DNA of 54,472 bases from Deltaproteobacteria bacterium (GTDB lineage: Bacteria; Desulfobacterota; Syntrophia; Syntrophales; JAAYKM01): the NCBI GenBank assembly GCA_012522415.1, contig JAAYKM010000075.1, forward strand, positions 1-54,472. The letters run 5' to 3'. The translations under genes were made by a program, and so were the position numbers. The notes beneath the pieces are model-generated. The model searched no databases. It had not been told where the DNA came from and worked only from the letters and a program-made list of their open reading frames with translations. The first letter of the stretch is position 1, and every line of letters begins with the position of its first letter. Positions 1 through 54,472 of this stretch are shown in pieces.

Positions 1-144
1 CCTTCCAAACCCGGCCTTCATGAGGGACATTCCGGAGCCACCCCTTCCACTAAGGACACTCGGCCCCGCCCTAATGAAGGGCATTCCGAACCCGTCCCTC
101 CTCGAACGTCATTCCGAACCCGCCCCGCCCTCCCTCATGCGAAC

Positions 145-252
145 GTCATTCCGAACCGCCGGAGGCGTGTGAGGAATCTTGAACGTAACACCGCCTCCAG
201 AACCCCAGGGGTTAAGATTTCTCCCCGGCTTGACAGCCGGGTTCGAAATGAC
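145..252. repeat. Palindromic extragenic repeat, copy A
   Basis: This copy starts GTCATTCCGAACCGCC and has GAGGAATCTT at 171-180. It then turns around through AAGATTTCTC (from about 214) to end in TCGAAATGAC. The outer ends are inverted copies of each other (9 of 10 bases), as are the inner GAGGAATCTT and AAGATTTCTC segments. This is the structure of a MITE-like or REP-like element with no coding capacity. Confidence 0.6.
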
Positions 253-292
253 ATGGGTGGGCGCTTGCTCCGAGTCGAAATGACATTTTTTT

Positions 293-348
293 GTCATTCC
301 GAACCCGCCCTCCCTCGAACGTCATTCCGAACCCGCCCTCCCTCGAAC
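293..348. repeat. Two exact 28-bp tandem repeats
   Basis: Units at 293-320 and 321-348 are identical 28-mers beginning GTCATTCCGAACCCGCC. A third partial unit merges into the palindromic copy at 349. The arrangement looks like slippage or tandem growth of the left end of the palindromic element. Confidence 0.75.
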
Positions 349-480
349 GTCATTCCGAACCGCCGGAGGCGTGTGAGGAATCTTGAACCGGCCGCAGCAC
401 CCCGAGGGCGGGTCTTTGTCCCGATTTTCCAAGGTCAAGGGGGGCGTAAGATTTCTCGTCGCTTCGCTCCTCGAAATGAC
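349..480. repeat. Palindromic extragenic repeat, copy B
   Basis: This copy shares 37 bases at its left end with copy A (GTCATTCCGAACCGCCGGAGG and onward through GAGGAATCTT). It ends in AAGATTTCTC...TCGAAATGAC, the inverted form of the left end. The interior differs from copy A, so only the ends are conserved. Confidence 0.6.
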
Positions 481-652
481 AGGGGAAGGGACTCGAAAGG
501 ACAAAGGAGAAACTACAAAGGACAAGGGGGAGCCGGAATGATAGGGGGAATCTACGAGGACAAAGGGGAATAACGGAAGAACAGGGGAAACCATTCCAGG
601 CCCGGGGTTTGCCACCGCCCCTGGGTGAACTGTGGGTTGAGAAAGAAGCGCC

Positions 653-1438
653 TTACCTGATCTCCCCGTAGCGCCCCTTCGTCATTTTCTCCCGCATGAC
701 CCCCGCCTTCACACCGAATTCGGAATCGGGCGATTCCTTCATCGTTTCCGTGAAAAGCCGCATCGCCTCGCCGTAGTTTTTCTGCCGCACCCTGGTCACG
801 GCCAGCAGGTACTTGGCCTCCGCGTCTTCCGGCGCGTGGCCCAGGGAGGCGGTGAAATGCGCGGCGGCGTCACCGTACCGTTTCAGGGCAAGGCACGACA
901 ACCCCATGTTTTTTTCCAGAGGGGCCGCCAGGGCGCGGGCGCCGGTGTCCTTCGCGGCCTGCCGGTAACTGGCCAGGGATGCCTCGTAGTCCCCCATTCT
1001 ATAAAACGCCCAGCCCCGGTTGTACAAGGCGACGGCGGGCGTATCGTACAGGATGTTCGCAAGGGCCCGGTCGAAAGCGGCGATAGCCGGCGCATACTGA
1101 CCTCCTTCGAGAAAGAGGGTGCCGACATAGTTATGCGCTTCGGAGTAGCTCGGGTTCAGGCGTACCGCCTTCTGAAACTCGGACATGGCCCGGTCGGGAA
1201 GTTCCTTCGCCAGATAGGCAATACCCAGATAGTAATGGACCTCGGGGTCGTCGGGCCTCATTTTTTCCGCCACGAACAGTTCCCGCAGGGCGTCGGTGGA
1301 CTGCCCCGACTGCAGGAAGGCGACGCCCATGGCGAGGTGATCCTGGGCCTTCCTCTGATGGGGTTCCGTCGTGACGCAACCCAGGGCGAACAGAAAAATG
1401 AAACTGAAGAACAGGACACGAATTTTTCTACTTGTCAT
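653..1438 (-). CDS. TPR-repeat outer-membrane lipoprotein (PilF/PilW-like)
   Basis: The 261-residue precursor has a hydrophobic signal ending in a lipobox (FALGC, Cys21), so it should be lipidated. The mature part is almost entirely tetratricopeptide repeats (residues about 30-250), with repeated patterns such as YYLGIAYLAKEL and ALYNRGWAFYRMGDY. This layout matches the PilF/PilW family, which helps assemble the type IV pilus secretin, but generic TPR lipoproteins look the same. The start ATG has GAGGTC just upstream. It overlaps the end of the HD-domain gene by 11 bp, so it is the last gene of a three-gene operon. No pilus genes are in view, so the pilus role is only a guess. Confidence 0.75.
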   Translation of the reverse strand: MTSRKIRVLFFSFIFLFALGCVTTEPHQRKAQDHLAMGVAFLQSGQSTDALRELFVAEKMRPDDPEVHYYLGIAYLAKELPDRAMSEFQKAVRLNPSYSEAHNYVGTLFLEGGQYAPAIAAFDRALANILYDTPAVALYNRGWAFYRMGDYEASLASYRQAAKDTGARALAAPLEKNMGLSCLALKRYGDAAAHFTASLGHAPEDAEAKYLLAVTRVRQKNYGEAMRLFTETMKESPDSEFGVKAGVMREKMTKGRYGEIR

Positions 1439-2021
1439 GCCGACCTCGATCGTTGTTTGCCGTTACCCACCAGTCACCCTTTTCCCCGAACCACCATTCC
1501 GCCGAATCCGTATCCAGAATCGCCTGCGCCACCTTCTTCGCCGTGTCCGTGCACAGCCTTTTCAGGGCGAAGTCGATCCATTCCCCGCTGTACTTGTTGC
1601 CCAGATCGCCGTTTTCCTTCAACTGTAAAATCAGGGCCAACTGGTCGGCGTCATGGGCCAGTTTCGATTCCAGCGTTTTGCCGGCGTTGAACTCCGAAAT
1701 AGCCCCCTCAATATCGTCACCGAAAAAAAGGGTCTCCGCGAGATCCGTGACCGCCTTCCCCTCATCTACGGTCACATACTTCTTGTTGACATAGTTCATA
1801 TCCCCCGTTCGCGCTTCCGGCAGGTCATGGACCAGGCACATCTTCATGACCCTCAGTTCGTCCGCGGCCTTTTCCAGTTTACACAGGGTATAACCGATAA
1901 AAATGGTCTGGAAAACATGTTCCGCAACCGATTCGCCACCGGTCCCCAGAAACTGGAATCCCGAACGGGGCGTTTTCTTCAGCATCCCCATCTCGAAAAA
2001 AAGGTTGGCAATGGGTTTCAT
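1428..2021 (-). CDS. HD-domain metal-dependent phosphohydrolase (YfbR/HDDC2-like)
   Basis: This 197-residue protein has the motif series of the HD superfamily: H35 in SVAEHVFQ, the HD pair at 65-66 in VHDLPEARTGD, and the later Asp in AHDADQLALIL. The spacing and the E-A-R-T-G-D segment resemble the YfbR/HDDC2 5'-deoxynucleotidase group, which dephosphorylates deoxynucleoside monophosphates. The substrate cannot be fixed from sequence alone. The start overlaps the upstream 73-residue gene in an ATGA junction, and the end overlaps the TPR lipoprotein gene. The three genes are probably translationally coupled. Confidence 0.75.
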   Translation of the reverse strand: MKPIANLFFEMGMLKKTPRSGFQFLGTGGESVAEHVFQTIFIGYTLCKLEKAADELRVMKMCLVHDLPEARTGDMNYVNKKYVTVDEGKAVTDLAETLFFGDDIEGAISEFNAGKTLESKLAHDADQLALILQLKENGDLGNKYSGEWIDFALKRLCTDTAKKVAQAILDTDSAEWWFGEKGDWWVTANNDRGRHDK

Positions 2022-2239
2022 ACGATCCCTTTTTTCAGGGCGGCCACCCGGTTGGCCATCATGTCCGACAGTTTCCTGATATGAGTCTGCAGGGCGGCGA
2101 CCCCCTCGGGCTTCATGGCGAGCATACGATCCACATGCCCTTTCCAGAACTCGACGCTCTCGATCTCGTTTTCCTTCAGTTTCTTCTCAAACCGTGACTG
2201 GATTTCCTTCAACATCTTTTCGTCGGGTATCGCTGTCAT
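2018..2239 (-). CDS. Small helical protein of unknown function
   Basis: This 73-residue, highly charged and probably all-helical protein has no signal peptide, membrane segment or Cys. I do not recognise a family. Its stop overlaps the start of the HD hydrolase gene (ATGA), which supports real translation and coupling. It is the first gene of the operon that also encodes the HD hydrolase and the TPR lipoprotein. A long-range helper or coiled-coil function is possible but unsupported. Confidence 0.6.
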   Translation of the reverse strand: MTAIPDEKMLKEIQSRFEKKLKENEIESVEFWKGHVDRMLAMKPEGVAALQTHIRKLSDMMANRVAALKKGIV

Positions 2240-2523
2240 CTGTCGCAGAACCTTTCCTTTTTTGTGACCGAATTCTCAGGAAGCAACTCGTCCTGATCGC
2301 ATTCCCCATAACCCATATTGACGTTTCTTTCAATTCTTTTATGAAGTTGACGCCGTCCCTTCCAGTCCACGAAAAGACACGGGGGGATATCGAATTGCTT
2401 TCCCCGCCCGAAAAATTGTGTTATGAACGGGGTGCATTCATCTCAGAAACCTCAAACACCTGTTTCCATATGGACACATTACCGCTCAGAAGAGAACACC
2501 TTTATAGGTCAGGACCCCTCAAC

Positions 2524-4194
2524 ATGTGGAAAGGGTGGCTCGTCCTGGTTTTTTTCCTCCTGCCGCCGATCCTCGGCCTGTCGTGGGTGGACGCCAGGGA
2601 GGACACGGCGTTGCTGTCCTTTCAGAAACTCCTTCCGGCGGAGGAATTGGGCAAACCCTATGTCATCCGGTCGGGAGACACCCTTTACGGGATCATCCGC
2701 AGGCGTCTGGGAATCCGGTCGGCCAAAGAGGCGGAGGCGGCCCTCGATCTGATCAAAAAACTCAACCCCCAAATCACGGATCCCCGTAAGATCCGTCCGG
2801 GGCAATCAATCGTTCTGCCGGATCAGGAAACCCCGGGCGAGAAGGATGCTTTCGGTGTCAAGACCGTTTTTTACAAGGTTAAAAAAGGGGATTCCCTGGA
2901 AAGGATCCTCATGACGCAGTTGAACGTCAGGAGGAGCGAGATGAGCAAAATCCTCCTGGACGTCAAGGAGATGAATCCGCGTCTGACGAACGTGGATCAC
3001 ATCGTGGTCAACCAGGTCCTCCGCCTGCCCGGCGCGACTCCGGAAGGAGACACGGGAGACAGCTACCTCACCGAGGATGTCCAGGGCGCGGATTTTGATC
3101 CGGACAAGCCCGTCGTCCTCTCGGAGAGCCTGAAACGGAACCTCCTGCTGTCGGGAGAGGTTTTGAACCGTTTCAGGGCGACCCTTATCACAAGCGGACA
3201 ATACTACATCCCCCTGGAACAGTATGGCCAGATCGTTATCGATTGCTCGTCCATCCCCATGGTGGAGTTCGACGACGGAAGCATCGTTTTCATCGAACTG
3301 AAAACCCGTCTGCCCGAGCGCGTCAAGACGCTGATCCGGGAACGCTGGCCGGATTACCGTTTCACCACGGCCCATGAAAAGGACACCCTCGTCAGCATCT
3401 TGAGGAAAGTCTTCAACCAGTCGACCCCTTACCGCATGAAACAGGGCGGCAAATACACCCTGGGCGAAAAAATGACGGTTCACATCACACCGGGATGGAC
3501 CGTTGAGCAAACGGGCACCCCGGACGACGACGGAAAGCCCCTCCGCCAGGGACTCGTCTTTTATCGGGACGCATCCCGTGCCCTGCCCGGATACCTCCCG
3601 GCATTGCTCTCGGCTCAGGGGATCACGTTGACCGAAGTGGCCCTGGACTCCGGTATTATCCGTGACGGAACGGACATGGCGGAGGCTTCCGCCGCGCCGG
3701 ACCTGGCGGGATCATCACAAACGGATCTGGTTCACAACCTGCTGGTTCTTCTGGGGGAAGAGGCGGCCAAGGACGTGGAAATCAACCTTTTCGACAGGAA
3801 GAGGCGAGGTTTCAATCTGACCATGCGGGCCGACATCATGATGAAAAAGGACGGCAAGCGGGTCGTTGTATCATTCGGGAAGATTCCCCGGGAATTTTCC
3901 GATATGCTGAAAAAGGACGGCACGGAAATTCTACCGCTGAACAAGGCGGATTCCAGTCTGAAGATCATCACCCGGGTACTCGGCTACTTGAACGTATCCC
4001 ATACCTTCAATTATTTTCGTCTCACGGTGAATCATCCCGATGATCCGGAAGCCCCTTTCATCACGGCTATCTTCCCGGCCCTGCAAGTTTACAGGGAGAA
4101 TAAATTTCTGTATTACCTCGTGGATTTTCCCTTTGATCCCGAGTTCTATTCCTATTTCAAACAGTTGAAGGAGGTAAGCATTATCCGCTATTGA
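2524..4194 (+). CDS. LysM-domain protein with N-terminal membrane anchor
   Basis: The frame stays open upstream to 2194. I choose the ATG at 2524 because the protein then begins with a short basic tip and a hydrophobic segment (residues 5-21), followed directly by two LysM domains (about 46-98, with YVIRSGDTLYGI, and about 117-169, with YKVKKGDSLERI). LysM binds peptidoglycan glycan strands, so the protein is expected in the periplasm or cell envelope. The remaining roughly 385 residues are a C-terminal region I do not recognise. The gene ends in a TTGA overlap with the PP-loop gene that follows, so the two are co-transcribed. Total length from this start is 556 residues. Confidence 0.75.
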   Translation: MWKGWLVLVFFLLPPILGLSWVDAREDTALLSFQKLLPAEELGKPYVIRSGDTLYGIIRRRLGIRSAKEAEAALDLIKKLNPQITDPRKIRPGQSIVLPDQETPGEKDAFGVKTVFYKVKKGDSLERILMTQLNVRRSEMSKILLDVKEMNPRLTNVDHIVVNQVLRLPGATPEGDTGDSYLTEDVQGADFDPDKPVVLSESLKRNLLLSGEVLNRFRATLITSGQYYIPLEQYGQIVIDCSSIPMVEFDDGSIVFIELKTRLPERVKTLIRERWPDYRFTTAHEKDTLVSILRKVFNQSTPYRMKQGGKYTLGEKMTVHITPGWTVEQTGTPDDDGKPLRQGLVFYRDASRALPGYLPALLSAQGITLTEVALDSGIIRDGTDMAEASAAPDLAGSSQTDLVHNLLVLLGEEAAKDVEINLFDRKRRGFNLTMRADIMMKKDGKRVVVSFGKIPREFSDMLKKDGTEILPLNKADSSLKIITRVLGYLNVSHTFNYFRLTVNHPDDPEAPFITAIFPALQVYRENKFLYYLVDFPFDPEFYSYFKQLKEVSIIRY

Positions 4195-5159
4195 AAGCCG
4201 TCGCACTTTTTTCCGGCGGTCTGGACAGTATTCTCGCCGTCAAGCTGGTCGAGAGCCAGGGCATCGAGGTTCAGGGGGTTACTTTTGAAACCCCTTTTTT
4301 TCATGCCCGCAGAGCCGTTGCCGCCGCTTCAAAAATAGAATTGCCCCTTCAGGTGATCGACATAACGGAAGAACATCTGGCCATGCTCCGGGCCCCCAGG
4401 TACGGCTACGGGAAATATCTCAATCCCTGCATCGACTGTCACGCCATGATGCTGAGAAAAGCGGGGGATCTCCTGCCCCGATGGCAGGCCGATTTCATCA
4501 TCACCGGTGAAGTGCTGGGACAGCGGCCCATGTCGCAGACACGACAATCCCTCCATGTCGTCGCGAAGTACTCCGGTTACCAGGATCTGATTGTCAGACC
4601 CCTGAGCGCGAAACGGCTGCCCGTCACACGGGCCGAACAGGAGGGCCTCATCAACCGTGAAGGGCTCCTGGATATTCATGGCCGAGGCCGGCGCAGGCAA
4701 ATGGAAGCGGCCGCCTCCCTCGGCATTGGTGATTACGTCCCGCCGGCCGGGGGATGCCTCCTGACGGACCCCATGTTTTCCAAACGCCTGAAGGACCTGT
4801 TCGACCATGGAGACTTCGACGTAACGGCGATCCACCTCCTCAAGACGGGAAGACACTTCAGAATCGCCGACGGGGTCAAAGTGATTGTGGGACGCAACCA
4901 GGGGGATAATCTGCGGATCGAAAAATTCGCGAAGGACCCTGACATCCTGATCAGGATGAGCGATTACCCGGGGCCGACAACCCTGGTGCCCGGAGGATGC
5001 GACGAGGAGGAGGCCCAAATCGCCGCTTCCCTGTGTGTCCTTTACGGCGACGCACCGGACGGGGAACCGGCCAGGCTGACCATGACCCGTTTCGGTACAT
5101 CCCGGACCATGGAATCGTTGCCGGCGGACAGGGAAAGCGCCCTCCGCTGGATCATCTGA
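4191..5159 (+). CDS. PP-loop ATPase, probable tRNA thiolation enzyme (MnmA/ThiI-like)
   Basis: The 322-residue protein opens with the ATP-pyrophosphatase P-loop SGGLDS (residues 8-13). It also has a CxxC pair in NPCIDCH (Cys80, Cys83) and a third conserved-looking Cys189 in PPAGGCLLTDP. PP-loop enzymes of this kind adenylate a uridine and insert sulfur into tRNA. Three cysteines in CxxC...C arrangement suggest either persulfide chemistry as in MnmA or a bound iron-sulfur cluster as in TtuA-like enzymes; the sequence cannot decide. The start is TTG, overlapping the TGA of the LysM gene, with GAAGGAGGT about 15 bases upstream. The exact target nucleotide is unknown. Confidence 0.75.
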   Translation: MKAVALFSGGLDSILAVKLVESQGIEVQGVTFETPFFHARRAVAAASKIELPLQVIDITEEHLAMLRAPRYGYGKYLNPCIDCHAMMLRKAGDLLPRWQADFIITGEVLGQRPMSQTRQSLHVVAKYSGYQDLIVRPLSAKRLPVTRAEQEGLINREGLLDIHGRGRRRQMEAAASLGIGDYVPPAGGCLLTDPMFSKRLKDLFDHGDFDVTAIHLLKTGRHFRIADGVKVIVGRNQGDNLRIEKFAKDPDILIRMSDYPGPTTLVPGGCDEEEAQIAASLCVLYGDAPDGEPARLTMTRFGTSRTMESLPADRESALRWII

Positions 5160-5165
5160 AGGCCC

Positions 5166-6704
5166 TCACCCGGGGAGGTGCTCCACCCTCAGGAGATCCT
5201 CCACCGTTTTCACCGGGTTGAAGGTCACGATGGGCACTTCGAGAAAGAGCGTGATCCACCGGGACATGGAACCGTTCCACAGGCCCGGCAGTTCCAGAGC
5301 CTTGAGGGAACGCCCCTTTTCGGATTTGACGGAAATACATACGGCGTCCTGGTCCGCGTAACGGTGGAGGTCAAACTTCCCGCCGCGAAAGTCCCTGAGA
5401 CTGCAAACGAGATCCACCGGGTTGAAGTGGGTGGAGGAACGCCAGAAGCGGACCTGCTCCTCGTTTCCGCCGTCGACCTGGAACGCCTCGATGATCTGTC
5501 GCGATACGCCTCCCGTGTCGTCTTCCACCCAGAAGGGCCCGCCGCCGGGTTCGCCGGTGTTTTTCACCATGCCGCAAACACGAATAGGACGGTTCAGGGT
5601 GTCGATGAGCACCGATACCTTCCGAGGACCCGATAAAGCGGGGTAGTCCGGCGGCAGGTGAACCTGAAGGCTCCGGCGGCACCAGTCCTCGATTTCAGGA
5701 ATGGCCCTTTCGGGAACATCGTTGGAGGAGAGGATCTCCAGGTACCTGAAAACGGTTTCCCTTACCTGAAGGAGGTAACCGGCAAGCACTTTTTTGTACC
5801 GGATCGTCTCCCCCAGCAGGCGGGCGTGGCATACATTATCGATATTCTTGATGAACACCAGATCCGCGTCGAGATCGTTCAGATTGTCCAACAGGGCGCC
5901 GTGACCACCCGGCCGGAAGACCAGCCGCCCCCGGTCGTCCCGAAAGGGACGGTTGTCCATGTCAACGGCAAGGGTGTTTGTCGAGGGTTTCTGAACGGAA
6001 AGACCCACCTCGAAGGTTGCGCCGTATGGCGTCCCGAATGCATTGGCGGCCTGTTCGATATGACGACGGACCGGCGGCAGAAATTCTTCGGAAACGGTGA
6101 AATGGATGCGGCAGACGCCGTCGCCGGATTTGCCATAGCCCGCGGCCTCGACGAAGTGTTCCTCCAGGGCCGTTCTGTTCCTTTTGTCGTAGCGGTGAAA
6201 GGCGAGGAGGGCCTTCGGCAGATACCCGTAATTCAGTCCCGCGGGCATGAGGACGGCCCTGATGATGTCCCCTGTGCGCCCCTCCCCGAGACAGGCCTCA
6301 AGGCTCGAACCCCGCCGTTTCATCGAGGCATCCAGATCCGTGGAGAAGGCGTAACGTTGGATGTTTTCCATAAAAACCCGCGAGGCCCCTCCCCTGCCCA
6401 TATCGGCTGGATCTGCATCGAGAAGGGAAAACCATTCCCTGAACATCCGGGTCGCGGCACCGGAAGCCGGCACGAACTTCATGACCTTCAGCCGTTCCCT
6501 GGACGCATCGTAGCGGTCGATTTGTTCCTCGATCACGGCGTCAGTCAGGGTCAGAACCCCGTCACCGGGGATGCAGGGCCTCACAAGGCTGACCGGCGTC
6601 GTTCCCCGAAGGAATTTTTCGATTTGCCCTTCCACCCGGTCCGTGTTCAATCCTTCCTTTTCAATTTGCCTTATGTCCTCGGGCCCCAGATCCGTCACAG
6701 CCAT
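5166..6704 (-). CDS. DUF4301 family protein
   Basis: The start at 6704 is chosen over one 57 bases upstream because AAAGGAGA lies 8 bases before it; the protein is then 512 residues. It carries FVPASGAATRMF near residue 80, which I recognise as the hallmark of DUF4301. Further segments (PKALLAFHRY and a stretch with GGHGALLDNLNDLDADLVF) recall nucleotide-sugar pyrophosphorylases of the GT-A fold. Nucleotidyl transfer is therefore a reasonable but unproven guess. It lies downstream of the YchF-like gene on the same strand with a 49-bp gap. It converges with the PP-loop gene only 6 bp away. Confidence 0.75.
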   Translation of the reverse strand: MAVTDLGPEDIRQIEKEGLNTDRVEGQIEKFLRGTTPVSLVRPCIPGDGVLTLTDAVIEEQIDRYDASRERLKVMKFVPASGAATRMFREWFSLLDADPADMGRGGASRVFMENIQRYAFSTDLDASMKRRGSSLEACLGEGRTGDIIRAVLMPAGLNYGYLPKALLAFHRYDKRNRTALEEHFVEAAGYGKSGDGVCRIHFTVSEEFLPPVRRHIEQAANAFGTPYGATFEVGLSVQKPSTNTLAVDMDNRPFRDDRGRLVFRPGGHGALLDNLNDLDADLVFIKNIDNVCHARLLGETIRYKKVLAGYLLQVRETVFRYLEILSSNDVPERAIPEIEDWCRRSLQVHLPPDYPALSGPRKVSVLIDTLNRPIRVCGMVKNTGEPGGGPFWVEDDTGGVSRQIIEAFQVDGGNEEQVRFWRSSTHFNPVDLVCSLRDFRGGKFDLHRYADQDAVCISVKSEKGRSLKALELPGLWNGSMSRWITLFLEVPIVTFNPVKTVEDLLRVEHLPG

Positions 6705-6753
6705 TCCGCGTCTCCTTTCGTGTAATTGGTTTTTCCGTCCATTTTCATTCCTT

Positions 6754-7785
6754 TCAAACATTGAAACGAAAGGTCATGATGTCACCATCTCTGACGATGT
6801 AATCCCTGCCCTCCAGGCGCATTTTCCCCGACGCCCTGACCCGGCTCATGGAGCCGTTGCAGGCCATGAATGCCTCGTAACCGACCACTTCGGCCTTGAT
6901 AAAACCCCGTTCGAAGTCCCCGTGAATGACCCCCGCCGCCTGGGGCGCCCTGACCCCGCCGGGGACCACCCAGGCCTTGACCTCGTCCTCGCCGACGGTG
7001 AAGTAGGAGATGCGGCCGAGAAGGAGGAAGGCCTGCCGAATGACCTTTTCGTAAGCGGGCTCGGAAACCCCCAGGGACACGAGAAAGTCCCGCCGGTCCT
7101 CTTCACGGAGCCCCATGATTTCCATTTCCATCCGGCAGGAAATATCGACTACGGTGGTACGGGGAGGCAGTGCTTTCCTGACCTCCCCCATGTCGGGGGG
7201 GTTTTCTTCACCGACATTGAGGACGACCAGCTCGGGCCGTATGGTCCAGAATGCGAAATTTTTCAGGGCCTTCATTTCATCCTCCGTAAAGGCCAGTTCC
7301 CGGATCACCCCGCCCTTTCCAAGCTGATCGTGAATCCGGGGCAACAGCGCGGCCTGGAGTGTTTCGAGGGGGCCCATCGCTTTTTTCGGCGCCTTCCCCA
7401 TTCTTTCCAGGCGGTTCTCCACCATGAGCATGTCGGCGAGGATCAGGTCATCCGTCAGCTTACGGTACTGAGCGGCAATGTCCTGCACCTCTCCCGTCGT
7501 AAAACCGTCGATGACGTGAATGAACCCATCGACGTGGCCCATATTCCGCCTGACGGCGTCCCATGCCTTTTCTCCCGAGGCGTTCACATCGATAAAGGGG
7601 ACCTGTGCCGGGGATATCTTCGCCGGCCTGTAGATTTCGACCAGCCTGTCGAACCGTTCATCGGGAACGGGCGAGACGCCGTGGACGCACTGTTCCCCGT
7701 GCCGGTCCCGACTGTTCAAGCCCGTCATGATTTCAAACAAAGTGCTCTTGCCGCTCTGGGGCAACCCAAGGATACCGATTTCCAA
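6754..7785 (-). CDS. YchF-like Obg-family P-loop nucleotidase
   Basis: This 343-residue protein has a G1 loop GLPQSGKS (7-14), a G3-like region around IDVNAS and a C-terminal TGS-like domain (about 275-343, ending GDIMTFRFNV). That order is typical of YchF/OLA1, ribosome-associated ATPases. The canonical NKxD specificity motif is replaced by LNVGEEN, as in the ATP-preferring YchF branch. It is about 20 residues shorter than E. coli YchF (363). The segment around MGKAPKKAMGPLE replaces part of the usual coiled-coil insertion, so it may be a divergent paralogue. The start is TTG, preceded by GAAGGAG at good spacing. Confidence 0.8.
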   Translation of the reverse strand: MEIGILGLPQSGKSTLFEIMTGLNSRDRHGEQCVHGVSPVPDERFDRLVEIYRPAKISPAQVPFIDVNASGEKAWDAVRRNMGHVDGFIHVIDGFTTGEVQDIAAQYRKLTDDLILADMLMVENRLERMGKAPKKAMGPLETLQAALLPRIHDQLGKGGVIRELAFTEDEMKALKNFAFWTIRPELVVLNVGEENPPDMGEVRKALPPRTTVVDISCRMEMEIMGLREEDRRDFLVSLGVSEPAYEKVIRQAFLLLGRISYFTVGEDEVKAWVVPGGVRAPQAAGVIHGDFERGFIKAEVVGYEAFMACNGSMSRVRASGKMRLEGRDYIVRDGDIMTFRFNV

Positions 7786-7813
7786 ATTCCGACTCCTTCA
7801 CCGCTTTTCTCCG

Positions 7814-7870
7814 GTTACACAAAATGTAACACTCTTTTATCCGCCTACTCTTAATACATAATCGTGTATT
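7814..7870. promoter_or_regulatory. Two perfect inverted repeats between divergent genes
   Basis: The intergenic space between the YchF-like gene (minus) and the MFS gene (plus) holds GTTACA-5-TGTAAC (7814-7830) and AATACA-6-TGTATT (7853-7870). Both are perfect 6-bp-arm dyads in AT-rich DNA. They are good candidates for operators serving one or both divergent promoters. No regulator gene is adjacent. Confidence 0.4.
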
Positions 7871-7966
7871 TCGTAAGTTAATTGTGCTACAAAATCAAAA
7901 AACGGCATGACGGCGTTTCATGACAACCATTGATTCACCACACCTCTTCATTGCGTATCTCAAACA

Positions 7967-9214
7967 TTGAATCCGAGGACAAAATACTTCATTCTCCTGC
8001 TGCTTCTCGCCGCAAACCTTCTCAATTACATCGATCGACAGATTCTGTATGCGATTTTCCCCCTCATCAAGGCGGATTTCCATCTTTCGGACACGCAACT
8101 CGGTCTTCTCGGCTCCGCGTTCATGCTCTCCTACATGGTCTTCGCCCCGCTTTTGGGATGGATCGGCGACCATGTACGCCATGCCCGCCTGGCATCGGGC
8201 GGTCTGACCCTCTGGAGTGCGGCCACGGCCCTGTCCGGTCTTGCCGGCTCCTACCCGCTGCTGCTTTTTTCACGTTCCCTCGTCGGGGTCGGGGAAGCGA
8301 GTTTCGGCGTGGTTTCGCCGGCCATGCTCTCGGCGGTTTTCCCTCGGGAGGCCCGCGGCCGGGTGTTGTCCTTCTTCTATCTGGCCATCCCCGTGGGCAG
8401 CGCCCTGGGTTACCTCCTTGGGGGCATACTGGGGTTTCACTTCGGATGGCAGGCGGCGTTTCTCCTGGTCGCCCTGCCCGGCCTTTTCCTGGCCGCTCCC
8501 CTGTGGTTCATCCCCCAGTCCCATCTCCCCGTTCGGAATCGGGGCGGCGCAGCCGGCAAAGGGAAGTCCGCCGTGAATCCCTATTTATCGCTTTTCCGCA
8601 ACCGCTCCTACATGCTCAACGCCATGGCCATGGCGGCGATGACTTTCGCCCTGGGCGGGCTGGCCCAGTGGATACCGACCTTCCTCTATCGATATCATCA
8701 CCTCAACATCATGGAAGCCAACACGGCCTTCGGAGGCATCACCGTCGCCGCCGGCATCTGCGGCACCCTGGCGGGCGGATGGATGGGGGACTTCTTTCAG
8801 AAAAAAACAAAGAAGGGATACCTTCTCGTCTCCGCCGCGGGCTTTTTCCTGAGCATCCCCTGTTGTGTTTTTGCCATTGCAACCCCCGATTTCCATACCT
8901 GCATGATTGCGATCTTTCTGGCCGAATGCCTCCTCTTTCTCAATACGGGCCCCCTGAACACCATCATCGTGAACGTCTCCCATCCGTTTCATCGTGCCAC
9001 CGCCTTCGCCCTGAACATCTTCATCATCCACGCCCTCGGTGACGCGATCTCCCCTTCCGTAATCGGTTGGCTTTCCGATCTGTCCGGACTCCGTTCGTCC
9101 CTCCTGACGGCCCCCCTTTTCATCTTCTTCGCCCTGCTCTTTTGTCTTGCCTGCTGCCGTTTCATCGATGCGGACATGGCCCGTGCCGAACAGGCGGATG
9201 AAAACCTTTCGTAA
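7967..9214 (+). CDS. MFS transporter, Spinster-like
   Basis: This 415-residue integral membrane protein has about 12 hydrophobic segments. The first carries NYIDRQILYAIFPLI, and the loop after TM2 has GWIGDHVRHARL, the MFS motif A position. The region around VGVGEASFGVVSPAM is typical of the Spinster/Spns branch, whose bacterial members move small organic anions, drugs or lipids. The substrate is unknown. The best-fitting start is TTG at 7967 with no strong Shine-Dalgarno, so the N-terminus is uncertain by a few residues. The HAD gene follows 44 bp downstream on the same strand. Confidence 0.8.
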   Translation: MNPRTKYFILLLLLAANLLNYIDRQILYAIFPLIKADFHLSDTQLGLLGSAFMLSYMVFAPLLGWIGDHVRHARLASGGLTLWSAATALSGLAGSYPLLLFSRSLVGVGEASFGVVSPAMLSAVFPREARGRVLSFFYLAIPVGSALGYLLGGILGFHFGWQAAFLLVALPGLFLAAPLWFIPQSHLPVRNRGGAAGKGKSAVNPYLSLFRNRSYMLNAMAMAAMTFALGGLAQWIPTFLYRYHHLNIMEANTAFGGITVAAGICGTLAGGWMGDFFQKKTKKGYLLVSAAGFFLSIPCCVFAIATPDFHTCMIAIFLAECLLFLNTGPLNTIIVNVSHPFHRATAFALNIFIIHALGDAISPSVIGWLSDLSGLRSSLLTAPLFIFFALLFCLACCRFIDADMARAEQADENLS

Positions 9215-9258
9215 ACAAAAGCCTTGTCCTTTATCCAGCAAAGGTCGATAATCCCCGC

Positions 9259-9951
9259 ATGAACGAAAGGAAATCCCCTCTTCCCTCAATCGAAGCCGTT
9301 GTCTTTGACTTCGACGGCACCCTGGCCGAATTGCACCTCGATTTCGGACACATGCGCGCCGCGATTCTCGATCTCCTCGGTTCCTACGGGTTGCAATCCC
9401 GTGAATTCGAGCATTTGTACCTCCTGGAAATGATCGAGGCCGGAGAAAGACGGGTTGCGGAAAGCGCCATCGAAAGAGGCAAAGCCTTCCGGACAGAGGC
9501 CATGCTGTGCATCGAAAGGATGGAAGTTCAGGCGGCCAGGCAATCCCGCCTGTACGACGGCGTCAAGGGCATGCTGTCCTTTATCCGGAACGAATCGATC
9601 TTGACGGGCATCATTACCAGAAACTGCCATCGGGCCGTTGAAACGGTCTTCCCCGATTATACCCGCTATGTCGATGCGCTGCTCAGCCGCGAGATGACCA
9701 GGCGTGTCAAGCCCGACCCGGGCCACCTGGCCGAGCTGCTCGCCCATTTGCAGATCGACGCCGACCGGGTCCGGATGGTGGGCGATCACCCCATCGACAT
9801 CCAGGTCGGCAAGAAACTGGGTACATACACCGCCGCCGTTCTAACGGGAACGGGCAAACCTGAAGAACTCCAACGGGCACAACCGGATTTTCTCATGGGG
9901 CACGTCCTGGAAATCCTGGACATCATTCCCTTCGCTCATCAAAACCCATAG
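9259..9951 (+). CDS. HAD-superfamily phosphatase (phosphoglycolate phosphatase-like)
   Basis: This 230-residue protein has the four HAD motifs in order: DFDGT (Asp17 nucleophile, Asp19), the Thr in ITRNCH, the Lys in VKPDP, and GDHPIDI for the metal-binding acid. The helical cap between motifs I and II puts it in the Gph/β-phosphoglucomutase group. The usual reaction is hydrolysis of a small phosphate ester. The substrate cannot be told. It lies between the MFS and phosphohexomutase genes on the same strand. Confidence 0.8.
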   Translation: MNERKSPLPSIEAVVFDFDGTLAELHLDFGHMRAAILDLLGSYGLQSREFEHLYLLEMIEAGERRVAESAIERGKAFRTEAMLCIERMEVQAARQSRLYDGVKGMLSFIRNESILTGIITRNCHRAVETVFPDYTRYVDALLSREMTRRVKPDPGHLAELLAHLQIDADRVRMVGDHPIDIQVGKKLGTYTAAVLTGTGKPEELQRAQPDFLMGHVLEILDIIPFAHQNP

Positions 9952-10082
9952 CCCCGCCGCCATGATACCCCCCGTTTTTGGTTGACTTCCTGACCGGGAA
10001 AGGATTAAGAGAAGCTCCAATTCGGGGCCCGTGCTTCTCATCACTCCGAAACAGGGGCCTGTCTTGATTTTGAGGAGTCGTG

Positions 10083-11444
10083 ATGATCAACAGGGACGTT
10101 TTTCGTGAATATGACATCCGGGGGGTGGTCGATACGGACCTGACTCCGGAATTCGTTCTGCGGCTCGGCCGCGCGATCGGCACCTGCGCCCGCGACGGGG
10201 CGGTGCAAACACTCGCCCTCGGACGGGATTGCCGCCTCAGCTCGGAAAACCTGCACGAAACCCTGAAGCGGGGGCTGAATCTTGCCGGGGTCGATGTCCT
10301 CGATATCGGACTGTGCACAACACCCATGCTCTATTTTGCAATTCGTCATCTGCGCACGGGGGGCGGCGTCATGATCACCGGCAGTCATAACCCTCCGGAT
10401 TTTAACGGTTTCAAGATATGCATCGGACCGGATACGATTTATGGTGACGCGATCCAGCGCCTTTATGAAGTCATGGTGAAGGGTGCTTTTGCCGCCGGAA
10501 CGGGCCGTTCCACCCGGACGGATATGGCAGAGGCCTATGGGGATTATCTTTTTCGTAACGTCGAAATCAAAAACCCCCCGTCCATCGCCCTGGACGGAGG
10601 CAACGGTACGGGTGGACTCTTCGCGCTTCCCCTGCTGCGCCGCTTCGGCTGTCGTGTCATGGACATCCATTGTGATCCGGACGGCCGTTTCCCCAATCAC
10701 TTCCCCGATCCCACCGTCCCCGAAAACCTGAAGGACCTGATTCGCCTTGTAAAGGAGAAAAAGGCAGACCTTGGAATCGGCTACGACGGTGATGCCGACC
10801 GGATCGGTGTCGTGACGGACCGGGGTGACATCCTTTGGGGCGATGAGCTGCTTATCCTCTTTTCCCGGTTCGTTCTGGAAGCCACTCCCGGAGCGACGGT
10901 TATCGGCGACGTCAAGTGTTCACAGAAGCTCTACGACGATATCGCCGCGCGGGGCGGCCGTCCGATCATGTGGAAAGTGGGACATTCATTGATCAAGGAA
11001 AAAATGAAAACGGAAGGGGCCCTCCTGGCGGGAGAGATGAGCGGGCATGTTTTTTTCGCGGACCGTTATTTCGGCTACGACGACGCCACATACGCGACGC
11101 TCCGGCTTCTGGAGATTCTTTCCCGGACAGGCGCTAAATTGAGCGAGATGCTGGATGACCTGCCGAGGACCTTTTCGACGCCGGAAATCCGTGTGAACTG
11201 CCCGGACGCCGTCAAGTTTCGTGTCGTCGAGGCCGTCAAGGCGGATTTTGGGGAAAAATACGCCGTCAACACGATCGACGGTCTGCGCATCACATTTCCC
11301 GACGGATGGGGCTTGCTTCGGCCTTCCAATACGCAGCCCGTTGTCGTTTTGAGGTTTGAATCGGAGACGGAGAGCGGGCTTCAGGCGATACGGGATCTTT
11401 TTGAATCCGCCCTCCGGGAGAAAATGGACGAACTGGTGCCGTGA
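10083..11444 (+). CDS. Phosphomannomutase/phosphoglucomutase (AlgC/ManB type)
   Basis: The enzyme interconverts hexose 6-phosphate and 1-phosphate, feeding nucleotide-sugar synthesis for LPS or exopolysaccharide. All four active-site loops are visible: the phosphoserine loop TGSHNPPD (Ser101), the metal loop DGDADR (235-240), the sugar loop GEMSGH, and the phosphate loop RPSNTQP near the C-terminus. At 453 residues it is full length for the family. I chose ATG at 10083 rather than the GTG directly before it because GAGGAG then sits 5 bases upstream. A possible promoter (TTGACT, 17 bp, TTAAGA) lies at 9982-10010. Confidence 0.9.
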   Translation: MINRDVFREYDIRGVVDTDLTPEFVLRLGRAIGTCARDGAVQTLALGRDCRLSSENLHETLKRGLNLAGVDVLDIGLCTTPMLYFAIRHLRTGGGVMITGSHNPPDFNGFKICIGPDTIYGDAIQRLYEVMVKGAFAAGTGRSTRTDMAEAYGDYLFRNVEIKNPPSIALDGGNGTGGLFALPLLRRFGCRVMDIHCDPDGRFPNHFPDPTVPENLKDLIRLVKEKKADLGIGYDGDADRIGVVTDRGDILWGDELLILFSRFVLEATPGATVIGDVKCSQKLYDDIAARGGRPIMWKVGHSLIKEKMKTEGALLAGEMSGHVFFADRYFGYDDATYATLRLLEILSRTGAKLSEMLDDLPRTFSTPEIRVNCPDAVKFRVVEAVKADFGEKYAVNTIDGLRITFPDGWGLLRPSNTQPVVVLRFESETESGLQAIRDLFESALREKMDELVP

Positions 11445-11557
11445 ACCATGCCCGGCCGTCGGAAGGGGCACGACCCTGACATGGAAGAGGCAGCCGTAAT
11501 ACGAGAGGTTGTTCACGAAAAAGCCATAAACGAAGGCGAAATCTCATTAGAACAGGC

Positions 11558-14287
11558 TCATTTTTTCTCCAGCCCTCTCAGCAGGCCGTCCATCTTTTGC
11601 AGCTCCTCACCGTAACCGGTCCAGTTGTTCTGGCGAAGCATTTCCTGGGCCTTGCGGTAATGCCTGAGCGCTTCCAGGGCGATTTCCCTGTCTGTCTGAA
11701 CCCTGCTGGCGGGGGTCGATGCCGGAACGGCGTCGATCGTTTCCTCCTTCGGCAGTTGTCCGCCGAATATTCTTTGCAGAGACAGGTCTAAATTATCCTC
11801 CATGGCGATTGTATTGCCGTATGCGACAATGACGCGTTTCAGCTCCGGCAGTTGCCCCTTTTCCGCGGCCAGGTACAACGGCTCGACGTAAAGAATCGAT
11901 TTCTCGATGGGAATGGCCAACAGGCTGCCCCTGATCACCTGGGACCCACTCTGATTCCAAAGGGATAACTGTTTCGATATTTCCGTATCCTGATCGATTC
12001 TGGCCTCGATCTGGCGCGGACCATAGACAAGTCTTTGTTTTGGAAAGCTGTAAACGATGAGCTTGCCATAGTTCGGCGCGTCACATCGCGCCGCCATCCA
12101 GGCTGACATGTTGTCCTTGTTGCTCGGCGTGAACGGGAGCATCAAAATGAACTCTTCCATATCTCCTTCCGGAAGCTTCATGATGGTGTAATAAGGCTCC
12201 ATTTCCTGTTCCCCCGCTCCCGTCGCTTTTCCGGGGACGGCCCACAGGTCCTCCTTGTTGTAAAACACCTGGGGATCCTCCATGTGATAGGCGCGATACA
12301 TCATCGTCTGAATACTCAGCATACCCTGCGGATATCGGACATGGGATTTCAATTCATCCGGCATCTCGCTGAATGTCCGGAACATGGTGGGAAAGATTCG
12401 GGAATAGGTCTGGATGATCGGGTCGGTCTCATCGCTGATATACAGGCTGACCGTTCCGTCATAGGCATCAATGACGGCCTTCAACGAGTTCCGGACATAA
12501 TTGCCCACCCCTTCCACCGGTTCCGAATAGGGGAAACGGTCCGTCACGGTATAGCCGTCAATAATCCAAAGCAAGCGCCCCTCCCGGGAAATGACCATGT
12601 AGGGGTCCGCATCAATTTTCAGAAAGGGAACAATTTTCGTGATCCGTTCCTTAATGCGCCGATGGTACATGACCCGGGTTTCATTGGTGATGTCGTCGGA
12701 AAGCAGAATGGTAACCGATCCGAAGCGGACGGCGTAAAGCATCTTCCGCCAGAACGTCAGGGGAACCCCCCCTTTTCCCTGATATTTGGAATAGACGTTT
12801 TTATCCCCTACCGGGTAATCGAATTCCGGTCTTTTCCCTCCAACGAACACATATTCGTTCGACTGTTCACCGTAATAAATTTCCGGTCTTGTAACCCTGA
12901 TATTCGTCGTGGCAACGGGGGGAATATCCTTGATGAAGAATTCCGGAAGCCCTTCCGTGGTTACCCGGTTGACAGGACCGAGGACCACCCCGTACCCGTG
13001 GGTGTATGTCAGATGTTCGTTGACCCAGGTTCGTGACGGCAAAGCGTTGTAGGACAATTCCCGGGGGGAAAGCATGACCTGGCGGTATTCGTTGTTGATC
13101 AGGTATCGGTCGTTATCCACATCAATAAACTTGTAATAGGTACGGATTTCCTGCAACTGGCTGTAGGTCTGCAGCAATGCCGCATGTTCCCACAAGCGGA
13201 TGTTTTTAATGGTGAGGTCGTTCCTGCGTAAATCATCCAGGGTGAGGTTCGTTTCGACGGGAAATTCCCTGTTCTCGATATCACTTAAGTTGAAGGCCAT
13301 GCGGGTGTATCGGATGTTATGTTCCAGATAGGGCTTTTCCAGGACGATTTCATTCGGCAACACTTTGAATTTCTGTACAAAATTTGGATAAAGGCCCTTC
13401 CCGATGAAAGAAACGGCCAACAGCAGGGCAACTGCGGCCGCGGGAATCTTCCAGTTATTCGTGAAAATATAGGCAAGTATGGACAAGCCCGCGAGAAAAT
13501 TCATAAGGATCATGAGCCTGAGAACGCCAGCCTGGGTGGTCGTGTCCGTATATCCAGGGCCGAACACAACGCCCCGTTTGGCATAGAGCAGGTGGTACAG
13601 ATCTATCCACGCCCCGATGATGCCGATAAAAAACATGCAGGCCAAAAGAATCAGCAGGTGGTTGCGCACGGGCTGTGTGACCTTCCAGGTTCGCGGCGGA
13701 ATGAACATGAAGGTTCCCCGAATAAAGTAAACGATACCGGTGCCGATGATGGCGAGTATGAGAATGAATGAGATCCACCGATACACGCTGACCACAAAGG
13801 GCAGATGGAATACATAAAAACCGATATCCTTCTGATAAAGGGGATCATGAGAACCGAAGGGGAGTCCCTGGAAGAAAAGAAGGTATTCCCGCCAGTGAAC
13901 GGATGCGTTCATGCCTATGAAAATGGAGAATACAACGGAAACGATAAGAATGAGAGGAACGAGGGAACGCTCGCCGATCAACCGCAGGGAGGGAATTTGT
14001 GTGCCCATGAGGTCGGCGGAGTTGTTTTTCACGCCGATCTTCTCCGCAAGATATAAGTTGCCGCCAAACAGTACCAGAAATAATACGCCGACCAGGCCCC
14101 CAACGGTCAATTTGGCGAAGAGGGTAATCCAGAACGTTTTTTCATACCCGACTTCCTGAAACCAGAACCAATCGGTGATGACCCACGCCGTCTCAAAAAA
14201 GCCGACAACAACAATCAGGAGGATGACAAACAGAGCGGTCCTGATTTTTTGCTTCCATTGTCCGGGTTCCCTGAATCTTCTAATCAT
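11558..14287 (-). CDS. UPF0182 family large integral membrane protein
   Basis: The start at 14287 is preferred over one 144 bases upstream because GGGAGGT lies 4-5 bases before it. The product is then 909 residues, the usual size for UPF0182. The first ~330 residues contain about seven hydrophobic segments, including one with WFWFQEVGYEKTFW, a signature I associate with this family. The rest is a large soluble domain, probably extracytoplasmic, ending in a helical tail. The function of the family is unknown. It is transcribed convergently with the phosphohexomutase and divergently from the APH-kinase fusion. Confidence 0.85.
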   Translation of the reverse strand: MIRRFREPGQWKQKIRTALFVILLIVVVGFFETAWVITDWFWFQEVGYEKTFWITLFAKLTVGGLVGVLFLVLFGGNLYLAEKIGVKNNSADLMGTQIPSLRLIGERSLVPLILIVSVVFSIFIGMNASVHWREYLLFFQGLPFGSHDPLYQKDIGFYVFHLPFVVSVYRWISFILILAIIGTGIVYFIRGTFMFIPPRTWKVTQPVRNHLLILLACMFFIGIIGAWIDLYHLLYAKRGVVFGPGYTDTTTQAGVLRLMILMNFLAGLSILAYIFTNNWKIPAAAVALLLAVSFIGKGLYPNFVQKFKVLPNEIVLEKPYLEHNIRYTRMAFNLSDIENREFPVETNLTLDDLRRNDLTIKNIRLWEHAALLQTYSQLQEIRTYYKFIDVDNDRYLINNEYRQVMLSPRELSYNALPSRTWVNEHLTYTHGYGVVLGPVNRVTTEGLPEFFIKDIPPVATTNIRVTRPEIYYGEQSNEYVFVGGKRPEFDYPVGDKNVYSKYQGKGGVPLTFWRKMLYAVRFGSVTILLSDDITNETRVMYHRRIKERITKIVPFLKIDADPYMVISREGRLLWIIDGYTVTDRFPYSEPVEGVGNYVRNSLKAVIDAYDGTVSLYISDETDPIIQTYSRIFPTMFRTFSEMPDELKSHVRYPQGMLSIQTMMYRAYHMEDPQVFYNKEDLWAVPGKATGAGEQEMEPYYTIMKLPEGDMEEFILMLPFTPSNKDNMSAWMAARCDAPNYGKLIVYSFPKQRLVYGPRQIEARIDQDTEISKQLSLWNQSGSQVIRGSLLAIPIEKSILYVEPLYLAAEKGQLPELKRVIVAYGNTIAMEDNLDLSLQRIFGGQLPKEETIDAVPASTPASRVQTDREIALEALRHYRKAQEMLRQNNWTGYGEELQKMDGLLRGLEKK

Positions 14288-14511
14288 TGCACCTCCCGTT
14301 TTCCAATATTCGGCCCTCCCTATCACACGATCCGCACGGACATACCCGCCAAAAGACACGGTCCCATTTCGACATCCGGGACGAGCCACCAGCATGACGG
14401 TAAACCTAACAGATTCGCATTTTATCTTCAAATGCTAATTTCATCTTGATTGAATGGACTCATTCCATTAGATTACCCGGTGTAGAAGACTGATCCTGAG
14501 GATACGATTCA

Positions 14512-16086
14512 ATGATGCAGAATATTGTGGCCGAAGCCATGTCCGATCCCGCCTTTTATCCATTTCATACCGAATCGGTGGAAGTCATTCAGACACATAT
14601 TTCCTGGGTGTTTATCGCCGGCGATGAAGTTTTTAAAGTAAAAAAAGCCGTTAATTTCGGTTTTCTGGATTTTACGACACGCGAAAAAAGAAAATTTTAC
14701 TGTGAGGAAGAGGTTCGGCTGAATCGCCGGCTGGCGCCGCAGGTTTACCTGGGTGTCGTGGAAATCTCCATCGACGAAACGGGGAAGCCTGTTTTGGCCG
14801 GGGAGGGAACGGCCGTCGAATACGCCGTCCACATGAATAAAGTTCCCGCCGACAGAATGCTGAAAAAACTCCTGTCACGACCGGATTTCGAACCCGCTGT
14901 CATCACCGCCGTCGCGGGAAAGCTTGCTGATTTTCACCGTAAGGCGGATACCGGCGGCCTGATCGATGAAACAGGGGGACTTGAAACCGTTCGCCGCAAC
15001 CACGAGGAGAATTTCTCGCAAACCGAACCGTTTATCGGCATCACCCTGTCCGCCTTCCGCCACGCCTTCATCCGCTCCTACGCCCGGGCATTTCTTTCGG
15101 ATCATGAACCGCTCTTCCGCAGGCGGGTGAAGGAACACAGAATTCGCGATTGCCACGGCGATCTGCACCTTGAGCATATCGTCGTCGATGGCGAGGAAAT
15201 CATTATTTTCGACTGCATCGAGTTCAACGAACGGTTCCGCTTCACCGATGTGGCCGCGGAAACGGCTTTCCTGGCCATGGATCTCGATTTCAACGGATAC
15301 AGTGACTTATCCCGGTTCTTTATCCAGGCTTACATCGACGCGTCCGACGACCGGGAAATCTCCACCTTGACCCGTTTTTACCAGTGCTACTATGCCTTTG
15401 TCCGTGGCAAAGTGACGGGTTTCCGCCTTCAGGACACCCAGGGCAGTGGGGACGACGGCGAAGCAACAACCCAAACGGCTATGCGATACTTTGATTTCGC
15501 CTTCTCCTATGCTTTTTCCTTTCCCAGGCCGACCCTGCTCATCATGGCTGGATTGATGGGCAGCGGGAAAAGTGTGATCGCGGGGGAATTGTCCCGGCTT
15601 ACGGGCGCCAAAGTGATCCGAATGGACGTAATCCGCAAGGAGTCGTGCGGCATCGAACCGACGGAACGGCGTCTGGACGACTTCGCCGAGGGGATTTACA
15701 GTGAGGATTTCTCACGCCATATCTATGAAAAGGCCCTGGCCTCCGCAAAGGATATGCTCGCGGCGGGAGAATCCGTCATCGTCGATGCGTCTTTCAAAAG
15801 GGGCATGTACCGTGCGGCAGCGCGCGAGGCGGCAGACCGTGTCGAGGCGGATTTTTTTGTCCTGGAATGCGTCTGCTCGGACACCTGCGCCCGGGAAAGG
15901 TTGGCCATGAGACTTCTGGACAAGAACGAGGCGTCGGATGGACGCCCGGAAATTTACGACGCCCAAAAGGCGGATTTTGAGTCCATATCCGAATGTGAAC
16001 CGGGCACCCATCTGCAAATCAACACAGAGGACAGTCTGGGTGATTGCGTGGATCGTGCAATCGCTTTTCTGACACAGACCCCATAG
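14512..16086 (+). CDS. Aminoglycoside-phosphotransferase-like/P-loop kinase fusion
   Basis: This 524-residue two-domain protein combines two enzyme folds. The N-terminal ~330 residues resemble the APH/choline-kinase fold: the catalytic loop HGDLHLEHI (from residue 215) and the metal site IIFDCIEFNERFRF. The C-terminal part is an AAA_33-type zeta-toxin/kinase-like ATPase with Walker A GLMGSGKS (347-354). Proteins of this layout (COG2187 plus COG0645) are widespread in proteobacteria. They are usually called uncharacterised; they need not confer antibiotic resistance. The natural substrate is unknown. Confidence 0.8.
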   Translation: MMQNIVAEAMSDPAFYPFHTESVEVIQTHISWVFIAGDEVFKVKKAVNFGFLDFTTREKRKFYCEEEVRLNRRLAPQVYLGVVEISIDETGKPVLAGEGTAVEYAVHMNKVPADRMLKKLLSRPDFEPAVITAVAGKLADFHRKADTGGLIDETGGLETVRRNHEENFSQTEPFIGITLSAFRHAFIRSYARAFLSDHEPLFRRRVKEHRIRDCHGDLHLEHIVVDGEEIIIFDCIEFNERFRFTDVAAETAFLAMDLDFNGYSDLSRFFIQAYIDASDDREISTLTRFYQCYYAFVRGKVTGFRLQDTQGSGDDGEATTQTAMRYFDFAFSYAFSFPRPTLLIMAGLMGSGKSVIAGELSRLTGAKVIRMDVIRKESCGIEPTERRLDDFAEGIYSEDFSRHIYEKALASAKDMLAAGESVIVDASFKRGMYRAAAREAADRVEADFFVLECVCSDTCARERLAMRLLDKNEASDGRPEIYDAQKADFESISECEPGTHLQINTEDSLGDCVDRAIAFLTQTP

Positions 16087-16102
16087 GCCATTCCAGGCAC
16101 TT

Positions 16103-16972
16103 TCAGGATTTCGTCACCAAATCCGAAAAGAATTCAGCGCTTCCTTCGGGTCCCGATATGTACCCATCTTCTTCATCCGGCAAGGGATCGGCTGTTGGCG
16201 ACGGAGGCTCCTCGTTCGTCTGTTGCGGCAACCCGTCCGGTTCCTGCTTCATTTTCCCGTCCGCCTCCCCCTTCACTCCCGTTTTTGTTTTTTCGTTTTC
16301 CGCCCTTTCTTCAGACAGCATACGTCGGGTTTCCGTAATGTAATACTTTACCTTGTAATCAAGACCGATATTCGGAAAATCCCGGGCGATGACTTCGAAC
16401 CTTTTTAAGGCAGCCTTGTATTTCTTGCTCTTGAAATAAAACTTGCCGATGTAAAATTCGTTTTCGGCGAGTTTTGTTTTAACCTCCCGAAGCATCTTCT
16501 GGGCCATGACGACAAACTGGCTTTTGGGGTAACGTGACAGCAATCTTTCAAAATCGGCTTTGGCCTTCCAGGTTTCCGTCTGATCCCTGTCAATGGTGTC
16601 GATCATTTGATAGCGGCTCATGCCCATCTGGTACATGGCGTACGGAACGTTCTCGTCCGTCGGATGACGGTTGATAAATTCATCGTAGGCCAGGTAGGCA
16701 TCGGTGTAGGACTTCTTGCTGTAGTGCGCATCGGCAATCCCGATTTCCGCCAGAACGGAAATTTCTTCCAGAGGGTATTCATCCTTCAGGCGCTGGAATA
16801 TGGTGATGGCCTTTTCATATTTTTTCTTCTGGTAGAGTTCGCTTCCCTTTTGATAAAGGCCCACCGGCGTGGATCGGGTCATGCTCTTGTCCTGCATCCA
16901 ACCGAGCCACGAACAACCGGAAATCAGCACCGATAAGGTCAGACAAACCACAAAGACGAAACTGCGTTTCAT
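16103..16972 (-). CDS. bamD: Outer-membrane assembly lipoprotein BamD
   Basis: BamD is the essential lipoprotein of the BAM complex that inserts β-barrels into the outer membrane. The precursor has a signal with lipobox LISGC (Cys20). TPR-like repeats follow, with the typical ALYQKGSEL-type opening here as GLYQKGSELYQKKKYEKAI and a later VMAQKMLREVKTKLAENE region that is strongly BamD-like. At 289 residues it is longer than E. coli BamD (245) because of an acidic, proline-rich, low-complexity C-terminal tail from about residue 235. TAGGAG lies 5 bases before the ATG. It follows trxA by 19 bp on the same strand. Confidence 0.85.
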   Translation of the reverse strand: MKRSFVFVVCLTLSVLISGCSWLGWMQDKSMTRSTPVGLYQKGSELYQKKKYEKAITIFQRLKDEYPLEEISVLAEIGIADAHYSKKSYTDAYLAYDEFINRHPTDENVPYAMYQMGMSRYQMIDTIDRDQTETWKAKADFERLLSRYPKSQFVVMAQKMLREVKTKLAENEFYIGKFYFKSKKYKAALKRFEVIARDFPNIGLDYKVKYYITETRRMLSEERAENEKTKTGVKGEADGKMKQEPDGLPQQTNEEPPSPTADPLPDEEDGYISGPEGSAEFFSDLVTKS

Positions 16973-16991
16973 GTTGGCTCCTACCCCACGA

Positions 16992-17324
16992 TTACAGGGC
17001 TTTTTTTATGAACTCTTCCAAACGCTCCTTCGCCACGAGACCGACGAGTCTTTCCACGGGCTCGCCGTCCTTGAACAGAATCAACGTGGGAATGCTCATG
17101 ACGCCGTACTGGGCGGTCACCTTGGGGTTGTCGTCGATATTGATCTTGCTCACCCTGACCTGGCCTTTAAACTGGTCGGCCACTTCCTCGATGATCGGGC
17201 CTAAGGCGCGGCACGGCCCGCACCAGTTTGCCCAGAAATCAACCAAAGCCGGTTTATCGGCCTTCAAAATATCCGTTTCAAAGGTATCATCCGTCACATG
17301 CAGAATTGCTTGATTATCCGTCAT
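16992..17324 (-). CDS. trxA: Thioredoxin
   Basis: This 110-residue cytoplasmic thioredoxin has the classical active site WCGPC (Cys35, Cys38), the cis-proline loop SIPTLILF and a C-terminal EFIKKAL helix. I chose the ATG at 17324 because an upstream extension would add 17 charged residues absent from the family. It reduces protein disulfides using thioredoxin reductase, which is not in the window. It is the first gene of a probable two-gene unit with bamD. Confidence 0.9.
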   Translation of the reverse strand: MTDNQAILHVTDDTFETDILKADKPALVDFWANWCGPCRALGPIIEEVADQFKGQVRVSKINIDDNPKVTAQYGVMSIPTLILFKDGEPVERLVGLVAKERLEEFIKKAL

Positions 17325-17476
17325 GTCTCCGCTTCCTCCATCCTTCATTTTCATTTTAATTCGCTTATGACACAAATTTTACAATGAAGTCAAACGCTAT
17401 TTGGCCTTTCATCGGCAGGTGGGTTTTGACTTCTCCATTGGGGATATGCTATGCAACAGGCAAAAAAGAGGAACAC

Positions 17477-18223
17477 ATGATGAGCAAACTGGCCGTTCTA
17501 TCGGGAACCATACCCATTCTGAACGGGCCCATTTTCGCCCGTTTGGAAAAATCATACCCTGGGGACGGGTCAGTTGCACCCGAGGTGTTCACCGGGGACG
17601 ATTTTCTTTTCATCAGCCGTGATGGCCGCCCTGGCGGCGATTTTACGCCCCCTCATCTCGTGAATCATCTTGCCCACTTCCAGACCCTGTCGGAGCTGAA
17701 CGTGAATGAAGTAATCGGTATTTACTCGACGGGATCCCTGAAAGCGGATTTACAGCCGGGCACCCTGGTTGTCCCCGACGATTTCATCTGCCTGTACCCG
17801 ACACCGACTTCCGTGACCGACACGCCGAAGCATATCACGCCGGTCATGGACGACGGCGTCCGCCGGGAGCTGATCCGGGCGGCCCATGAACTGTCCGCGC
17901 CGGTCCGTGATGGAGGGGTCTATTGGCAGACATCGGGCCCCAGGCTGGAAACCAAAGCCGAAATTGGCCTGATGGCCGGGACGGCCGATATCGTGGGGAT
18001 GCCCCTGGCCAGCGAGGCCGTATTGGCCAGAGAATTCGGCATGGCCTTCGGTGCGCTCTGTTCCGTCGATAATTACGCACACGGAATAGCCGGCGGAACA
18101 TTGGATGAGTTGGATATTCGCGTACAGGCGGCACGCAACGCGGAAATCATCGGTAAAATCGTCAGTCGTTATATCGAGAACTTCCGGCTCAGAAAGCCCC
18201 CAACTGGCAGGGTTTTATCTTGA
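17477..18223 (+). CDS. MTA phosphorylase / purine nucleoside phosphorylase family protein
   Basis: From the ATG at 17477 (AAAGAGGAA 6 bases upstream) the product is 248 residues. Recognisable family segments are GSLKADLQPGTLVVPDDFI, TSGPRLETKAEI and IVGMPLASEAVLAREFGM, the last containing the substrate-binding Met and catalytic region of MTAP/PNP. These enzymes phosphorolyse 5'-methylthioadenosine or purine nucleosides in the methionine-salvage or purine pathways. Substitution of the usual TEGPRF by TSGPRL leaves substrate choice open. Its 3' end overlaps the convergent CQLG-protein gene by 35 bp. Confidence 0.8.
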   Translation: MMSKLAVLSGTIPILNGPIFARLEKSYPGDGSVAPEVFTGDDFLFISRDGRPGGDFTPPHLVNHLAHFQTLSELNVNEVIGIYSTGSLKADLQPGTLVVPDDFICLYPTPTSVTDTPKHITPVMDDGVRRELIRAAHELSAPVRDGGVYWQTSGPRLETKAEIGLMAGTADIVGMPLASEAVLAREFGMAFGALCSVDNYAHGIAGGTLDELDIRVQAARNAEIIGKIVSRYIENFRLRKPPTGRVLS

Positions 18224-18623
18224 TTTTCAGTGCCTCGCAAGCCTCGGAAACAACCATGCGCGGCAGATTCAACTGACCGGCGATTTTCCATATGCCCTCG
18301 CAGGAGAGTCTTCCCTCTTGAAGGTTTGCCTCAATCACTTTTTTCAAATCGCGATCGACACTCTCTGCGGGCTGAATGGCACGCTTGTCCCGACTGAAAC
18401 CAAACAATCCCAACTGGCAGAGGGTGATCCGGATTTCCAGGAGGTCCAGATTCACACCGACCTCCAGGATCGTTTTTCCCGTTGCCGAGGCAATGGCAAC
18501 GGCATCGCAACAGGTGATCACCTGATTTTCCGAGCTGTCCCGGATTAACGCGGCAATCTGTTCATCGATTCGCGTTTCGCCGGGATGTTTCGCGGCGTAA
18601 TGTCCCTTATCCCGATAAACCAC
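18189..18623 (-). CDS. Duplicated CQLG-motif protein, function unknown
   Basis: This 144-residue protein consists of two homologous halves, about residues 20-76 and 90-144. Each has a small Cys-containing helical region (ITCCDAVAIA; LSCEGIWKIA) and a helix-turn-helix-like segment, and each ends in CQLGxF (69-74 and 139-144). The motifs are exactly 70 residues apart. I do not recognise a characterised family. Single-unit relatives with this ending may occur in other deltaproteobacteria, but I cannot confirm that. The start is GTG with GGGAGG 8 bases upstream. The 3' end overlaps the convergent MTAP-like gene by 35 bp. Confidence 0.65.
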   Translation of the reverse strand: MVYRDKGHYAAKHPGETRIDEQIAALIRDSSENQVITCCDAVAIASATGKTILEVGVNLDLLEIRITLCQLGLFGFSRDKRAIQPAESVDRDLKKVIEANLQEGRLSCEGIWKIAGQLNLPRMVVSEACEALKIKIKPCQLGAF

Positions 18624-18901
18624 CTGAATGCCTCCCTAACATGCGATCGCCTCATGACAAAAAATGAAAAGACGTTCGACAACTCTTCTCTTTTGTGCCT
18701 GTGTTTTTTACAACGATGGGAACCGGGGCACCATCCCCGTCGCCTTTATCGCTTCAACCTCTTTAAACTGTTCATCCGGCAAAGGCATCGTTCGTAACCA
18801 ATTTGCTTTCTTTCTTCGGACCCCTCCGCCCCATTTTGCACATCACCTGTTCAACAAATACCGAAGAAACGTCCAAGTAATCACCCGTCGTTCCCTTCTG
18901 T

Positions 18902-19357
18902 TTAATACTTCGTATAATGAAACGGTTCGATGGACGTAAGCCCTTCCGTATCCAGTGTTTTGAATTTGTTTTTTTCGATGAGCTTCTCCGCTTTCTCGAT
19001 CTGGTTGACGTCGACCACAAAGATGGCCCGCTTGTAACTCTCCACAACAAAACCATAGGCGTTGTTTACATTGATGTCTTCCTTGTACAGGAGTTGCGTC
19101 AAGCGATCGAGACCGCCCGGCTTATCGTCCAGTTCGACCGCCAGTACGTCTCGCATCTGCACCATCATGCCCGCTTCGGTCAGAACCTTTTGCGCTTTTT
19201 TCGGGTTGTCGACCAGAAGGTTGATGACCCCGAAGGTATCGGACGTCGAAATGGTGGTCGCCCGGATGTTGATTTTTTCCTTCGCCAGCGCATGGGTCAC
19301 CGCAGCCAGACGCCCCGGCTTGTTTTCAGCGAATATGGAAATCTGTTGTGCGATCAT
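18902..19357 (-). CDS. Tandem ACT-domain protein
   Basis: From the ATG at 19357 (GGGGAGGAA upstream) this is a 151-residue protein made of two ACT domains. The first starts QISIFAENKPGRLAAVTHAL and the second VLAVELDDKPGGLDRLTQLL. ACT domains bind amino acids or related ligands and often regulate enzymes. Proteins of this two-ACT type are repeatedly encoded next to phenylacetate-CoA ligases in anaerobes, and here paaK ends 25 bp upstream. A regulatory or ligand-sensing role for that ligase is inferred from the context. Confidence 0.85.
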   Translation of the reverse strand: MIAQQISIFAENKPGRLAAVTHALAKEKINIRATTISTSDTFGVINLLVDNPKKAQKVLTEAGMMVQMRDVLAVELDDKPGGLDRLTQLLYKEDINVNNAYGFVVESYKRAIFVVDVNQIEKAEKLIEKNKFKTLDTEGLTSIEPFHYTKY

Positions 19358-19382
19358 CCCTGTATTCCTCCCCTTTGCATTA

Positions 19383-20681
19383 TCAGTCTTCCCGGTTGTC
19401 CAGCACCCGCTTGGCCTTCCCTTCCGTTCGGGGTAAGCTCTCCGGCTCCACCAGCTCGACCTGCGGGGTGATGAGAATATCACTCTTCAGTTCATTGACG
19501 ATCGTTCTCCGCAAGGACTCCAACTCTTTGAGATCACCGGTGAAATACTCGCGCTGCACCTCCACCTTAACGATCATGTCGTCATTGAAACCTTTACGCT
19601 CCAGGATGATCTGAAAGTTATTGCCGACGCCGGCAATATCCATAAGCTTCTTTTCGATCTGGATGGGGAAAGTATTGACCCCTTTGAGAATCATCATATC
19701 GTCCGTCCGGCCCTTGATTCTTTCGATCCGACGATGGGTCCGCCCGCAGGGACAGGTGCCGGGGATAATCCTGGGCAGGTCCTGGGTCCGGTAGCGTAGG
19801 ATCGGCATACCCTCCCGGTTGAGGGTGGTCATCACCAATTCGCCCTCCTGTCCGTCGGGTAACGGTTCCAAGGTGACCGGGTCGATGATCTCCACAAGGT
19901 AGGCATCCTCCCAGATATGCAACCCATTCTGCTCCGGACATTCAAAGGCCACACCGGGGCCGCTCATCTCCGACAAGCCGTAGGAATTGAAGGACTTTAC
20001 ACCATAAAAATCCTCAATGCGCCTGCGCATTTTTTCCGAATGGGGTTCCGCGCCGATGAAAGCGATACGCAGGCGGGTGTCTTTTATGGGATCGACTCCG
20101 ACCTCCTCAAAAACGGTGGTCAGATGCAGGGCGTAGCTCGGAATAATGTGGATGGCCGTTGTGTCAAAGTCCCGCATCAACTGAATCTGACGCTTGCTGT
20201 TTCCCGGCCCAGCCGGGATGACCATGGCGCCCAGTTTCTCCGCCCCGTAATGAAAACCCAAACCGCCCGTAAAAAGGGCGTAGGTCATCATGTTCTGGAA
20301 AACATCGCTTTTACGCAAGCCGGCCATGTACATGCAGCGTGCCAGCTGATTGGTCCAGCAGTCGATGTCCTTCATGGTATGAAAGATGACCGTGGCGCGA
20401 CCGGTGGTACCCGAAGAGGAATGCATGCGGACAATATCATCCTTCGATGCCGCGAGAAATCCGTAAGGCCACTCCTTGCGCAGGTCCTCCTTGGTTGTCA
20501 TGGGTATATTTCTCAAATCCGCCAGCGTTTTGATGTTCTCTACATGGATATCCTTCTCCTTGAAGAGTTTCCCGTAATACGAGGACCGGGAAGCGCTTTC
20601 GACAGTGTTTCGCAACCGTTCCAGTTGCATCCTGTAAAGCTGGTCCCCGTCCATCGTTTCGATATCTTTTTCCCAAAACAT
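19383..20681 (-). CDS. paaK: Phenylacetate-CoA ligase
   Basis: The product is a 432-residue AMP-forming acyl-CoA ligase of the PaaK type. The ATP/AMP loop MHSSSGTTGRATV lies near residue 90, the adenylate motif NSYGLSEMSGPG around 240, and the hinge region ILRYRTQDL around 305. A CPCGRTH segment with family-typical cysteines precedes the C-terminal AMP-binding subdomain, which runs to the end. The enzyme activates phenylacetate or a similar aryl acid to its CoA thioester. In syntrophic and fermenting anaerobes such genes also sit with indolepyruvate or other amino-acid degradation systems, which are not visible here. AGGAGG lies 10 bases upstream of the start. It is co-transcribed with the ACT protein. 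Confidence 0.9.
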   Translation of the reverse strand: MFWEKDIETMDGDQLYRMQLERLRNTVESASRSSYYGKLFKEKDIHVENIKTLADLRNIPMTTKEDLRKEWPYGFLAASKDDIVRMHSSSGTTGRATVIFHTMKDIDCWTNQLARCMYMAGLRKSDVFQNMMTYALFTGGLGFHYGAEKLGAMVIPAGPGNSKRQIQLMRDFDTTAIHIIPSYALHLTTVFEEVGVDPIKDTRLRIAFIGAEPHSEKMRRRIEDFYGVKSFNSYGLSEMSGPGVAFECPEQNGLHIWEDAYLVEIIDPVTLEPLPDGQEGELVMTTLNREGMPILRYRTQDLPRIIPGTCPCGRTHRRIERIKGRTDDMMILKGVNTFPIQIEKKLMDIAGVGNNFQIILERKGFNDDMIVKVEVQREYFTGDLKELESLRRTIVNELKSDILITPQVELVEPESLPRTEGKAKRVLDNRED

Positions 20682-20857
20682 TTCCGTTCCGCCTCCTGAA
20701 ATAGATAGGTAGGCATCTACTACAACCTGGCATCCTTTTTGGCAAGCGAATTCTCCCTAAAAGGCCATCTTCTTTCCTGGGTTTTGAAGAGATTATTCTC
20801 TGCTTGTCAAAGAGGTTTTTTTTATGGCATATACGGCATGTTGAGAGGAGTTTTTCA

Positions 20858-21478
20858 ATGGAAACCATTTCTCCCTATACGGACAAGGTTACAGGAATCA
20901 TTCTGGCGGGCGGGAAAAATACACGCATGAACGGACGCAACAAGGCTTTCATCGAGTTCGAGGGGGAGCGCCTGGTTGACCGGACCGTTCGAATCTTCAA
21001 GGCCCTGTTCGAAGAAGTGATTCTCGTGACAAATTCACCTCTGGAGTACCTCGATCAGAACATCATGATGGTGGCGGACATTTACAAGGACAGGGGGGCT
21101 CTAGGTGGCATCCATGCCGGATTGTTACACGCGGGCTGTGAAAAAGCATTTTTCGCCGCCTGCGACATGCCCTTTCTTAACCAGCCTTTCATTGCCTCAA
21201 TGATCGATCTGGCAAACCAATATGACATCGTTGTGCCCAACCCCGCTGACGGTCTTCAGCCGCTGCATGCCATCTACCCGCGCAAATGTCTGCCCCTGAT
21301 CGAAAAACTCTTCGCACAGAACAAGCTGAAGATCATCGGTTTTTACCCCGGACATACAATTCACAAGATTCCCGTGGAAGTGCTGGCGACATTCGATCCG
21401 GAGGGGAAGATGTTCGCCAACCTCAACTCGCTGGAAGAACTGAAGAAGGTTATCCCCCCCCCAGAGGGGGCGCCCTGA
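20858..21478 (+). CDS. mobA: Molybdenum cofactor guanylyltransferase
   Basis: This 206-residue protein opens with the nucleotide-binding signature ILAGGKNTRMNGRNKAF. It continues with RGALGGIHAGL and the metal-binding segment AACDMPFLNQPF. These match MobA, which joins GMP to molybdopterin to make MGD for DMSO-reductase-family enzymes such as formate dehydrogenase. GAGAGGAG sits 7-8 bases before the chosen ATG; an upstream frame extension has no such site. It is divergent from paaK. No other cofactor gene adjoins it except, more distantly, a MoaD-like gene at 49006. Confidence 0.9.
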   Translation: METISPYTDKVTGIILAGGKNTRMNGRNKAFIEFEGERLVDRTVRIFKALFEEVILVTNSPLEYLDQNIMMVADIYKDRGALGGIHAGLLHAGCEKAFFAACDMPFLNQPFIASMIDLANQYDIVVPNPADGLQPLHAIYPRKCLPLIEKLFAQNKLKIIGFYPGHTIHKIPVEVLATFDPEGKMFANLNSLEELKKVIPPPEGAP

Positions 21479-21519
21479 ACACGAAGGCGTCTTCTTACAC
21501 AACCGTCTTCAATTCGCCC

Positions 21520-22593
21520 TCAACACCCTGCGGAAAGCCCATCCTGAATCAGTTCGAGAACAAGCGGTTTTTCTTCCGGGAACTTGTAGCCCTCATAATC
21601 CTGGTGGAAGAGAAGTCCCCCGTACCGGTTTTTCCAGGAGTTCATCATGTGGTCAAAACAGACACGCGACGTCACATCCAATCCTTCAATCGTCACGCGC
21701 AGTTCTTCAAGGCGCTCATGACGTGAACTAAGCTTTAATCGTCCCTGTTCAAAATCTTCGTATATCGGTGTACGGGGGCTGGGAATGAAAGGACGGGAAC
21801 GGATGTAGTGGGGATTGATGGCGGTGAGAACGCGTGCCGTGTCTTCCGCATGCCGGCGCCACCGGTCCATGCCGCCCAGCCCGGGCATCCAGTATTCGGA
21901 AAGCTGGAAACCCGCTTCCATGGCCTTTTTGCCCCCTTCAATCAGTTCGGCACTCGTCACACCCTTGCGAATAGCGGCCAGCACGTCGTCATTTCCCGAT
22001 TCCAGGCCGACATGGAGACGATCCAGTCCGGCTTCCCGAATGGCCCTGAGATCTTCCGGCTTTCTCTGAGCGAGCGTCTTGGACCGGGCATAGGAGGTCA
22101 CCCTGGTCAGGGTTTTTAGGGTTTCTCGAAGATGCCTGAGCACTTCGACAAGCTCATCCGGCCTCATGATGATGGTGTTGGCGTCCTGCAGAAAGGCCGT
22201 CTTTCCTCCCGAAGAAAGCCAATTGAAGGCCGTGATGAATGCATAGTTTTCATAAAGGGAAGGTTCGGCCTGCAACAGGACGCTGCCCACTTCCCTCGTG
22301 ATTGAGCCGTCATGGCCAAGCTTCATGGAAACGGCGGTCAGTTCATCACTGATGTGCTTCACGTTGTCGATGTCCGCCTTGATTTCCTCGACGCTTCGAT
22401 ACACAAAGTTCCGCCCTTTGTACATTTCACAAAATGTGCACTTATTCCATGGGCAATTTTCCGTAATCCTGAGGAGCAGAGAAGCGCTGCCACCCTCACT
22501 GGGGGGACGGTAAACCCCAACGGAAAAGGAAAGATCCGCAATCTTCTTCGCGCTTTCGCGATATGCCGTGTTGCCTCTAAAAATCGCCATCAT
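21520..22593 (-). CDS. Radical SAM protein with CX4CX2C cluster motif
   Basis: This 357-residue radical SAM enzyme has its iron-sulfur ligands in CPWNKCTFC (Cys47, 52, 55). The spacing is CX4CX2C rather than CX3CX2C, as seen in a subgroup of COG1032-type proteins. Later segments such as GLDRLHVGLESGNDDVL and YWMPGLGGMDRWRRHAEDT are typical of HemN/Elp3-like SAM barrels. There is no B12-binding domain in front. The reaction is unknown. The ATG at 22593 follows AAAGGGTG. It is convergent with mobA, with a 41-bp gap. Confidence 0.8.
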   Translation of the reverse strand: MMAIFRGNTAYRESAKKIADLSFSVGVYRPPSEGGSASLLLRITENCPWNKCTFCEMYKGRNFVYRSVEEIKADIDNVKHISDELTAVSMKLGHDGSITREVGSVLLQAEPSLYENYAFITAFNWLSSGGKTAFLQDANTIIMRPDELVEVLRHLRETLKTLTRVTSYARSKTLAQRKPEDLRAIREAGLDRLHVGLESGNDDVLAAIRKGVTSAELIEGGKKAMEAGFQLSEYWMPGLGGMDRWRRHAEDTARVLTAINPHYIRSRPFIPSPRTPIYEDFEQGRLKLSSRHERLEELRVTIEGLDVTSRVCFDHMMNSWKNRYGGLLFHQDYEGYKFPEEKPLVLELIQDGLSAGC

Positions 22594-22618
22594 AAACACC
22601 CTTTCTCGATTGACCCCC

Positions 22619-23079
22619 GTCAGAGGGGGTATGAATCTCCGTTAAGAAATAAAACGATCCGTTGTCAGAAGAAAAAAATCGCCCCGTGCAGGGGCAAATC
22701 AGGCCGTAAACACCACGCTCCTTGTGTAACGGCGCTTGTCATGTTCAGAGGAAATATAATACATATTTTGCCTTTGACAAGGGGAGAGGCGTTGTACAAT
22801 GGAATAAGGCATGGATATACCACGTCTTCCCATGGCTGATGCATCGGGGTGCATGGGGCATGCCCTCTGTCCATGGATAAGCCGGGGCCGTTCAACGATT
22901 AACCCCTCCTGCCGTCTGCCCGCCTGGAATCGTGAATCGCCGGGAGACACAGTGTGAAGATGATCAATGTATGTGTTCGCCTGAACGGTTCTCGGACCGG
23001 TCGGAGCGGATTTTCGCCTTGACAAATCAGGTCCTTTGTGGTTGAAGAGGCAATTCAACAATTCGATGGGGTCTTAAAA
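22619..23079. other. Intergenic region upstream of rpmH
   Basis: I find no credible gene here; it separates the radical SAM gene from rpmH. It contains a strong-looking TTGACA/TACAAT promoter at 22774-22800, a small ATGCA-6-TGCAT dyad at 22839-22854, and a second TTGACA at 23019. No cluster of TTATCCACA DnaA boxes and no very AT-rich stretch is present, so I do not call an origin despite the rpmH-rnpA neighbourhood. Confidence 0.6.
22774..22800 (+). promoter_or_regulatory. Sigma-70-type promoter candidate for the rpmH cluster
   Basis: TTGACA (22774-22779) and TACAAT (22795-22800) are near-consensus -35 and -10 boxes, but the spacer is only 15 bp. They point towards rpmH, whose start is 280 bp downstream, so the leader would be long. 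A second TTGACA at 23019-23024 has no good -10. Confidence 0.4.
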
Positions 23080-23217
23080 ATGAAGTTAAATCTAACAGCA
23101 AAGAGTAACACCAAAAGAAAACGGACTCACGGCTTTCTCGTGAGGATGGCGACCAAATCAGGTCGTCAGGTATTGAATCGACGACGGGCCAAGGGCAGGA
23201 AAAGGCTGGCCGTATAA
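23080..23217 (+). CDS. rpmH: Ribosomal protein L34
   Basis: This 45-residue basic protein of the large ribosomal subunit is clearly L34 from residue 11 onward: [13 protein letters not shown], then [12 protein letters not shown] at the C-terminus. The N-terminus is odd. Instead of the nearly universal MKRTYQPS it reads [10 protein letters not shown] and is one residue longer. No other frame restores the usual start. The Shine-Dalgarno is weak (GGGG about 9 bases upstream). It begins the conserved rpmH-rnpA-yidD-yidC-khpB-mnmE gene order. Confidence 0.9.
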
Positions 23218-23277
23218 CCCCTCTGCCGGCATCCACCGGCGGTTAACCCTGGAGCCGGCTTATTCCGCATTGTCTTT

Positions 23278-23628
23278 ATGGTTTCTGAAGCCTTTCCGAA
23301 ATCGGAGAAAATTCTCAAAAGAAAAGATTATTTATCCATACAACAGTGTGGTCTTCGTGAGTACACGAAAAACTTCGTCATCATCAAGAAGAGGACGGAA
23401 ACGGGAGTAAATCGGCTGGGGATTTCAGTTTCCAAGAAAACAGGCGGCGCGGTGCAGCGGAACCGGATCAAACGTTTGGTGAGAGAGTTCTTTCGGCTTC
23501 ACAAAAGCAGGATCAACGATTCCCAGGACATGATCATCGTTGCCAAAAAGGGAATTCCACATAACCTGACTTACGGGGATGTCTGCCGGGAATTGGAAGG
23601 CCATTTCATTACAAAAACAGATGATTAA
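23278..23628 (+). CDS. rnpA: Ribonuclease P protein component
   Basis: RnpA is the protein cofactor that helps RNase P RNA trim tRNA 5' leaders. The 116-residue product has the family N-terminus [17 protein letters not shown] and the RNR signature in [16 protein letters not shown]. There is no obvious Shine-Dalgarno before the ATG, so translation may depend on coupling or on unseen structure. It overlaps yidD by 8 bp. Confidence 0.92.
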
Positions 23629-23857
23629 TCAGACCTTTAATTTGATCCTCGGCAAACCCCTTATCGGTTTGCTCCGGTTCTATCAACTTTTCTTTTCGCC
23701 GCTTTTCCCGCGGAGCTGCCGTTTTTATCCTTCCTGTTCCGAATACATGATCACAGCAATCCGGATGTACGGCCCTTTTATCGGAACGCTCAAAGGCGGA
23801 CGCAGACTCCTCCGCTGTCACCCCTTTCATCCCGGCGGATATGATCCTGTCGAATAG
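23621..23857 (+). CDS. yidD: Membrane protein insertion efficiency factor YidD
   Basis: This 78-residue protein has the hallmark [20 protein letters not shown], including the YPSCSxY core, and [19 protein letters not shown] at the end. YidD supports YidC/Sec-dependent insertion of inner-membrane proteins and is membrane associated through its amphipathic N-terminus. The ATG at 23621 lies inside the end of rnpA (8-bp overlap), the usual arrangement. yidC starts 24 bp downstream. Confidence 0.92.
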
Positions 23858-23881
23858 CCCGATTTTAACTGGAGATCCATA

Positions 23882-25513
23882 ATGGAAAAAAAGACCATAC
23901 TGGCTATCGTGTTGTCCGTGTTGGTGGTGTTCATGTATCAATTCTTTTTTGCACCGAAACCGGACCCGGTCGGGGACAGAGTCGAACCCGCCGCAGTCGA
24001 AGAACCCCAGGAACCAGCGGCTTCGCCGGACACGGTTCCTCTCCAAACGACACGTCCCGTAACATCCGATAAAAACACCGTTGCCGCCACCGTCGTCAAA
24101 CCAGGCATCGCGAAAGAGATCGTCGTGGACACGCCGCTTTATCGGGCCGTTTTCACAACCAGGGGGGCAACACTCGAGACTTTTCAACTGAAACATTTCA
24201 AAAAAAAGCTGGATAGCGAATCCGAACTGATTGAGCTGGTGAATTCCACACCGGATATGCCCTTACCCCTGTCACTGTCCTTTGTCGATTCCAGCCTTCT
24301 TGTCGACAGCGGTGATTTTTACGAAGTGGACCGCGAATCGGTGACGCTCGGCCAAAACGATCAGGAAACCACCCTGACTTTCACGCAAACCTATCCCGGA
24401 TCTGTGAAAATCGAAAAAATATTCACCTTCCATCCTGACGACTATGTCATTCAGATGGATGTGAAACTTCATAATTTGTCCCCGGCAACACTTCAGCAAA
24501 ACGCCATGCTCACCTGGTACCACTATGACGATCCCGTCATCGAGAGGGACCGTTATACCCATAACGGACCGGTCTATCTCATGGGGAAAAGCGTAAAAAC
24601 TGCTGACAGCAGGGAGCTGAAAATCGATGAACATCATGGTCCGGATATTTCCTGGTCCGGATATGAAAGCAAATACTTCATCGCCGCCATGATTTCCCAA
24701 AAACCGGCGCTGACCTCGCTCATCCTGAACCGGAATGCGCGCAACGTCGTCTCCGTGCAATTGAAGGGTCCAAAAAACATCATCCCCGCCGGACAGAACG
24801 CTCTCTTTGCCTACACACTCTATTTGGGACCCAAGGATTATTCGATCATGAAGTCCCTGAATGTGGGCCTGGAAAACGCGATCGATTTCGGGTCCTTGAT
24901 CAAATGGCTCAGCATGCCCCTTTTAATCGTCCTGAAGTTCATTTTCCAGTACGTCCATAACTACGGAATTGCCATCATAATCCTAACCATTTTCATCAAG
25001 ATTATTTTCTGGCCTCTGGGGAACAAAAGCTACAAATCCATGAAGGAGATGCAAAAACTCCAGCCCAAAATGCAGGAACTGCGCGCAAAGTATAAGGACG
25101 ACAAACAAAAACTCAGCCAGGAAACGATGGCGCTTTAAAAGACCCACAAAGTCAATCCCCTGGGGGGCTGTCTGCCGATTCTGATCCAGATTCCCGTCTT
25201 CTTCGGTCTTTACAAGGTGCTTCTCTATGCCATTGAACTCCGCCATTCACCCTTTTTTTTCTGGATACAGGATCTTTCCGCCAAGGACCCCTACTACATC
25301 ACACCCATTATAATGGGCGCAACGATGTTCTTTCAGCAGAAAATGACCCCCACCATGGGTGATCCCATGCAGGCCAAAATCATGTTGTTTATGCCGGTTG
25401 TCTTTACCTTCCTCTTCCTCAATTTCCCCTCGGGCCTGGTTTTATACTGGCTTTTCAACAACATCATCAGTATCGGCCAACAGGTTTATATCAATAAATA
25501 CGCCAATGTATAG
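23882..25513 (+). CDS. yidC: Membrane protein insertase YidC, interrupted by in-frame TAA
   Basis: YidC inserts proteins into the inner membrane. The gene has the gram-negative layout: an N-terminal TM segment (about residues 5-20), a large periplasmic β-domain, then TM segments from about residue 340, ending [21 protein letters not shown]-like. Read through, it would be 543 residues, the normal size. Codon 419 (25136-25138) is TAA, in frame, at the spot where relatives have a Tyr or similar residue between ETMAL and K[12 protein letters not shown]. Both sides are in the same frame, so this is a nonsense change, not a frameshift. As written, translation stops after 418 residues and the last ~125, with most core TMs, are lost. 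YidC is essential, so a sequencing error is the simplest explanation. Confidence 0.85.
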
Positions 25514-25521
25514 GATGCAGC

Positions 25522-26274
25522 ATGACACACTTAAAGGAATATGAAGGAAGAACGATTGATGAAGCCATCGAAAAGGCCTGTCAGTCATTGAACGTTCCCA
25601 GAGAGAGACTGAATATAGAAATCATTTCTGAGGGATCAACGGGTTTTTTGGGATTTGGATCAAAAAAAGCGCGCATCGGAGCCTCCTTGCTCGTATTTGA
25701 AATGCCCCCCACCGCGCCTGTGTCCGGAACAAAGGAAAATGGAGAACTTGACATTGTTTCCACAGAGGACACGTCAGAAGAAGTCGCTGGACAATCAGAA
25801 ACCCCTGGAGAATCCGGCACAGAAAGCATCGGAGACAGGGCAAAGGAAATCCTCGAGGGCATTTTGACGCACATGTCCATGGAAGCCTCTGTCACGTTGG
25901 AGGAAGGGGAAGACCGGGTCATTTTAAACATTCACGGAGATGGGGGCGGCCTGCTGATCGGCAAGCGCGGGAAGAACCTGGACGCCCTTCAATATATCGT
26001 CAACAAGGCTTCGAACCGTCTGACCGATTCCCGAAAGATGATCGTCATCGATACGGAAGGCTACCGAAAACGACGGGAAGACTCCCTCGTCGCTTTGGCC
26101 AAGGAACTTGGAGAAAAGGCGCGGCGTACACAAAAACCGATTACGGTCAGTCACATGAACGCCCATAACAGGCGGATCATCCACATGGCCCTGCAAAACG
26201 AGGAGGGCCTCACCACGAAGAGCCGCGGAGAAGGTGAGTTCAGAAAAATCATTATCTTGCCTGACAGAAAGTAG
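25522..26274 (+). CDS. khpB: RNA-binding protein KhpB/Jag
   Basis: This 250-residue protein has three domains in the expected order: a Jag-N domain (about 5-56, with GSTGFLGFGSKKARI), an acidic linker, a KH domain (about 125-180, with LLIGKRGKNLDALQYIVN), and an R3H domain (about 185-250, ending in AHNRRIIHMALQ and a SRGEGEFRKIII segment). Jag/KhpB binds RNA and in other bacteria affects cell division and envelope homeostasis. It starts 8 bp after the end of yidC, the standard neighbour. Confidence 0.92.
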   Translation: MTHLKEYEGRTIDEAIEKACQSLNVPRERLNIEIISEGSTGFLGFGSKKARIGASLLVFEMPPTAPVSGTKENGELDIVSTEDTSEEVAGQSETPGESGTESIGDRAKEILEGILTHMSMEASVTLEEGEDRVILNIHGDGGGLLIGKRGKNLDALQYIVNKASNRLTDSRKMIVIDTEGYRKRREDSLVALAKELGEKARRTQKPITVSHMNAHNRRIIHMALQNEEGLTTKSRGEGEFRKIIILPDRK

Positions 26275-26297
26275 CCTCTTCAACGCGGAGAAGGATA

Positions 26298-27683
26298 TTG
26301 GCCTCTTCTGGTGATACCATAGCCGCCCTGGCAACGCCGTTTGGTTACGGAAGCGTTGGGATCATTCGGATCAGCGGAACCGGTGCCTTCAAAATTGCCC
26401 GGCGGATTTTTCGTCCAACCCGTCACACCCCCCATCCCGAATCGCACAGGCTTTACCACGGAGATATCGTTTCCCCTCAAAACGGGGCCTTGATCGATGA
26501 AGTCCTGTTGTGTTTTATGAACAAGCCGCACAGTTACACCGGCGAAGACACAGTAGAAATCAATTGCCATGGCGGGCCCCTTCTCATCAAAACAATTTTG
26601 CAGACAGTCCTCGATCTGGGAGCACGCCTCGCCGAACCGGGAGAATTCACCAAACGGGCTTTTTTGAACAACCGCCTTGATTTATCCCGGGCGGAAGCGA
26701 TCCTCGATCTGGTTCGGGCCCGTACGGAAAGGGGACTCTCGGAAGCGGTGAACCGCCTCAAAGGATCGCTGGCAAATGCGGTGTCCGCCATTCAGGATAG
26801 ACTGATGGATGTTCTGGCTGTACTGGAAGCCTCGATTGATTTTACCGAAGAGGATATACCGGAGATGGAGGCACTCCAGGCTTCAGCCCCTCTCGACGCT
26901 TGTCTTACCAAACTTTCAGCCCTGCTCGGCACCTATCGGAATGGAAGAATTTACCAGGATGGTTTGCGTGTTTTAATCATCGGCAAACCCAACGTCGGGA
27001 AATCCAGCCTTTTGAACGCCCTTCTGGAAACAAATCGGGCCATTGTCACCCCCATTCCGGGAACCACTCGTGATTTCATTGAAGAATCAATCCAAATCGG
27101 CGGCCTGCCTGTTTCCCTCACGGATACAGCGGGCATTCGCAAGACCACCGACGAAATCGAACTTCAGGGAATCGCCATGGTTTATCAGAAACTGGCCGAC
27201 GCGGATGTGGTGATTGCGGTGTTCGATGGCAGCCGGCAGTTGGACGACGATGATCTCCTCGTAATGGAAAACACTGCGGACAAGGAACAGGTGATCGCCG
27301 TGATCAACAAGGAAGACCTTCCCACCCGCTTCGACACGAATGAACTCCTGAAGCGGCGCCCCTTATCGCGGCCTCTCCCCATATCGGCAAAATTCGAAAC
27401 GGGCCTCTCCGCCCTGAAGGATGAAATATCCCGCCTTGCGCCGGCATCGGAGGTCCATGACCCCGGGGCGGTCCATATCACCAACATCCGACACTACCAC
27501 GCGCTGTCCCAGGCGGCCTCTCTCATAGCCAAGGCGCGTGACCACATCCTTGAAGGTTCACCTCCGGAAATCGTGGCCGTCGACTTGGGGGACGCGCTGC
27601 ATCAATTGGGTGAGGTCGAGGGCCGGACGCTGTCCGAGGATATTCTGGATAGAATTTTTTCCACGTTCTGCATCGGGAAGTAA
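26298..27683 (+). CDS. mnmE: tRNA modification GTPase MnmE
   Basis: With MnmG, MnmE installs the cmnm5 group on wobble uridine 34 of several tRNAs. The 461-residue product has the N-terminal formyl-THF-binding domain (DTIAALATPFGYGSVGIIRI), the helical domain, and a G domain inserted at about residues 220-375 with G1 GKPNVGKSS (229-237) and DTAG. The C-terminal CIGK box carries the essential Cys. The start is TTG, preceded by GGAGAAGG. It closes the rpmH-mnmE cluster; mnmG is not next to it. Confidence 0.93.
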   Translation: MASSGDTIAALATPFGYGSVGIIRISGTGAFKIARRIFRPTRHTPHPESHRLYHGDIVSPQNGALIDEVLLCFMNKPHSYTGEDTVEINCHGGPLLIKTILQTVLDLGARLAEPGEFTKRAFLNNRLDLSRAEAILDLVRARTERGLSEAVNRLKGSLANAVSAIQDRLMDVLAVLEASIDFTEEDIPEMEALQASAPLDACLTKLSALLGTYRNGRIYQDGLRVLIIGKPNVGKSSLLNALLETNRAIVTPIPGTTRDFIEESIQIGGLPVSLTDTAGIRKTTDEIELQGIAMVYQKLADADVVIAVFDGSRQLDDDDLLVMENTADKEQVIAVINKEDLPTRFDTNELLKRRPLSRPLPISAKFETGLSALKDEISRLAPASEVHDPGAVHITNIRHYHALSQAASLIAKARDHILEGSPPEIVAVDLGDALHQLGEVEGRTLSEDILDRIFSTFCIGK

Positions 27684-27693
27684 AACAACCGTC

Positions 27694-28308
27694 TTATTTT
27701 TCCATCAGGAGCCATAAACCCCCGTCCTCGATGATCCTCATTTGTTGATCATGTAAAGCCGATCCGGCAATCATCTTTTCCAGATCCTTTAACGTTACAC
27801 GAACCCGTCCCAATCTGTCGTTTAGTATTCTGGATTCATCGGCAATTTCATCGATCAACATCTGGGGGGTCTTTTCGCCGTATCCTCCTCCGACAAAAGC
27901 AACAGCACCGGGTTTCATGACCCGATAAATTTCCCTGAGCGCGGCCCCCCCTGGATCTAAAAAAAAATAAGCCCCGCGGATGACAATGAGGTCAAAGGTA
28001 TCGCTACCATAAACCAGTGGAATAAGGTCACTTTTCCCCAAGGTTATGGAGGTGTCCAGCCGATTGTCCTCGATTTCCTGCCGCATGAGTCCGTAAACGT
28101 CTTCTTCGGCAACTGCGATGGTGATTTTCATGTCGGGATTCCCGTTCAGGAGGGCGAAGGATATGCCTCCGGAAAAAGGCCCCCATTCCAGGACCTCTCC
28201 CCCCCTCCTCTTGTAATAGTTCAACACCTGATCCGCAAGGTAAGGATAAATTTTTCCCCAGAGATGATTGACCCTCTTCAGATCATGCATATCCATTTTG
28301 CTTTTCAT
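27694..28308 (-). CDS. Class I SAM-dependent methyltransferase-like protein
   Basis: From the ATG at 28308, 6 bases after GGAGGT, the product is 204 residues. It follows the Rossmann methyltransferase plan: motif I in VLEWGPFSGGISFALL, an acidic end of β2 near VAEEDV, motif IV FDLIVIRGAYFFL, and post-motif LREIYRVMKPGAVAFVGGG. The motif I sequence EWGPFSGG departs from ExGxGxG, so SAM binding is likely but not certain. The substrate is unknown. It is convergent with mnmE, only 10 bp apart. Confidence 0.75.
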   Translation of the reverse strand: MKSKMDMHDLKRVNHLWGKIYPYLADQVLNYYKRRGGEVLEWGPFSGGISFALLNGNPDMKITIAVAEEDVYGLMRQEIEDNRLDTSITLGKSDLIPLVYGSDTFDLIVIRGAYFFLDPGGAALREIYRVMKPGAVAFVGGGYGEKTPQMLIDEIADESRILNDRLGRVRVTLKDLEKMIAGSALHDQQMRIIEDGGLWLLMEK

Positions 28309-28505
28309 GCCCATACCTCCATCCGTCAATTCCTTTCCCGACAATCCCCTCCCCACATCCTTTCTCATTTTTCATACAACTTTTGTCAAGACAAAATCCC
28401 TTTCCATCAATTGGGAAAACCCCGTGAGACGATCAAGGGATAACATCGTGACCCTCCCTCGCCCCTCTCCGAGATCTCTGCCCGATCCGTCGGTGAAACT
28501 CCTCT

Positions 28506-28534
28506 TTGACTTTTAACAAGGGATTAATTAAAAT
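28506..28534 (+). promoter_or_regulatory. Sigma-70 promoter for the Sel1-repeat gene
   Basis: TTGACT (28506-28511), a 17-bp spacer and TAAAAT (28529-28534) form a near-consensus promoter, about 70 bp upstream of the Sel1-repeat start. The DNA around the -10 is AT-rich. Confidence 0.6.
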
Positions 28535-28604
28535 TCCCCTTATTTCGTTGCGATGAATCCGACGAGAAGTTTTGAGAAACGATGGGCGAAGGAGGTGTCA
28601 CTCT

Positions 28605-29522
28605 ATGAAATCAGGATGCTTTTATATTCTGGCATGTCTTATGGTATTAACGTCCACCGCGTTTGCCGGGCTCTACGAAGATGGCCAGGCCGCCATGGAG
28701 AAGAAGGCATTCAGGAAAGCCATCACGTTATTCGAGTCAGATGCCAGGAAGGGTAATCCGAAATCTCAGTATAAACTGGGCTTGATCCACGAGGATGGCC
28801 AAGGGGTAAAAAAGAATCTTTCCAAGGCGCTTTACTGGTATGAAATGGCCGCCAAACAAGGACATCCCGAAGCCCAGCAGAGTCTCGGAATGATGTATCA
28901 GTGCGGACGTGGTGTAAAGCAAGACCTCGCTCAGGCAAAGTACTGGTTCGAGATGGCATCCAAAAACGGGACGCCTGCCGCCCAATTCGAGCTTGGAATG
29001 TTTTACCAAAAAGGACAGACAGTACCGTGCGATTACAAACAAGCCCTGTATTATTATGAGCTCGCGGCCAAACAAGGCTATGCCAAAGCACAGACGGCGA
29101 TCGGCCTTTTTTATGCAGAAGGCCTCAGCATGCCGAAGGACTACAGGCAAGCTGCGCTTTGGTTTGATCTGGCGGCAAAACAGGGTGATCCTTCGGGGCA
29201 GTTCAATCTCGGGGTTCTCAATGAAAAAGGATTTGGTTTCCCCCAAAATTATAAGGAGGCGGCCCGCTGGTATAAAATGGCCGCAAAACAGGAATATGCG
29301 GATGCGCAGAACAATCTTGGATTCCTGTATTATAATGGCAAGGGTGTGGACAAGGACCTGATCATTTCCTATGCGCTTTTCAGTCTCGCTTACGACAATG
29401 GGAATTCCGATGCTTTTCAAAATTGTTACATTGCCGCATCGGGATTACCGCCCAAAAACCATCAACGAGCCAAGGCACTGGCGGGAGACCGCAAAAAACT
29501 TTATTCACTCATTGGAAACTAG
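28605..29522 (+). CDS. Secreted Sel1-like repeat protein
   Basis: The ATG at 28605 follows GGAGGT by 8 bases and gives a 305-residue protein. A signal peptide ends in TAFA, with cleavage likely after residue 21. The mature protein is about seven Sel1-like repeats of ~36 residues, seen in the recurrent A-x-x-x-L-G-x-x-Y-x-x-G and A-x-x-W-[FY]-x-x-A-A-K-Q-G patterns. Sel1 repeats form α-solenoids that scaffold protein complexes; a periplasmic location fits the signal. The gene ends 10 bp before the left tRNA-repeat boundary of the adjacent island. Confidence 0.85.
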   Translation: MKSGCFYILACLMVLTSTAFAGLYEDGQAAMEKKAFRKAITLFESDARKGNPKSQYKLGLIHEDGQGVKKNLSKALYWYEMAAKQGHPEAQQSLGMMYQCGRGVKQDLAQAKYWFEMASKNGTPAAQFELGMFYQKGQTVPCDYKQALYYYELAAKQGYAKAQTAIGLFYAEGLSMPKDYRQAALWFDLAAKQGDPSGQFNLGVLNEKGFGFPQNYKEAARWYKMAAKQEYADAQNNLGFLYYNGKGVDKDLIISYALFSLAYDNGNSDAFQNCYIAASGLPPKNHQRAKALAGDRKKLYSLIGN

Positions 29523-29531
29523 CTTACTGTA

Positions 29532-29572
29532 ACTGGTACCCCCGGTGCGAGTCGAACGCACGGCACACGGAT
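29532..29572. repeat. attL-like copy of tRNA-Arg 3' half
   Basis: This 41-bp sequence is a perfect direct repeat of 30755-30795. It encodes the reverse complement of a tRNA T-arm, acceptor 3' strand and CCA, but there is no 5' half of a tRNA beside it. It is therefore an attachment-site duplicate and not a gene. Confidence 0.8.
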
Positions 29573-29666
29573 GTTTTTATGAGTGGGGAGAAACCACAAA
29601 GGAAGGCAATTATGGCCGGGCAGGGTCAGGACGGACAAGGGGTGAACTTTCAGAAATAGAACCCGC

Positions 29667-29695
29667 TTGCATTATACTATTTATTAGTATAGAAT
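29667..29695 (+). promoter_or_regulatory. Promoter and operator of the toxin-antitoxin pair
   Basis: TTGCAT (29667-29672), a 17-bp spacer and TAGAAT (29690-29695) form a promoter just before the toxin ATG. The spacer contains a perfect dyad, TATACTA-5-TAGTATA (29673-29691), overlapping the -10. That is the expected place for an operator bound by the antitoxin or the toxin-antitoxin complex. Confidence 0.6.
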
Positions 29696-29701
29696 AAAGT
29701 C

Positions 29702-29980
29702 ATGACATGGACGGTTGAGATTGCAAGGCAGTCGGTAAAACAGGTGGTAAAACTGCCAATAAGAGCAAAAGAGGCATTAACTGGACTTATCAGGGACATG
29801 GAAGCAAACGGGCCTATCCGGGGCGATTGGCCGAATTTCAGCGCACTATCAAATAACCGTTACCATTGCCACTTGAAAAAAGGCCGTCCCACATACGTGG
29901 CAATATGGGAAGTCAAAAACAAGGAAATAAGATTAATTGAGGTGATATATGCAGGCACACACGAAAAAGCACCCTACTAA
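29702..29980 (+). CDS. RelE/ParE-superfamily toxin
   Basis: This 92-residue basic protein resembles the RelE/HigB-like toxin fold. It has an N-terminal helix with VKQVVKLPIRAKEALTGLI, then the β-core segments YHCHLKKGRPTYVAIWEV and IRLIEVIYAGTHEKAPY. RelE-like toxins usually cleave ribosome-bound mRNA; ParE-like ones poison gyrase. The sequence does not decide which. It overlaps the antitoxin gene by 32 bp, with toxin first, as in higBA-type modules. It sits inside the tRNA-Arg island directly after a promoter with a perfect dyad. Confidence 0.75.
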   Translation: MTWTVEIARQSVKQVVKLPIRAKEALTGLIRDMEANGPIRGDWPNFSALSNNRYHCHLKKGRPTYVAIWEVKNKEIRLIEVIYAGTHEKAPY

Positions 29981-30299
29981 AACCGTTGAACTTCGATTCA
30001 TCGGACCGATTGTGAACACAGCGCGGGCCATTGAGGCCTTAAAGCTTTTGGGGTTTGTCGATACGTCTGATGCTGTTCCTTGGCGGGAGGTTCTGGAACA
30101 CAAAGATGAGGAATTACCGGGCACCTGTCTGCGTGGGGGGCGATACCGGGAAGGATTGACACAGGTTAAACTTGCCGAATTGACCGGCATTCCCCAGCGG
30201 CATATCAGCGAAATGGAAAGCGGCAAGCGACCTATCGGTAAGGAAACGGCAAAGCGCCTGGGGAAGGCATTAAACATAAGCTATAAGGTCTTTTTATAG
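29949..30299 (+). CDS. XRE-family antitoxin
   Basis: This 116-residue protein has a C-terminal Cro/C1-type helix-turn-helix: LTQVKLAELTGIPQRHISEM, followed by ESGKRPIGKETAKRLGKAL. GAGGTG lies 5 bases upstream of the ATG. The N-terminal ~60 residues (including RFIGPIVNTARAIEALKLLG) are not HTH and probably wrap the toxin. The HTH would bind the TATACTA/TAGTATA operator and repress the pair. The tail is unusually basic for an antitoxin. Confidence 0.78.
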   Translation: MQAHTKKHPTKTVELRFIGPIVNTARAIEALKLLGFVDTSDAVPWREVLEHKDEELPGTCLRGGRYREGLTQVKLAELTGIPQRHISEMESGKRPIGKETAKRLGKALNISYKVFL

Positions 30300-30636
30300 A
30301 ATATTGAGGGGAGTGCGCCCGGGATTTTCAGTCAATACAACCTGAAAAAACTTAAAGGCCTATCACAGACTGATAACGCTTTCACAGATGATCCAATCAA
30401 GTATCGGGCTTTTAATTTTCTTCTTGCTGAATGTTATCCCGACTAGCCGGAGTCATCGACAGAATACCGCAAATAGTAATCTTGAGCGCGTTCAGCGGGG
30501 CGAATATGAGACAGGGAGAAAGAACAGACCTGGTACGTTCGGCAAATCACCGGCGATAAACAAGCCACCCTCGAATATGCGACAAGGACAAACAAACGCC
30601 GATGCTATAAGAAAAAAGTCGGAAGAGCAAAAATGG
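30300..30636 (+). pseudogene. Possible tyrosine-integrase debris
   Basis: No intact gene fits this stretch. One frame from about 30436 reads ILSAFSGANMRQGERTDL, which recalls the integrase box around GMRxGE. After a frame change another frame reads VRQITGDKQATLEYA, which resembles the strand following that box in phage integrases. Stops break both frames. The match is short and was made by eye, so this is a hypothesis that fits the flanking att repeats. Confidence 0.3.
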
Positions 30637-30661
30637 AACCCGCTTTCATGACGGGTTTTTT
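30637..30661 (+). terminator. Rho-independent terminator of the island
   Basis: AACCCG (30637-30642) pairs with CGGGTT (30652-30657) around a 9-base loop, followed by more T residues to 30661. It would end transcripts from the toxin-antitoxin operon. Confidence 0.65.
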
Positions 30662-30754
30662 GTGCATGAATTTCAAAAGTGGGGAGAGAATGGGGACAAA
30701 ACGAGCAAGGCAAGAAAAAAGGGGTTAAACGAAACCGCTTAAGCCCTTGATTTT

Positions 30755-30795
30755 ACTGGTACCCCCGGTGCGAGTCGAACGCACGGCACACGGAT
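30755..30795. repeat. attR-like core inside the tRNA-Arg gene
   Basis: This is the second 41-bp copy. It spans CCA, acceptor 3' strand, T-arm, variable loop, the 3' strand of the anticodon stem and the first base of the anticodon loop, plus 2 bp beyond. Homology ends at the anticodon loop, a frequent crossover position. Confidence 0.8.
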
Positions 30796-30833
30796 TAGGA
30801 ATCCGTTTCTCTATCCTTCTGAGATACGAGGGC
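30757..30833 (-). tRNA. tRNA-Arg(CCT)
   Basis: The minus strand folds as a complete tRNA: acceptor GCCCTCG paired with CGGGGGT (two G-U pairs), D stem TCTC/GAGA, anticodon stem ACGGA/TCCGT with loop TTCCTAA (anticodon CCT, reading AGG), T stem GTGCG/CGCAC with loop TTCGACT, discriminator A and an encoded CCA. Its 3' half is the attachment core of the neighbouring island, and the gene remains intact after integration. Confidence 0.95.
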
Positions 30834-30847
30834 ACACAAAATAACGC

Positions 30848-30877
30848 CTTCTACCACGGTTGTGCAAAAGCTGTCAA
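30848..30877 (-). promoter_or_regulatory. Promoter of tRNA-Arg
   Basis: On the minus strand TTGACA (30877-30872), an 18-bp spacer and TAGAAG (30853-30848) lie about 15 bp before the mature 5' end of tRNA-Arg. Confidence 0.6.
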
Positions 30878-30896
30878 GACGTTAAAGAATTTCCCC

Positions 30897-30925
30897 TTGA
30901 CAGAGAAATAACCATTTGTTAATGA
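30897..30925 (+). promoter_or_regulatory. Promoter of the PxxKW-type gene
   Basis: TTGACA (30897-30902), a 17-bp spacer and TAATGA (30920-30925) lie 50 bp before the start. A perfect TCGGAA-6-TTCCGA hairpin (30935-30952) lies in the leader and may affect mRNA stability. Confidence 0.55.
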
Positions 30926-30974
30926 AGCAGACCCTCGGAATATCTTTTCCGAAAATATTAGAGGTGAATATTAT

Positions 30975-31268
30975 ATGCTGTGTCAAACCATCAAGGAAGG
31001 TATTGAGTGTACATTCATGACCAAGAGGGGCTGCTCGTTTATGGGTGGCACCTGTATTACAGTCGTTGAGGACTGCGTCGCCTGCAACAAGATCGTTGAA
31101 TATCCAACCGGTCAGTATTGCAAGGTGTACGCAGACCCAGGGAGCCGATGGATTACGGGTAGGTGCGCCATTGCATCCCACACCGCCCGGGACATCAAGG
31201 AATCAGCACAGAAGATCAACCCCATGAAGGCTTCAAAGCGTGCCAGCAAAGGCGGGGGGAAAAAGTAA
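30975..31268 (+). CDS. PxxKW-type cysteine-rich protein (PxxRW variant)
   Basis: This 97-residue soluble protein has eight or more Cys in the first 65 residues, including a CVAC pair, then DPGSRW and a basic tail (MKASKRASKGGGKK). I recognise the small PxxKW family of deltaproteobacteria, in which the named motif is P-x-x-K-W; here Lys is replaced by Arg. The Cys pattern suggests metal binding. The function is unknown. It has its own promoter and a terminator at 31284-31322, so it is probably monocistronic. Confidence 0.75.
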   Translation: MLCQTIKEGIECTFMTKRGCSFMGGTCITVVEDCVACNKIVEYPTGQYCKVYADPGSRWITGRCAIASHTARDIKESAQKINPMKASKRASKGGGKK

Positions 31269-31283
31269 CCTCTCTCATCAGAA

Positions 31284-31322
31284 AAAAGGCGGTTGGGATT
31301 TTGCTTGTCCAAACCGCCTTTT
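31284..31322. terminator. Bidirectional terminator
   Basis: AAAAGGCGGTT (31284-31294) pairs with AACCGCCTTTT (31312-31322), extended inward by GGA/TCC after one mismatch. A- and T-tracts flank it on both sides, so it can serve both the PxxKW-type gene and the convergent merR gene. Confidence 0.75.
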
Positions 31323-31686
31323 AGCCGTTTTGCCTTGTTTGATTCCGGCCATCAATCAAATCAAGAATCCCTATCAGAACCTTCTTTATTTCGACAAGTC
31401 TTTCGTGATTTGTGTCGGCCCCTCTATCTGTCTTTTGCCGGGCCACCTCAGCCAGATGCTGTTTGGCGCCCTGGATAGTGTACCGCCGCTCATACAGGAG
31501 TTTCCGGATTAAAAGAAGGGCATCGACGTCCTTTTTGCGGTAAAGCCGATGTCCGGAGGGTGTTCGGACGGGCTTCAGGATCTTGAATTCCGTTTCCCAA
31601 AAACGTATCACATAAGGTTTGACTTGGAGAATCTTGCCAACCTCGCCAATGCGAAAAAAGGCCTTATCGGGAAGATTGTCATCCAT
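31321..31686 (-). CDS. MerR-family transcriptional regulator
   Basis: This 121-residue protein begins with a winged HTH of the MerR type: FRIGEVGKILQVKPYVIRFW, then the wing with RTPSGHRLYRKKDV, and a helix ending around LLYERRYTIQGAKQHL. No effector-binding Cys set is seen, so this is not a metal sensor of the classical kind. It resembles the short MerR proteins encoded right after ihfA in many deltaproteobacteria. Its target is unknown. It is the last gene on the strand of the thrS-to-ihfA cluster but is separated from ihfA by 216 bp. Confidence 0.8.
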   Translation of the reverse strand: MDDNLPDKAFFRIGEVGKILQVKPYVIRFWETEFKILKPVRTPSGHRLYRKKDVDALLLIRKLLYERRYTIQGAKQHLAEVARQKTDRGADTNHERLVEIKKVLIGILDLIDGRNQTRQNG

Positions 31687-31764
31687 GAAATCCTAAATCC
31701 CCATATATCCATATATCGCTGAAACCGTAAAAAATCAGAATTTGCAATGTATGCCGATGTAACG

Positions 31765-31795
31765 TATTGAAATTACCTAATACATATTTTCAATA
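31765..31795. promoter_or_regulatory. Perfect dyad upstream of merR
   Basis: TATTGAAA (31765-31772) and TTTCAATA (31788-31795) are perfect inverted 8-mers, 15 bp apart, in the AT-rich ihfA-merR gap. It lies about 80-110 bp upstream of the merR start. It could be an autoregulatory operator, or a site bound by IhfA or another protein. Confidence 0.4.
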
Positions 31796-31902
31796 ATGAC
31801 CGTTCCCTGACTTTTCACGCGTTCATCATATATTGATTCGTTGCCCTGAATATCTCCAGGATTTCAGGCAAGGAATTAGGATTTTTCTCTCTTGAATCTG
31901 AA

Positions 31903-32178
31903 TCAATCGTTCAGGGCGCGCCGTAAAACCTGGCTGGATTTGAACGTCAGAACCTTCCTTGCCGAAATAGAAATCTCCTCACCGGTCTGGGGATTGCGAC
32001 CGCGACGCGCTTTCTTTTCCTTGACGGCAAAGTTGCCGAAACCGGAAATTTTGATTTTTTCCCCTTTGGCGAGGCTGTCTTTCATCAACTCAAAAACAGA
32101 CTCGACAATCCTGGCAGAATCCTTCTTGGGAATCCCCAGCTTCTCATATACATCCTGAATAATATCAATCTTGGTCAT
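31903..32178 (-). CDS. ihfA: Integration host factor subunit alpha
   Basis: This 91-residue DNA-bending protein has GFGNFAVKEKKARRGRNPQT followed by GEEISISARKVLTF, the β-arm with the conserved Pro that intercalates DNA. The N-terminus MTKIDIIQDVYEKLGIPK is typical of IhfA rather than HU. It sits directly downstream of pheT, the conserved place for ihfA (himA). GGAGGG lies before the start. Confidence 0.9.
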   Translation of the reverse strand: MTKIDIIQDVYEKLGIPKKDSARIVESVFELMKDSLAKGEKIKISGFGNFAVKEKKARRGRNPQTGEEISISARKVLTFKSSQVLRRALND

Positions 32179-32198
32179 TATTCCCTCCTTACAGGATA

Positions 32199-34622
32199 CT
32201 AATAATTTTCCCCTCTGATTTTTGCGTCGGTGGCTTCAAGTATTTGACTGATGATAGCCTGGTGAACTTCGTTCACTTCGTCGTCTTTCAATGTTTTGTT
32301 CAGGGAACGGTAAGAGAACCTGACGCCCAGACTTTTCATTCCCTCCGGTATGCCCTCGCCGACATATATATCGAATATATTGATTTTTTCAAGCAATTCC
32401 TCTTCGCTTCGCCTGCCCAGGCGGATGATGTCCGCCGCCTCGATTTCATGGCGAATCAAAAGGGCAACATCCCGGACAATGGCGGGAAATTTGGAAACCT
32501 CCCGATAATTGACAGTATCCGTAAAATGACGACAGAGAACATCGATGTCCAGCTCGAAAACCAGAGCCGGGTTCCTTAAATCCATGGTTCTCTGCACATC
32601 AGGATGGAGTTCACCCAAGAATCCAAGAGGTTCCTGCCTGATGGCAATCCCGCAACTCCGGCCGGGATGGAGAAACGGTTCAACATGGGACGCGTCATAG
32701 GTGACTTCGGACAAACGCAGCCCATCAAAAAGGTCCTGCACCACGCCTTTAAGATTGTAAAAATCCGCGGGCTTTTCTTTCAGATGCCAGAAATCGTCAT
32801 AGGCCAAACCGGTCATCAATCCACCCAGACGTTCCTTTTCCAAAGGTTGCCGACCTCTGTTCGAATCAATGAATATTTTACCGAGTTCAAAAATTTTCAT
32901 GTTATGGCAACCGTTGTTGGCGTTATTTTTCATGGTATCCAACAGATTGTAAACCAGTGTCGTGCGCATGACGGCCTGGTCGTCCGTCAGAGGATTGGCG
33001 ATCCGCAGCATTCGGGAACGTTCGTCATCTTCCGGGATATTCAGAATATCACGGGATTTTGCAGTGATAAAACTGTAGTGGATCGTTTCTGAAAAGCCGC
33101 AACCGTTAAGTATCCGGCGTATTCTTTCGTCCAAGACCTGCTTGGTCTCTTTTAAAAGAGGTTTAACCGCCACCCGGGGTAGGGCTGAACCGATTCGGTC
33201 ATAGCCTATCATACGGGCCACTTCCTCAATCAGATCGATTTCCCGGGAAATATCAACCCGGTAGCTCGGGGGATCCACGGAATAGCTTCCCGGGATATCG
33301 GCCGTACTGACCGTCATACCCAGATTGATCATCGTATGGACGATTTCTTCCTCTTTCAGGCTGGAACCCAGAACGCGGTTCACGCGACCGATCCGAAGGG
33401 GAATGGCCTGTGGCGCTTCAATCTTGATCGGATATTCATCCACCATACCCCGGCAGATCTCCCCTCCCGATGTTTCCGCGATCAACTGCGCCGCCCGGTC
33501 AAGCGCCCTTACCACCCCACCGGGATCGATTCCCCGCTCAAAACGAAATGCCGCATCCGTACTCATACCCAGCCAACGGGCCGATTTACGGATCGATGAC
33601 GGCTGAAAATAGGCGCTCTCCAGAAAAATCATTTCCGTTTCATTCTTTACCTCAGAATTGAGACCGCCCATGATTCCGCCGATGGCGACAGGCTTCTTCC
33701 CGTCACAGATCATCAGCGTGTCCCCTCGCAGCGTTCGTTCCTTCCCATCCAGCGATACGAAGGATTCGCCGGCGCGTGAACGGCGCACAACAATCCTTCC
33801 CTCCTCCAGAAAATGGTAATCGAAGGCATGAAGCGGCTGGCCAAATTCCATCATACCAAAGTTTGTCACATCAACCACATTGTTGATCGCCCGGAGCCCC
33901 ACCGCCTCCAACCGCTGTTTCAGCCAATACGGCGAAGGTCCTATCTTGACGTTTTTCAGAAGCCTCGCCGTATAACGGGGGCAGAGGTCAGGATCCTCGA
34001 TCCTGACAGACGTCATCCCTCCCGTCTCCTCCTCGGTTTCCTTGATGGTTATCTCCGGATATTTGATGGAAGAGCCCGTCAGAGCCGCAATTTCCCGGGC
34101 GATGCCGATCATGCTGAGGCAATCCGAACGATTCGGCGTGACACCGATGTCGAGAACCGTATCACCCAGATCAAGGGCCTGGGCCAGGTCTTCCCCCAGG
34201 GATAATCGGGAAGGCAGGATCATAATACCCGTATTATCGCTCCCGATACCCAGCTCCTCTTCCGAACAAAGCATCCCTTCGGACAATTCTCCCCGAATCC
34301 GAGAGCGTTTGATCGAATAACCGCCTGGGATCGTTGCCCCTACCCGGGCCAGAGGTACGATATCGCCTTTCCCGATGTTGGACGCACCGCAGACCACCGG
34401 AAACTCTTCCAGCCCCGTTGAAATACGGCAAAGGGATAGCTTATCGGCATCGGGATGCGGAGCAAGGGAAAGTATCTTCGCCACAACCACCCCGGTAAAT
34501 GCGGGTTCCCTTCTCTCCAACCTCTCGACTTCAAGACCGGCCATGGTCAATTTCTCGGCGAGGTCTTCGGGTGTCAGATCGAATTCAATATAATCTTTAA
34601 GCCACTTGATGCTAACCTGCAT
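32199..34622 (-). CDS. pheT: Phenylalanine-tRNA ligase beta subunit
   Basis: This is the 807-residue β chain of the α2β2 enzyme. Domains in order: the N-terminal OB-type tRNA-binding domain (about 40-150, with VVAKILSLAPHPDADKL), the B3/4 editing domain (about 215-385), B5, the catalytic-like core, and the C-terminal FDX-ACB anticodon-binding domain (FPAIVRDVALLI). The length is typical for bacteria. It follows pheS by 58 bp and precedes ihfA by 20 bp. Confidence 0.95.
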   Translation of the reverse strand: MQVSIKWLKDYIEFDLTPEDLAEKLTMAGLEVERLERREPAFTGVVVAKILSLAPHPDADKLSLCRISTGLEEFPVVCGASNIGKGDIVPLARVGATIPGGYSIKRSRIRGELSEGMLCSEEELGIGSDNTGIMILPSRLSLGEDLAQALDLGDTVLDIGVTPNRSDCLSMIGIAREIAALTGSSIKYPEITIKETEEETGGMTSVRIEDPDLCPRYTARLLKNVKIGPSPYWLKQRLEAVGLRAINNVVDVTNFGMMEFGQPLHAFDYHFLEEGRIVVRRSRAGESFVSLDGKERTLRGDTLMICDGKKPVAIGGIMGGLNSEVKNETEMIFLESAYFQPSSIRKSARWLGMSTDAAFRFERGIDPGGVVRALDRAAQLIAETSGGEICRGMVDEYPIKIEAPQAIPLRIGRVNRVLGSSLKEEEIVHTMINLGMTVSTADIPGSYSVDPPSYRVDISREIDLIEEVARMIGYDRIGSALPRVAVKPLLKETKQVLDERIRRILNGCGFSETIHYSFITAKSRDILNIPEDDERSRMLRIANPLTDDQAVMRTTLVYNLLDTMKNNANNGCHNMKIFELGKIFIDSNRGRQPLEKERLGGLMTGLAYDDFWHLKEKPADFYNLKGVVQDLFDGLRLSEVTYDASHVEPFLHPGRSCGIAIRQEPLGFLGELHPDVQRTMDLRNPALVFELDIDVLCRHFTDTVNYREVSKFPAIVRDVALLIRHEIEAADIIRLGRRSEEELLEKINIFDIYVGEGIPEGMKSLGVRFSYRSLNKTLKDDEVNEVHQAIISQILEATDAKIRGENY

Positions 34623-34680
34623 AAGTCATCCGCCAATCCCTCAGGGAACAAAATCCTCGAAGGATTCCATAAAAAGGTAC

Positions 34681-35697
34681 TCAAAATTGTTCCAGGAATC
34701 TCCAGTCATTTTCAAAAAAGAGACGGATGTCTGAAATGCCGTACTTCAGCATGGCAATCCGCTCAATTCCGAGCCCGAAAGCAAATCCTGTGTATTCCTC
34801 GGGATCATAGCCGACGTTTTTGAAAACCTCGGGATCGACCATTCCCGAGCCCAGAATTTCCAGCCAGCCGGTCTGAGCGCAGACGCGACACCCCTCTCCA
34901 CGGCAAATGACACACTGAATATCGACTTCAGCACTCGGTTCGGTAAAGGGGAAAAAACTCGGACGAAAACGGAGAGCCGTATCGGCGCCGAACAACTCCT
35001 GCAGAAAAACCGTCAGGATCCCCTTCAGATCGGCAAAACTGATCCCCTTATCAACCAAAAGACCTTCAATTTGATGAAACATGGGGGTATGCGAAATATC
35101 CGAATCGGGCCGATAAACCCGGCCGGGCGACAAAATCCTGACCGGCGGCGCCTGCTTCAACATGGTACGGATCTGAACGGGTGAGGTGTGGGTCCGCAGA
35201 ACGATATTATCCTCAATATAAAAGGTATCCTGCATATCACGCGCAGGATGATCTTTGGGTATGTTGAGGGCTTCGAAATTATAGTAATCCAACTCGACTT
35301 CCGGCCCCTCCACAATGGAAAAGCCGAAAGAGAAAAAAATCGAGCAGATTTCATTTTTTACCTGGGTTATGGGATGCAGCTTCCCCGGTCTGATCCGACG
35401 ACCCTCCAAGGTGACATCAATTTTCCCTTTGGAAAGGGTATCGTCCTTTTCGGCGACCTTGATCCCGGCCAGAGCAATCTCGATCCTTTCAGTCAAAACC
35501 TCCTTGATCTCGTTTCCCCGTTTGCCGAAAAGGGGGCGTTCTTCCGCGGGTACATGACCGATATTTCGGAGAAGGCCCGTCAACAGCCCCTTTCTTCCCA
35601 AATAGCGGGTTTTAACTTCAAAAAGGTCTTTTTCAGTCCGGGCCGCCGAAATTTCGGCCTCTGCCTTTTTCTGGAGGTCTTCCAGTCCTGCAATCAT
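34681..35697 (-). CDS. pheS: Phenylalanine-tRNA ligase alpha subunit
   Basis: This 338-residue catalytic subunit has an N-terminal coiled coil (about 1-85), class II motif 2 in GRVYRPDSDISHTPMFHQIE and motif 3 in FGLGIERIAML. A four-Cys segment (CVICRGEGCRVCAQTGW) precedes motif 3; such a knuckle is known in many bacterial PheS proteins and may hold zinc. It follows rplT by 6 bp. Confidence 0.95.
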   Translation of the reverse strand: MIAGLEDLQKKAEAEISAARTEKDLFEVKTRYLGRKGLLTGLLRNIGHVPAEERPLFGKRGNEIKEVLTERIEIALAGIKVAEKDDTLSKGKIDVTLEGRRIRPGKLHPITQVKNEICSIFFSFGFSIVEGPEVELDYYNFEALNIPKDHPARDMQDTFYIEDNIVLRTHTSPVQIRTMLKQAPPVRILSPGRVYRPDSDISHTPMFHQIEGLLVDKGISFADLKGILTVFLQELFGADTALRFRPSFFPFTEPSAEVDIQCVICRGEGCRVCAQTGWLEILGSGMVDPEVFKNVGYDPEEYTGFAFGLGIERIAMLKYGISDIRLFFENDWRFLEQF

Positions 35698-35703
35698 GGC
35701 AAT

Positions 35704-36054
35704 CTATTCATTCTTTGCCGTGGCAGCTATCTTGGAAAACGTATCCGGATCGTTCACCGCAAGATCGGCCAATATTTTTCGGTCAAGTACCAGACCGGCC
35801 TTCCTGATCCCCGCTATAAAACGGCTGTAACTGACCCCATTCATCCTGGCAGCGGCATTGATACGGGCAATCCAGAGTTGCCGAAAATCTCTTTTTCTAA
35901 CCCTTCTGTCTCGATAGGCATATCTCATAGATCGATCCACGGCTTCCGTCGCCGTCCGCAACAGCCGGCTTCTCGCCCCAAAAAAACCTTTGGCCCATTT
36001 GAGGATCTTTCTTCTCTTTTTTCTTGCGGCAATGCTTCTTTTTACCCTTGGCAT
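35704..36054 (-). CDS. rplT: Ribosomal protein L20
   Basis: This 116-residue basic protein of the 50S subunit has the typical N-terminus [18 protein letters not shown] and the RNA-contact segment [15 protein letters not shown]. In many bacteria L20 also represses its own operon by binding the rpmI leader. It sits between rpmI and pheS. Confidence 0.95.
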
Positions 36055-36100
36055 TGTTTTGCGCCTCCTAATTTTTCACAGTCGGTACATAGAAACGATT

Positions 36101-36298
36101 TTACAGGTAGGGAATGAGTTTTTTGATTCCTCTGACGTCGCTGGCATCAAGGATCACCGATTTTCGTAACTTTCGTTTTCTTTTCGCTGTCTTCGAGGTC
36201 AATATGTGGCTTGATCCCGCCTTGCGCATTTTCACTTTCCCGCTTCCTGTAATCGAAAAGCGCTTGGCCGCTCCCCGATGCGTCTTTAATTTCGGCAT
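36101..36298 (-). CDS. rpmI: Ribosomal protein L35
   Basis: From the ATG at 36298, which follows AGAGGAGTAGAGGA, the product is the standard 65-residue L35: [20 protein letters not shown] at the start and GIKKLIPYL at the end. An upstream in-frame ATG would add 19 residues not found in the family. It lies between infC and rplT. Confidence 0.93.
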
Positions 36299-36335
36299 TC
36301 CTCTACTCCTCTTTTTTTGTGATCCTTCTCCTGTT

Positions 36336-36845
36336 TTATTTCTTTGGAGAGACAATCATGATCATGCTCCTTCCTTCCAACCTTGGCTCCTGATCAAAAA
36401 CTGCCAGATCCTCCAGTCGTTGTTTCACACTCTCCATGATTTTCCGGCCTATATCCGTATAAACAATTTCCCGGCCTCGGAACATCATCGAAATTTTCAC
36501 CTTGTCCTGCTGTTCCAAAAACTTTCTGATTCGCTTGATTTTCACTTCCAGGTCATGTTCTTCCGTCTTGGGACGGAATCTCACTTCCTTGACCTGGACG
36601 GTGGTTTGATGTTTTTTGGCAATCTGCTGCTTTTTACTCTGCTGGTATCTGAATTTTCCATAGTCCATGATCCGGCACACAGGCGGATCAGCATTCGGAG
36701 AAACCTCGACGACGTCAAGTCTCATCCGGGCAGCTTCTTCCAAAGCCTCCGCAAGAGAAATGATTCCCAGTTGTTTTCCCTCCGCGTCAATCACCCTTAC
36801 CTGGGGGGCCTTGATCTCACGATTCACCCTTAGATCCTTAGCTAT
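36336..36845 (-). CDS. infC: Translation initiation factor IF-3, probable AUA start
   Basis: IF-3 binds the 30S subunit and proofreads initiation codons. The first ordinary start in frame is GTG at 36827 ([12 protein letters not shown]), but it has no Shine-Dalgarno. Six codons upstream an ATA (36845-36843) follows AGGAGGT by 5 bases and gives [12 protein letters not shown], aligning with the usual IF-3 N-terminus. infC is known for AUU, AUC or AUA starts, through which IF-3 limits its own synthesis. The product would be 169 residues with N- and C-domains joined by a lysine-rich helix ([13 protein letters not shown]). Confidence 0.9.
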
Positions 36846-36922
36846 ATGACACCTCCTGTCAAAAAAGTGTTGATCCTGCAGTGGAATCGGGGCCGATGAC
36901 CCTCAATTCCAAGGCATCTTCA

Positions 36923-38833
36923 TCATTTATATTGTCGGCACTGCTCTCGAACCAGATCGATGAAGGCCTCCACCGGCATGGCGTCCAGATTCCCGCCATC
37001 CCGCATGCGCGGCGTAACCGTTTCCGTCTGGACTTCCCGATCTCCGATAACCAGCATGTAAGGTATCCTCTGCAACCGCCCTTCCCGGATCTTGTATCCT
37101 AACTTTTCGTTTCGGACATCGCGCTCGACACGTACCCCCGCCTCAAGCATTTTCCGGTACACGGCTTCCGCATAGGGGATCTGGGCATCCGTTACCGTGG
37201 CGAGCACAGCCTGGACCGGTGAAAGCCACAATGGGAACGCACCAGCATAATGTTCGATCAATACGCCCATGAAACGTTCGATGGCACCAAGAATCACCCG
37301 ATGCAACATAATCGGCCGATGTTTTTCTCCGTCCTTTCCCACATAGGCAAGATCAAATCGGTCGGGAAGAGTAAAATCGCACTGGATTGTAGCGCATTGC
37401 CATCTTCGTTTCAAAGCATCTTTCAGTTTAAAATCGATTTTGGGACCATAAAAAGCCCCATCCCCCTCGTTGACCTCGTACCGTATCCCCTTGTCTTTCA
37501 GAGCGCCGATCAGCGCGGATGCAGCCAACTCCCAATCGGTGTCACTGCCGATCGAATCAGCCGGTCGGGTACTGAGTTCGACCTCGTACTCAAAGCCGAA
37601 AATCCCCATAGCATAATGAACAAAATCTGTCACGGCTTTGATTTCTTCATCCAACTGTTCCGGGGTGCAGAGAATATGGGCATCATCCTGTGTAAACTGA
37701 CGAGCCCGGAGCAGCCCGTGCAGCACCCCTGTCTTTTCATGCCGGTGAACGGTGCCCAGTTCAAAATAACGCAGAGGCAGATCGCGATAACTCCGGATCT
37801 TCGATTTATAGATGAGCATATGTGAAAGGCAGTTCATGGGTTTGATCCCATACAACTGTTCTTCCACTTCCGTAAAGTACATATTCTCCCGATAATGATC
37901 AAAATGGCCCGATTTTTTCCAGAGATCCACTTTCAGAATCTGCGGCCCCATGACCATATCGTACCCACGTTTCAAATGTTCCTTTCTTTCCCATTCTTCA
38001 ATGATATAGCGTAAAAGCATCCCTTTAGGGTGGAAGATGATCAAGCCCGCACCGGCTTCCTCGCTGACCTGAAAGAGGTCGAGTTCTCTGCCCAAGCGGC
38101 GGTGATCCCTTTTTTTTGCCTCATCCAGGAGCTGCAGATATTCCTTGAGATCCTCCTGCGTCGTAAATCCCGTCCCATAAATCCGCTGGAGCATCTTGTT
38201 GCGTTCATCTCCGCGCCAATAGGCCCCCGCGACATTCAACAATTTGAAGGCCTTGATCATACCCGTTGTTGGAATATGGGGGCCCCTGCACAGATCGATA
38301 TAATTGCCCTGACGATAGAGACTGACCTGTTCAACATCGGGCGGAAGATCCTGGATCAGTTCGATTTTATATGGTTCACTTCTCTCCCTGAATACGGCAA
38401 CAGCTTCATCCCGGGACATTTCCTGCCTGATAAAGGCATGATCGGCTGCGATAATCTGATGCATCCGTTTCTCGATTGTTTCCAAATCATCCGGCGTAAA
38501 GGTCTCTTTGTATTCGAAGTCATAATAAAATCCATCCTCAATGGAAGGACCGATGCTGACCTTGGCGCCCACAAAGCTTTCCTGAACGGCCTGAGCCATG
38601 ACATGAGAAATGCTGTGGCGCAGAATAGCCAAGCCTTTCTTCGACGAAGCATCAACGAAGGATACCGCCGCCGGACGGTCAAGGGGATGGTTCATATCCA
38701 CCAAATTCCGATCAACCTCCGCGGCCACCGTCGTTTTCACCAAGGCGGGCTTCCAATCGCCAAGAATACGGCTTAATGTCACCCCTTCTTCATATTCAAT
38801 AACGGATTGGTCCGGTAAAGTGACTTTAATCAT
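36923..38833 (-). CDS. thrS: Threonine-tRNA ligase
   Basis: This is a class II synthetase of 636 residues from the ATG at 38833 ([10 protein letters not shown], matching the TGS domain start). Domains in order: TGS (1-60), editing domain with [11 protein letters not shown] (the HxxxH site), the catalytic core with KPMNCLSH in place of the usual MNCPGH and a motif 2 region [19 protein letters not shown], and the C-terminal anticodon-binding domain. It heads the thrS-infC-rpmI-rplT-pheST-ihfA cluster. An 18-bp AAGGAAT hairpin (38858-38875) lies just upstream in the leader. Confidence 0.93.
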
Positions 38834-38916
38834 TCCCATATACCATCTCACATACCCAAGGAATCAATATTCCTTCATGTTTTTTCTCTTCCTCTATTGT
38901 ATGATGCGAGAGGACC

Positions 38917-38959
38917 TTAAAAAGAGAGGGCATCATCCTTGACAACAGCTGATGCCCTC
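38917..38959 (-). terminator. Terminator between tRNA-Val and thrS
   Basis: GAGGGCATCA (38926-38935) and TGATGCCCTC (38950-38959) form a perfect 10-bp stem with a 14-base loop. On the minus strand it is followed by TCTTTTTAA. It would end the tRNA-Val transcript, or act as an attenuator in a long thrS leader. Confidence 0.7.
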
Positions 38960-39007
38960 ATTCTGTAAACTACATTAACCCGCACATGCCTGTCAGTGAT
39001 TATTAAG

Positions 39008-39082
39008 TGGTAGGCACGCAGGGATTTGAACCCTGGACATCCACCGCGTCAGGATGGCGCTCTCCCCCTGAGCTACGTGCCT
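39008..39082 (-). tRNA. tRNA-Val(GAC)
   Basis: The minus strand folds fully: acceptor AGGCACG/CGTGCCT, D stem GCTC/GAGC, anticodon stem CCATC/GGTGG with loop CTGACGC (anticodon GAC, reading GTC/GTT), T stem CAGGG/CCCTG with loop TTCAAAT, discriminator A, encoded CCA. The first base is A, paired with T72, less common than G. Confidence 0.95.
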
Positions 39083-39112
39083 ACAAGTATCCCAGCCTTT
39101 GAAAGGAGGGCA

Positions 39113-39141
39113 TTTCTAACAATAAAAAAACATTATGTCAA
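39113..39141 (-). promoter_or_regulatory. Promoter of tRNA-Val
   Basis: On the minus strand TTGACA (39141-39136), a 17-bp AT-rich spacer and TAGAAA (39118-39113) lie about 30 bp before the tRNA 5' end. Confidence 0.6.
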
Positions 39142-39177
39142 GAACAAATTGTTGATTCCAGCGGAGTTTACCCCCCT

Positions 39178-39726
39178 TCAGTCCTGGGCTGAAAGGGTAT
39201 TGAAATAGCGCATACCCACCACGATATACCGGAGTCCGGAGACAATGGTAAAAAGGGCGGTGAGCCAGTAAAGAAAGAGGATCCAGCTGAAATCGATCGC
39301 TTCAGGCAGGCTTTTCAGAACAAGGACCAACAGCACGGTGATAATTTGGAGAGTCGTTGTTATTTTGCTGACCAGAATCGGTTTGATGTCGAAGGGAACC
39401 GACATCATGAAAAGAACAGATATGCCGACCAGAATAATGACATCCCGGCTGATCACGACCACCGTCAGCCAACCGGGGATGATTTTTTCAATGGCAAGGG
39501 TCAAAAAACAGGTTATGAGAAGCGCCTTGTCGGCAATTGGATCCAAATAAGCGCCCAGTATGGTCCTCTGGCGTAACAAGCGGGCCAAAAACCCGTCCAG
39601 GGCATCGGTGACGCCGGAAATGGAAAAAATGATCAGCGCTTTAATGTATTCCCCGTCGATAAGGAAAATGACGATGAGCGGAACCAAAAGGATCCTCAGC
39701 AGGGTCAGAAGATTAGGGATGTTCAT
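39178..39726 (-). CDS. pgsA: CDP-diacylglycerol-glycerol-3-phosphate 3-phosphatidyltransferase
   Basis: PgsA makes phosphatidylglycerol phosphate at the inner membrane. The 182-residue, multi-spanning protein has the CDP-alcohol phosphotransferase signature: DALDGFLARL followed after the usual spacing by GAYLDPIADK, giving D-x2-D-G-x2-A-R-x8-G-x3-D-x3-D. Length and N-terminus (MNIPNLLTLLRI) are typical. It is downstream of the envelope-protein genes on the same strand. Confidence 0.93.
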   Translation of the reverse strand: MNIPNLLTLLRILLVPLIVIFLIDGEYIKALIIFSISGVTDALDGFLARLLRQRTILGAYLDPIADKALLITCFLTLAIEKIIPGWLTVVVISRDVIILVGISVLFMMSVPFDIKPILVSKITTTLQIITVLLVLVLKSLPEAIDFSWILFLYWLTALFTIVSGLRYIVVGMRYFNTLSAQD

Positions 39727-39871
39727 GCGTTGGTTTACTCAGTTTTTTCCCGGTCACTCGTCATGCAGAATCCGGTTCATGGTTACAGCCGCGTAGCCCA
39801 CAAGAAGTGACTGAACGGCCTTGGACGGTCAAATGAAAGCGTTCCGGCCAGGCAACGCTGAAGAACGTCCA

Positions 39872-40474
39872 TCAGCCGACTGCATCCGGTCCCTCGGGAA
39901 AGGTTTTCATAACTTTTTTGACGATCTCACCGATGGCCGCTTCGTAATCCTGAAAAGATTTCATTTCAAGTCCCCGACGGGTAAACCCGAAGTTTCGTGT
40001 TGAGGCGTCTTGTTTAGCCTGCCATAGCGTTTCGCCGGTTTTGGTGCTCCTCATTTCAAATGACAATTCAACCCGCGTGGGGGCATACATGGGACGATAT
40101 TTCGTCTTCATTTCCGTGATCCTGCAGTAAAGCACACCGTCAACACCCATCAGTTCACCCACGGTCATGGGCGGCACAGCCTCACTGGATACGGGTTTGC
40201 CCTCATAAATCCTTGCCAGTCTCTCGTCGATTATTCTGGTCGAAATTTTCGGATATCCCTTAAAAAACAGTTCGTCAATCAAACGCTGGCGCACAATCTG
40301 TCCGATCACGGGGTCCGCCACATGGTTTATCACCGGCAATACGGCGATCGATGAGGGCATGGGCTTGGTTTTTTCCGGCTTCAGCGAAAGGGGCGAAGCC
40401 TTCTTATTATGGCCGCAGGCCACCAACAGAAAACAAACTAAAAGGACGGACAAATAAAGATATTTTTTCGACAT
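39872..40474 (-). CDS. GNA1162/DUF799-like lipoprotein
   Basis: The ATG at 40474 follows GAGAGGGAA and gives 200 residues with a short signal and lipobox LLVAC (Cys20). The mature part, with SSIAVLPVINHV, a GELMGVDGVLYCRITEM segment and FEMRSTKTGETLWQA, matches the GNA1162/DUF799 type of putative outer-membrane lipoprotein. That fold is related to the TolB-N/CsgG-like fold. The role is unknown. It follows the secreted FlgT/LPP20-like protein by 56 bp, so the two may act together. Confidence 0.75.
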   Translation of the reverse strand: MSKKYLYLSVLLVCFLLVACGHNKKASPLSLKPEKTKPMPSSIAVLPVINHVADPVIGQIVRQRLIDELFFKGYPKISTRIIDERLARIYEGKPVSSEAVPPMTVGELMGVDGVLYCRITEMKTKYRPMYAPTRVELSFEMRSTKTGETLWQAKQDASTRNFGFTRRGLEMKSFQDYEAAIGEIVKKVMKTFPEGPDAVG

Positions 40475-40530
40475 GATTCCCTCTCCAAACCACGTTGTAC
40501 GCGACAGCAAAGGCGGCCCGTTCGCCACCG

Positions 40531-41223
40531 TCAGCGGCGAATGCTCCCCGTTATCTCATCCCCCATGACTGCCTGGACATCAAATGGTAAATCCAGCGAT
40601 GTCACACAATCGGAAGGGCCCATAATAGTCAGGCGAAAGCTGACTTCCCGCCAGGCAAAGCGTGCGGGGATGACCTTCTGAACACAGGGCAAACCGCGCT
40701 TCAAGTAGTCCTGCAAGTGTACATATTCCTCATAACTGCGAACATCATGCACGGTCAGGGTGATACGCTTTTCTGATTCCGCATGTCGGGCGGTTTCAAA
40801 ACCCAGGGCACGTAATCTGTCCGCCATGATCCCGACGAAGAGGGTTGCGCTGATCCTGACCTGATAGTCCGACTGTGTGTGGGATTCCGCTAAAACTCCG
40901 TATTTCTGAATATAATCATTTTTTTGTTTTGCAATATGGCGCCAGGCGTCTCCGTATCGCCCCGGTGATGATCCAGGGGGGAGAACCAAACGAATGGCCT
41001 CTTTCAATGCGTTGGCCAAGGCGTTTTCGACGGCCCTGTCCCGTGCCTGAGAAAGACTCTGCTGACCAACGATACCGACTCCTTCCGTTTCAAAGTCCAC
41101 TGTTTCCATGTCCGCGTCCGCCTGGACGGAGGCCGGGGAAAATAACAATATCGTGGTTGCCAGAATCAATACCGTTATAAAAAACGATCCCTCTATTTTC
41201 CAAGAAACCCTGTTAAGCCCCAT
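40531..41223 (-). CDS. Secreted protein, FlgT/LPP20-like N-terminal region
   Basis: From the ATG at 41223 the product is 230 residues with a signal peptide (cleavage likely after VQA, around residue 35). An ATG at 41259 would add 12 basic residues and cannot be ruled out; neither has a clear Shine-Dalgarno. The segment ARDRAVENALANALKEAIR followed by a variant β-strand (YQVRISATLFVGIM) resembles the N-terminal part of FlgT and LPP20-type envelope proteins. No flagellar gene is present, so a flagellar role is not claimed. It overlaps the preceding gene slightly. Confidence 0.65.
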   Translation of the reverse strand: MGLNRVSWKIEGSFFITVLILATTILLFSPASVQADADMETVDFETEGVGIVGQQSLSQARDRAVENALANALKEAIRLVLPPGSSPGRYGDAWRHIAKQKNDYIQKYGVLAESHTQSDYQVRISATLFVGIMADRLRALGFETARHAESEKRITLTVHDVRSYEEYVHLQDYLKRGLPCVQKVIPARFAWREVSFRLTIMGPSDCVTSLDLPFDVQAVMGDEITGSIRR

Positions 41224-41542
41224 GCACTGTTTGATGTTTCTTTTCCGCTTCCTCTTCATTCCTTAACTGTGCAATTTCTTCGCGAATGATCCGTTCCGCG
41301 ATGGCCGGGAAAAGTTCCCGCGCAATATTCTCCGTAACGTCTCTCAAGTGCTCTATGATCTCTTCCCTGGTCAGGGATTCCGTGGAAAGAGCCGGTCCTT
41401 CTTCGGTTACGACATCAACGAGCTCATAAACCGTCCGTCTCAGAAGGGGTTCCCCGCGATCCATAACCGTTTCTGTTTCCACCACATCCACTAGATCGAA
41501 TACTTTCCTGTCCGTTTCCGGCGTAGCCCCGAATTCACCCAT
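41213..41542 (-). CDS. Acidic protein of unknown function
   Basis: This 109-residue acidic protein has two similar short segments (FDLVDVVETE and YELVDVVTEE). It ends in an amphipathic helical region, ENIARELFPAIAERIIREEI. Helices of this style occur at the C-terminus of PopZ and of some response-regulator-linked proteins, where they mediate self-assembly; that likeness was noticed by eye only. There is no signal peptide. It overlaps the next gene, suggesting co-translation. Confidence 0.5.
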   Translation of the reverse strand: MGEFGATPETDRKVFDLVDVVETETVMDRGEPLLRRTVYELVDVVTEEGPALSTESLTREEIIEHLRDVTENIARELFPAIAERIIREEIAQLRNEEEAEKKHQTVHGA

Positions 41543-41727
41543 GGCGCCCTGTCCCTCTGTTTCTTTATTCCACCCTGTCCGCAGACCTTCCCCGTCTTTT
41601 TCTCAATCAACTTAATTATCTATTCGCCTTTTGTGTTACCATAACCGCGTTCCCAGTTCAAGATAAAATTGCCACATCGCCAGCTTTTCCCGTACGGCGA
41701 CAATGGGGATGCAGGAAAGAACCACGA

Positions 41728-42576
41728 TCAACTCCCGCCGTAGAAACGAAGCAGGGCATGGTAAACCATCTTTCTGGGAAAACCGAGATCCGCTGTAATC
41801 CGGTCAACCATGTCTCGCCGGGAGAGCCCCTGCTCTCGGGACAGGGAAACCATCATGGCCTGGATACGCGCTTCCGGATTCTCCGTTTCCGAAACCGATT
41901 TTTTCCCAGCGATAACGAGGGTGATTTCCCCCTTGATCACCCGGCCCTCAAAGGCGCAAATGACTTCAGCCACATCGCCTCTGACCACCTCCTCGTGAAG
42001 TTTGGTCAGCTCCCTGGCCACAACGACAAAGCGGTTCCCCAACCATGTCTCGATATCTTTTAAGGTATCCAACAACCGTTTCGGTGATTCGTAGAAAATT
42101 TGCGTGCGCCGATCATCGGCTATGGAAAGCAGCACGGCCTTTTTTTTCCCTTTGGTCGGCGGAAGAAATCCCTGAAAAACAAAATGATCCATCGGCAACC
42201 CGGAAACAGACAAGGCCGTAATGGCAGCAGACACACCGGGTATGGGAACGACTTCAATGCCGGCTTTGACGGCGTTATGAATCAGCGGGTAACCGGGATC
42301 TGAAATCGCCGGGGTTCCCGCGTCGGTGACACAGGCAATGTCTTGTCCCTTTTTTATTTTATCCAGCAGAAAAGGGGTTTTGCTCAACTCGTTTTGTTCG
42401 TGCAGGCTGGTCACCGGTGTCCGGATATCATAGTGTTTCAGAAGAATACGGGTCCGCCGCGTATCCTCCGCCGCGACAAGAGAGACCTCCCGAAGGATCC
42501 GGATTGCCCGCAGGGTAATATCCTCCAGATTGCCGATCGGTGTCGCCACCACATAAAGCTTGCCCGGTTTGTCCAT
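41728..42576 (-). CDS. rsmI: 16S rRNA (cytidine-1402-2'-O)-methyltransferase
   Basis: RsmI methylates the ribose of C1402 in the decoding centre. The 282-residue protein has the tetrapyrrole-methylase-fold hallmarks: LYVVATPIGNLEDITLRA at the start, VAAEDTRRTRILLKHY, and the SAM loop VTDAGTPAISDPG. The length is typical. It is downstream of the VKOR-thioredoxin gene by 73 bp. Confidence 0.93.
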   Translation of the reverse strand: MDKPGKLYVVATPIGNLEDITLRAIRILREVSLVAAEDTRRTRILLKHYDIRTPVTSLHEQNELSKTPFLLDKIKKGQDIACVTDAGTPAISDPGYPLIHNAVKAGIEVVPIPGVSAAITALSVSGLPMDHFVFQGFLPPTKGKKKAVLLSIADDRRTQIFYESPKRLLDTLKDIETWLGNRFVVVARELTKLHEEVVRGDVAEVICAFEGRVIKGEITLVIAGKKSVSETENPEARIQAMMVSLSREQGLSRRDMVDRITADLGFPRKMVYHALLRFYGGS

Positions 42577-42649
42577 GATATAGTCCCCGGCATCCGTAGC
42601 CCCGGTCAGGTTGTCGATCCATTCAACCCTTTGAAAACGTCATAAGTGA

Positions 42650-43633
42650 TTACTTAATCTCATGCAGTCCCTGAAGAACCTCTGTTCGGCCAAAGTATTT
42701 CTTTTTCTCGCGCCCTTCGATCACAACCAGGGTCGGCGTGCCGTTCACTTCGTCTTCGTGGACAAAACGGCCGATTTCCGGGGGAGGGAGCTTTTCATCG
42801 ACCCCTTTTACTTCAAAACCCCGTTTTTCAAGGTATGCCCGGAGCGCCCCTTCTTCCTGAATCCTTTTTTCCGCCGCCTGGAAGAGAGCCTTGCGGATTT
42901 GCAACGCCCTATCGAGGGCTTTTCCCCGCTGAACCAAAGACAGGTAGTAGGCGGTGTAAAGAGAGGTGGACCGGTGAATGGGCATATCGACGAAAGTCAG
43001 GTTGATCCGGTTTTTTCTCGCCAAGTCATAGAGAACGCTCTCCGCCGCCGGCTCCACCCCCCGGCACGGACCACAGAAATAATCCGTGTAGAGCCGGACC
43101 TTGACCTCCCCCTGTCCGAATGAGGGAAGGGCTTGTCCTCCGGACGCCACATTCAGGGGGACGCTCTGAAAAAAGGCGAGCATCACAACGAACCCCAGCA
43201 CAATGGACAGTGATCCGAGTATCAGTCTTTTTTTGTTCAGGTTGACGACAAACAAAACAAGAATAATCCCTGCAAAGATCAAACAATAGGGGCAATAGTT
43301 CCTGTGGATGACCTGGTAGCCCACGAGAAAGACCTCGCAGCCCAGCGCCGCCGACAACAACAGACAAGACAGGGCCTCCTGGCGCAGCAAAAGCAGCATG
43401 GAAAACAACCCAAGAAAGATTACCCCCCATAGTTTCAGGTCAAGCCCGAGCAGGGTTCCTGCCAGGTACAGACAGGAGGTTCCGCAGAAATAATAGCGGA
43501 TGATAACGGCAACGCCCAGAAGGGACAGAACAATACTGACAATCCTCCGATAATCCCGAATAAATCGTAGAAGCGTGCCATGGTTGAGCGCGTCGGCCTG
43601 ACAAAAATCATTCTCCTTTTTCCCCTCCTGCAT
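42650..43633 (-). CDS. VKOR-thioredoxin fusion (disulfide-bond formation)
   Basis: This 327-residue protein joins a membrane VKOR domain (TM segments over about 30-155) to a C-terminal thioredoxin-fold domain. VKOR redox cysteines are Cys50/Cys54 (CGTSC) and the quinone-facing pair Cys114/Cys117 in NYCPYC. The thioredoxin site is Cys187/Cys190 in FCGPC, with a cis-Pro loop in VNGTPTLVV. Such fusions replace the DsbA/DsbB pair: the thioredoxin part oxidises periplasmic proteins and VKOR passes electrons to quinone. It starts 42 bp after rarA. Confidence 0.88.
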   Translation of the reverse strand: MQEGKKENDFCQADALNHGTLLRFIRDYRRIVSIVLSLLGVAVIIRYYFCGTSCLYLAGTLLGLDLKLWGVIFLGLFSMLLLLRQEALSCLLLSAALGCEVFLVGYQVIHRNYCPYCLIFAGIILVLFVVNLNKKRLILGSLSIVLGFVVMLAFFQSVPLNVASGGQALPSFGQGEVKVRLYTDYFCGPCRGVEPAAESVLYDLARKNRINLTFVDMPIHRSTSLYTAYYLSLVQRGKALDRALQIRKALFQAAEKRIQEEGALRAYLEKRGFEVKGVDEKLPPPEIGRFVHEDEVNGTPTLVVIEGREKKKYFGRTEVLQGLHEIK

Positions 43634-43675
43634 GGTTTACCCCGTGATGGTTTTTTGATTGACGTCGGGCATTTC

Positions 43676-45004
43676 TCAAAGGCCGCTGTTCCACCAGTCC
43701 CGTAAACGGTCCCTGATGATCTTCTCGTAACCCCTGTCCGTCGGTTTGTAAAATTTCGTCCCCAGGAGCAACTCCGGCAGATAATCCTGAGGGACCACGC
43801 CCCCCTTATAGTCATGCGCGTATTTGTAACCCCGTCCATATTCAAGATCCCGCATCAGTCCGGTCGGAGCGTTCCGAATGTGCAGGGGAACGGGTAAGCT
43901 TCCGGTTCGGGAAATGGTTTCCTGAATCTCTCCGTAAGCGGTATAAAGGGCATTGCTCTTCGGCGCCGCAGCCAGGTAAACCGCAGCCTGGGCCAGAATG
44001 AGTTCTCCTTCAGGCGAACCGATCAATTGAAAACCCTGCATGGCTGAAACCGCAAGGGCCAGCGCGTTGGGATCGGCATTTCCGATGTCTTCCGCCGCCA
44101 TTCTGACCATGCGACGGGCGATAAACAAAGGATCTTCTCCAGCCGCCAGCATCCGCCCCAACCAGTACAGGGACGCATCGGGATCGCTTCCCCGAAGGCT
44201 TTTATGAAAGGCGGAAATGAGGTTGTAGTGTTCCTCGCCCGCCTTGTCGTAAAGAAAGGTTTTTCTATCCAGATGCCTGGCCGCCGTCTCGAGGGTCAGG
44301 CTGGCCATGCCATCGGAAGCGGAATCCGCCGCCAGCGTCACGGCCTCGAGGTTGTTCAGCGCCGATCGGGCATCGCCGTCACACCGGGAGAGAATGAAAT
44401 CCAGCACCCCTTCCTCGATGTGAAGGGATCGGTTCCCCAGACCCCGCTCCCGATCACGCAGGGCCCTGTCCAAAATCAGCCGGAGCTCTTCATGAGAGAA
44501 GGGTTTCAGGACCATGACCCGGCACCGTGAAAGGAGAGGCGCGATGATTTCAAAGGAGGGGTTTTCCGTTGTCGCCCCAATCAATGTGATCAGGCCGTTT
44601 TCAACATGGGGCAGAAACGCATCCTGCTGGGCTTTGTTGAAGCGATGAATCTCATCGACAAAGAGGATCGTTCGCCGACCATGATAGGCAAGCTGATTTT
44701 GCGCCTCCTCGACGACGGCGCGGATCTCCTTAACACCCGACAGAACAGCCGAAAATCGTATGAAGTGCGCCTTGCTCTCACCGGCTATCAGAATCGACAG
44801 CGTTGTTTTCCCCGAACCGGGAGGTCCCCAGAAGATCATGGAAAACAGGCTGTCTTCCTCAACCGCACGTCTCAGTAAGGAGCCGTCTCCCACCAGATGG
44901 CCCTGACCGATATATTCCTGCAGGCTTCGCGGCCGCATCCGCTCCGCCAGCGGCCGTTCCTTCCCGTCTTTTCGTGTTTCCCCAACCCCTTCGAACAGGT
45001 CCAT
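43676..45004 (-). CDS. rarA: Replication-associated recombination protein A
   Basis: RarA (MgsA) is a AAA+ ATPase acting at stalled replication forks. From the ATG at 45004 the product is 442 residues, matching the family; the open frame upstream shadows the previous gene. Visible motifs are [17 protein letters not shown], Walker [10 protein letters not shown] (60-68), Walker [18 protein letters not shown], and a C-terminal tetramerisation domain with [15 protein letters not shown]-like sequence. It lies 8 bp after the Cys-rich protein gene. Confidence 0.92.
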
Positions 45005-45012
45005 GCCTGCCT

Positions 45013-45273
45013 TTATTCGGCTCCTCCCTTCGCTTTGGCAATGAGGTCCATGAGGGTGGTCATCTTGTCTTTTTGGCTCCGACGGCAGAATATTGCCCAT
45101 TCTTCGGATGTCAGGGTCCTCTCCAGCCAGGCGTCGACAGGGAAAATACGTCGCCAGCAGGCCACAATCTCGGCACAGGGCATTCTCCCCCCCTCCCGAC
45201 GGCAATAGGAAAATGACACCTCGTGCCCCAGGCGGGGACAGTGGCATCGCAAACCGTCATAATCGTTTTCCAT
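45013..45273 (-). CDS. Small cysteine-rich protein, function unknown
   Basis: The ATG at 45273 follows AAAGG by 8 bases and gives 86 residues. Cys10, Cys12, Cys24, Cys33 and Cys39 with His17 form a compact CxCPxLGHxVxFxYC...PCxxIxxCW pattern that could bind zinc or a cluster. I believe similar short proteins exist in Geobacter relatives, but no function is known to me. It is 8 bp from rarA, so co-translated. Confidence 0.7.
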   Translation of the reverse strand: MENDYDGLRCHCPRLGHEVSFSYCRREGGRMPCAEIVACWRRIFPVDAWLERTLTSEEWAIFCRRSQKDKMTTLMDLIAKAKGGAE

Positions 45274-45347
45274 GGCGATACCTTTGCGAAAAAAAGCGAA
45301 ACCGTCAAGGGAAACTTTCCCTGAACGAGCCTTCACCGCTCGTTTTG

Positions 45348-46709
45348 TCAGGGCTTCGGGAATCTCTGAATCGTCCGCAAAGCCCGTTCGATTTCCGCCT
45401 CAGGGAGTTCATAAGGCGTCAGCTGTCCCGAGAGGTATGAATCGTAAGAGGACAGGTCAATCAGGCCGTGACCACTCCAATTGAAGAGAATGACCTTTTC
45501 TTTCCCCTCCTCCCTGGCCCGCGCCGCTTCCTGAACAACAGCGGCAATGACATGGTTCGTTTCCGGAGCGGGGAGAAAACCTTCACTCCTTGCCCATTTC
45601 ACTCCGGCATCGAACGTTTCCACCTGGTCGTAGGATCGCGCTTCGATAAGACCTTCCACAAGCAGATGGCTCACGATGGGCGCCATCCCGTGATAACGCA
45701 ACCCCCCCGCATGAATCGGCGCCGGCACAAAATCATGTCCCAGAGTGTGCATGGCCAGTAACGGTGTCGTCTGGGCGATATCCCCGAAGTCGTAAGCAAA
45801 GGGTCCCCGGGTCAAACTTGGACAGGAGGTCGGTTCCGCCGCAACGACGGACACCTTTTTCCCATGGATTTTATCCCGTACGAAGGGAAGGGAAATCCCG
45901 GCGAAATTACTTCCACCGCCGGCACAGCCCAGGACGACATCGGGATACTCGCCTATTTTCGCCATCTGCTTTTCCGCCTCCAGACCGATGATGCTCTGAT
46001 AGACCAGCACGTGGTTCAGGACACTGCCCAGTCCGTATTTCGTGTTCGGATGGGTCACGGCGTCCTCGATCGCCTCGCTGATCGCAATGCCCAGGCTACC
46101 CGGAGAATCGGGATCGTCGGAAAGGATTTTTCGCCCCGTTGCCGTCTGATCACTGGGGCTGGAGAGACACTCGGCCCCCCAGGCATTCATAAGCATACGC
46201 CGGTACGGTTTCTGGTTGTAACTGACCTTGACCATATAGACCCGGCATTGAAGACCGAACATCTGGCAGGCCATACCGAGGGCGCTGCCCCACTGGCCCG
46301 CCCCGGTTTCCGTGGCCATCCGTTTTGTGCCGAAAACCTTGTTGTAATAGGCCATGGGGATGGCCGCGTTTGGCTTGTGGGAACCGGCGGGACTCACCCC
46401 CTCGTCCTTATAATAAATTCTGACGGGCGCATCGAGGCACTTCTCGAAGTTCCTGGCGCGGCGCAGGGGCGAGGGGCGCCACAGGAGATATTTGGCCAGA
46501 ACATCCTCGGGGATATCCAGCCAGCGTTCACGGGAGACTTCCTGTTCGATGATGTTCATGGGGAAAATGGGAGCCAGATCGTCCGGCCCGACGGGTTTAC
46601 CCGTTGCAGGATGCAACGGCGGCCGCAGCGGCGTCGGCAGATCCGCCTGGATATTGTACCATTGCCTTGGAATCTCCTGATCCTCCAGAATCACTTTCAT
46701 CTGTTCCAT
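45348..46709 (-). CDS. trpB: TrpB2-type tryptophan synthase beta subunit
   Basis: The 453-residue length and N-terminal extension (with [20 protein letters not shown]) mark the TrpB2 class of PLP enzymes, not the TrpA-partnered TrpB1. The PLP lysine is Lys112 in AGSHKPNAA, and the phosphate loop is [11 protein letters not shown]. It condenses serine with indole to make tryptophan. No trpA or other trp gene is nearby. Upstream is a candidate attenuator with a Trp-rich leader, so expression is probably tuned to charged tRNA-Trp. AAAGGAG lies before the start. Confidence 0.92.
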
Positions 46710-46784
46710 TGTGCTTCTCCTTTGCTTGATTATAAAAACCGTCCAGGCCGTGTTTCCCTATGGGGAAAAGAACAGGACCCAACA

Positions 46785-46816
46785 AAAAAGGCCATGAGTT
46801 TTCCCATGGCCTTTTT
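46785..46816 (-). terminator. Attenuator-type terminator before trpB2
   Basis: A perfect 12-bp stem, AAAAAGGCCATG with CATGGCCTTTTT (46785-46796 and 46805-46816), is followed on the minus strand by a U-run. A competing pairing exists: TCCCATG (46838-46832) can pair with CATGGGA (46808-46802), which includes part of the terminator's 5' arm and its loop. It lies 75 bp before the trpB2 start. Confidence 0.8.
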
Positions 46817-46871
46817 GATCTGATCGTGAGACATGGGAGAGACTTCCCCCGCCCACGGCTCATAAGTAACA

Positions 46872-46943
46872 TCAACACACCGGCGGGCGGGCATCGTGCG
46901 CCTGCCACCACCATATTCCCTCTATTCCCATTTTCTGTATCAT
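46872..46943 (-). CDS. trpL: Tryptophan-rich leader peptide (trp attenuation)
   Basis: A 23-residue frame reads MIQKMGIEGIWWWQAHDARP and then PVC, with three consecutive TGG codons (46913-46905). GGAG is 9 bases before the ATG and a TTGACA promoter lies 57 bp further up. The frame is followed by a hairpin terminator and then trpB2. Tandem Trp codons in a short frame before a terminator are the hallmark of ribosome-mediated trp attenuation. No direct proof of translation. Confidence 0.65.
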   Translation of the reverse strand: MIQKMGIEGIWWWQAHDARPPVC

Positions 46944-46975
46944 GGCGTCCATCTCCATCCAGCGTGCTGTCGGGT

Positions 46976-47005
46976 ACCCTATCCCGGCAATCATGTTTCT
47001 GTCAA
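46976..47005 (-). promoter_or_regulatory. Promoter for the trp leader
   Basis: On the minus strand TTGACA (47005-47000), an 18-bp spacer and TAGGGT (46981-46976) lie just after the end of the upstream dehydrogenase-like gene. Transcription would start about 25 nt before the leader peptide ATG. Confidence 0.55.
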
Positions 47006-47016
47006 TAGAAATCTTC

Positions 47017-48222
47017 TCAGATTTCCAGATCGGATAAAAACCCCTTTTTCCGTCGATACCACAAATGGGGGAAGAGCTTGTAGAAAAGCCTGGACAGGGG
47101 ACTGATATATTCCTTGGTTCGTTTATCAAACTGACAAGCCTGAATAACGAGATCCTTGATATGGCGTTTCGTCCCCCCCTCATTGAAGATTTTGTAGGCA
47201 CAGTCGAAAAGGGGGCTATACATGTTTTTCTTTTCCAGATATCGATGAACATTCCGGATCGTGTTGGGCCCCTCCGGGGTCCCGTCGATTTTCTGAAGGG
47301 CCTTGGCATGCGTATCCGCCGGGTTTCCGTTGAAGTTTTCGTAAAAGTACTTGCCATAGCGGTAATTTTTGCTGGCCTCAGAAGAAACGGTCACGTACAT
47401 ATCCCCTACTCCGGCCTGACTGTAAAAAGCCTGGAAGCTGCCGCCGAGAAGTCTGACGAGCGCACGGATTTCCACCCCCGATCGGGAGAAGATCGTTCCC
47501 GGCAGGGAATCACCCAGATTGAGGGAATCGGTCACCCCCTTGATATTGGCTACGATATTTTTCAGGGAGCCGCACGCCTCGATCCCGACCACATCGAAGT
47601 TGTAATACGAAGTCAACTCCCGACGGTTGAAGCGTATCAATTCCTCCTTGATCAGCTTCGAAACGCCTCTTTTCCCGGCCACGGTGACGCAGACGGGATT
47701 TCCCATGGCGATATCCATGTCAAAAAAGGGTCCGCCTACACAGACCAGTTCATATTTGTATTTCAGCGCGGAAAGGCTCTGTTTGATGAGCTGCGAAGGG
47801 GTGACCAACTCCATGGTCCCCTCGTTGGAGGAAAGCCCTTTTATCGGCGATATCAGGCAGGTGCCACCCGGTTTGCGCTCGATGATCGGCTTCAGGTAGT
47901 TCAAGAATTCGGTGAGGCGGTTCATCGTCAGGGACAGGAATATAAAATCATTCTCTTCGATAACCCGCTCCAGATCATTTGTCGCATAAACTTTCGGGGA
48001 AAGACGGGGCACCTTGTCGATGCTTCCGAGACGTTTCACCAGATCCTGCGTCAAATGACGAGGATTCAGATGCTCCTTATTGATCGCGAGACAGACATCC
48101 AGGTCATGATAATAAAGGGTGACACGTTTATTGTCCCGGCCGAACTTGTATGCAAAAGAGGTTCCCAAGCGTCCCGGTCCGATGATACCGATTCTGCTCG
48201 TATCCATATTCTTCGCCATCAT
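47017..48222 (-). CDS. NAD-dependent glycerol-3-phosphate dehydrogenase-like protein
   Basis: This ~401-residue Rossmann protein has GPGRLG near the N-terminus, a substrate-region Lys in ISPIKGLSS, GGPFFDMDIA in place of the usual GPxFAxE, and the catalytic Lys-type segment EACGSLKNIVANIKGV. It is about 70 residues longer than GpsA (about 330) because of a C-terminal extension rich in basic and aromatic residues. True GpsA function is likely but not certain. The start (48222, 48219 or 48207) is unresolved; none has a clear Shine-Dalgarno. The trp leader promoter begins where it ends. Confidence 0.7.
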   Translation of the reverse strand: MMAKNMDTSRIGIIGPGRLGTSFAYKFGRDNKRVTLYYHDLDVCLAINKEHLNPRHLTQDLVKRLGSIDKVPRLSPKVYATNDLERVIEENDFIFLSLTMNRLTEFLNYLKPIIERKPGGTCLISPIKGLSSNEGTMELVTPSQLIKQSLSALKYKYELVCVGGPFFDMDIAMGNPVCVTVAGKRGVSKLIKEELIRFNRRELTSYYNFDVVGIEACGSLKNIVANIKGVTDSLNLGDSLPGTIFSRSGVEIRALVRLLGGSFQAFYSQAGVGDMYVTVSSEASKNYRYGKYFYENFNGNPADTHAKALQKIDGTPEGPNTIRNVHRYLEKKNMYSPLFDCAYKIFNEGGTKRHIKDLVIQACQFDKRTKEYISPLSRLFYKLFPHLWYRRKKGFLSDLEI

Positions 48223-48435
48223 CGCCGGAGCCACCGGGCCAATAAAGCCGTATAGAACATATCGATCAAGATTTTACCCATTGAAAGACCAACTACCCAA
48301 TCCGCACGTGGCAAGGTGATCATTTCCCGTTAAAATTCAATAGATCCCCAAAAAGACGGTGGATTATAGGGAAAAGCCCAAAGTGTGTCAAACATTAATC
48401 GGGAATCTGATTACGAATTTCCGAACGCCTTGAAA

Positions 48436-48471
48436 AAAAGAGGTGAACCAGATGTTCGGCTCACCTCTTTT
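48436..48471 (-). terminator. Terminator after the PNPOx-family gene
   Basis: AAAAGAGGTGA (48436-48446) and TCACCTCTTTT (48461-48471) form a perfect 11-bp stem with a 14-base loop, flanked by A/T tracts. It lies 44 bp past the PNPOx-family stop codon. Confidence 0.8.
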
Positions 48472-48514
48472 GATCTTGTCATTATCTCGATTGGCTGATC
48501 CGGGAGATGGGAGA

Positions 48515-48934
48515 TTATTTGTTTCCGCCGCCCGCCATTTCCTGATAGCTGCCGGCAATCGTCTTCGGAGGCCAGGGGAAGAGATCCTCCACCGTCACCT
48601 TCACAACATAATTCGCCTTACGGCTGAAGTAACTCAGGGCTTCATTCATTTCGTCAAAGAGTTCACCGGAACTCAGCATTTCGGCCGTTCCCTTTACCTG
48701 GCAGCCCTCATTCTTTTCCTTATCAAAAAAATAAATGGCAATTTTGGGATTTTTCAAAAGATTCTCGCGGGTCCGGGTGGACATGATTTCCGCGAACATG
48801 AACGTTTCGTCATCAATGATGCTGAAGGTGCTTTTGGGAGACACATTCGGAGCCCCGTTTGCATCCGTTGTAGCGATAAAAGCCAGCTTGTTTGTTTCAA
48901 TGAGCTCCTTTATTACCGACGACATTTTGGCCAT
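48515..48934 (-). CDS. Pyridoxamine-5'-phosphate oxidase family flavoprotein
   Basis: This 139-residue protein of the split-barrel FMN-binding fold opens with LIETNKLAFIATTDANGAPN, then VSPKSTFSIIDDETFMFAE and TRENLLKNPKIAIYFFD, a typical PNPOx-like run. Members of this small subgroup bind FMN, F420 or haem; few make PLP. The substrate is unknown. GAGGAGG lies 9 bases before the ATG. It is monocistronic, ending in a strong terminator. Confidence 0.85.
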   Translation of the reverse strand: MAKMSSVIKELIETNKLAFIATTDANGAPNVSPKSTFSIIDDETFMFAEIMSTRTRENLLKNPKIAIYFFDKEKNEGCQVKGTAEMLSSGELFDEMNEALSYFSRKANYVVKVTVEDLFPWPPKTIAGSYQEMAGGGNK

Positions 48935-49005
48935 AATTCTGTCCTCCTCGTATATTTTTTCCTTGGTTACGACCTGGTTGAATAAAATTTCCCGGGTTTC
49001 AGATC

Positions 49006-49299
49006 TCAGCGAATCCAGCCCGGAACGTGCAGCCAGTCCATCAAGACAAGACGGTCGCCTTCATTGACGGCCCTGTCCATCATTTCCTCGCCTATTCTGA
49101 ATTTATTCAGCATAATCATGTATTTAGGATTGATTGTACCATTCTCCATAATAAACAGATCGAAGGCCGTCCCCACGTCCGGGACCTTGATTTCCTTTAA
49201 CCAGTCACCCACCGTCGCACCTTCCGGGAGCACCATCTCCACATTGCTCCAGCCCAGCAACCTACGTACACCGAGTATCGCCCCAACAGTTACCTTCAT
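49006..49299 (-). CDS. MoaD/ThiS-like β-grasp protein without terminal Gly-Gly
   Basis: This 97-residue protein resembles the MoaD/ThiS β-grasp fold: an opening strand MKVTVGAILGVRRLLG, VEMVLPEGATVGDWLKEI, and MIMLNKFRIGEEMMDRAVNE, then GDRLVLMDWLHVPGWIR. True sulfur carriers end in Gly-Gly; this one ends in Gly-Trp-Ile-Arg. It may work as a non-carrier or need trimming. GGAGGG lies 7 bases before the start, and it has its own promoter at 49330-49358. Confidence 0.75.
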   Translation of the reverse strand: MKVTVGAILGVRRLLGWSNVEMVLPEGATVGDWLKEIKVPDVGTAFDLFIMENGTINPKYMIMLNKFRIGEEMMDRAVNEGDRLVLMDWLHVPGWIR

Positions 49300-49329
49300 A
49301 GCGTGCCCTCCTAAGTTGAAATTTTTTCT

Positions 49330-49358
49330 AACTTAAAACCTTGTCTTTTGCTTGTCAA
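49330..49358 (-). promoter_or_regulatory. Promoter of the MoaD-like gene
   Basis: On the minus strand TTGACA (49358-49353), a 17-bp spacer and TAAGTT (49335-49330) lie about 30 bp before the start codon. Confidence 0.55.
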
Positions 49359-49389
49359 GGTCAAATCAGCCAACGAAGAGAAACGGATT

Positions 49390-50679
49390 TTAACCCTGCA
49401 CGACCTCGACAACAACGTACCTTTTTTTCCCCTTTCTTAACCGGATCCGGCCCCCTTCATCCCGATCTCCCAATCCTATCTTCTCATCGAACGCGCCGAC
49501 CTGCCGGTTGTTCACATAGCCGCCTCCCTGGGAAAGCAGTCTGCGGGCTTCACTTTTCGTGGCACAAAGTCCGCTCTCAAAGAACAATTCGAATGCCGCA
49601 ATCCCCTGTTCCAGTTCCGCCTCCGTTTTCCCGATGGAGGGCGGACCCGCCCCATCCCGATCCGGCTCGGTCCTGGGAAGGGTGCTCGAGGGGAAGAGAT
49701 CATCCCGAACCGGCCTGACATGAAAGGTCTGCACCGCGGCCTTCCAAGCATCCAGCGCGGCCTCTTCACCATGCGTGACCTTGGTGGCCTCAAAGGCCAA
49801 AACCGTTTTGGCCATATTACGTTCCGATCCCTCGAGGGAGCAGACGGCGGATATCTCTTCCATCGGCAGGAAGGTGAACAGCCCGAGGAACCGTTCCACG
49901 TCGGCATCCTCCGTGTTGGCCCAGTACTGATAATATGCGTAAGGAGACGTCTCCCTCCCGTCCAGCCAGACCGTCCCCTTTTCCGTCTTCCCCATTTTGT
50001 GACCCGATGACGTCGTGATCAAGGGAAACGTCATGGCAAAGGCGCCCTTCCCTTTCATTCTTCTGATCAAGTCACTCCCGGCAAGCATGTTCCCCCACTG
50101 GTCATTCCCGCCCATCTGGAGCATACACCCATATTCGTCGAATAAATGAAGAAAATCATACGCCTGCAACAACATGTAGTTGAATTCGATAAAGTTAAGT
50201 CCCCGTTCCAGGCGCATACGATAGCTCTCCGCCGCCAGCATTTTGTTGACACTGAAATGACGGCCGATATCCCTGAGAAATGCGATATAATTCAACTCCG
50301 CAAGCCAGTCGGCGTTGTTCAGGAGGAGGGCTCCGCCGTCGGAGAAATCAAGGTAGTTCGAGAGCTGTTTCTGAAGACACCGGGCATTGTGGTCAATCTG
50401 TTCCCGCGTAAGAATGCGCCTCATCTCTGTTTTGCCGCTCGGGTCACCGATCAGGGCGGTCCCCCCGCCAACCAGGGCAATCGGTCTATGCCCCGCCTTC
50501 TGCATGTGAGTCAGAGACATAATGGGCAGGAGATGGCCGACGTGCAGGCTGGGCGCCGTTGGATCGAACCCGATATAGCAGGTCACCTTTGCGTTCCGTA
50601 ACAGATCTTTGATCGCATCCTCATCTGTGATCTGCTCGATGAAACCCCTTTCCCTCAAGATATCGAACGCGTTTTTCAA
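49390..50679 (-). CDS. tyrS: Tyrosine-tRNA ligase
   Basis: This 429-residue class I synthetase has the HIGH motif as HVGH (46-49 in FDPTAPSLHVGHLLP), Tyr-site residues in MGGNDQWGN, and the KMSKS-type loop as KMGKT. A C-terminal S4-like RNA-binding domain carries SEARRLLSQGGGYVN. It is a full-length bacterial TyrRS. Its start overlaps the end of the upstream phosphodiesterase gene (ATGA). Confidence 0.93.
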   Translation of the reverse strand: MKNAFDILRERGFIEQITDEDAIKDLLRNAKVTCYIGFDPTAPSLHVGHLLPIMSLTHMQKAGHRPIALVGGGTALIGDPSGKTEMRRILTREQIDHNARCLQKQLSNYLDFSDGGALLLNNADWLAELNYIAFLRDIGRHFSVNKMLAAESYRMRLERGLNFIEFNYMLLQAYDFLHLFDEYGCMLQMGGNDQWGNMLAGSDLIRRMKGKGAFAMTFPLITTSSGHKMGKTEKGTVWLDGRETSPYAYYQYWANTEDADVERFLGLFTFLPMEEISAVCSLEGSERNMAKTVLAFEATKVTHGEEAALDAWKAAVQTFHVRPVRDDLFPSSTLPRTEPDRDGAGPPSIGKTEAELEQGIAAFELFFESGLCATKSEARRLLSQGGGYVNNRQVGAFDEKIGLGDRDEGGRIRLRKGKKRYVVVEVVQG

Positions 50680-51482
50680 ATCAGACCTCGCTCCGTTTTT
50701 TCTTCCAGCTTCACACTTATTCTCATGATACTTCTGCTTTTTCCCGTTTCTTCGTCGACATCGAGGACCACGCCCTGCATGCGGATATCCCGTTTGGCGA
50801 CGTCGAAACGGTTGGGTATCTGACTCAGAAAGCGGTCCAGGACAGCGGGGGTTTTGATGCCGATAACCGAGTCGAAAGGCCCCGTCATGCCGACATCGGT
50901 AATGTAGGCGGTTCCACCGGGAAGCACCTCGTTATCCGCCGTTTGCACGTGCGTATGGGTCCCCAAAACCGCCGTGACCTGGCCATCCAGAAACCAGCCC
51001 AGGGCCCTTTTCTCCGAGGTCGCTTCGGCGTGCATATCCACAATGACGATTCCGGCTCGGCCCTTCAATTTTTCTGTTTCTTCCTTTGCTTTTTTGAAAG
51101 GACAATCGAGGGAGCGCATGAACACCCGCCCTTCAAGATTGATGACCCCCACGGGGTCTCCCGTCACGGCGGAAAGGACCGTGCTTCCGTAACCCGGATT
51201 CATGCCCGGATAATTGGCGGGACGTAATAAGTTTTCATAATCATCTATAAAATCCATGACCTCCTTCTTGTCCCATATATGGTTTCCCGAGGTCAGGACA
51301 TCGATATCGTACCGGAGCAACTCATCGACAATATCCCGGGTCACGCCAAATCCGGAAGCGGCGTTCTCACAGTTGGCAATGACGAAGTCAATATCGTGAT
51401 CCTTCACCGCCTTCGGAAGAAGCTCTCTCACAGCCCGGCGTCCCGGCTTGCCCATAATGTCGCCGATAAAAAGTATTTTCAT
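50676..51482 (-). CDS. YmdB-type metallophosphoesterase
   Basis: The ATG at 51482 (GGGGGTC upstream) gives 268 residues. Motifs fit the TIGR00282/YmdB family: FIGDIMGKPGRRA, NCENAASGFGVT, SGNHIWDKKE, and GTHTHVQTADNEVLPGGTAY. Members hydrolyse 2',3'-cyclic nucleotides and in Bacillus affect biofilm formation and RNA decay. It lies just downstream of rny, the same neighbourhood as in Bacillus. It overlaps tyrS by 4 bp. Confidence 0.88.
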   Translation of the reverse strand: MKILFIGDIMGKPGRRAVRELLPKAVKDHDIDFVIANCENAASGFGVTRDIVDELLRYDIDVLTSGNHIWDKKEVMDFIDDYENLLRPANYPGMNPGYGSTVLSAVTGDPVGVINLEGRVFMRSLDCPFKKAKEETEKLKGRAGIVIVDMHAEATSEKRALGWFLDGQVTAVLGTHTHVQTADNEVLPGGTAYITDVGMTGPFDSVIGIKTPAVLDRFLSQIPNRFDVAKRDIRMQGVVLDVDEETGKSRSIMRISVKLEEKTERGLI

Positions 51483-51515
51483 GATGACCCCCACACAGGC
51501 CGCTCCCGCCAATGC

Positions 51516-53081
51516 CTATTTCGCATAATCGGATACCCGTGTTTCACGAATCACGGTCACCTTGATCTGTCCCGGATACGTCAGGTCTTCCTCGATCTTT
51601 TTGATGATATCCCGACACAGCATCACCGCGTCGTTGTCGGATATCTTCTCGTTCTCCACAAGGATACGGATTTCCCTTCCCGCCTGGATCGCGAAGCATT
51701 TATCCACACCGTTGAACGATTTGGCGATGGTTTCGAGTTCCTCCAGACGCTTCACGTACGATTCCAGCATTTCCCTTCTCGCACCCGGACGCGCGGCGGA
51801 CAGGGTATCGGCGGCCTGGACGAGGACACCCAGGAGCGTGTTGGTTCTACCGTCGTCATGATGGGTGGCGATCGCCTGGACAATGCGGGGGTTTTCACCA
51901 AATCGCCGCGCAAAGTCGGCGCCGATGGCCGCATGGGTTCCTTCTATTTTATGGTCCACGGCCTTGCCGATGTCATGAAGCAAGCCCGCCCGTTTGGCTT
52001 CCTTCACGTTCATCTTCATCTCCGCCGCCATCATGCCCGTCAAATAGGCGACATCGACGGAATGCTGGAGAACGTTCTGGGAAAAACTGGTCCGGTATCT
52101 AAGACTGCCCAGGAGGTATATGATTTCGGGATGGATGTCGTGAACCCCCACATCGAAGGAAGTTCGTTCACCGGTTTCACGGATGATCGTGTCCACCTCG
52201 GTTCGCACTTTTTTGACGATCTCTTCGATGCGTCCCGGGTGAATCCGGCCGTCCGTAATCAGCCGTTCAAGAGAGAGGCGAGCCACTTCACGACGGATGG
52301 GGTCAAAACTGGAAAGGACCACCGCTTCCGGGGTGTCATCCACGATGAGGTCGATCCCCGTAGCCGCTTCGATGGCCCGAATATTCCGCCCTTCCCGGCC
52401 GATGATACGTCCCTTCATTTCATCGTTCGGCAGGGTCACGACCGACACGGTATTTTCCGAAACATGATCACTCGCATATCGCTGGACGGCATAGGCAATA
52501 ATTTCACGCGACTTCTTTTCCGCCGTATTCTTCGCTTCATCCTCAATTTTGCGTACAAAGGCGGCCGCATCTTTTTTGGCGTCGCTTTCAACAGCCTGAA
52601 TCAGTTGTTTCTTGGCCTCCTCCGAGGAGAGTCCGGCAATTTTCTCAAGATTTTCCTTCTGCCGGCCGATCAGACGTGTCAGTTCGTCATTCTTTTCCGC
52701 CGCTTGAGCCTCTTTTCCGGCAATACCCTTTTCCCGCCCATCGAGGCTTGCCTCCCTCTGGGCAACGGCCTCTGTCTTTTTATCGAGGAGTTCTTCCCTG
52801 GAACGGAGTTTTTTCTCGAGATTTTCGAATTCCGTCTTGCTCTCCCTGGCCTCTCTTTCAAATTCCGTTTTCGACCGAAAGAGGTCTTCCTTGGCCTGAA
52901 GAACCGCTTCCTTGCGTATCGTTTCCGCCTCTTTTTTGGCTTCGTCCACAATCCGGTCAGCCAGACTTTCGGAAGACTCCAGTTTCTTTTTGGCCAGCCT
53001 TACCTGAAAGAGATAACCCAGAACCACACCGATAGCGATGGATCCCAGAATAATCAATATAATCAACCCGTTATTCAACAA
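51516..53081 (-). CDS. rny: Ribonuclease Y
   Basis: This membrane-anchored endoribonuclease initiates mRNA decay. The 521 residues comprise an N-terminal TM segment (about 5-25), a long coiled coil (about 30-210) rich in Glu/Lys, a KH domain with [19 protein letters not shown], and the HD domain with [15 protein letters not shown]. The start is TTG after GGGAGGTG. A small CGGGG-4-CCCCG hairpin (53100-53113) lies in the leader. It follows the 6S RNA gene. Confidence 0.93.
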
Positions 53082-53206
53082 TATCTGTACACCTCCCTTC
53101 GGGGTTCGCCCCGGCTAAACAGGAGAATTGAAACGATATTCAGGGATGGCATGTAAAATGGTGAGGAATATTTTTGTGGGACGGCCTTGGACCGGCAAAT
53201 TAATAA

Positions 53207-53396
53207 CCCCCGCCGATGCCGTGTCAACCACCTTTTTTGAACCTTGGGACCAAGTGGGTGCCCCTTGTCTTCGCTTCAGGCTTTCCGCGATCCCTAACGG
53301 GATTCAAGCGGACATGCACACGGCAAAAACGAAAAGGCTCCCGGTTCTAAGGTGTTGGCTCAAAAAACGAATGTCAATCACGCACATCGCAGGGGA
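53207..53396 (-). ncRNA. ssrS: 6S RNA
   Basis: The ~190-nt minus-strand segment right after zapA is the conserved place and size for 6S RNA. Ends pair: CCCCTGC...GATG near 53396-53380 with CATC...GGCGGGGG near 53223-53207. The interior recalls the 6S open-promoter bubble, with segments such as GAGCCAACACCTTAG and AAGCCTGAAGC. 6S RNA binds σ70 RNA polymerase in stationary phase. The structure was judged by eye only; the 3' end is approximate. Confidence 0.7.
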
Positions 53397-53401
53397 ATAG
53401 C

Positions 53402-53686
53402 TTATTTTTGATTAATTCGGTCAATCAGATCTATCAGTTCCTGGGTCTTTTTTTCCAGTTGCTCACTAATCAGTTTGTTTTCTCCTCTTGCTTTAAACAA
53501 CTCGCCTGCAATATTCAAGGCAGCTAAAACCGCTATCGCCAAGGTATTCGGATTCTGTCCCCCCTTGCTGACTTCATCTACCTTGTCGTTCACATACTGG
53601 ACAACCCCTGCAACAGCCTTCTCATCCGAATCACTTAATACCGTTAACTTCTGCCCCAGTATCTCGATATGAAAGCTTCTCTTCAA
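53402..53686 (-). CDS. zapA: Cell division protein ZapA
   Basis: ZapA bundles FtsZ filaments at the division ring. The 94-residue product has the typical head MKRSFHIEILGQKLTVLSD and Y-V-N-x-K-x2-E-V pattern near residue 31, then NTLAIAVLAALNIAGELFKA and a C-terminal coiled coil ending in ELIDLIDRINQK. It follows zapB by 17 bp and is followed by 6S RNA. Confidence 0.88.
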   Translation of the reverse strand: MKRSFHIEILGQKLTVLSDSDEKAVAGVVQYVNDKVDEVSKGGQNPNTLAIAVLAALNIAGELFKARGENKLISEQLEKKTQELIDLIDRINQK

Positions 53687-53703
53687 TAAGAAAACCCCAA
53701 GAT

Positions 53704-53940
53704 TTATTGAGCCGCATTAATATCCTGAAGCAAATCCAAAAGCGAATCCACCTTCGACCGTATCGTGTCTTTTTCCTCGTTCAATCCCCTTATTTTGTTG
53801 TAGGTCTCCTGTAACTCCAAATCCTTGTTTTTTAATACTTCCTCTAGTCTTTCGTACTTCGTCCTCAATTCCGCATAAGCTGAAACAATATTTCTAATCT
53901 TTTCTTCAAGATCCTTGAACCCCGGTATCTCCACTGTCAT
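53704..53940 (-). CDS. zapB: Small coiled-coil protein (ZapB-like)
   Basis: This 78-residue protein is almost wholly a coiled coil (from about residue 8), with leucine and charged heptads in LRTKYERLEEVLKNKDLELQ. Size, structure and place before zapA match ZapB-like division proteins. Sequence identity with E. coli ZapB is not obvious, so the call leans on context. AGGTGG lies before the ATG, with a promoter at 53987-54015. Confidence 0.7.
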   Translation of the reverse strand: MTVEIPGFKDLEEKIRNIVSAYAELRTKYERLEEVLKNKDLELQETYNKIRGLNEEKDTIRSKVDSLLDLLQDINAAQ

Positions 53941-53986
53941 TTTCCACCTCTTCCGAAGATCTGGCGCCCTCTACGACGCGGGGTTG

Positions 53987-54015
53987 ATTATGCCCAGAGC
54001 GCCGGTAAAAGTCAA
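53987..54015 (-). promoter_or_regulatory. Promoter of zapB-zapA-6S
   Basis: On the minus strand TTGACT (54015-54010), a 17-bp spacer and CATAAT (53992-53987) lie about 50 bp before the zapB start. Confidence 0.6.
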
Positions 54016-54032
54016 GGCATTATTTCCCTGTG

Positions 54033-54472
54033 CTATTTCGGCAAGTTATCGTTTTCAGACAGGTATAAATCGAAGGCTTCCCACATCCTCCCGGCGGACG
54101 TCATGACCGACGCCGCATGGCGGAAACGCGCGCCGCCGCGCAGTCCTTTCGTGTACCACAGCAGATGCTTACGGAAATTTCGGTATCCCGCCTTTTCCCC
54201 CGAATAGGCCACCTCCCGGTTCAGGTGGGTCTCGATGATCGTCCGACGTTCTTCCAGGGAGGGACGGCGGGGCGCGCCCCCCGCCGTGACGTCCATGATT
54301 TCCCGAAAGATCCAGGGGTTGCCCAAGGCACCGCGTCCCACCATACAGGCGTCGCAGCGGGACATGTTTTTCAGCCTCGCCGCGTCGGCGCCCTTGCGGA
54401 TGTCTCCATTACCGATGACGGGAATGGCCAGCCTCTCCTTTACCCGCCCGATCATATGCCAGTCGGCCGCCC
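54033..54472 (-). CDS. tRNA-dihydrouridine synthase, C-terminal part (runs off window)
   Basis: The frame is open to the window edge, so this is the C-terminal ~145 residues. The FMN-phosphate-binding region IPVIGNGDIRKGADAARL and CDACMVGRGALGNPWIF are typical of the DusA/DusB family, followed by the helical tRNA-binding tail. Dus reduces specific uridines in tRNA D-loops. The DusB subtype is likely but the N-terminal part is missing. Confidence 0.85.
   Translation of the reverse strand, partial: AADWHMIGRVKERLAIPVIGNGDIRKGADAARLKNMSRCDACMVGRGALGNPWIFREIMDVTAGGAPRRPSLEERRTIIETHLNREVAYSGEKAGYRNFRKHLLWYTKGLRGGARFRHAASVMTSAGRMWEAFDLYLSENDNLPK

Follow-up and report, generated by a model that had tools for sequence, protein, structure and literature searches.

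Ribosome-mediated attenuation is a textbook mechanism, and the systems closest to the one described here include the trpL attenuator of Escherichia coli and the attenuator that precedes the his operon in Salmonella and E. coli. For the his operon, an extra hairpin located between the first hairpin and the terminator has been argued to lower basal readthrough (PMC1183508). In Corynebacterium diphtheriae, attenuators have been predicted in front of trpB1EDGC and trpB2A (PMC1262725). The role of the stand-alone TrpB2 is debated, with proposals that comprise indole salvage, deamination of serine and a selective function of another, unidentified kind (PMC1854888, PMC2700814). In Geobacter, the enzyme has been called indole-scavenging, in a study that does not mention an attenuator (PMC2700814), and the main text of a survey of premature terminators does not name Syntrophus (PMC2965389). 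A report of an attenuator preceding a stand-alone trpB2 was not found, in a literature search that was thin on subscription papers on attenuation. The attenuator predicted here from sequence would thus act by a known mechanism, yet on a gene for which control of this type is not known.

In the window (the whole stretch of DNA analysed, 54,472 nucleotides), trpB2 is very probably controlled by a ribosome-mediated, tryptophan-specific transcription attenuator composed of six segments as in the his operon. According to the folding model, the mechanism would be classical ribosome-mediated attenuation with a his-type layout.

Results

Upstream of trpB2, a glycerol-3-phosphate dehydrogenase-like gene on the same strand ends at 47017, 11 nt before the −35 box of the leader promoter. 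The region between both genes and trpB2 itself comprise the following features, with the basis of each assignment in brackets.

47000..47005, minus strand: −35 box TTGACA of the leader promoter (sequence)
46976..46981, minus strand: putative −10 box TAGGGT, a weak match with an 18-nt spacer (sequence)
46953..46956, minus strand: Shine-Dalgarno sequence GGAG, 9 nt 5' of the leader ATG (sequence)
46872..46943, minus strand: leader peptide ORF of 23 codons, MIQKMGIEGIWWWQAHDARPPVC and stop (sequence and WWW leaders in relatives)
46783..46925, minus strand: extent of the entire attenuator in the match to covariance model R1 (score of 103.2 bits with E 4.7e-19 in the genome search, the window being one of the 25 sequences from which R1 was built)
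46905..46913, minus strand: control codons, three consecutive Trp codons, TGGTGGTGG (sequence and relatives)
46899..46906, minus strand: segment 1, GGCAGGCG, overlapping the last Trp codon (helix 1:2)
46882..46892, minus strand: segment 2, GCCCGCCCGCC (helix 2:3)
46846..46858, minus strand: segment 3, CCGTGGGCGGGGG (helix 3:4)
46832..46840, minus strand: segment 4, TCTCCCATG, 5' side of the antiterminator (helix 4:5)
46802..46816, minus strand: segment 5, AAAAAGGCCATGGGA, 5' arm of the terminator and 3' side of the antiterminator (sequence and covariation)
46784..46796, minus strand: segment 6, CATGGCCTTTTTT, 3' arm of the terminator and U-run (helix 5:6)
45348..46709, minus strand: trpB2, the predicted controlled gene, start at 46709 (family profiles and catalytic residues)

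The elements that a first-pass annotation had proposed from the letters alone were all recovered. A letter-by-letter check of the minus strand placed the promoter TTGACA-18-TAGGGT at 47005-47000 and 46981-46976, and the Shine-Dalgarno sequence (GGAG, 46956-46953), the 23-codon frame (46943-46872) with its three consecutive TGG codons (46913-46905) and the terminator with U-run before trpB2 (46816-46784) were likewise confirmed. The terminator stem consists of 12 perfect base pairs between AAAAAGGCCATG (46816-46805) and CATGGCCTTTTT (46796-46785), with the U-run ending at 46784. In a consensus scan, TAGGGT is the top-scoring −10 site of the region, at a weak score, and the −10 box is poorly conserved among the leaders; the promoter prediction is confined to the −35 box, the −10 box of the window being a weak candidate. 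An exact TTGACA 70 to 125 nt 5' of the TGG run is found in 46 of 57 distinct leaders, compared to about 0.7 of the 57 expected by chance, as derived from the per-leader rate. A mini-ORF with TGGTGGTGG occurs in 26 of 81 real trpB2 upstream regions (the window plus 80 loci encoding relatives from a scan of a genome collection) versus 2 of 4050 dinucleotide-shuffled upstream regions, and this near absence from shuffled sequence rules out the TGG run as a chance event. WWW leaders are present in 56 of 57 distinct covariance-model matches, mostly reading WWWQ or WWWR and often continuing to ...VCP.

Six conserved segments are seen on an alignment of 25 leaders (A1), which can be arranged in a terminating fold with the pairs 1:2, 3:4 and 5:6 and an antiterminating fold with the pairs 2:3 and 4:5. 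In the former, GGCAG...CUGCC (segments 1 and 2), CAUGGG...CCCAUG (3 and 4) and GCCAUGGG...CCCAUGGC (5 and 6) come together, in the latter CUGCCCA with UGGGCAG (2 with 3) and UCCCAUG with CAUGGGA (4 with 5). Segment 2 of the window is a variant (GCCCGCCCGCC versus GGGCGGGGG), and for the window's segments, ΔG values of −16.6, −22.1 and −21.2 kcal/mol were calculated for helices 1:2, 2:3 and 5:6, respectively. Two of the helices had been anticipated in the first-pass annotation and turned out to be real and conserved, namely the pairing of 46838-46832 with 46808-46802, corresponding to helix 4:5, and that of the C-rich stretch 46892-46882 with 46854-46846, corresponding to helix 2:3. Absent from it were helix 1:2, formed by the Trp codons and the C-rich segment, and the anti-antiterminator helix 3:4. 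In two shorter leaders (L012, 2799-2919, and L036, 2828-2967), helix 3:4 has a U-run of its own behind it, so that leaders of four segments occur in addition to those of six.

In A1, 93.6% of the cells of the terminating fold and 93.5% of the cells of the antiterminating fold are paired, compared to 39 to 56% in slid controls. From this alignment, covariance model R1 was built by supplying the terminating fold only, i.e., the antiterminating fold was not provided, and gave 73 matches, 58 of them distinct (alignment A2). In A2, pairing amounts to 95.6% of the cells for the terminating fold, with 9 doubly changed pairs and 67 doubly changed cells, and to 95.5% for the antiterminating fold, with 35 doubly changed cells, whereby these counts treat related sequences as separate and, hence, overstate the number of independent changes; for either fold, none of 500 shuffles reached the figure, and slid controls were paired at 41 to 55%. 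Individually, the A2 values are 97.8% for helix 1:2, 94.2% for 2:3, 91.7% for 3:4, 97.0% for 4:5 and 97.7% for 5:6, with three, four, two and three doubly changed pairs, in the same manner of counting, in the latter four, respectively. In relatives, the TGG run, both folds (about 95% paired over the 58 distinct sequences) and the −35 box are all conserved, a point on which the reading as an attenuator had been made to depend.

The RNA is not covered by Rfam. At gathering score, no family fits the region, the best being FsrA with 19.2 bits versus a gathering score of 80, and the Trp leader model is not among the matches there. A match of Phe_leader was rejected, as it lies on the wrong strand. 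Rfam leader families were also not found in L020, L014, L035, L113, L114, L118, L131, L188 and others.

The effect of ribosome position was calculated by folding each leader through segment 5 with pairs forbidden in the ribosome-covered part, a footprint of 12 nt from the A-site base being an assumption. When the Trp codons occupy the A-site, helices 2:3 and 4:5 reach mean probabilities of 0.75 and 0.76, respectively, and 4:5 outcompetes 3:4 in 21 of 25 leaders; for a ribosome placed at the stop codon, this is the case in 3 of 25. For the window, the probability of 4:5 drops from 1.0 in the stalled state on the Trp codons to 0 when the stop codon has been reached. At the latter position, the helix counted as 3:4 is weak in the window, and segment 4 is presumed to pair in an adjacent register instead, GGGGGAAGUCUCUCCC. 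When the ribosome is moved through the frame, the antiterminator forms mainly with A-site codons 0 to +4 from the first TGG. For four of the 25 leaders (L005, L010, L024 and L036), the calculation gives no preference for 4:5 on stalling, partly because some of them are four-segment switches. When the whole leader including segment 6 is considered at equilibrium, the terminator wins in every ribosome state; hence, as for any attenuator, the model depends on timing during transcription. The tryptophan-attenuator reading of the first-pass annotation is therefore supported by the conserved TGG run, folds and −35 box as well as by ribosome-masked folding that switches as the model requires.

Among the genomes of the window's order, R1 matches 146 of 155 at E ≤ 0.01, weaker matches before other genes included. 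In the window's genome, a single site is found. Among the matches listed, R1 is located upstream of 97 of the 122 trpB2 genes of the order above cut-off, at a median distance of 103 and a maximum of 366 nt as measured to the start of the TrpB2 domain. From the 25 trpB2 genes lacking R1 among these matches, 20 upstream regions were read, and a whole leader is present in none of them. Three of these regions end at a contig edge (G006, G088 and G147), with the one in G147 still having segments 3 to 6. Among the 20 regions read, several clades of the order are apparently without a leader before trpB2; as some trpB2 genes truly lack the leader, attenuator control of trpB2 is not universal in the order. 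In the upstream regions L180 (G005) and L175 (G136), only a decayed remnant of the terminator is left, apparently from lost attenuators. Outside the order, attenuated trpB2 genes are present in other families of the phylum (L211-L216 and L218-L220), and in L227, also outside, the gene behind the leader is a trpB2 with trpE after it.

The weaker R1 matches in the order are not noise. Most of those read precede trpE operons and show WWW leaders, usually with two terminators. These trpE(GDCF) leaders (L114 in G072, L117, L118-L122, L128-L130, L184, L185, L193, L195, L196, L198, L201 and L202) are related to, yet distinct from, the trpB2 leaders of the same order. WWWRSSH leaders are found before iorAB, encoding indolepyruvate:ferredoxin oxidoreductase (IOR), in four genomes all belonging to one genus (L131 in G130, L189 in G129, L190 in G134 and L191 in G128), and in L131, L189 and L190 a gene for a periplasmic substrate-binding protein follows. 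The presence of Trp attenuators before iorAB suggests that IOR may serve tryptophan synthesis from indoleacetate. A WWWQGKN leader with terminator precedes the gene for an AMP-binding aryl-CoA ligase (PF00501, PF14535) in L188 (G104; gene start at about 4154, minus strand), and WWW leaders with terminators stand before a gene for a Phenol_MetA_deg family protein (PF13557, confirmed in one case) in L115 (G090) and L186 (G087). Tyr/Phe-rich leaders (YYYFG, FYFWYYYFGAPVC) are located before DAHP synthase, aroB and chorismate mutase-like genes in L194 (G036), L197 (G095) and L199 (G003), the identity of DAHP synthase being confirmed as PF00793 in one of the three genomes. Finally, Phe-rich leaders with tandem terminators, in L183 containing FFVFFSFFSGVC, precede the genes of an ABC transporter of the branched-chain type and of an acyl-CoA ligase in L183 (G005), L187 (G104) and L192 (G103).

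The protein encoded by the window's gene is assigned to TrpB2 by TIGR01415 (633.5 bits, cut-off 518.85) and NF009057 (719.4 bits). Its catalytic residues are intact, with the PLP-binding lysine K112 in SHKPN and the catalytic glutamate E134 in ETGAGQ, and the nearest solved structures (6hul, 4qys and 6hte) are annotated as tryptophan synthase beta chains, two of them as beta chain 2. The gene lies outside any trp operon, and the isolation from trpA claimed in the first-pass annotation holds genome-wide, as neither trpA nor trpC, trpD and trpE was found in the assembly, which is 98.9% complete. The genome contains one more TrpB-like gene, namely an orphan trpB1 that directly follows and overlaps a TrpR-like gene (PF01371; L002, 971-2574, contig C137). 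An attenuator of this trpB1 was ruled out, its neighbour being the trpR-like gene and the single R1 site of the genome lying elsewhere. In the order, trpA and trpC are both missing from 16 of the 97 genomes in which trpB2 is preceded by the attenuator, some of these assemblies being incomplete, and in five of the 16 no other TrpB was found.

In seven Bacillota loci (L050, L056, L059, L066, L070, L076 and L077), an Rfam T-box (RF00230) is located directly before trpB2. TGAATGG is present at the expected specifier place in all six T-boxes read, which thus apparently carry a Trp specifier. The likeness to the attenuators lies in tRNA-dependent control of trpB2, although by another RNA mechanism, as a T-box reads the tRNA directly and does not need a translated leader peptide.

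Discussion

In the proposed mechanism, RNA polymerase would start just 5' of the leader, with a ribosome translating the leader peptide behind it. When charged tRNA-Trp is scarce, the ribosome would stall on the TGG run and cover segment 1, leaving segment 2 to pair with segment 3. The latter then could not hold segment 4, which would pair with segment 5, so that the terminator 5:6 would not be formed and trpB2 would be transcribed. With ample tryptophan, the ribosome would run on and cover segment 2, whereupon segment 3 would hold segment 4 (in the window partly in the neighbouring register), 5:6 would form and transcription would end before trpB2. Without translation, formation of 1:2, 3:4 and 5:6 is expected, resulting in termination as well.

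In genomes without trpA and trpC, TrpB2 can make tryptophan only from indole of outside origin, and the lack of trpA, trpC, trpD and trpE in the window's genome makes indole salvage the probable role there. Most likely, TrpB2 synthesizes tryptophan from scavenged or cross-fed indole. The biosynthetic or indole-salvage role suggested by the first-pass annotation gains from the Bacillota T-boxes and from the 16 genomes that keep an attenuated trpB2 without trpA and trpC. It is nevertheless conceivable, albeit unlikely, that the attenuator is real and TrpB2 is merely co-regulated, serving not tryptophan supply but, for example, a side reaction with serine or phosphoserine. A role as serine deaminase was once proposed and another, unidentified role has been suggested for the lone trpB2_o of Pyrococcus horikoshii, whereas TrpB2_o from Thermotoga maritima and Sulfolobus solfataricus showed poor deaminase activity (PMC1854888). 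High indole affinity and use of O-phospho-L-serine by TrpB2 enzymes, as cited in PMC11917138, also argue for tryptophan formation. In the same direction point the intact catalytic residues, the occurrence of Trp-type control in two phyla, each with an RNA mechanism of its own, and the five genomes in which TrpB2 is the only TrpB found.

Clearly less probable is a leader acting as arrest peptide, in which free tryptophan instead of uncharged tRNA would stall the ribosome via the nascent peptide and the WWWQ...VCP tail would be the arrest motif. TnaC of E. coli, which senses Trp and ends in Pro-stop, provides a precedent, and the tail recurs in many leaders. However, many other leaders stop before VCP (WWWQTK-stop, WWWQT-stop and WWWQAW-stop) and retain the RNA letters beyond the stop, including the CUGCCC segment, showing that the constraint acts on the RNA rather than on the tail of the peptide. 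In addition, three or four TGG in a run are the mark of codon-dependent stalling, and it is on the Trp codons, not on reaching the stop, that the predicted fold switches. A hairpin that solely terminates the glycerol-3-phosphate dehydrogenase-like gene, with a coincidental TGG run, may be suggested by the short distance between this gene and the −35 box on the same strand. This reading is rejected with near certainty, as conservation and covariation of the TGG run and the two folds extend over 58 distinct sequences, a like structure recurs before trpE, iorAB and other genes, and a mini-ORF with TGG codons hardly ever arises in shuffled sequence.

With tRNA-dependent attenuation of trpB2 as the preferred reading, the attenuator family of the order might form an aromatic amino acid regulon comprising salvage besides de novo synthesis, with trpB2, iorAB and the aryl-CoA ligase behind Trp leaders, an extension that we consider somewhat less probable than its opposite. 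Within this regulon, IOR would perhaps run backwards from indoleacetate, and the genes behind the Phe/Tyr leaders, i.e., DAHP synthase and the transporter plus acyl-CoA ligase, would belong to it as well. If true, syntrophs would buffer their aromatic amino acids via uptake of indole and arylacetates from their partners when charged tRNA is low. In any case, like leaders mark trpE, iorAB, aryl-CoA ligase and DAHP synthase and, hence, offer a handle on aromatic amino acid genes of syntrophs that are hard to grow. For TrpB2, the predicted control by charged tRNA-Trp across the order, together with the T-box parallel in another phylum, is strong regulatory evidence for an enzyme supplying tryptophan. 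Moreover, the leaders define an RNA family missing from Rfam.

Compared to known systems, the C. diphtheriae trpB2A operon shares a predicted tryptophan attenuator ahead of a gene named trpB2. There, however, the operon includes trpA, whereas here a stand-alone TrpB2 of the TIGR01415 type without trpA is concerned, and the number in the C. diphtheriae name may only tell two operon copies apart. With the his operon attenuator, the leaders share the run of control codons, a cascade of alternative pairs and the extra hairpin, here helix 3:4, which follows the control-codon hairpin, precedes the terminator and would sequester the antiterminator. No sequence relation was found between the trpB2 leader and the his attenuator, and the control codons are TGG instead of His codons, with orphan trpB2 as the target; a his-type double switch would thus be used for tryptophan. 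The E. coli trpL attenuator resembles the present leaders in the Trp codons of its short leader peptide, its mutually exclusive hairpins and its U-run terminator, but possesses four segments and one switch, whereas most of the leaders described here are built of six segments with two switches that are coupled, and the gene predicted to be controlled is trpB2.
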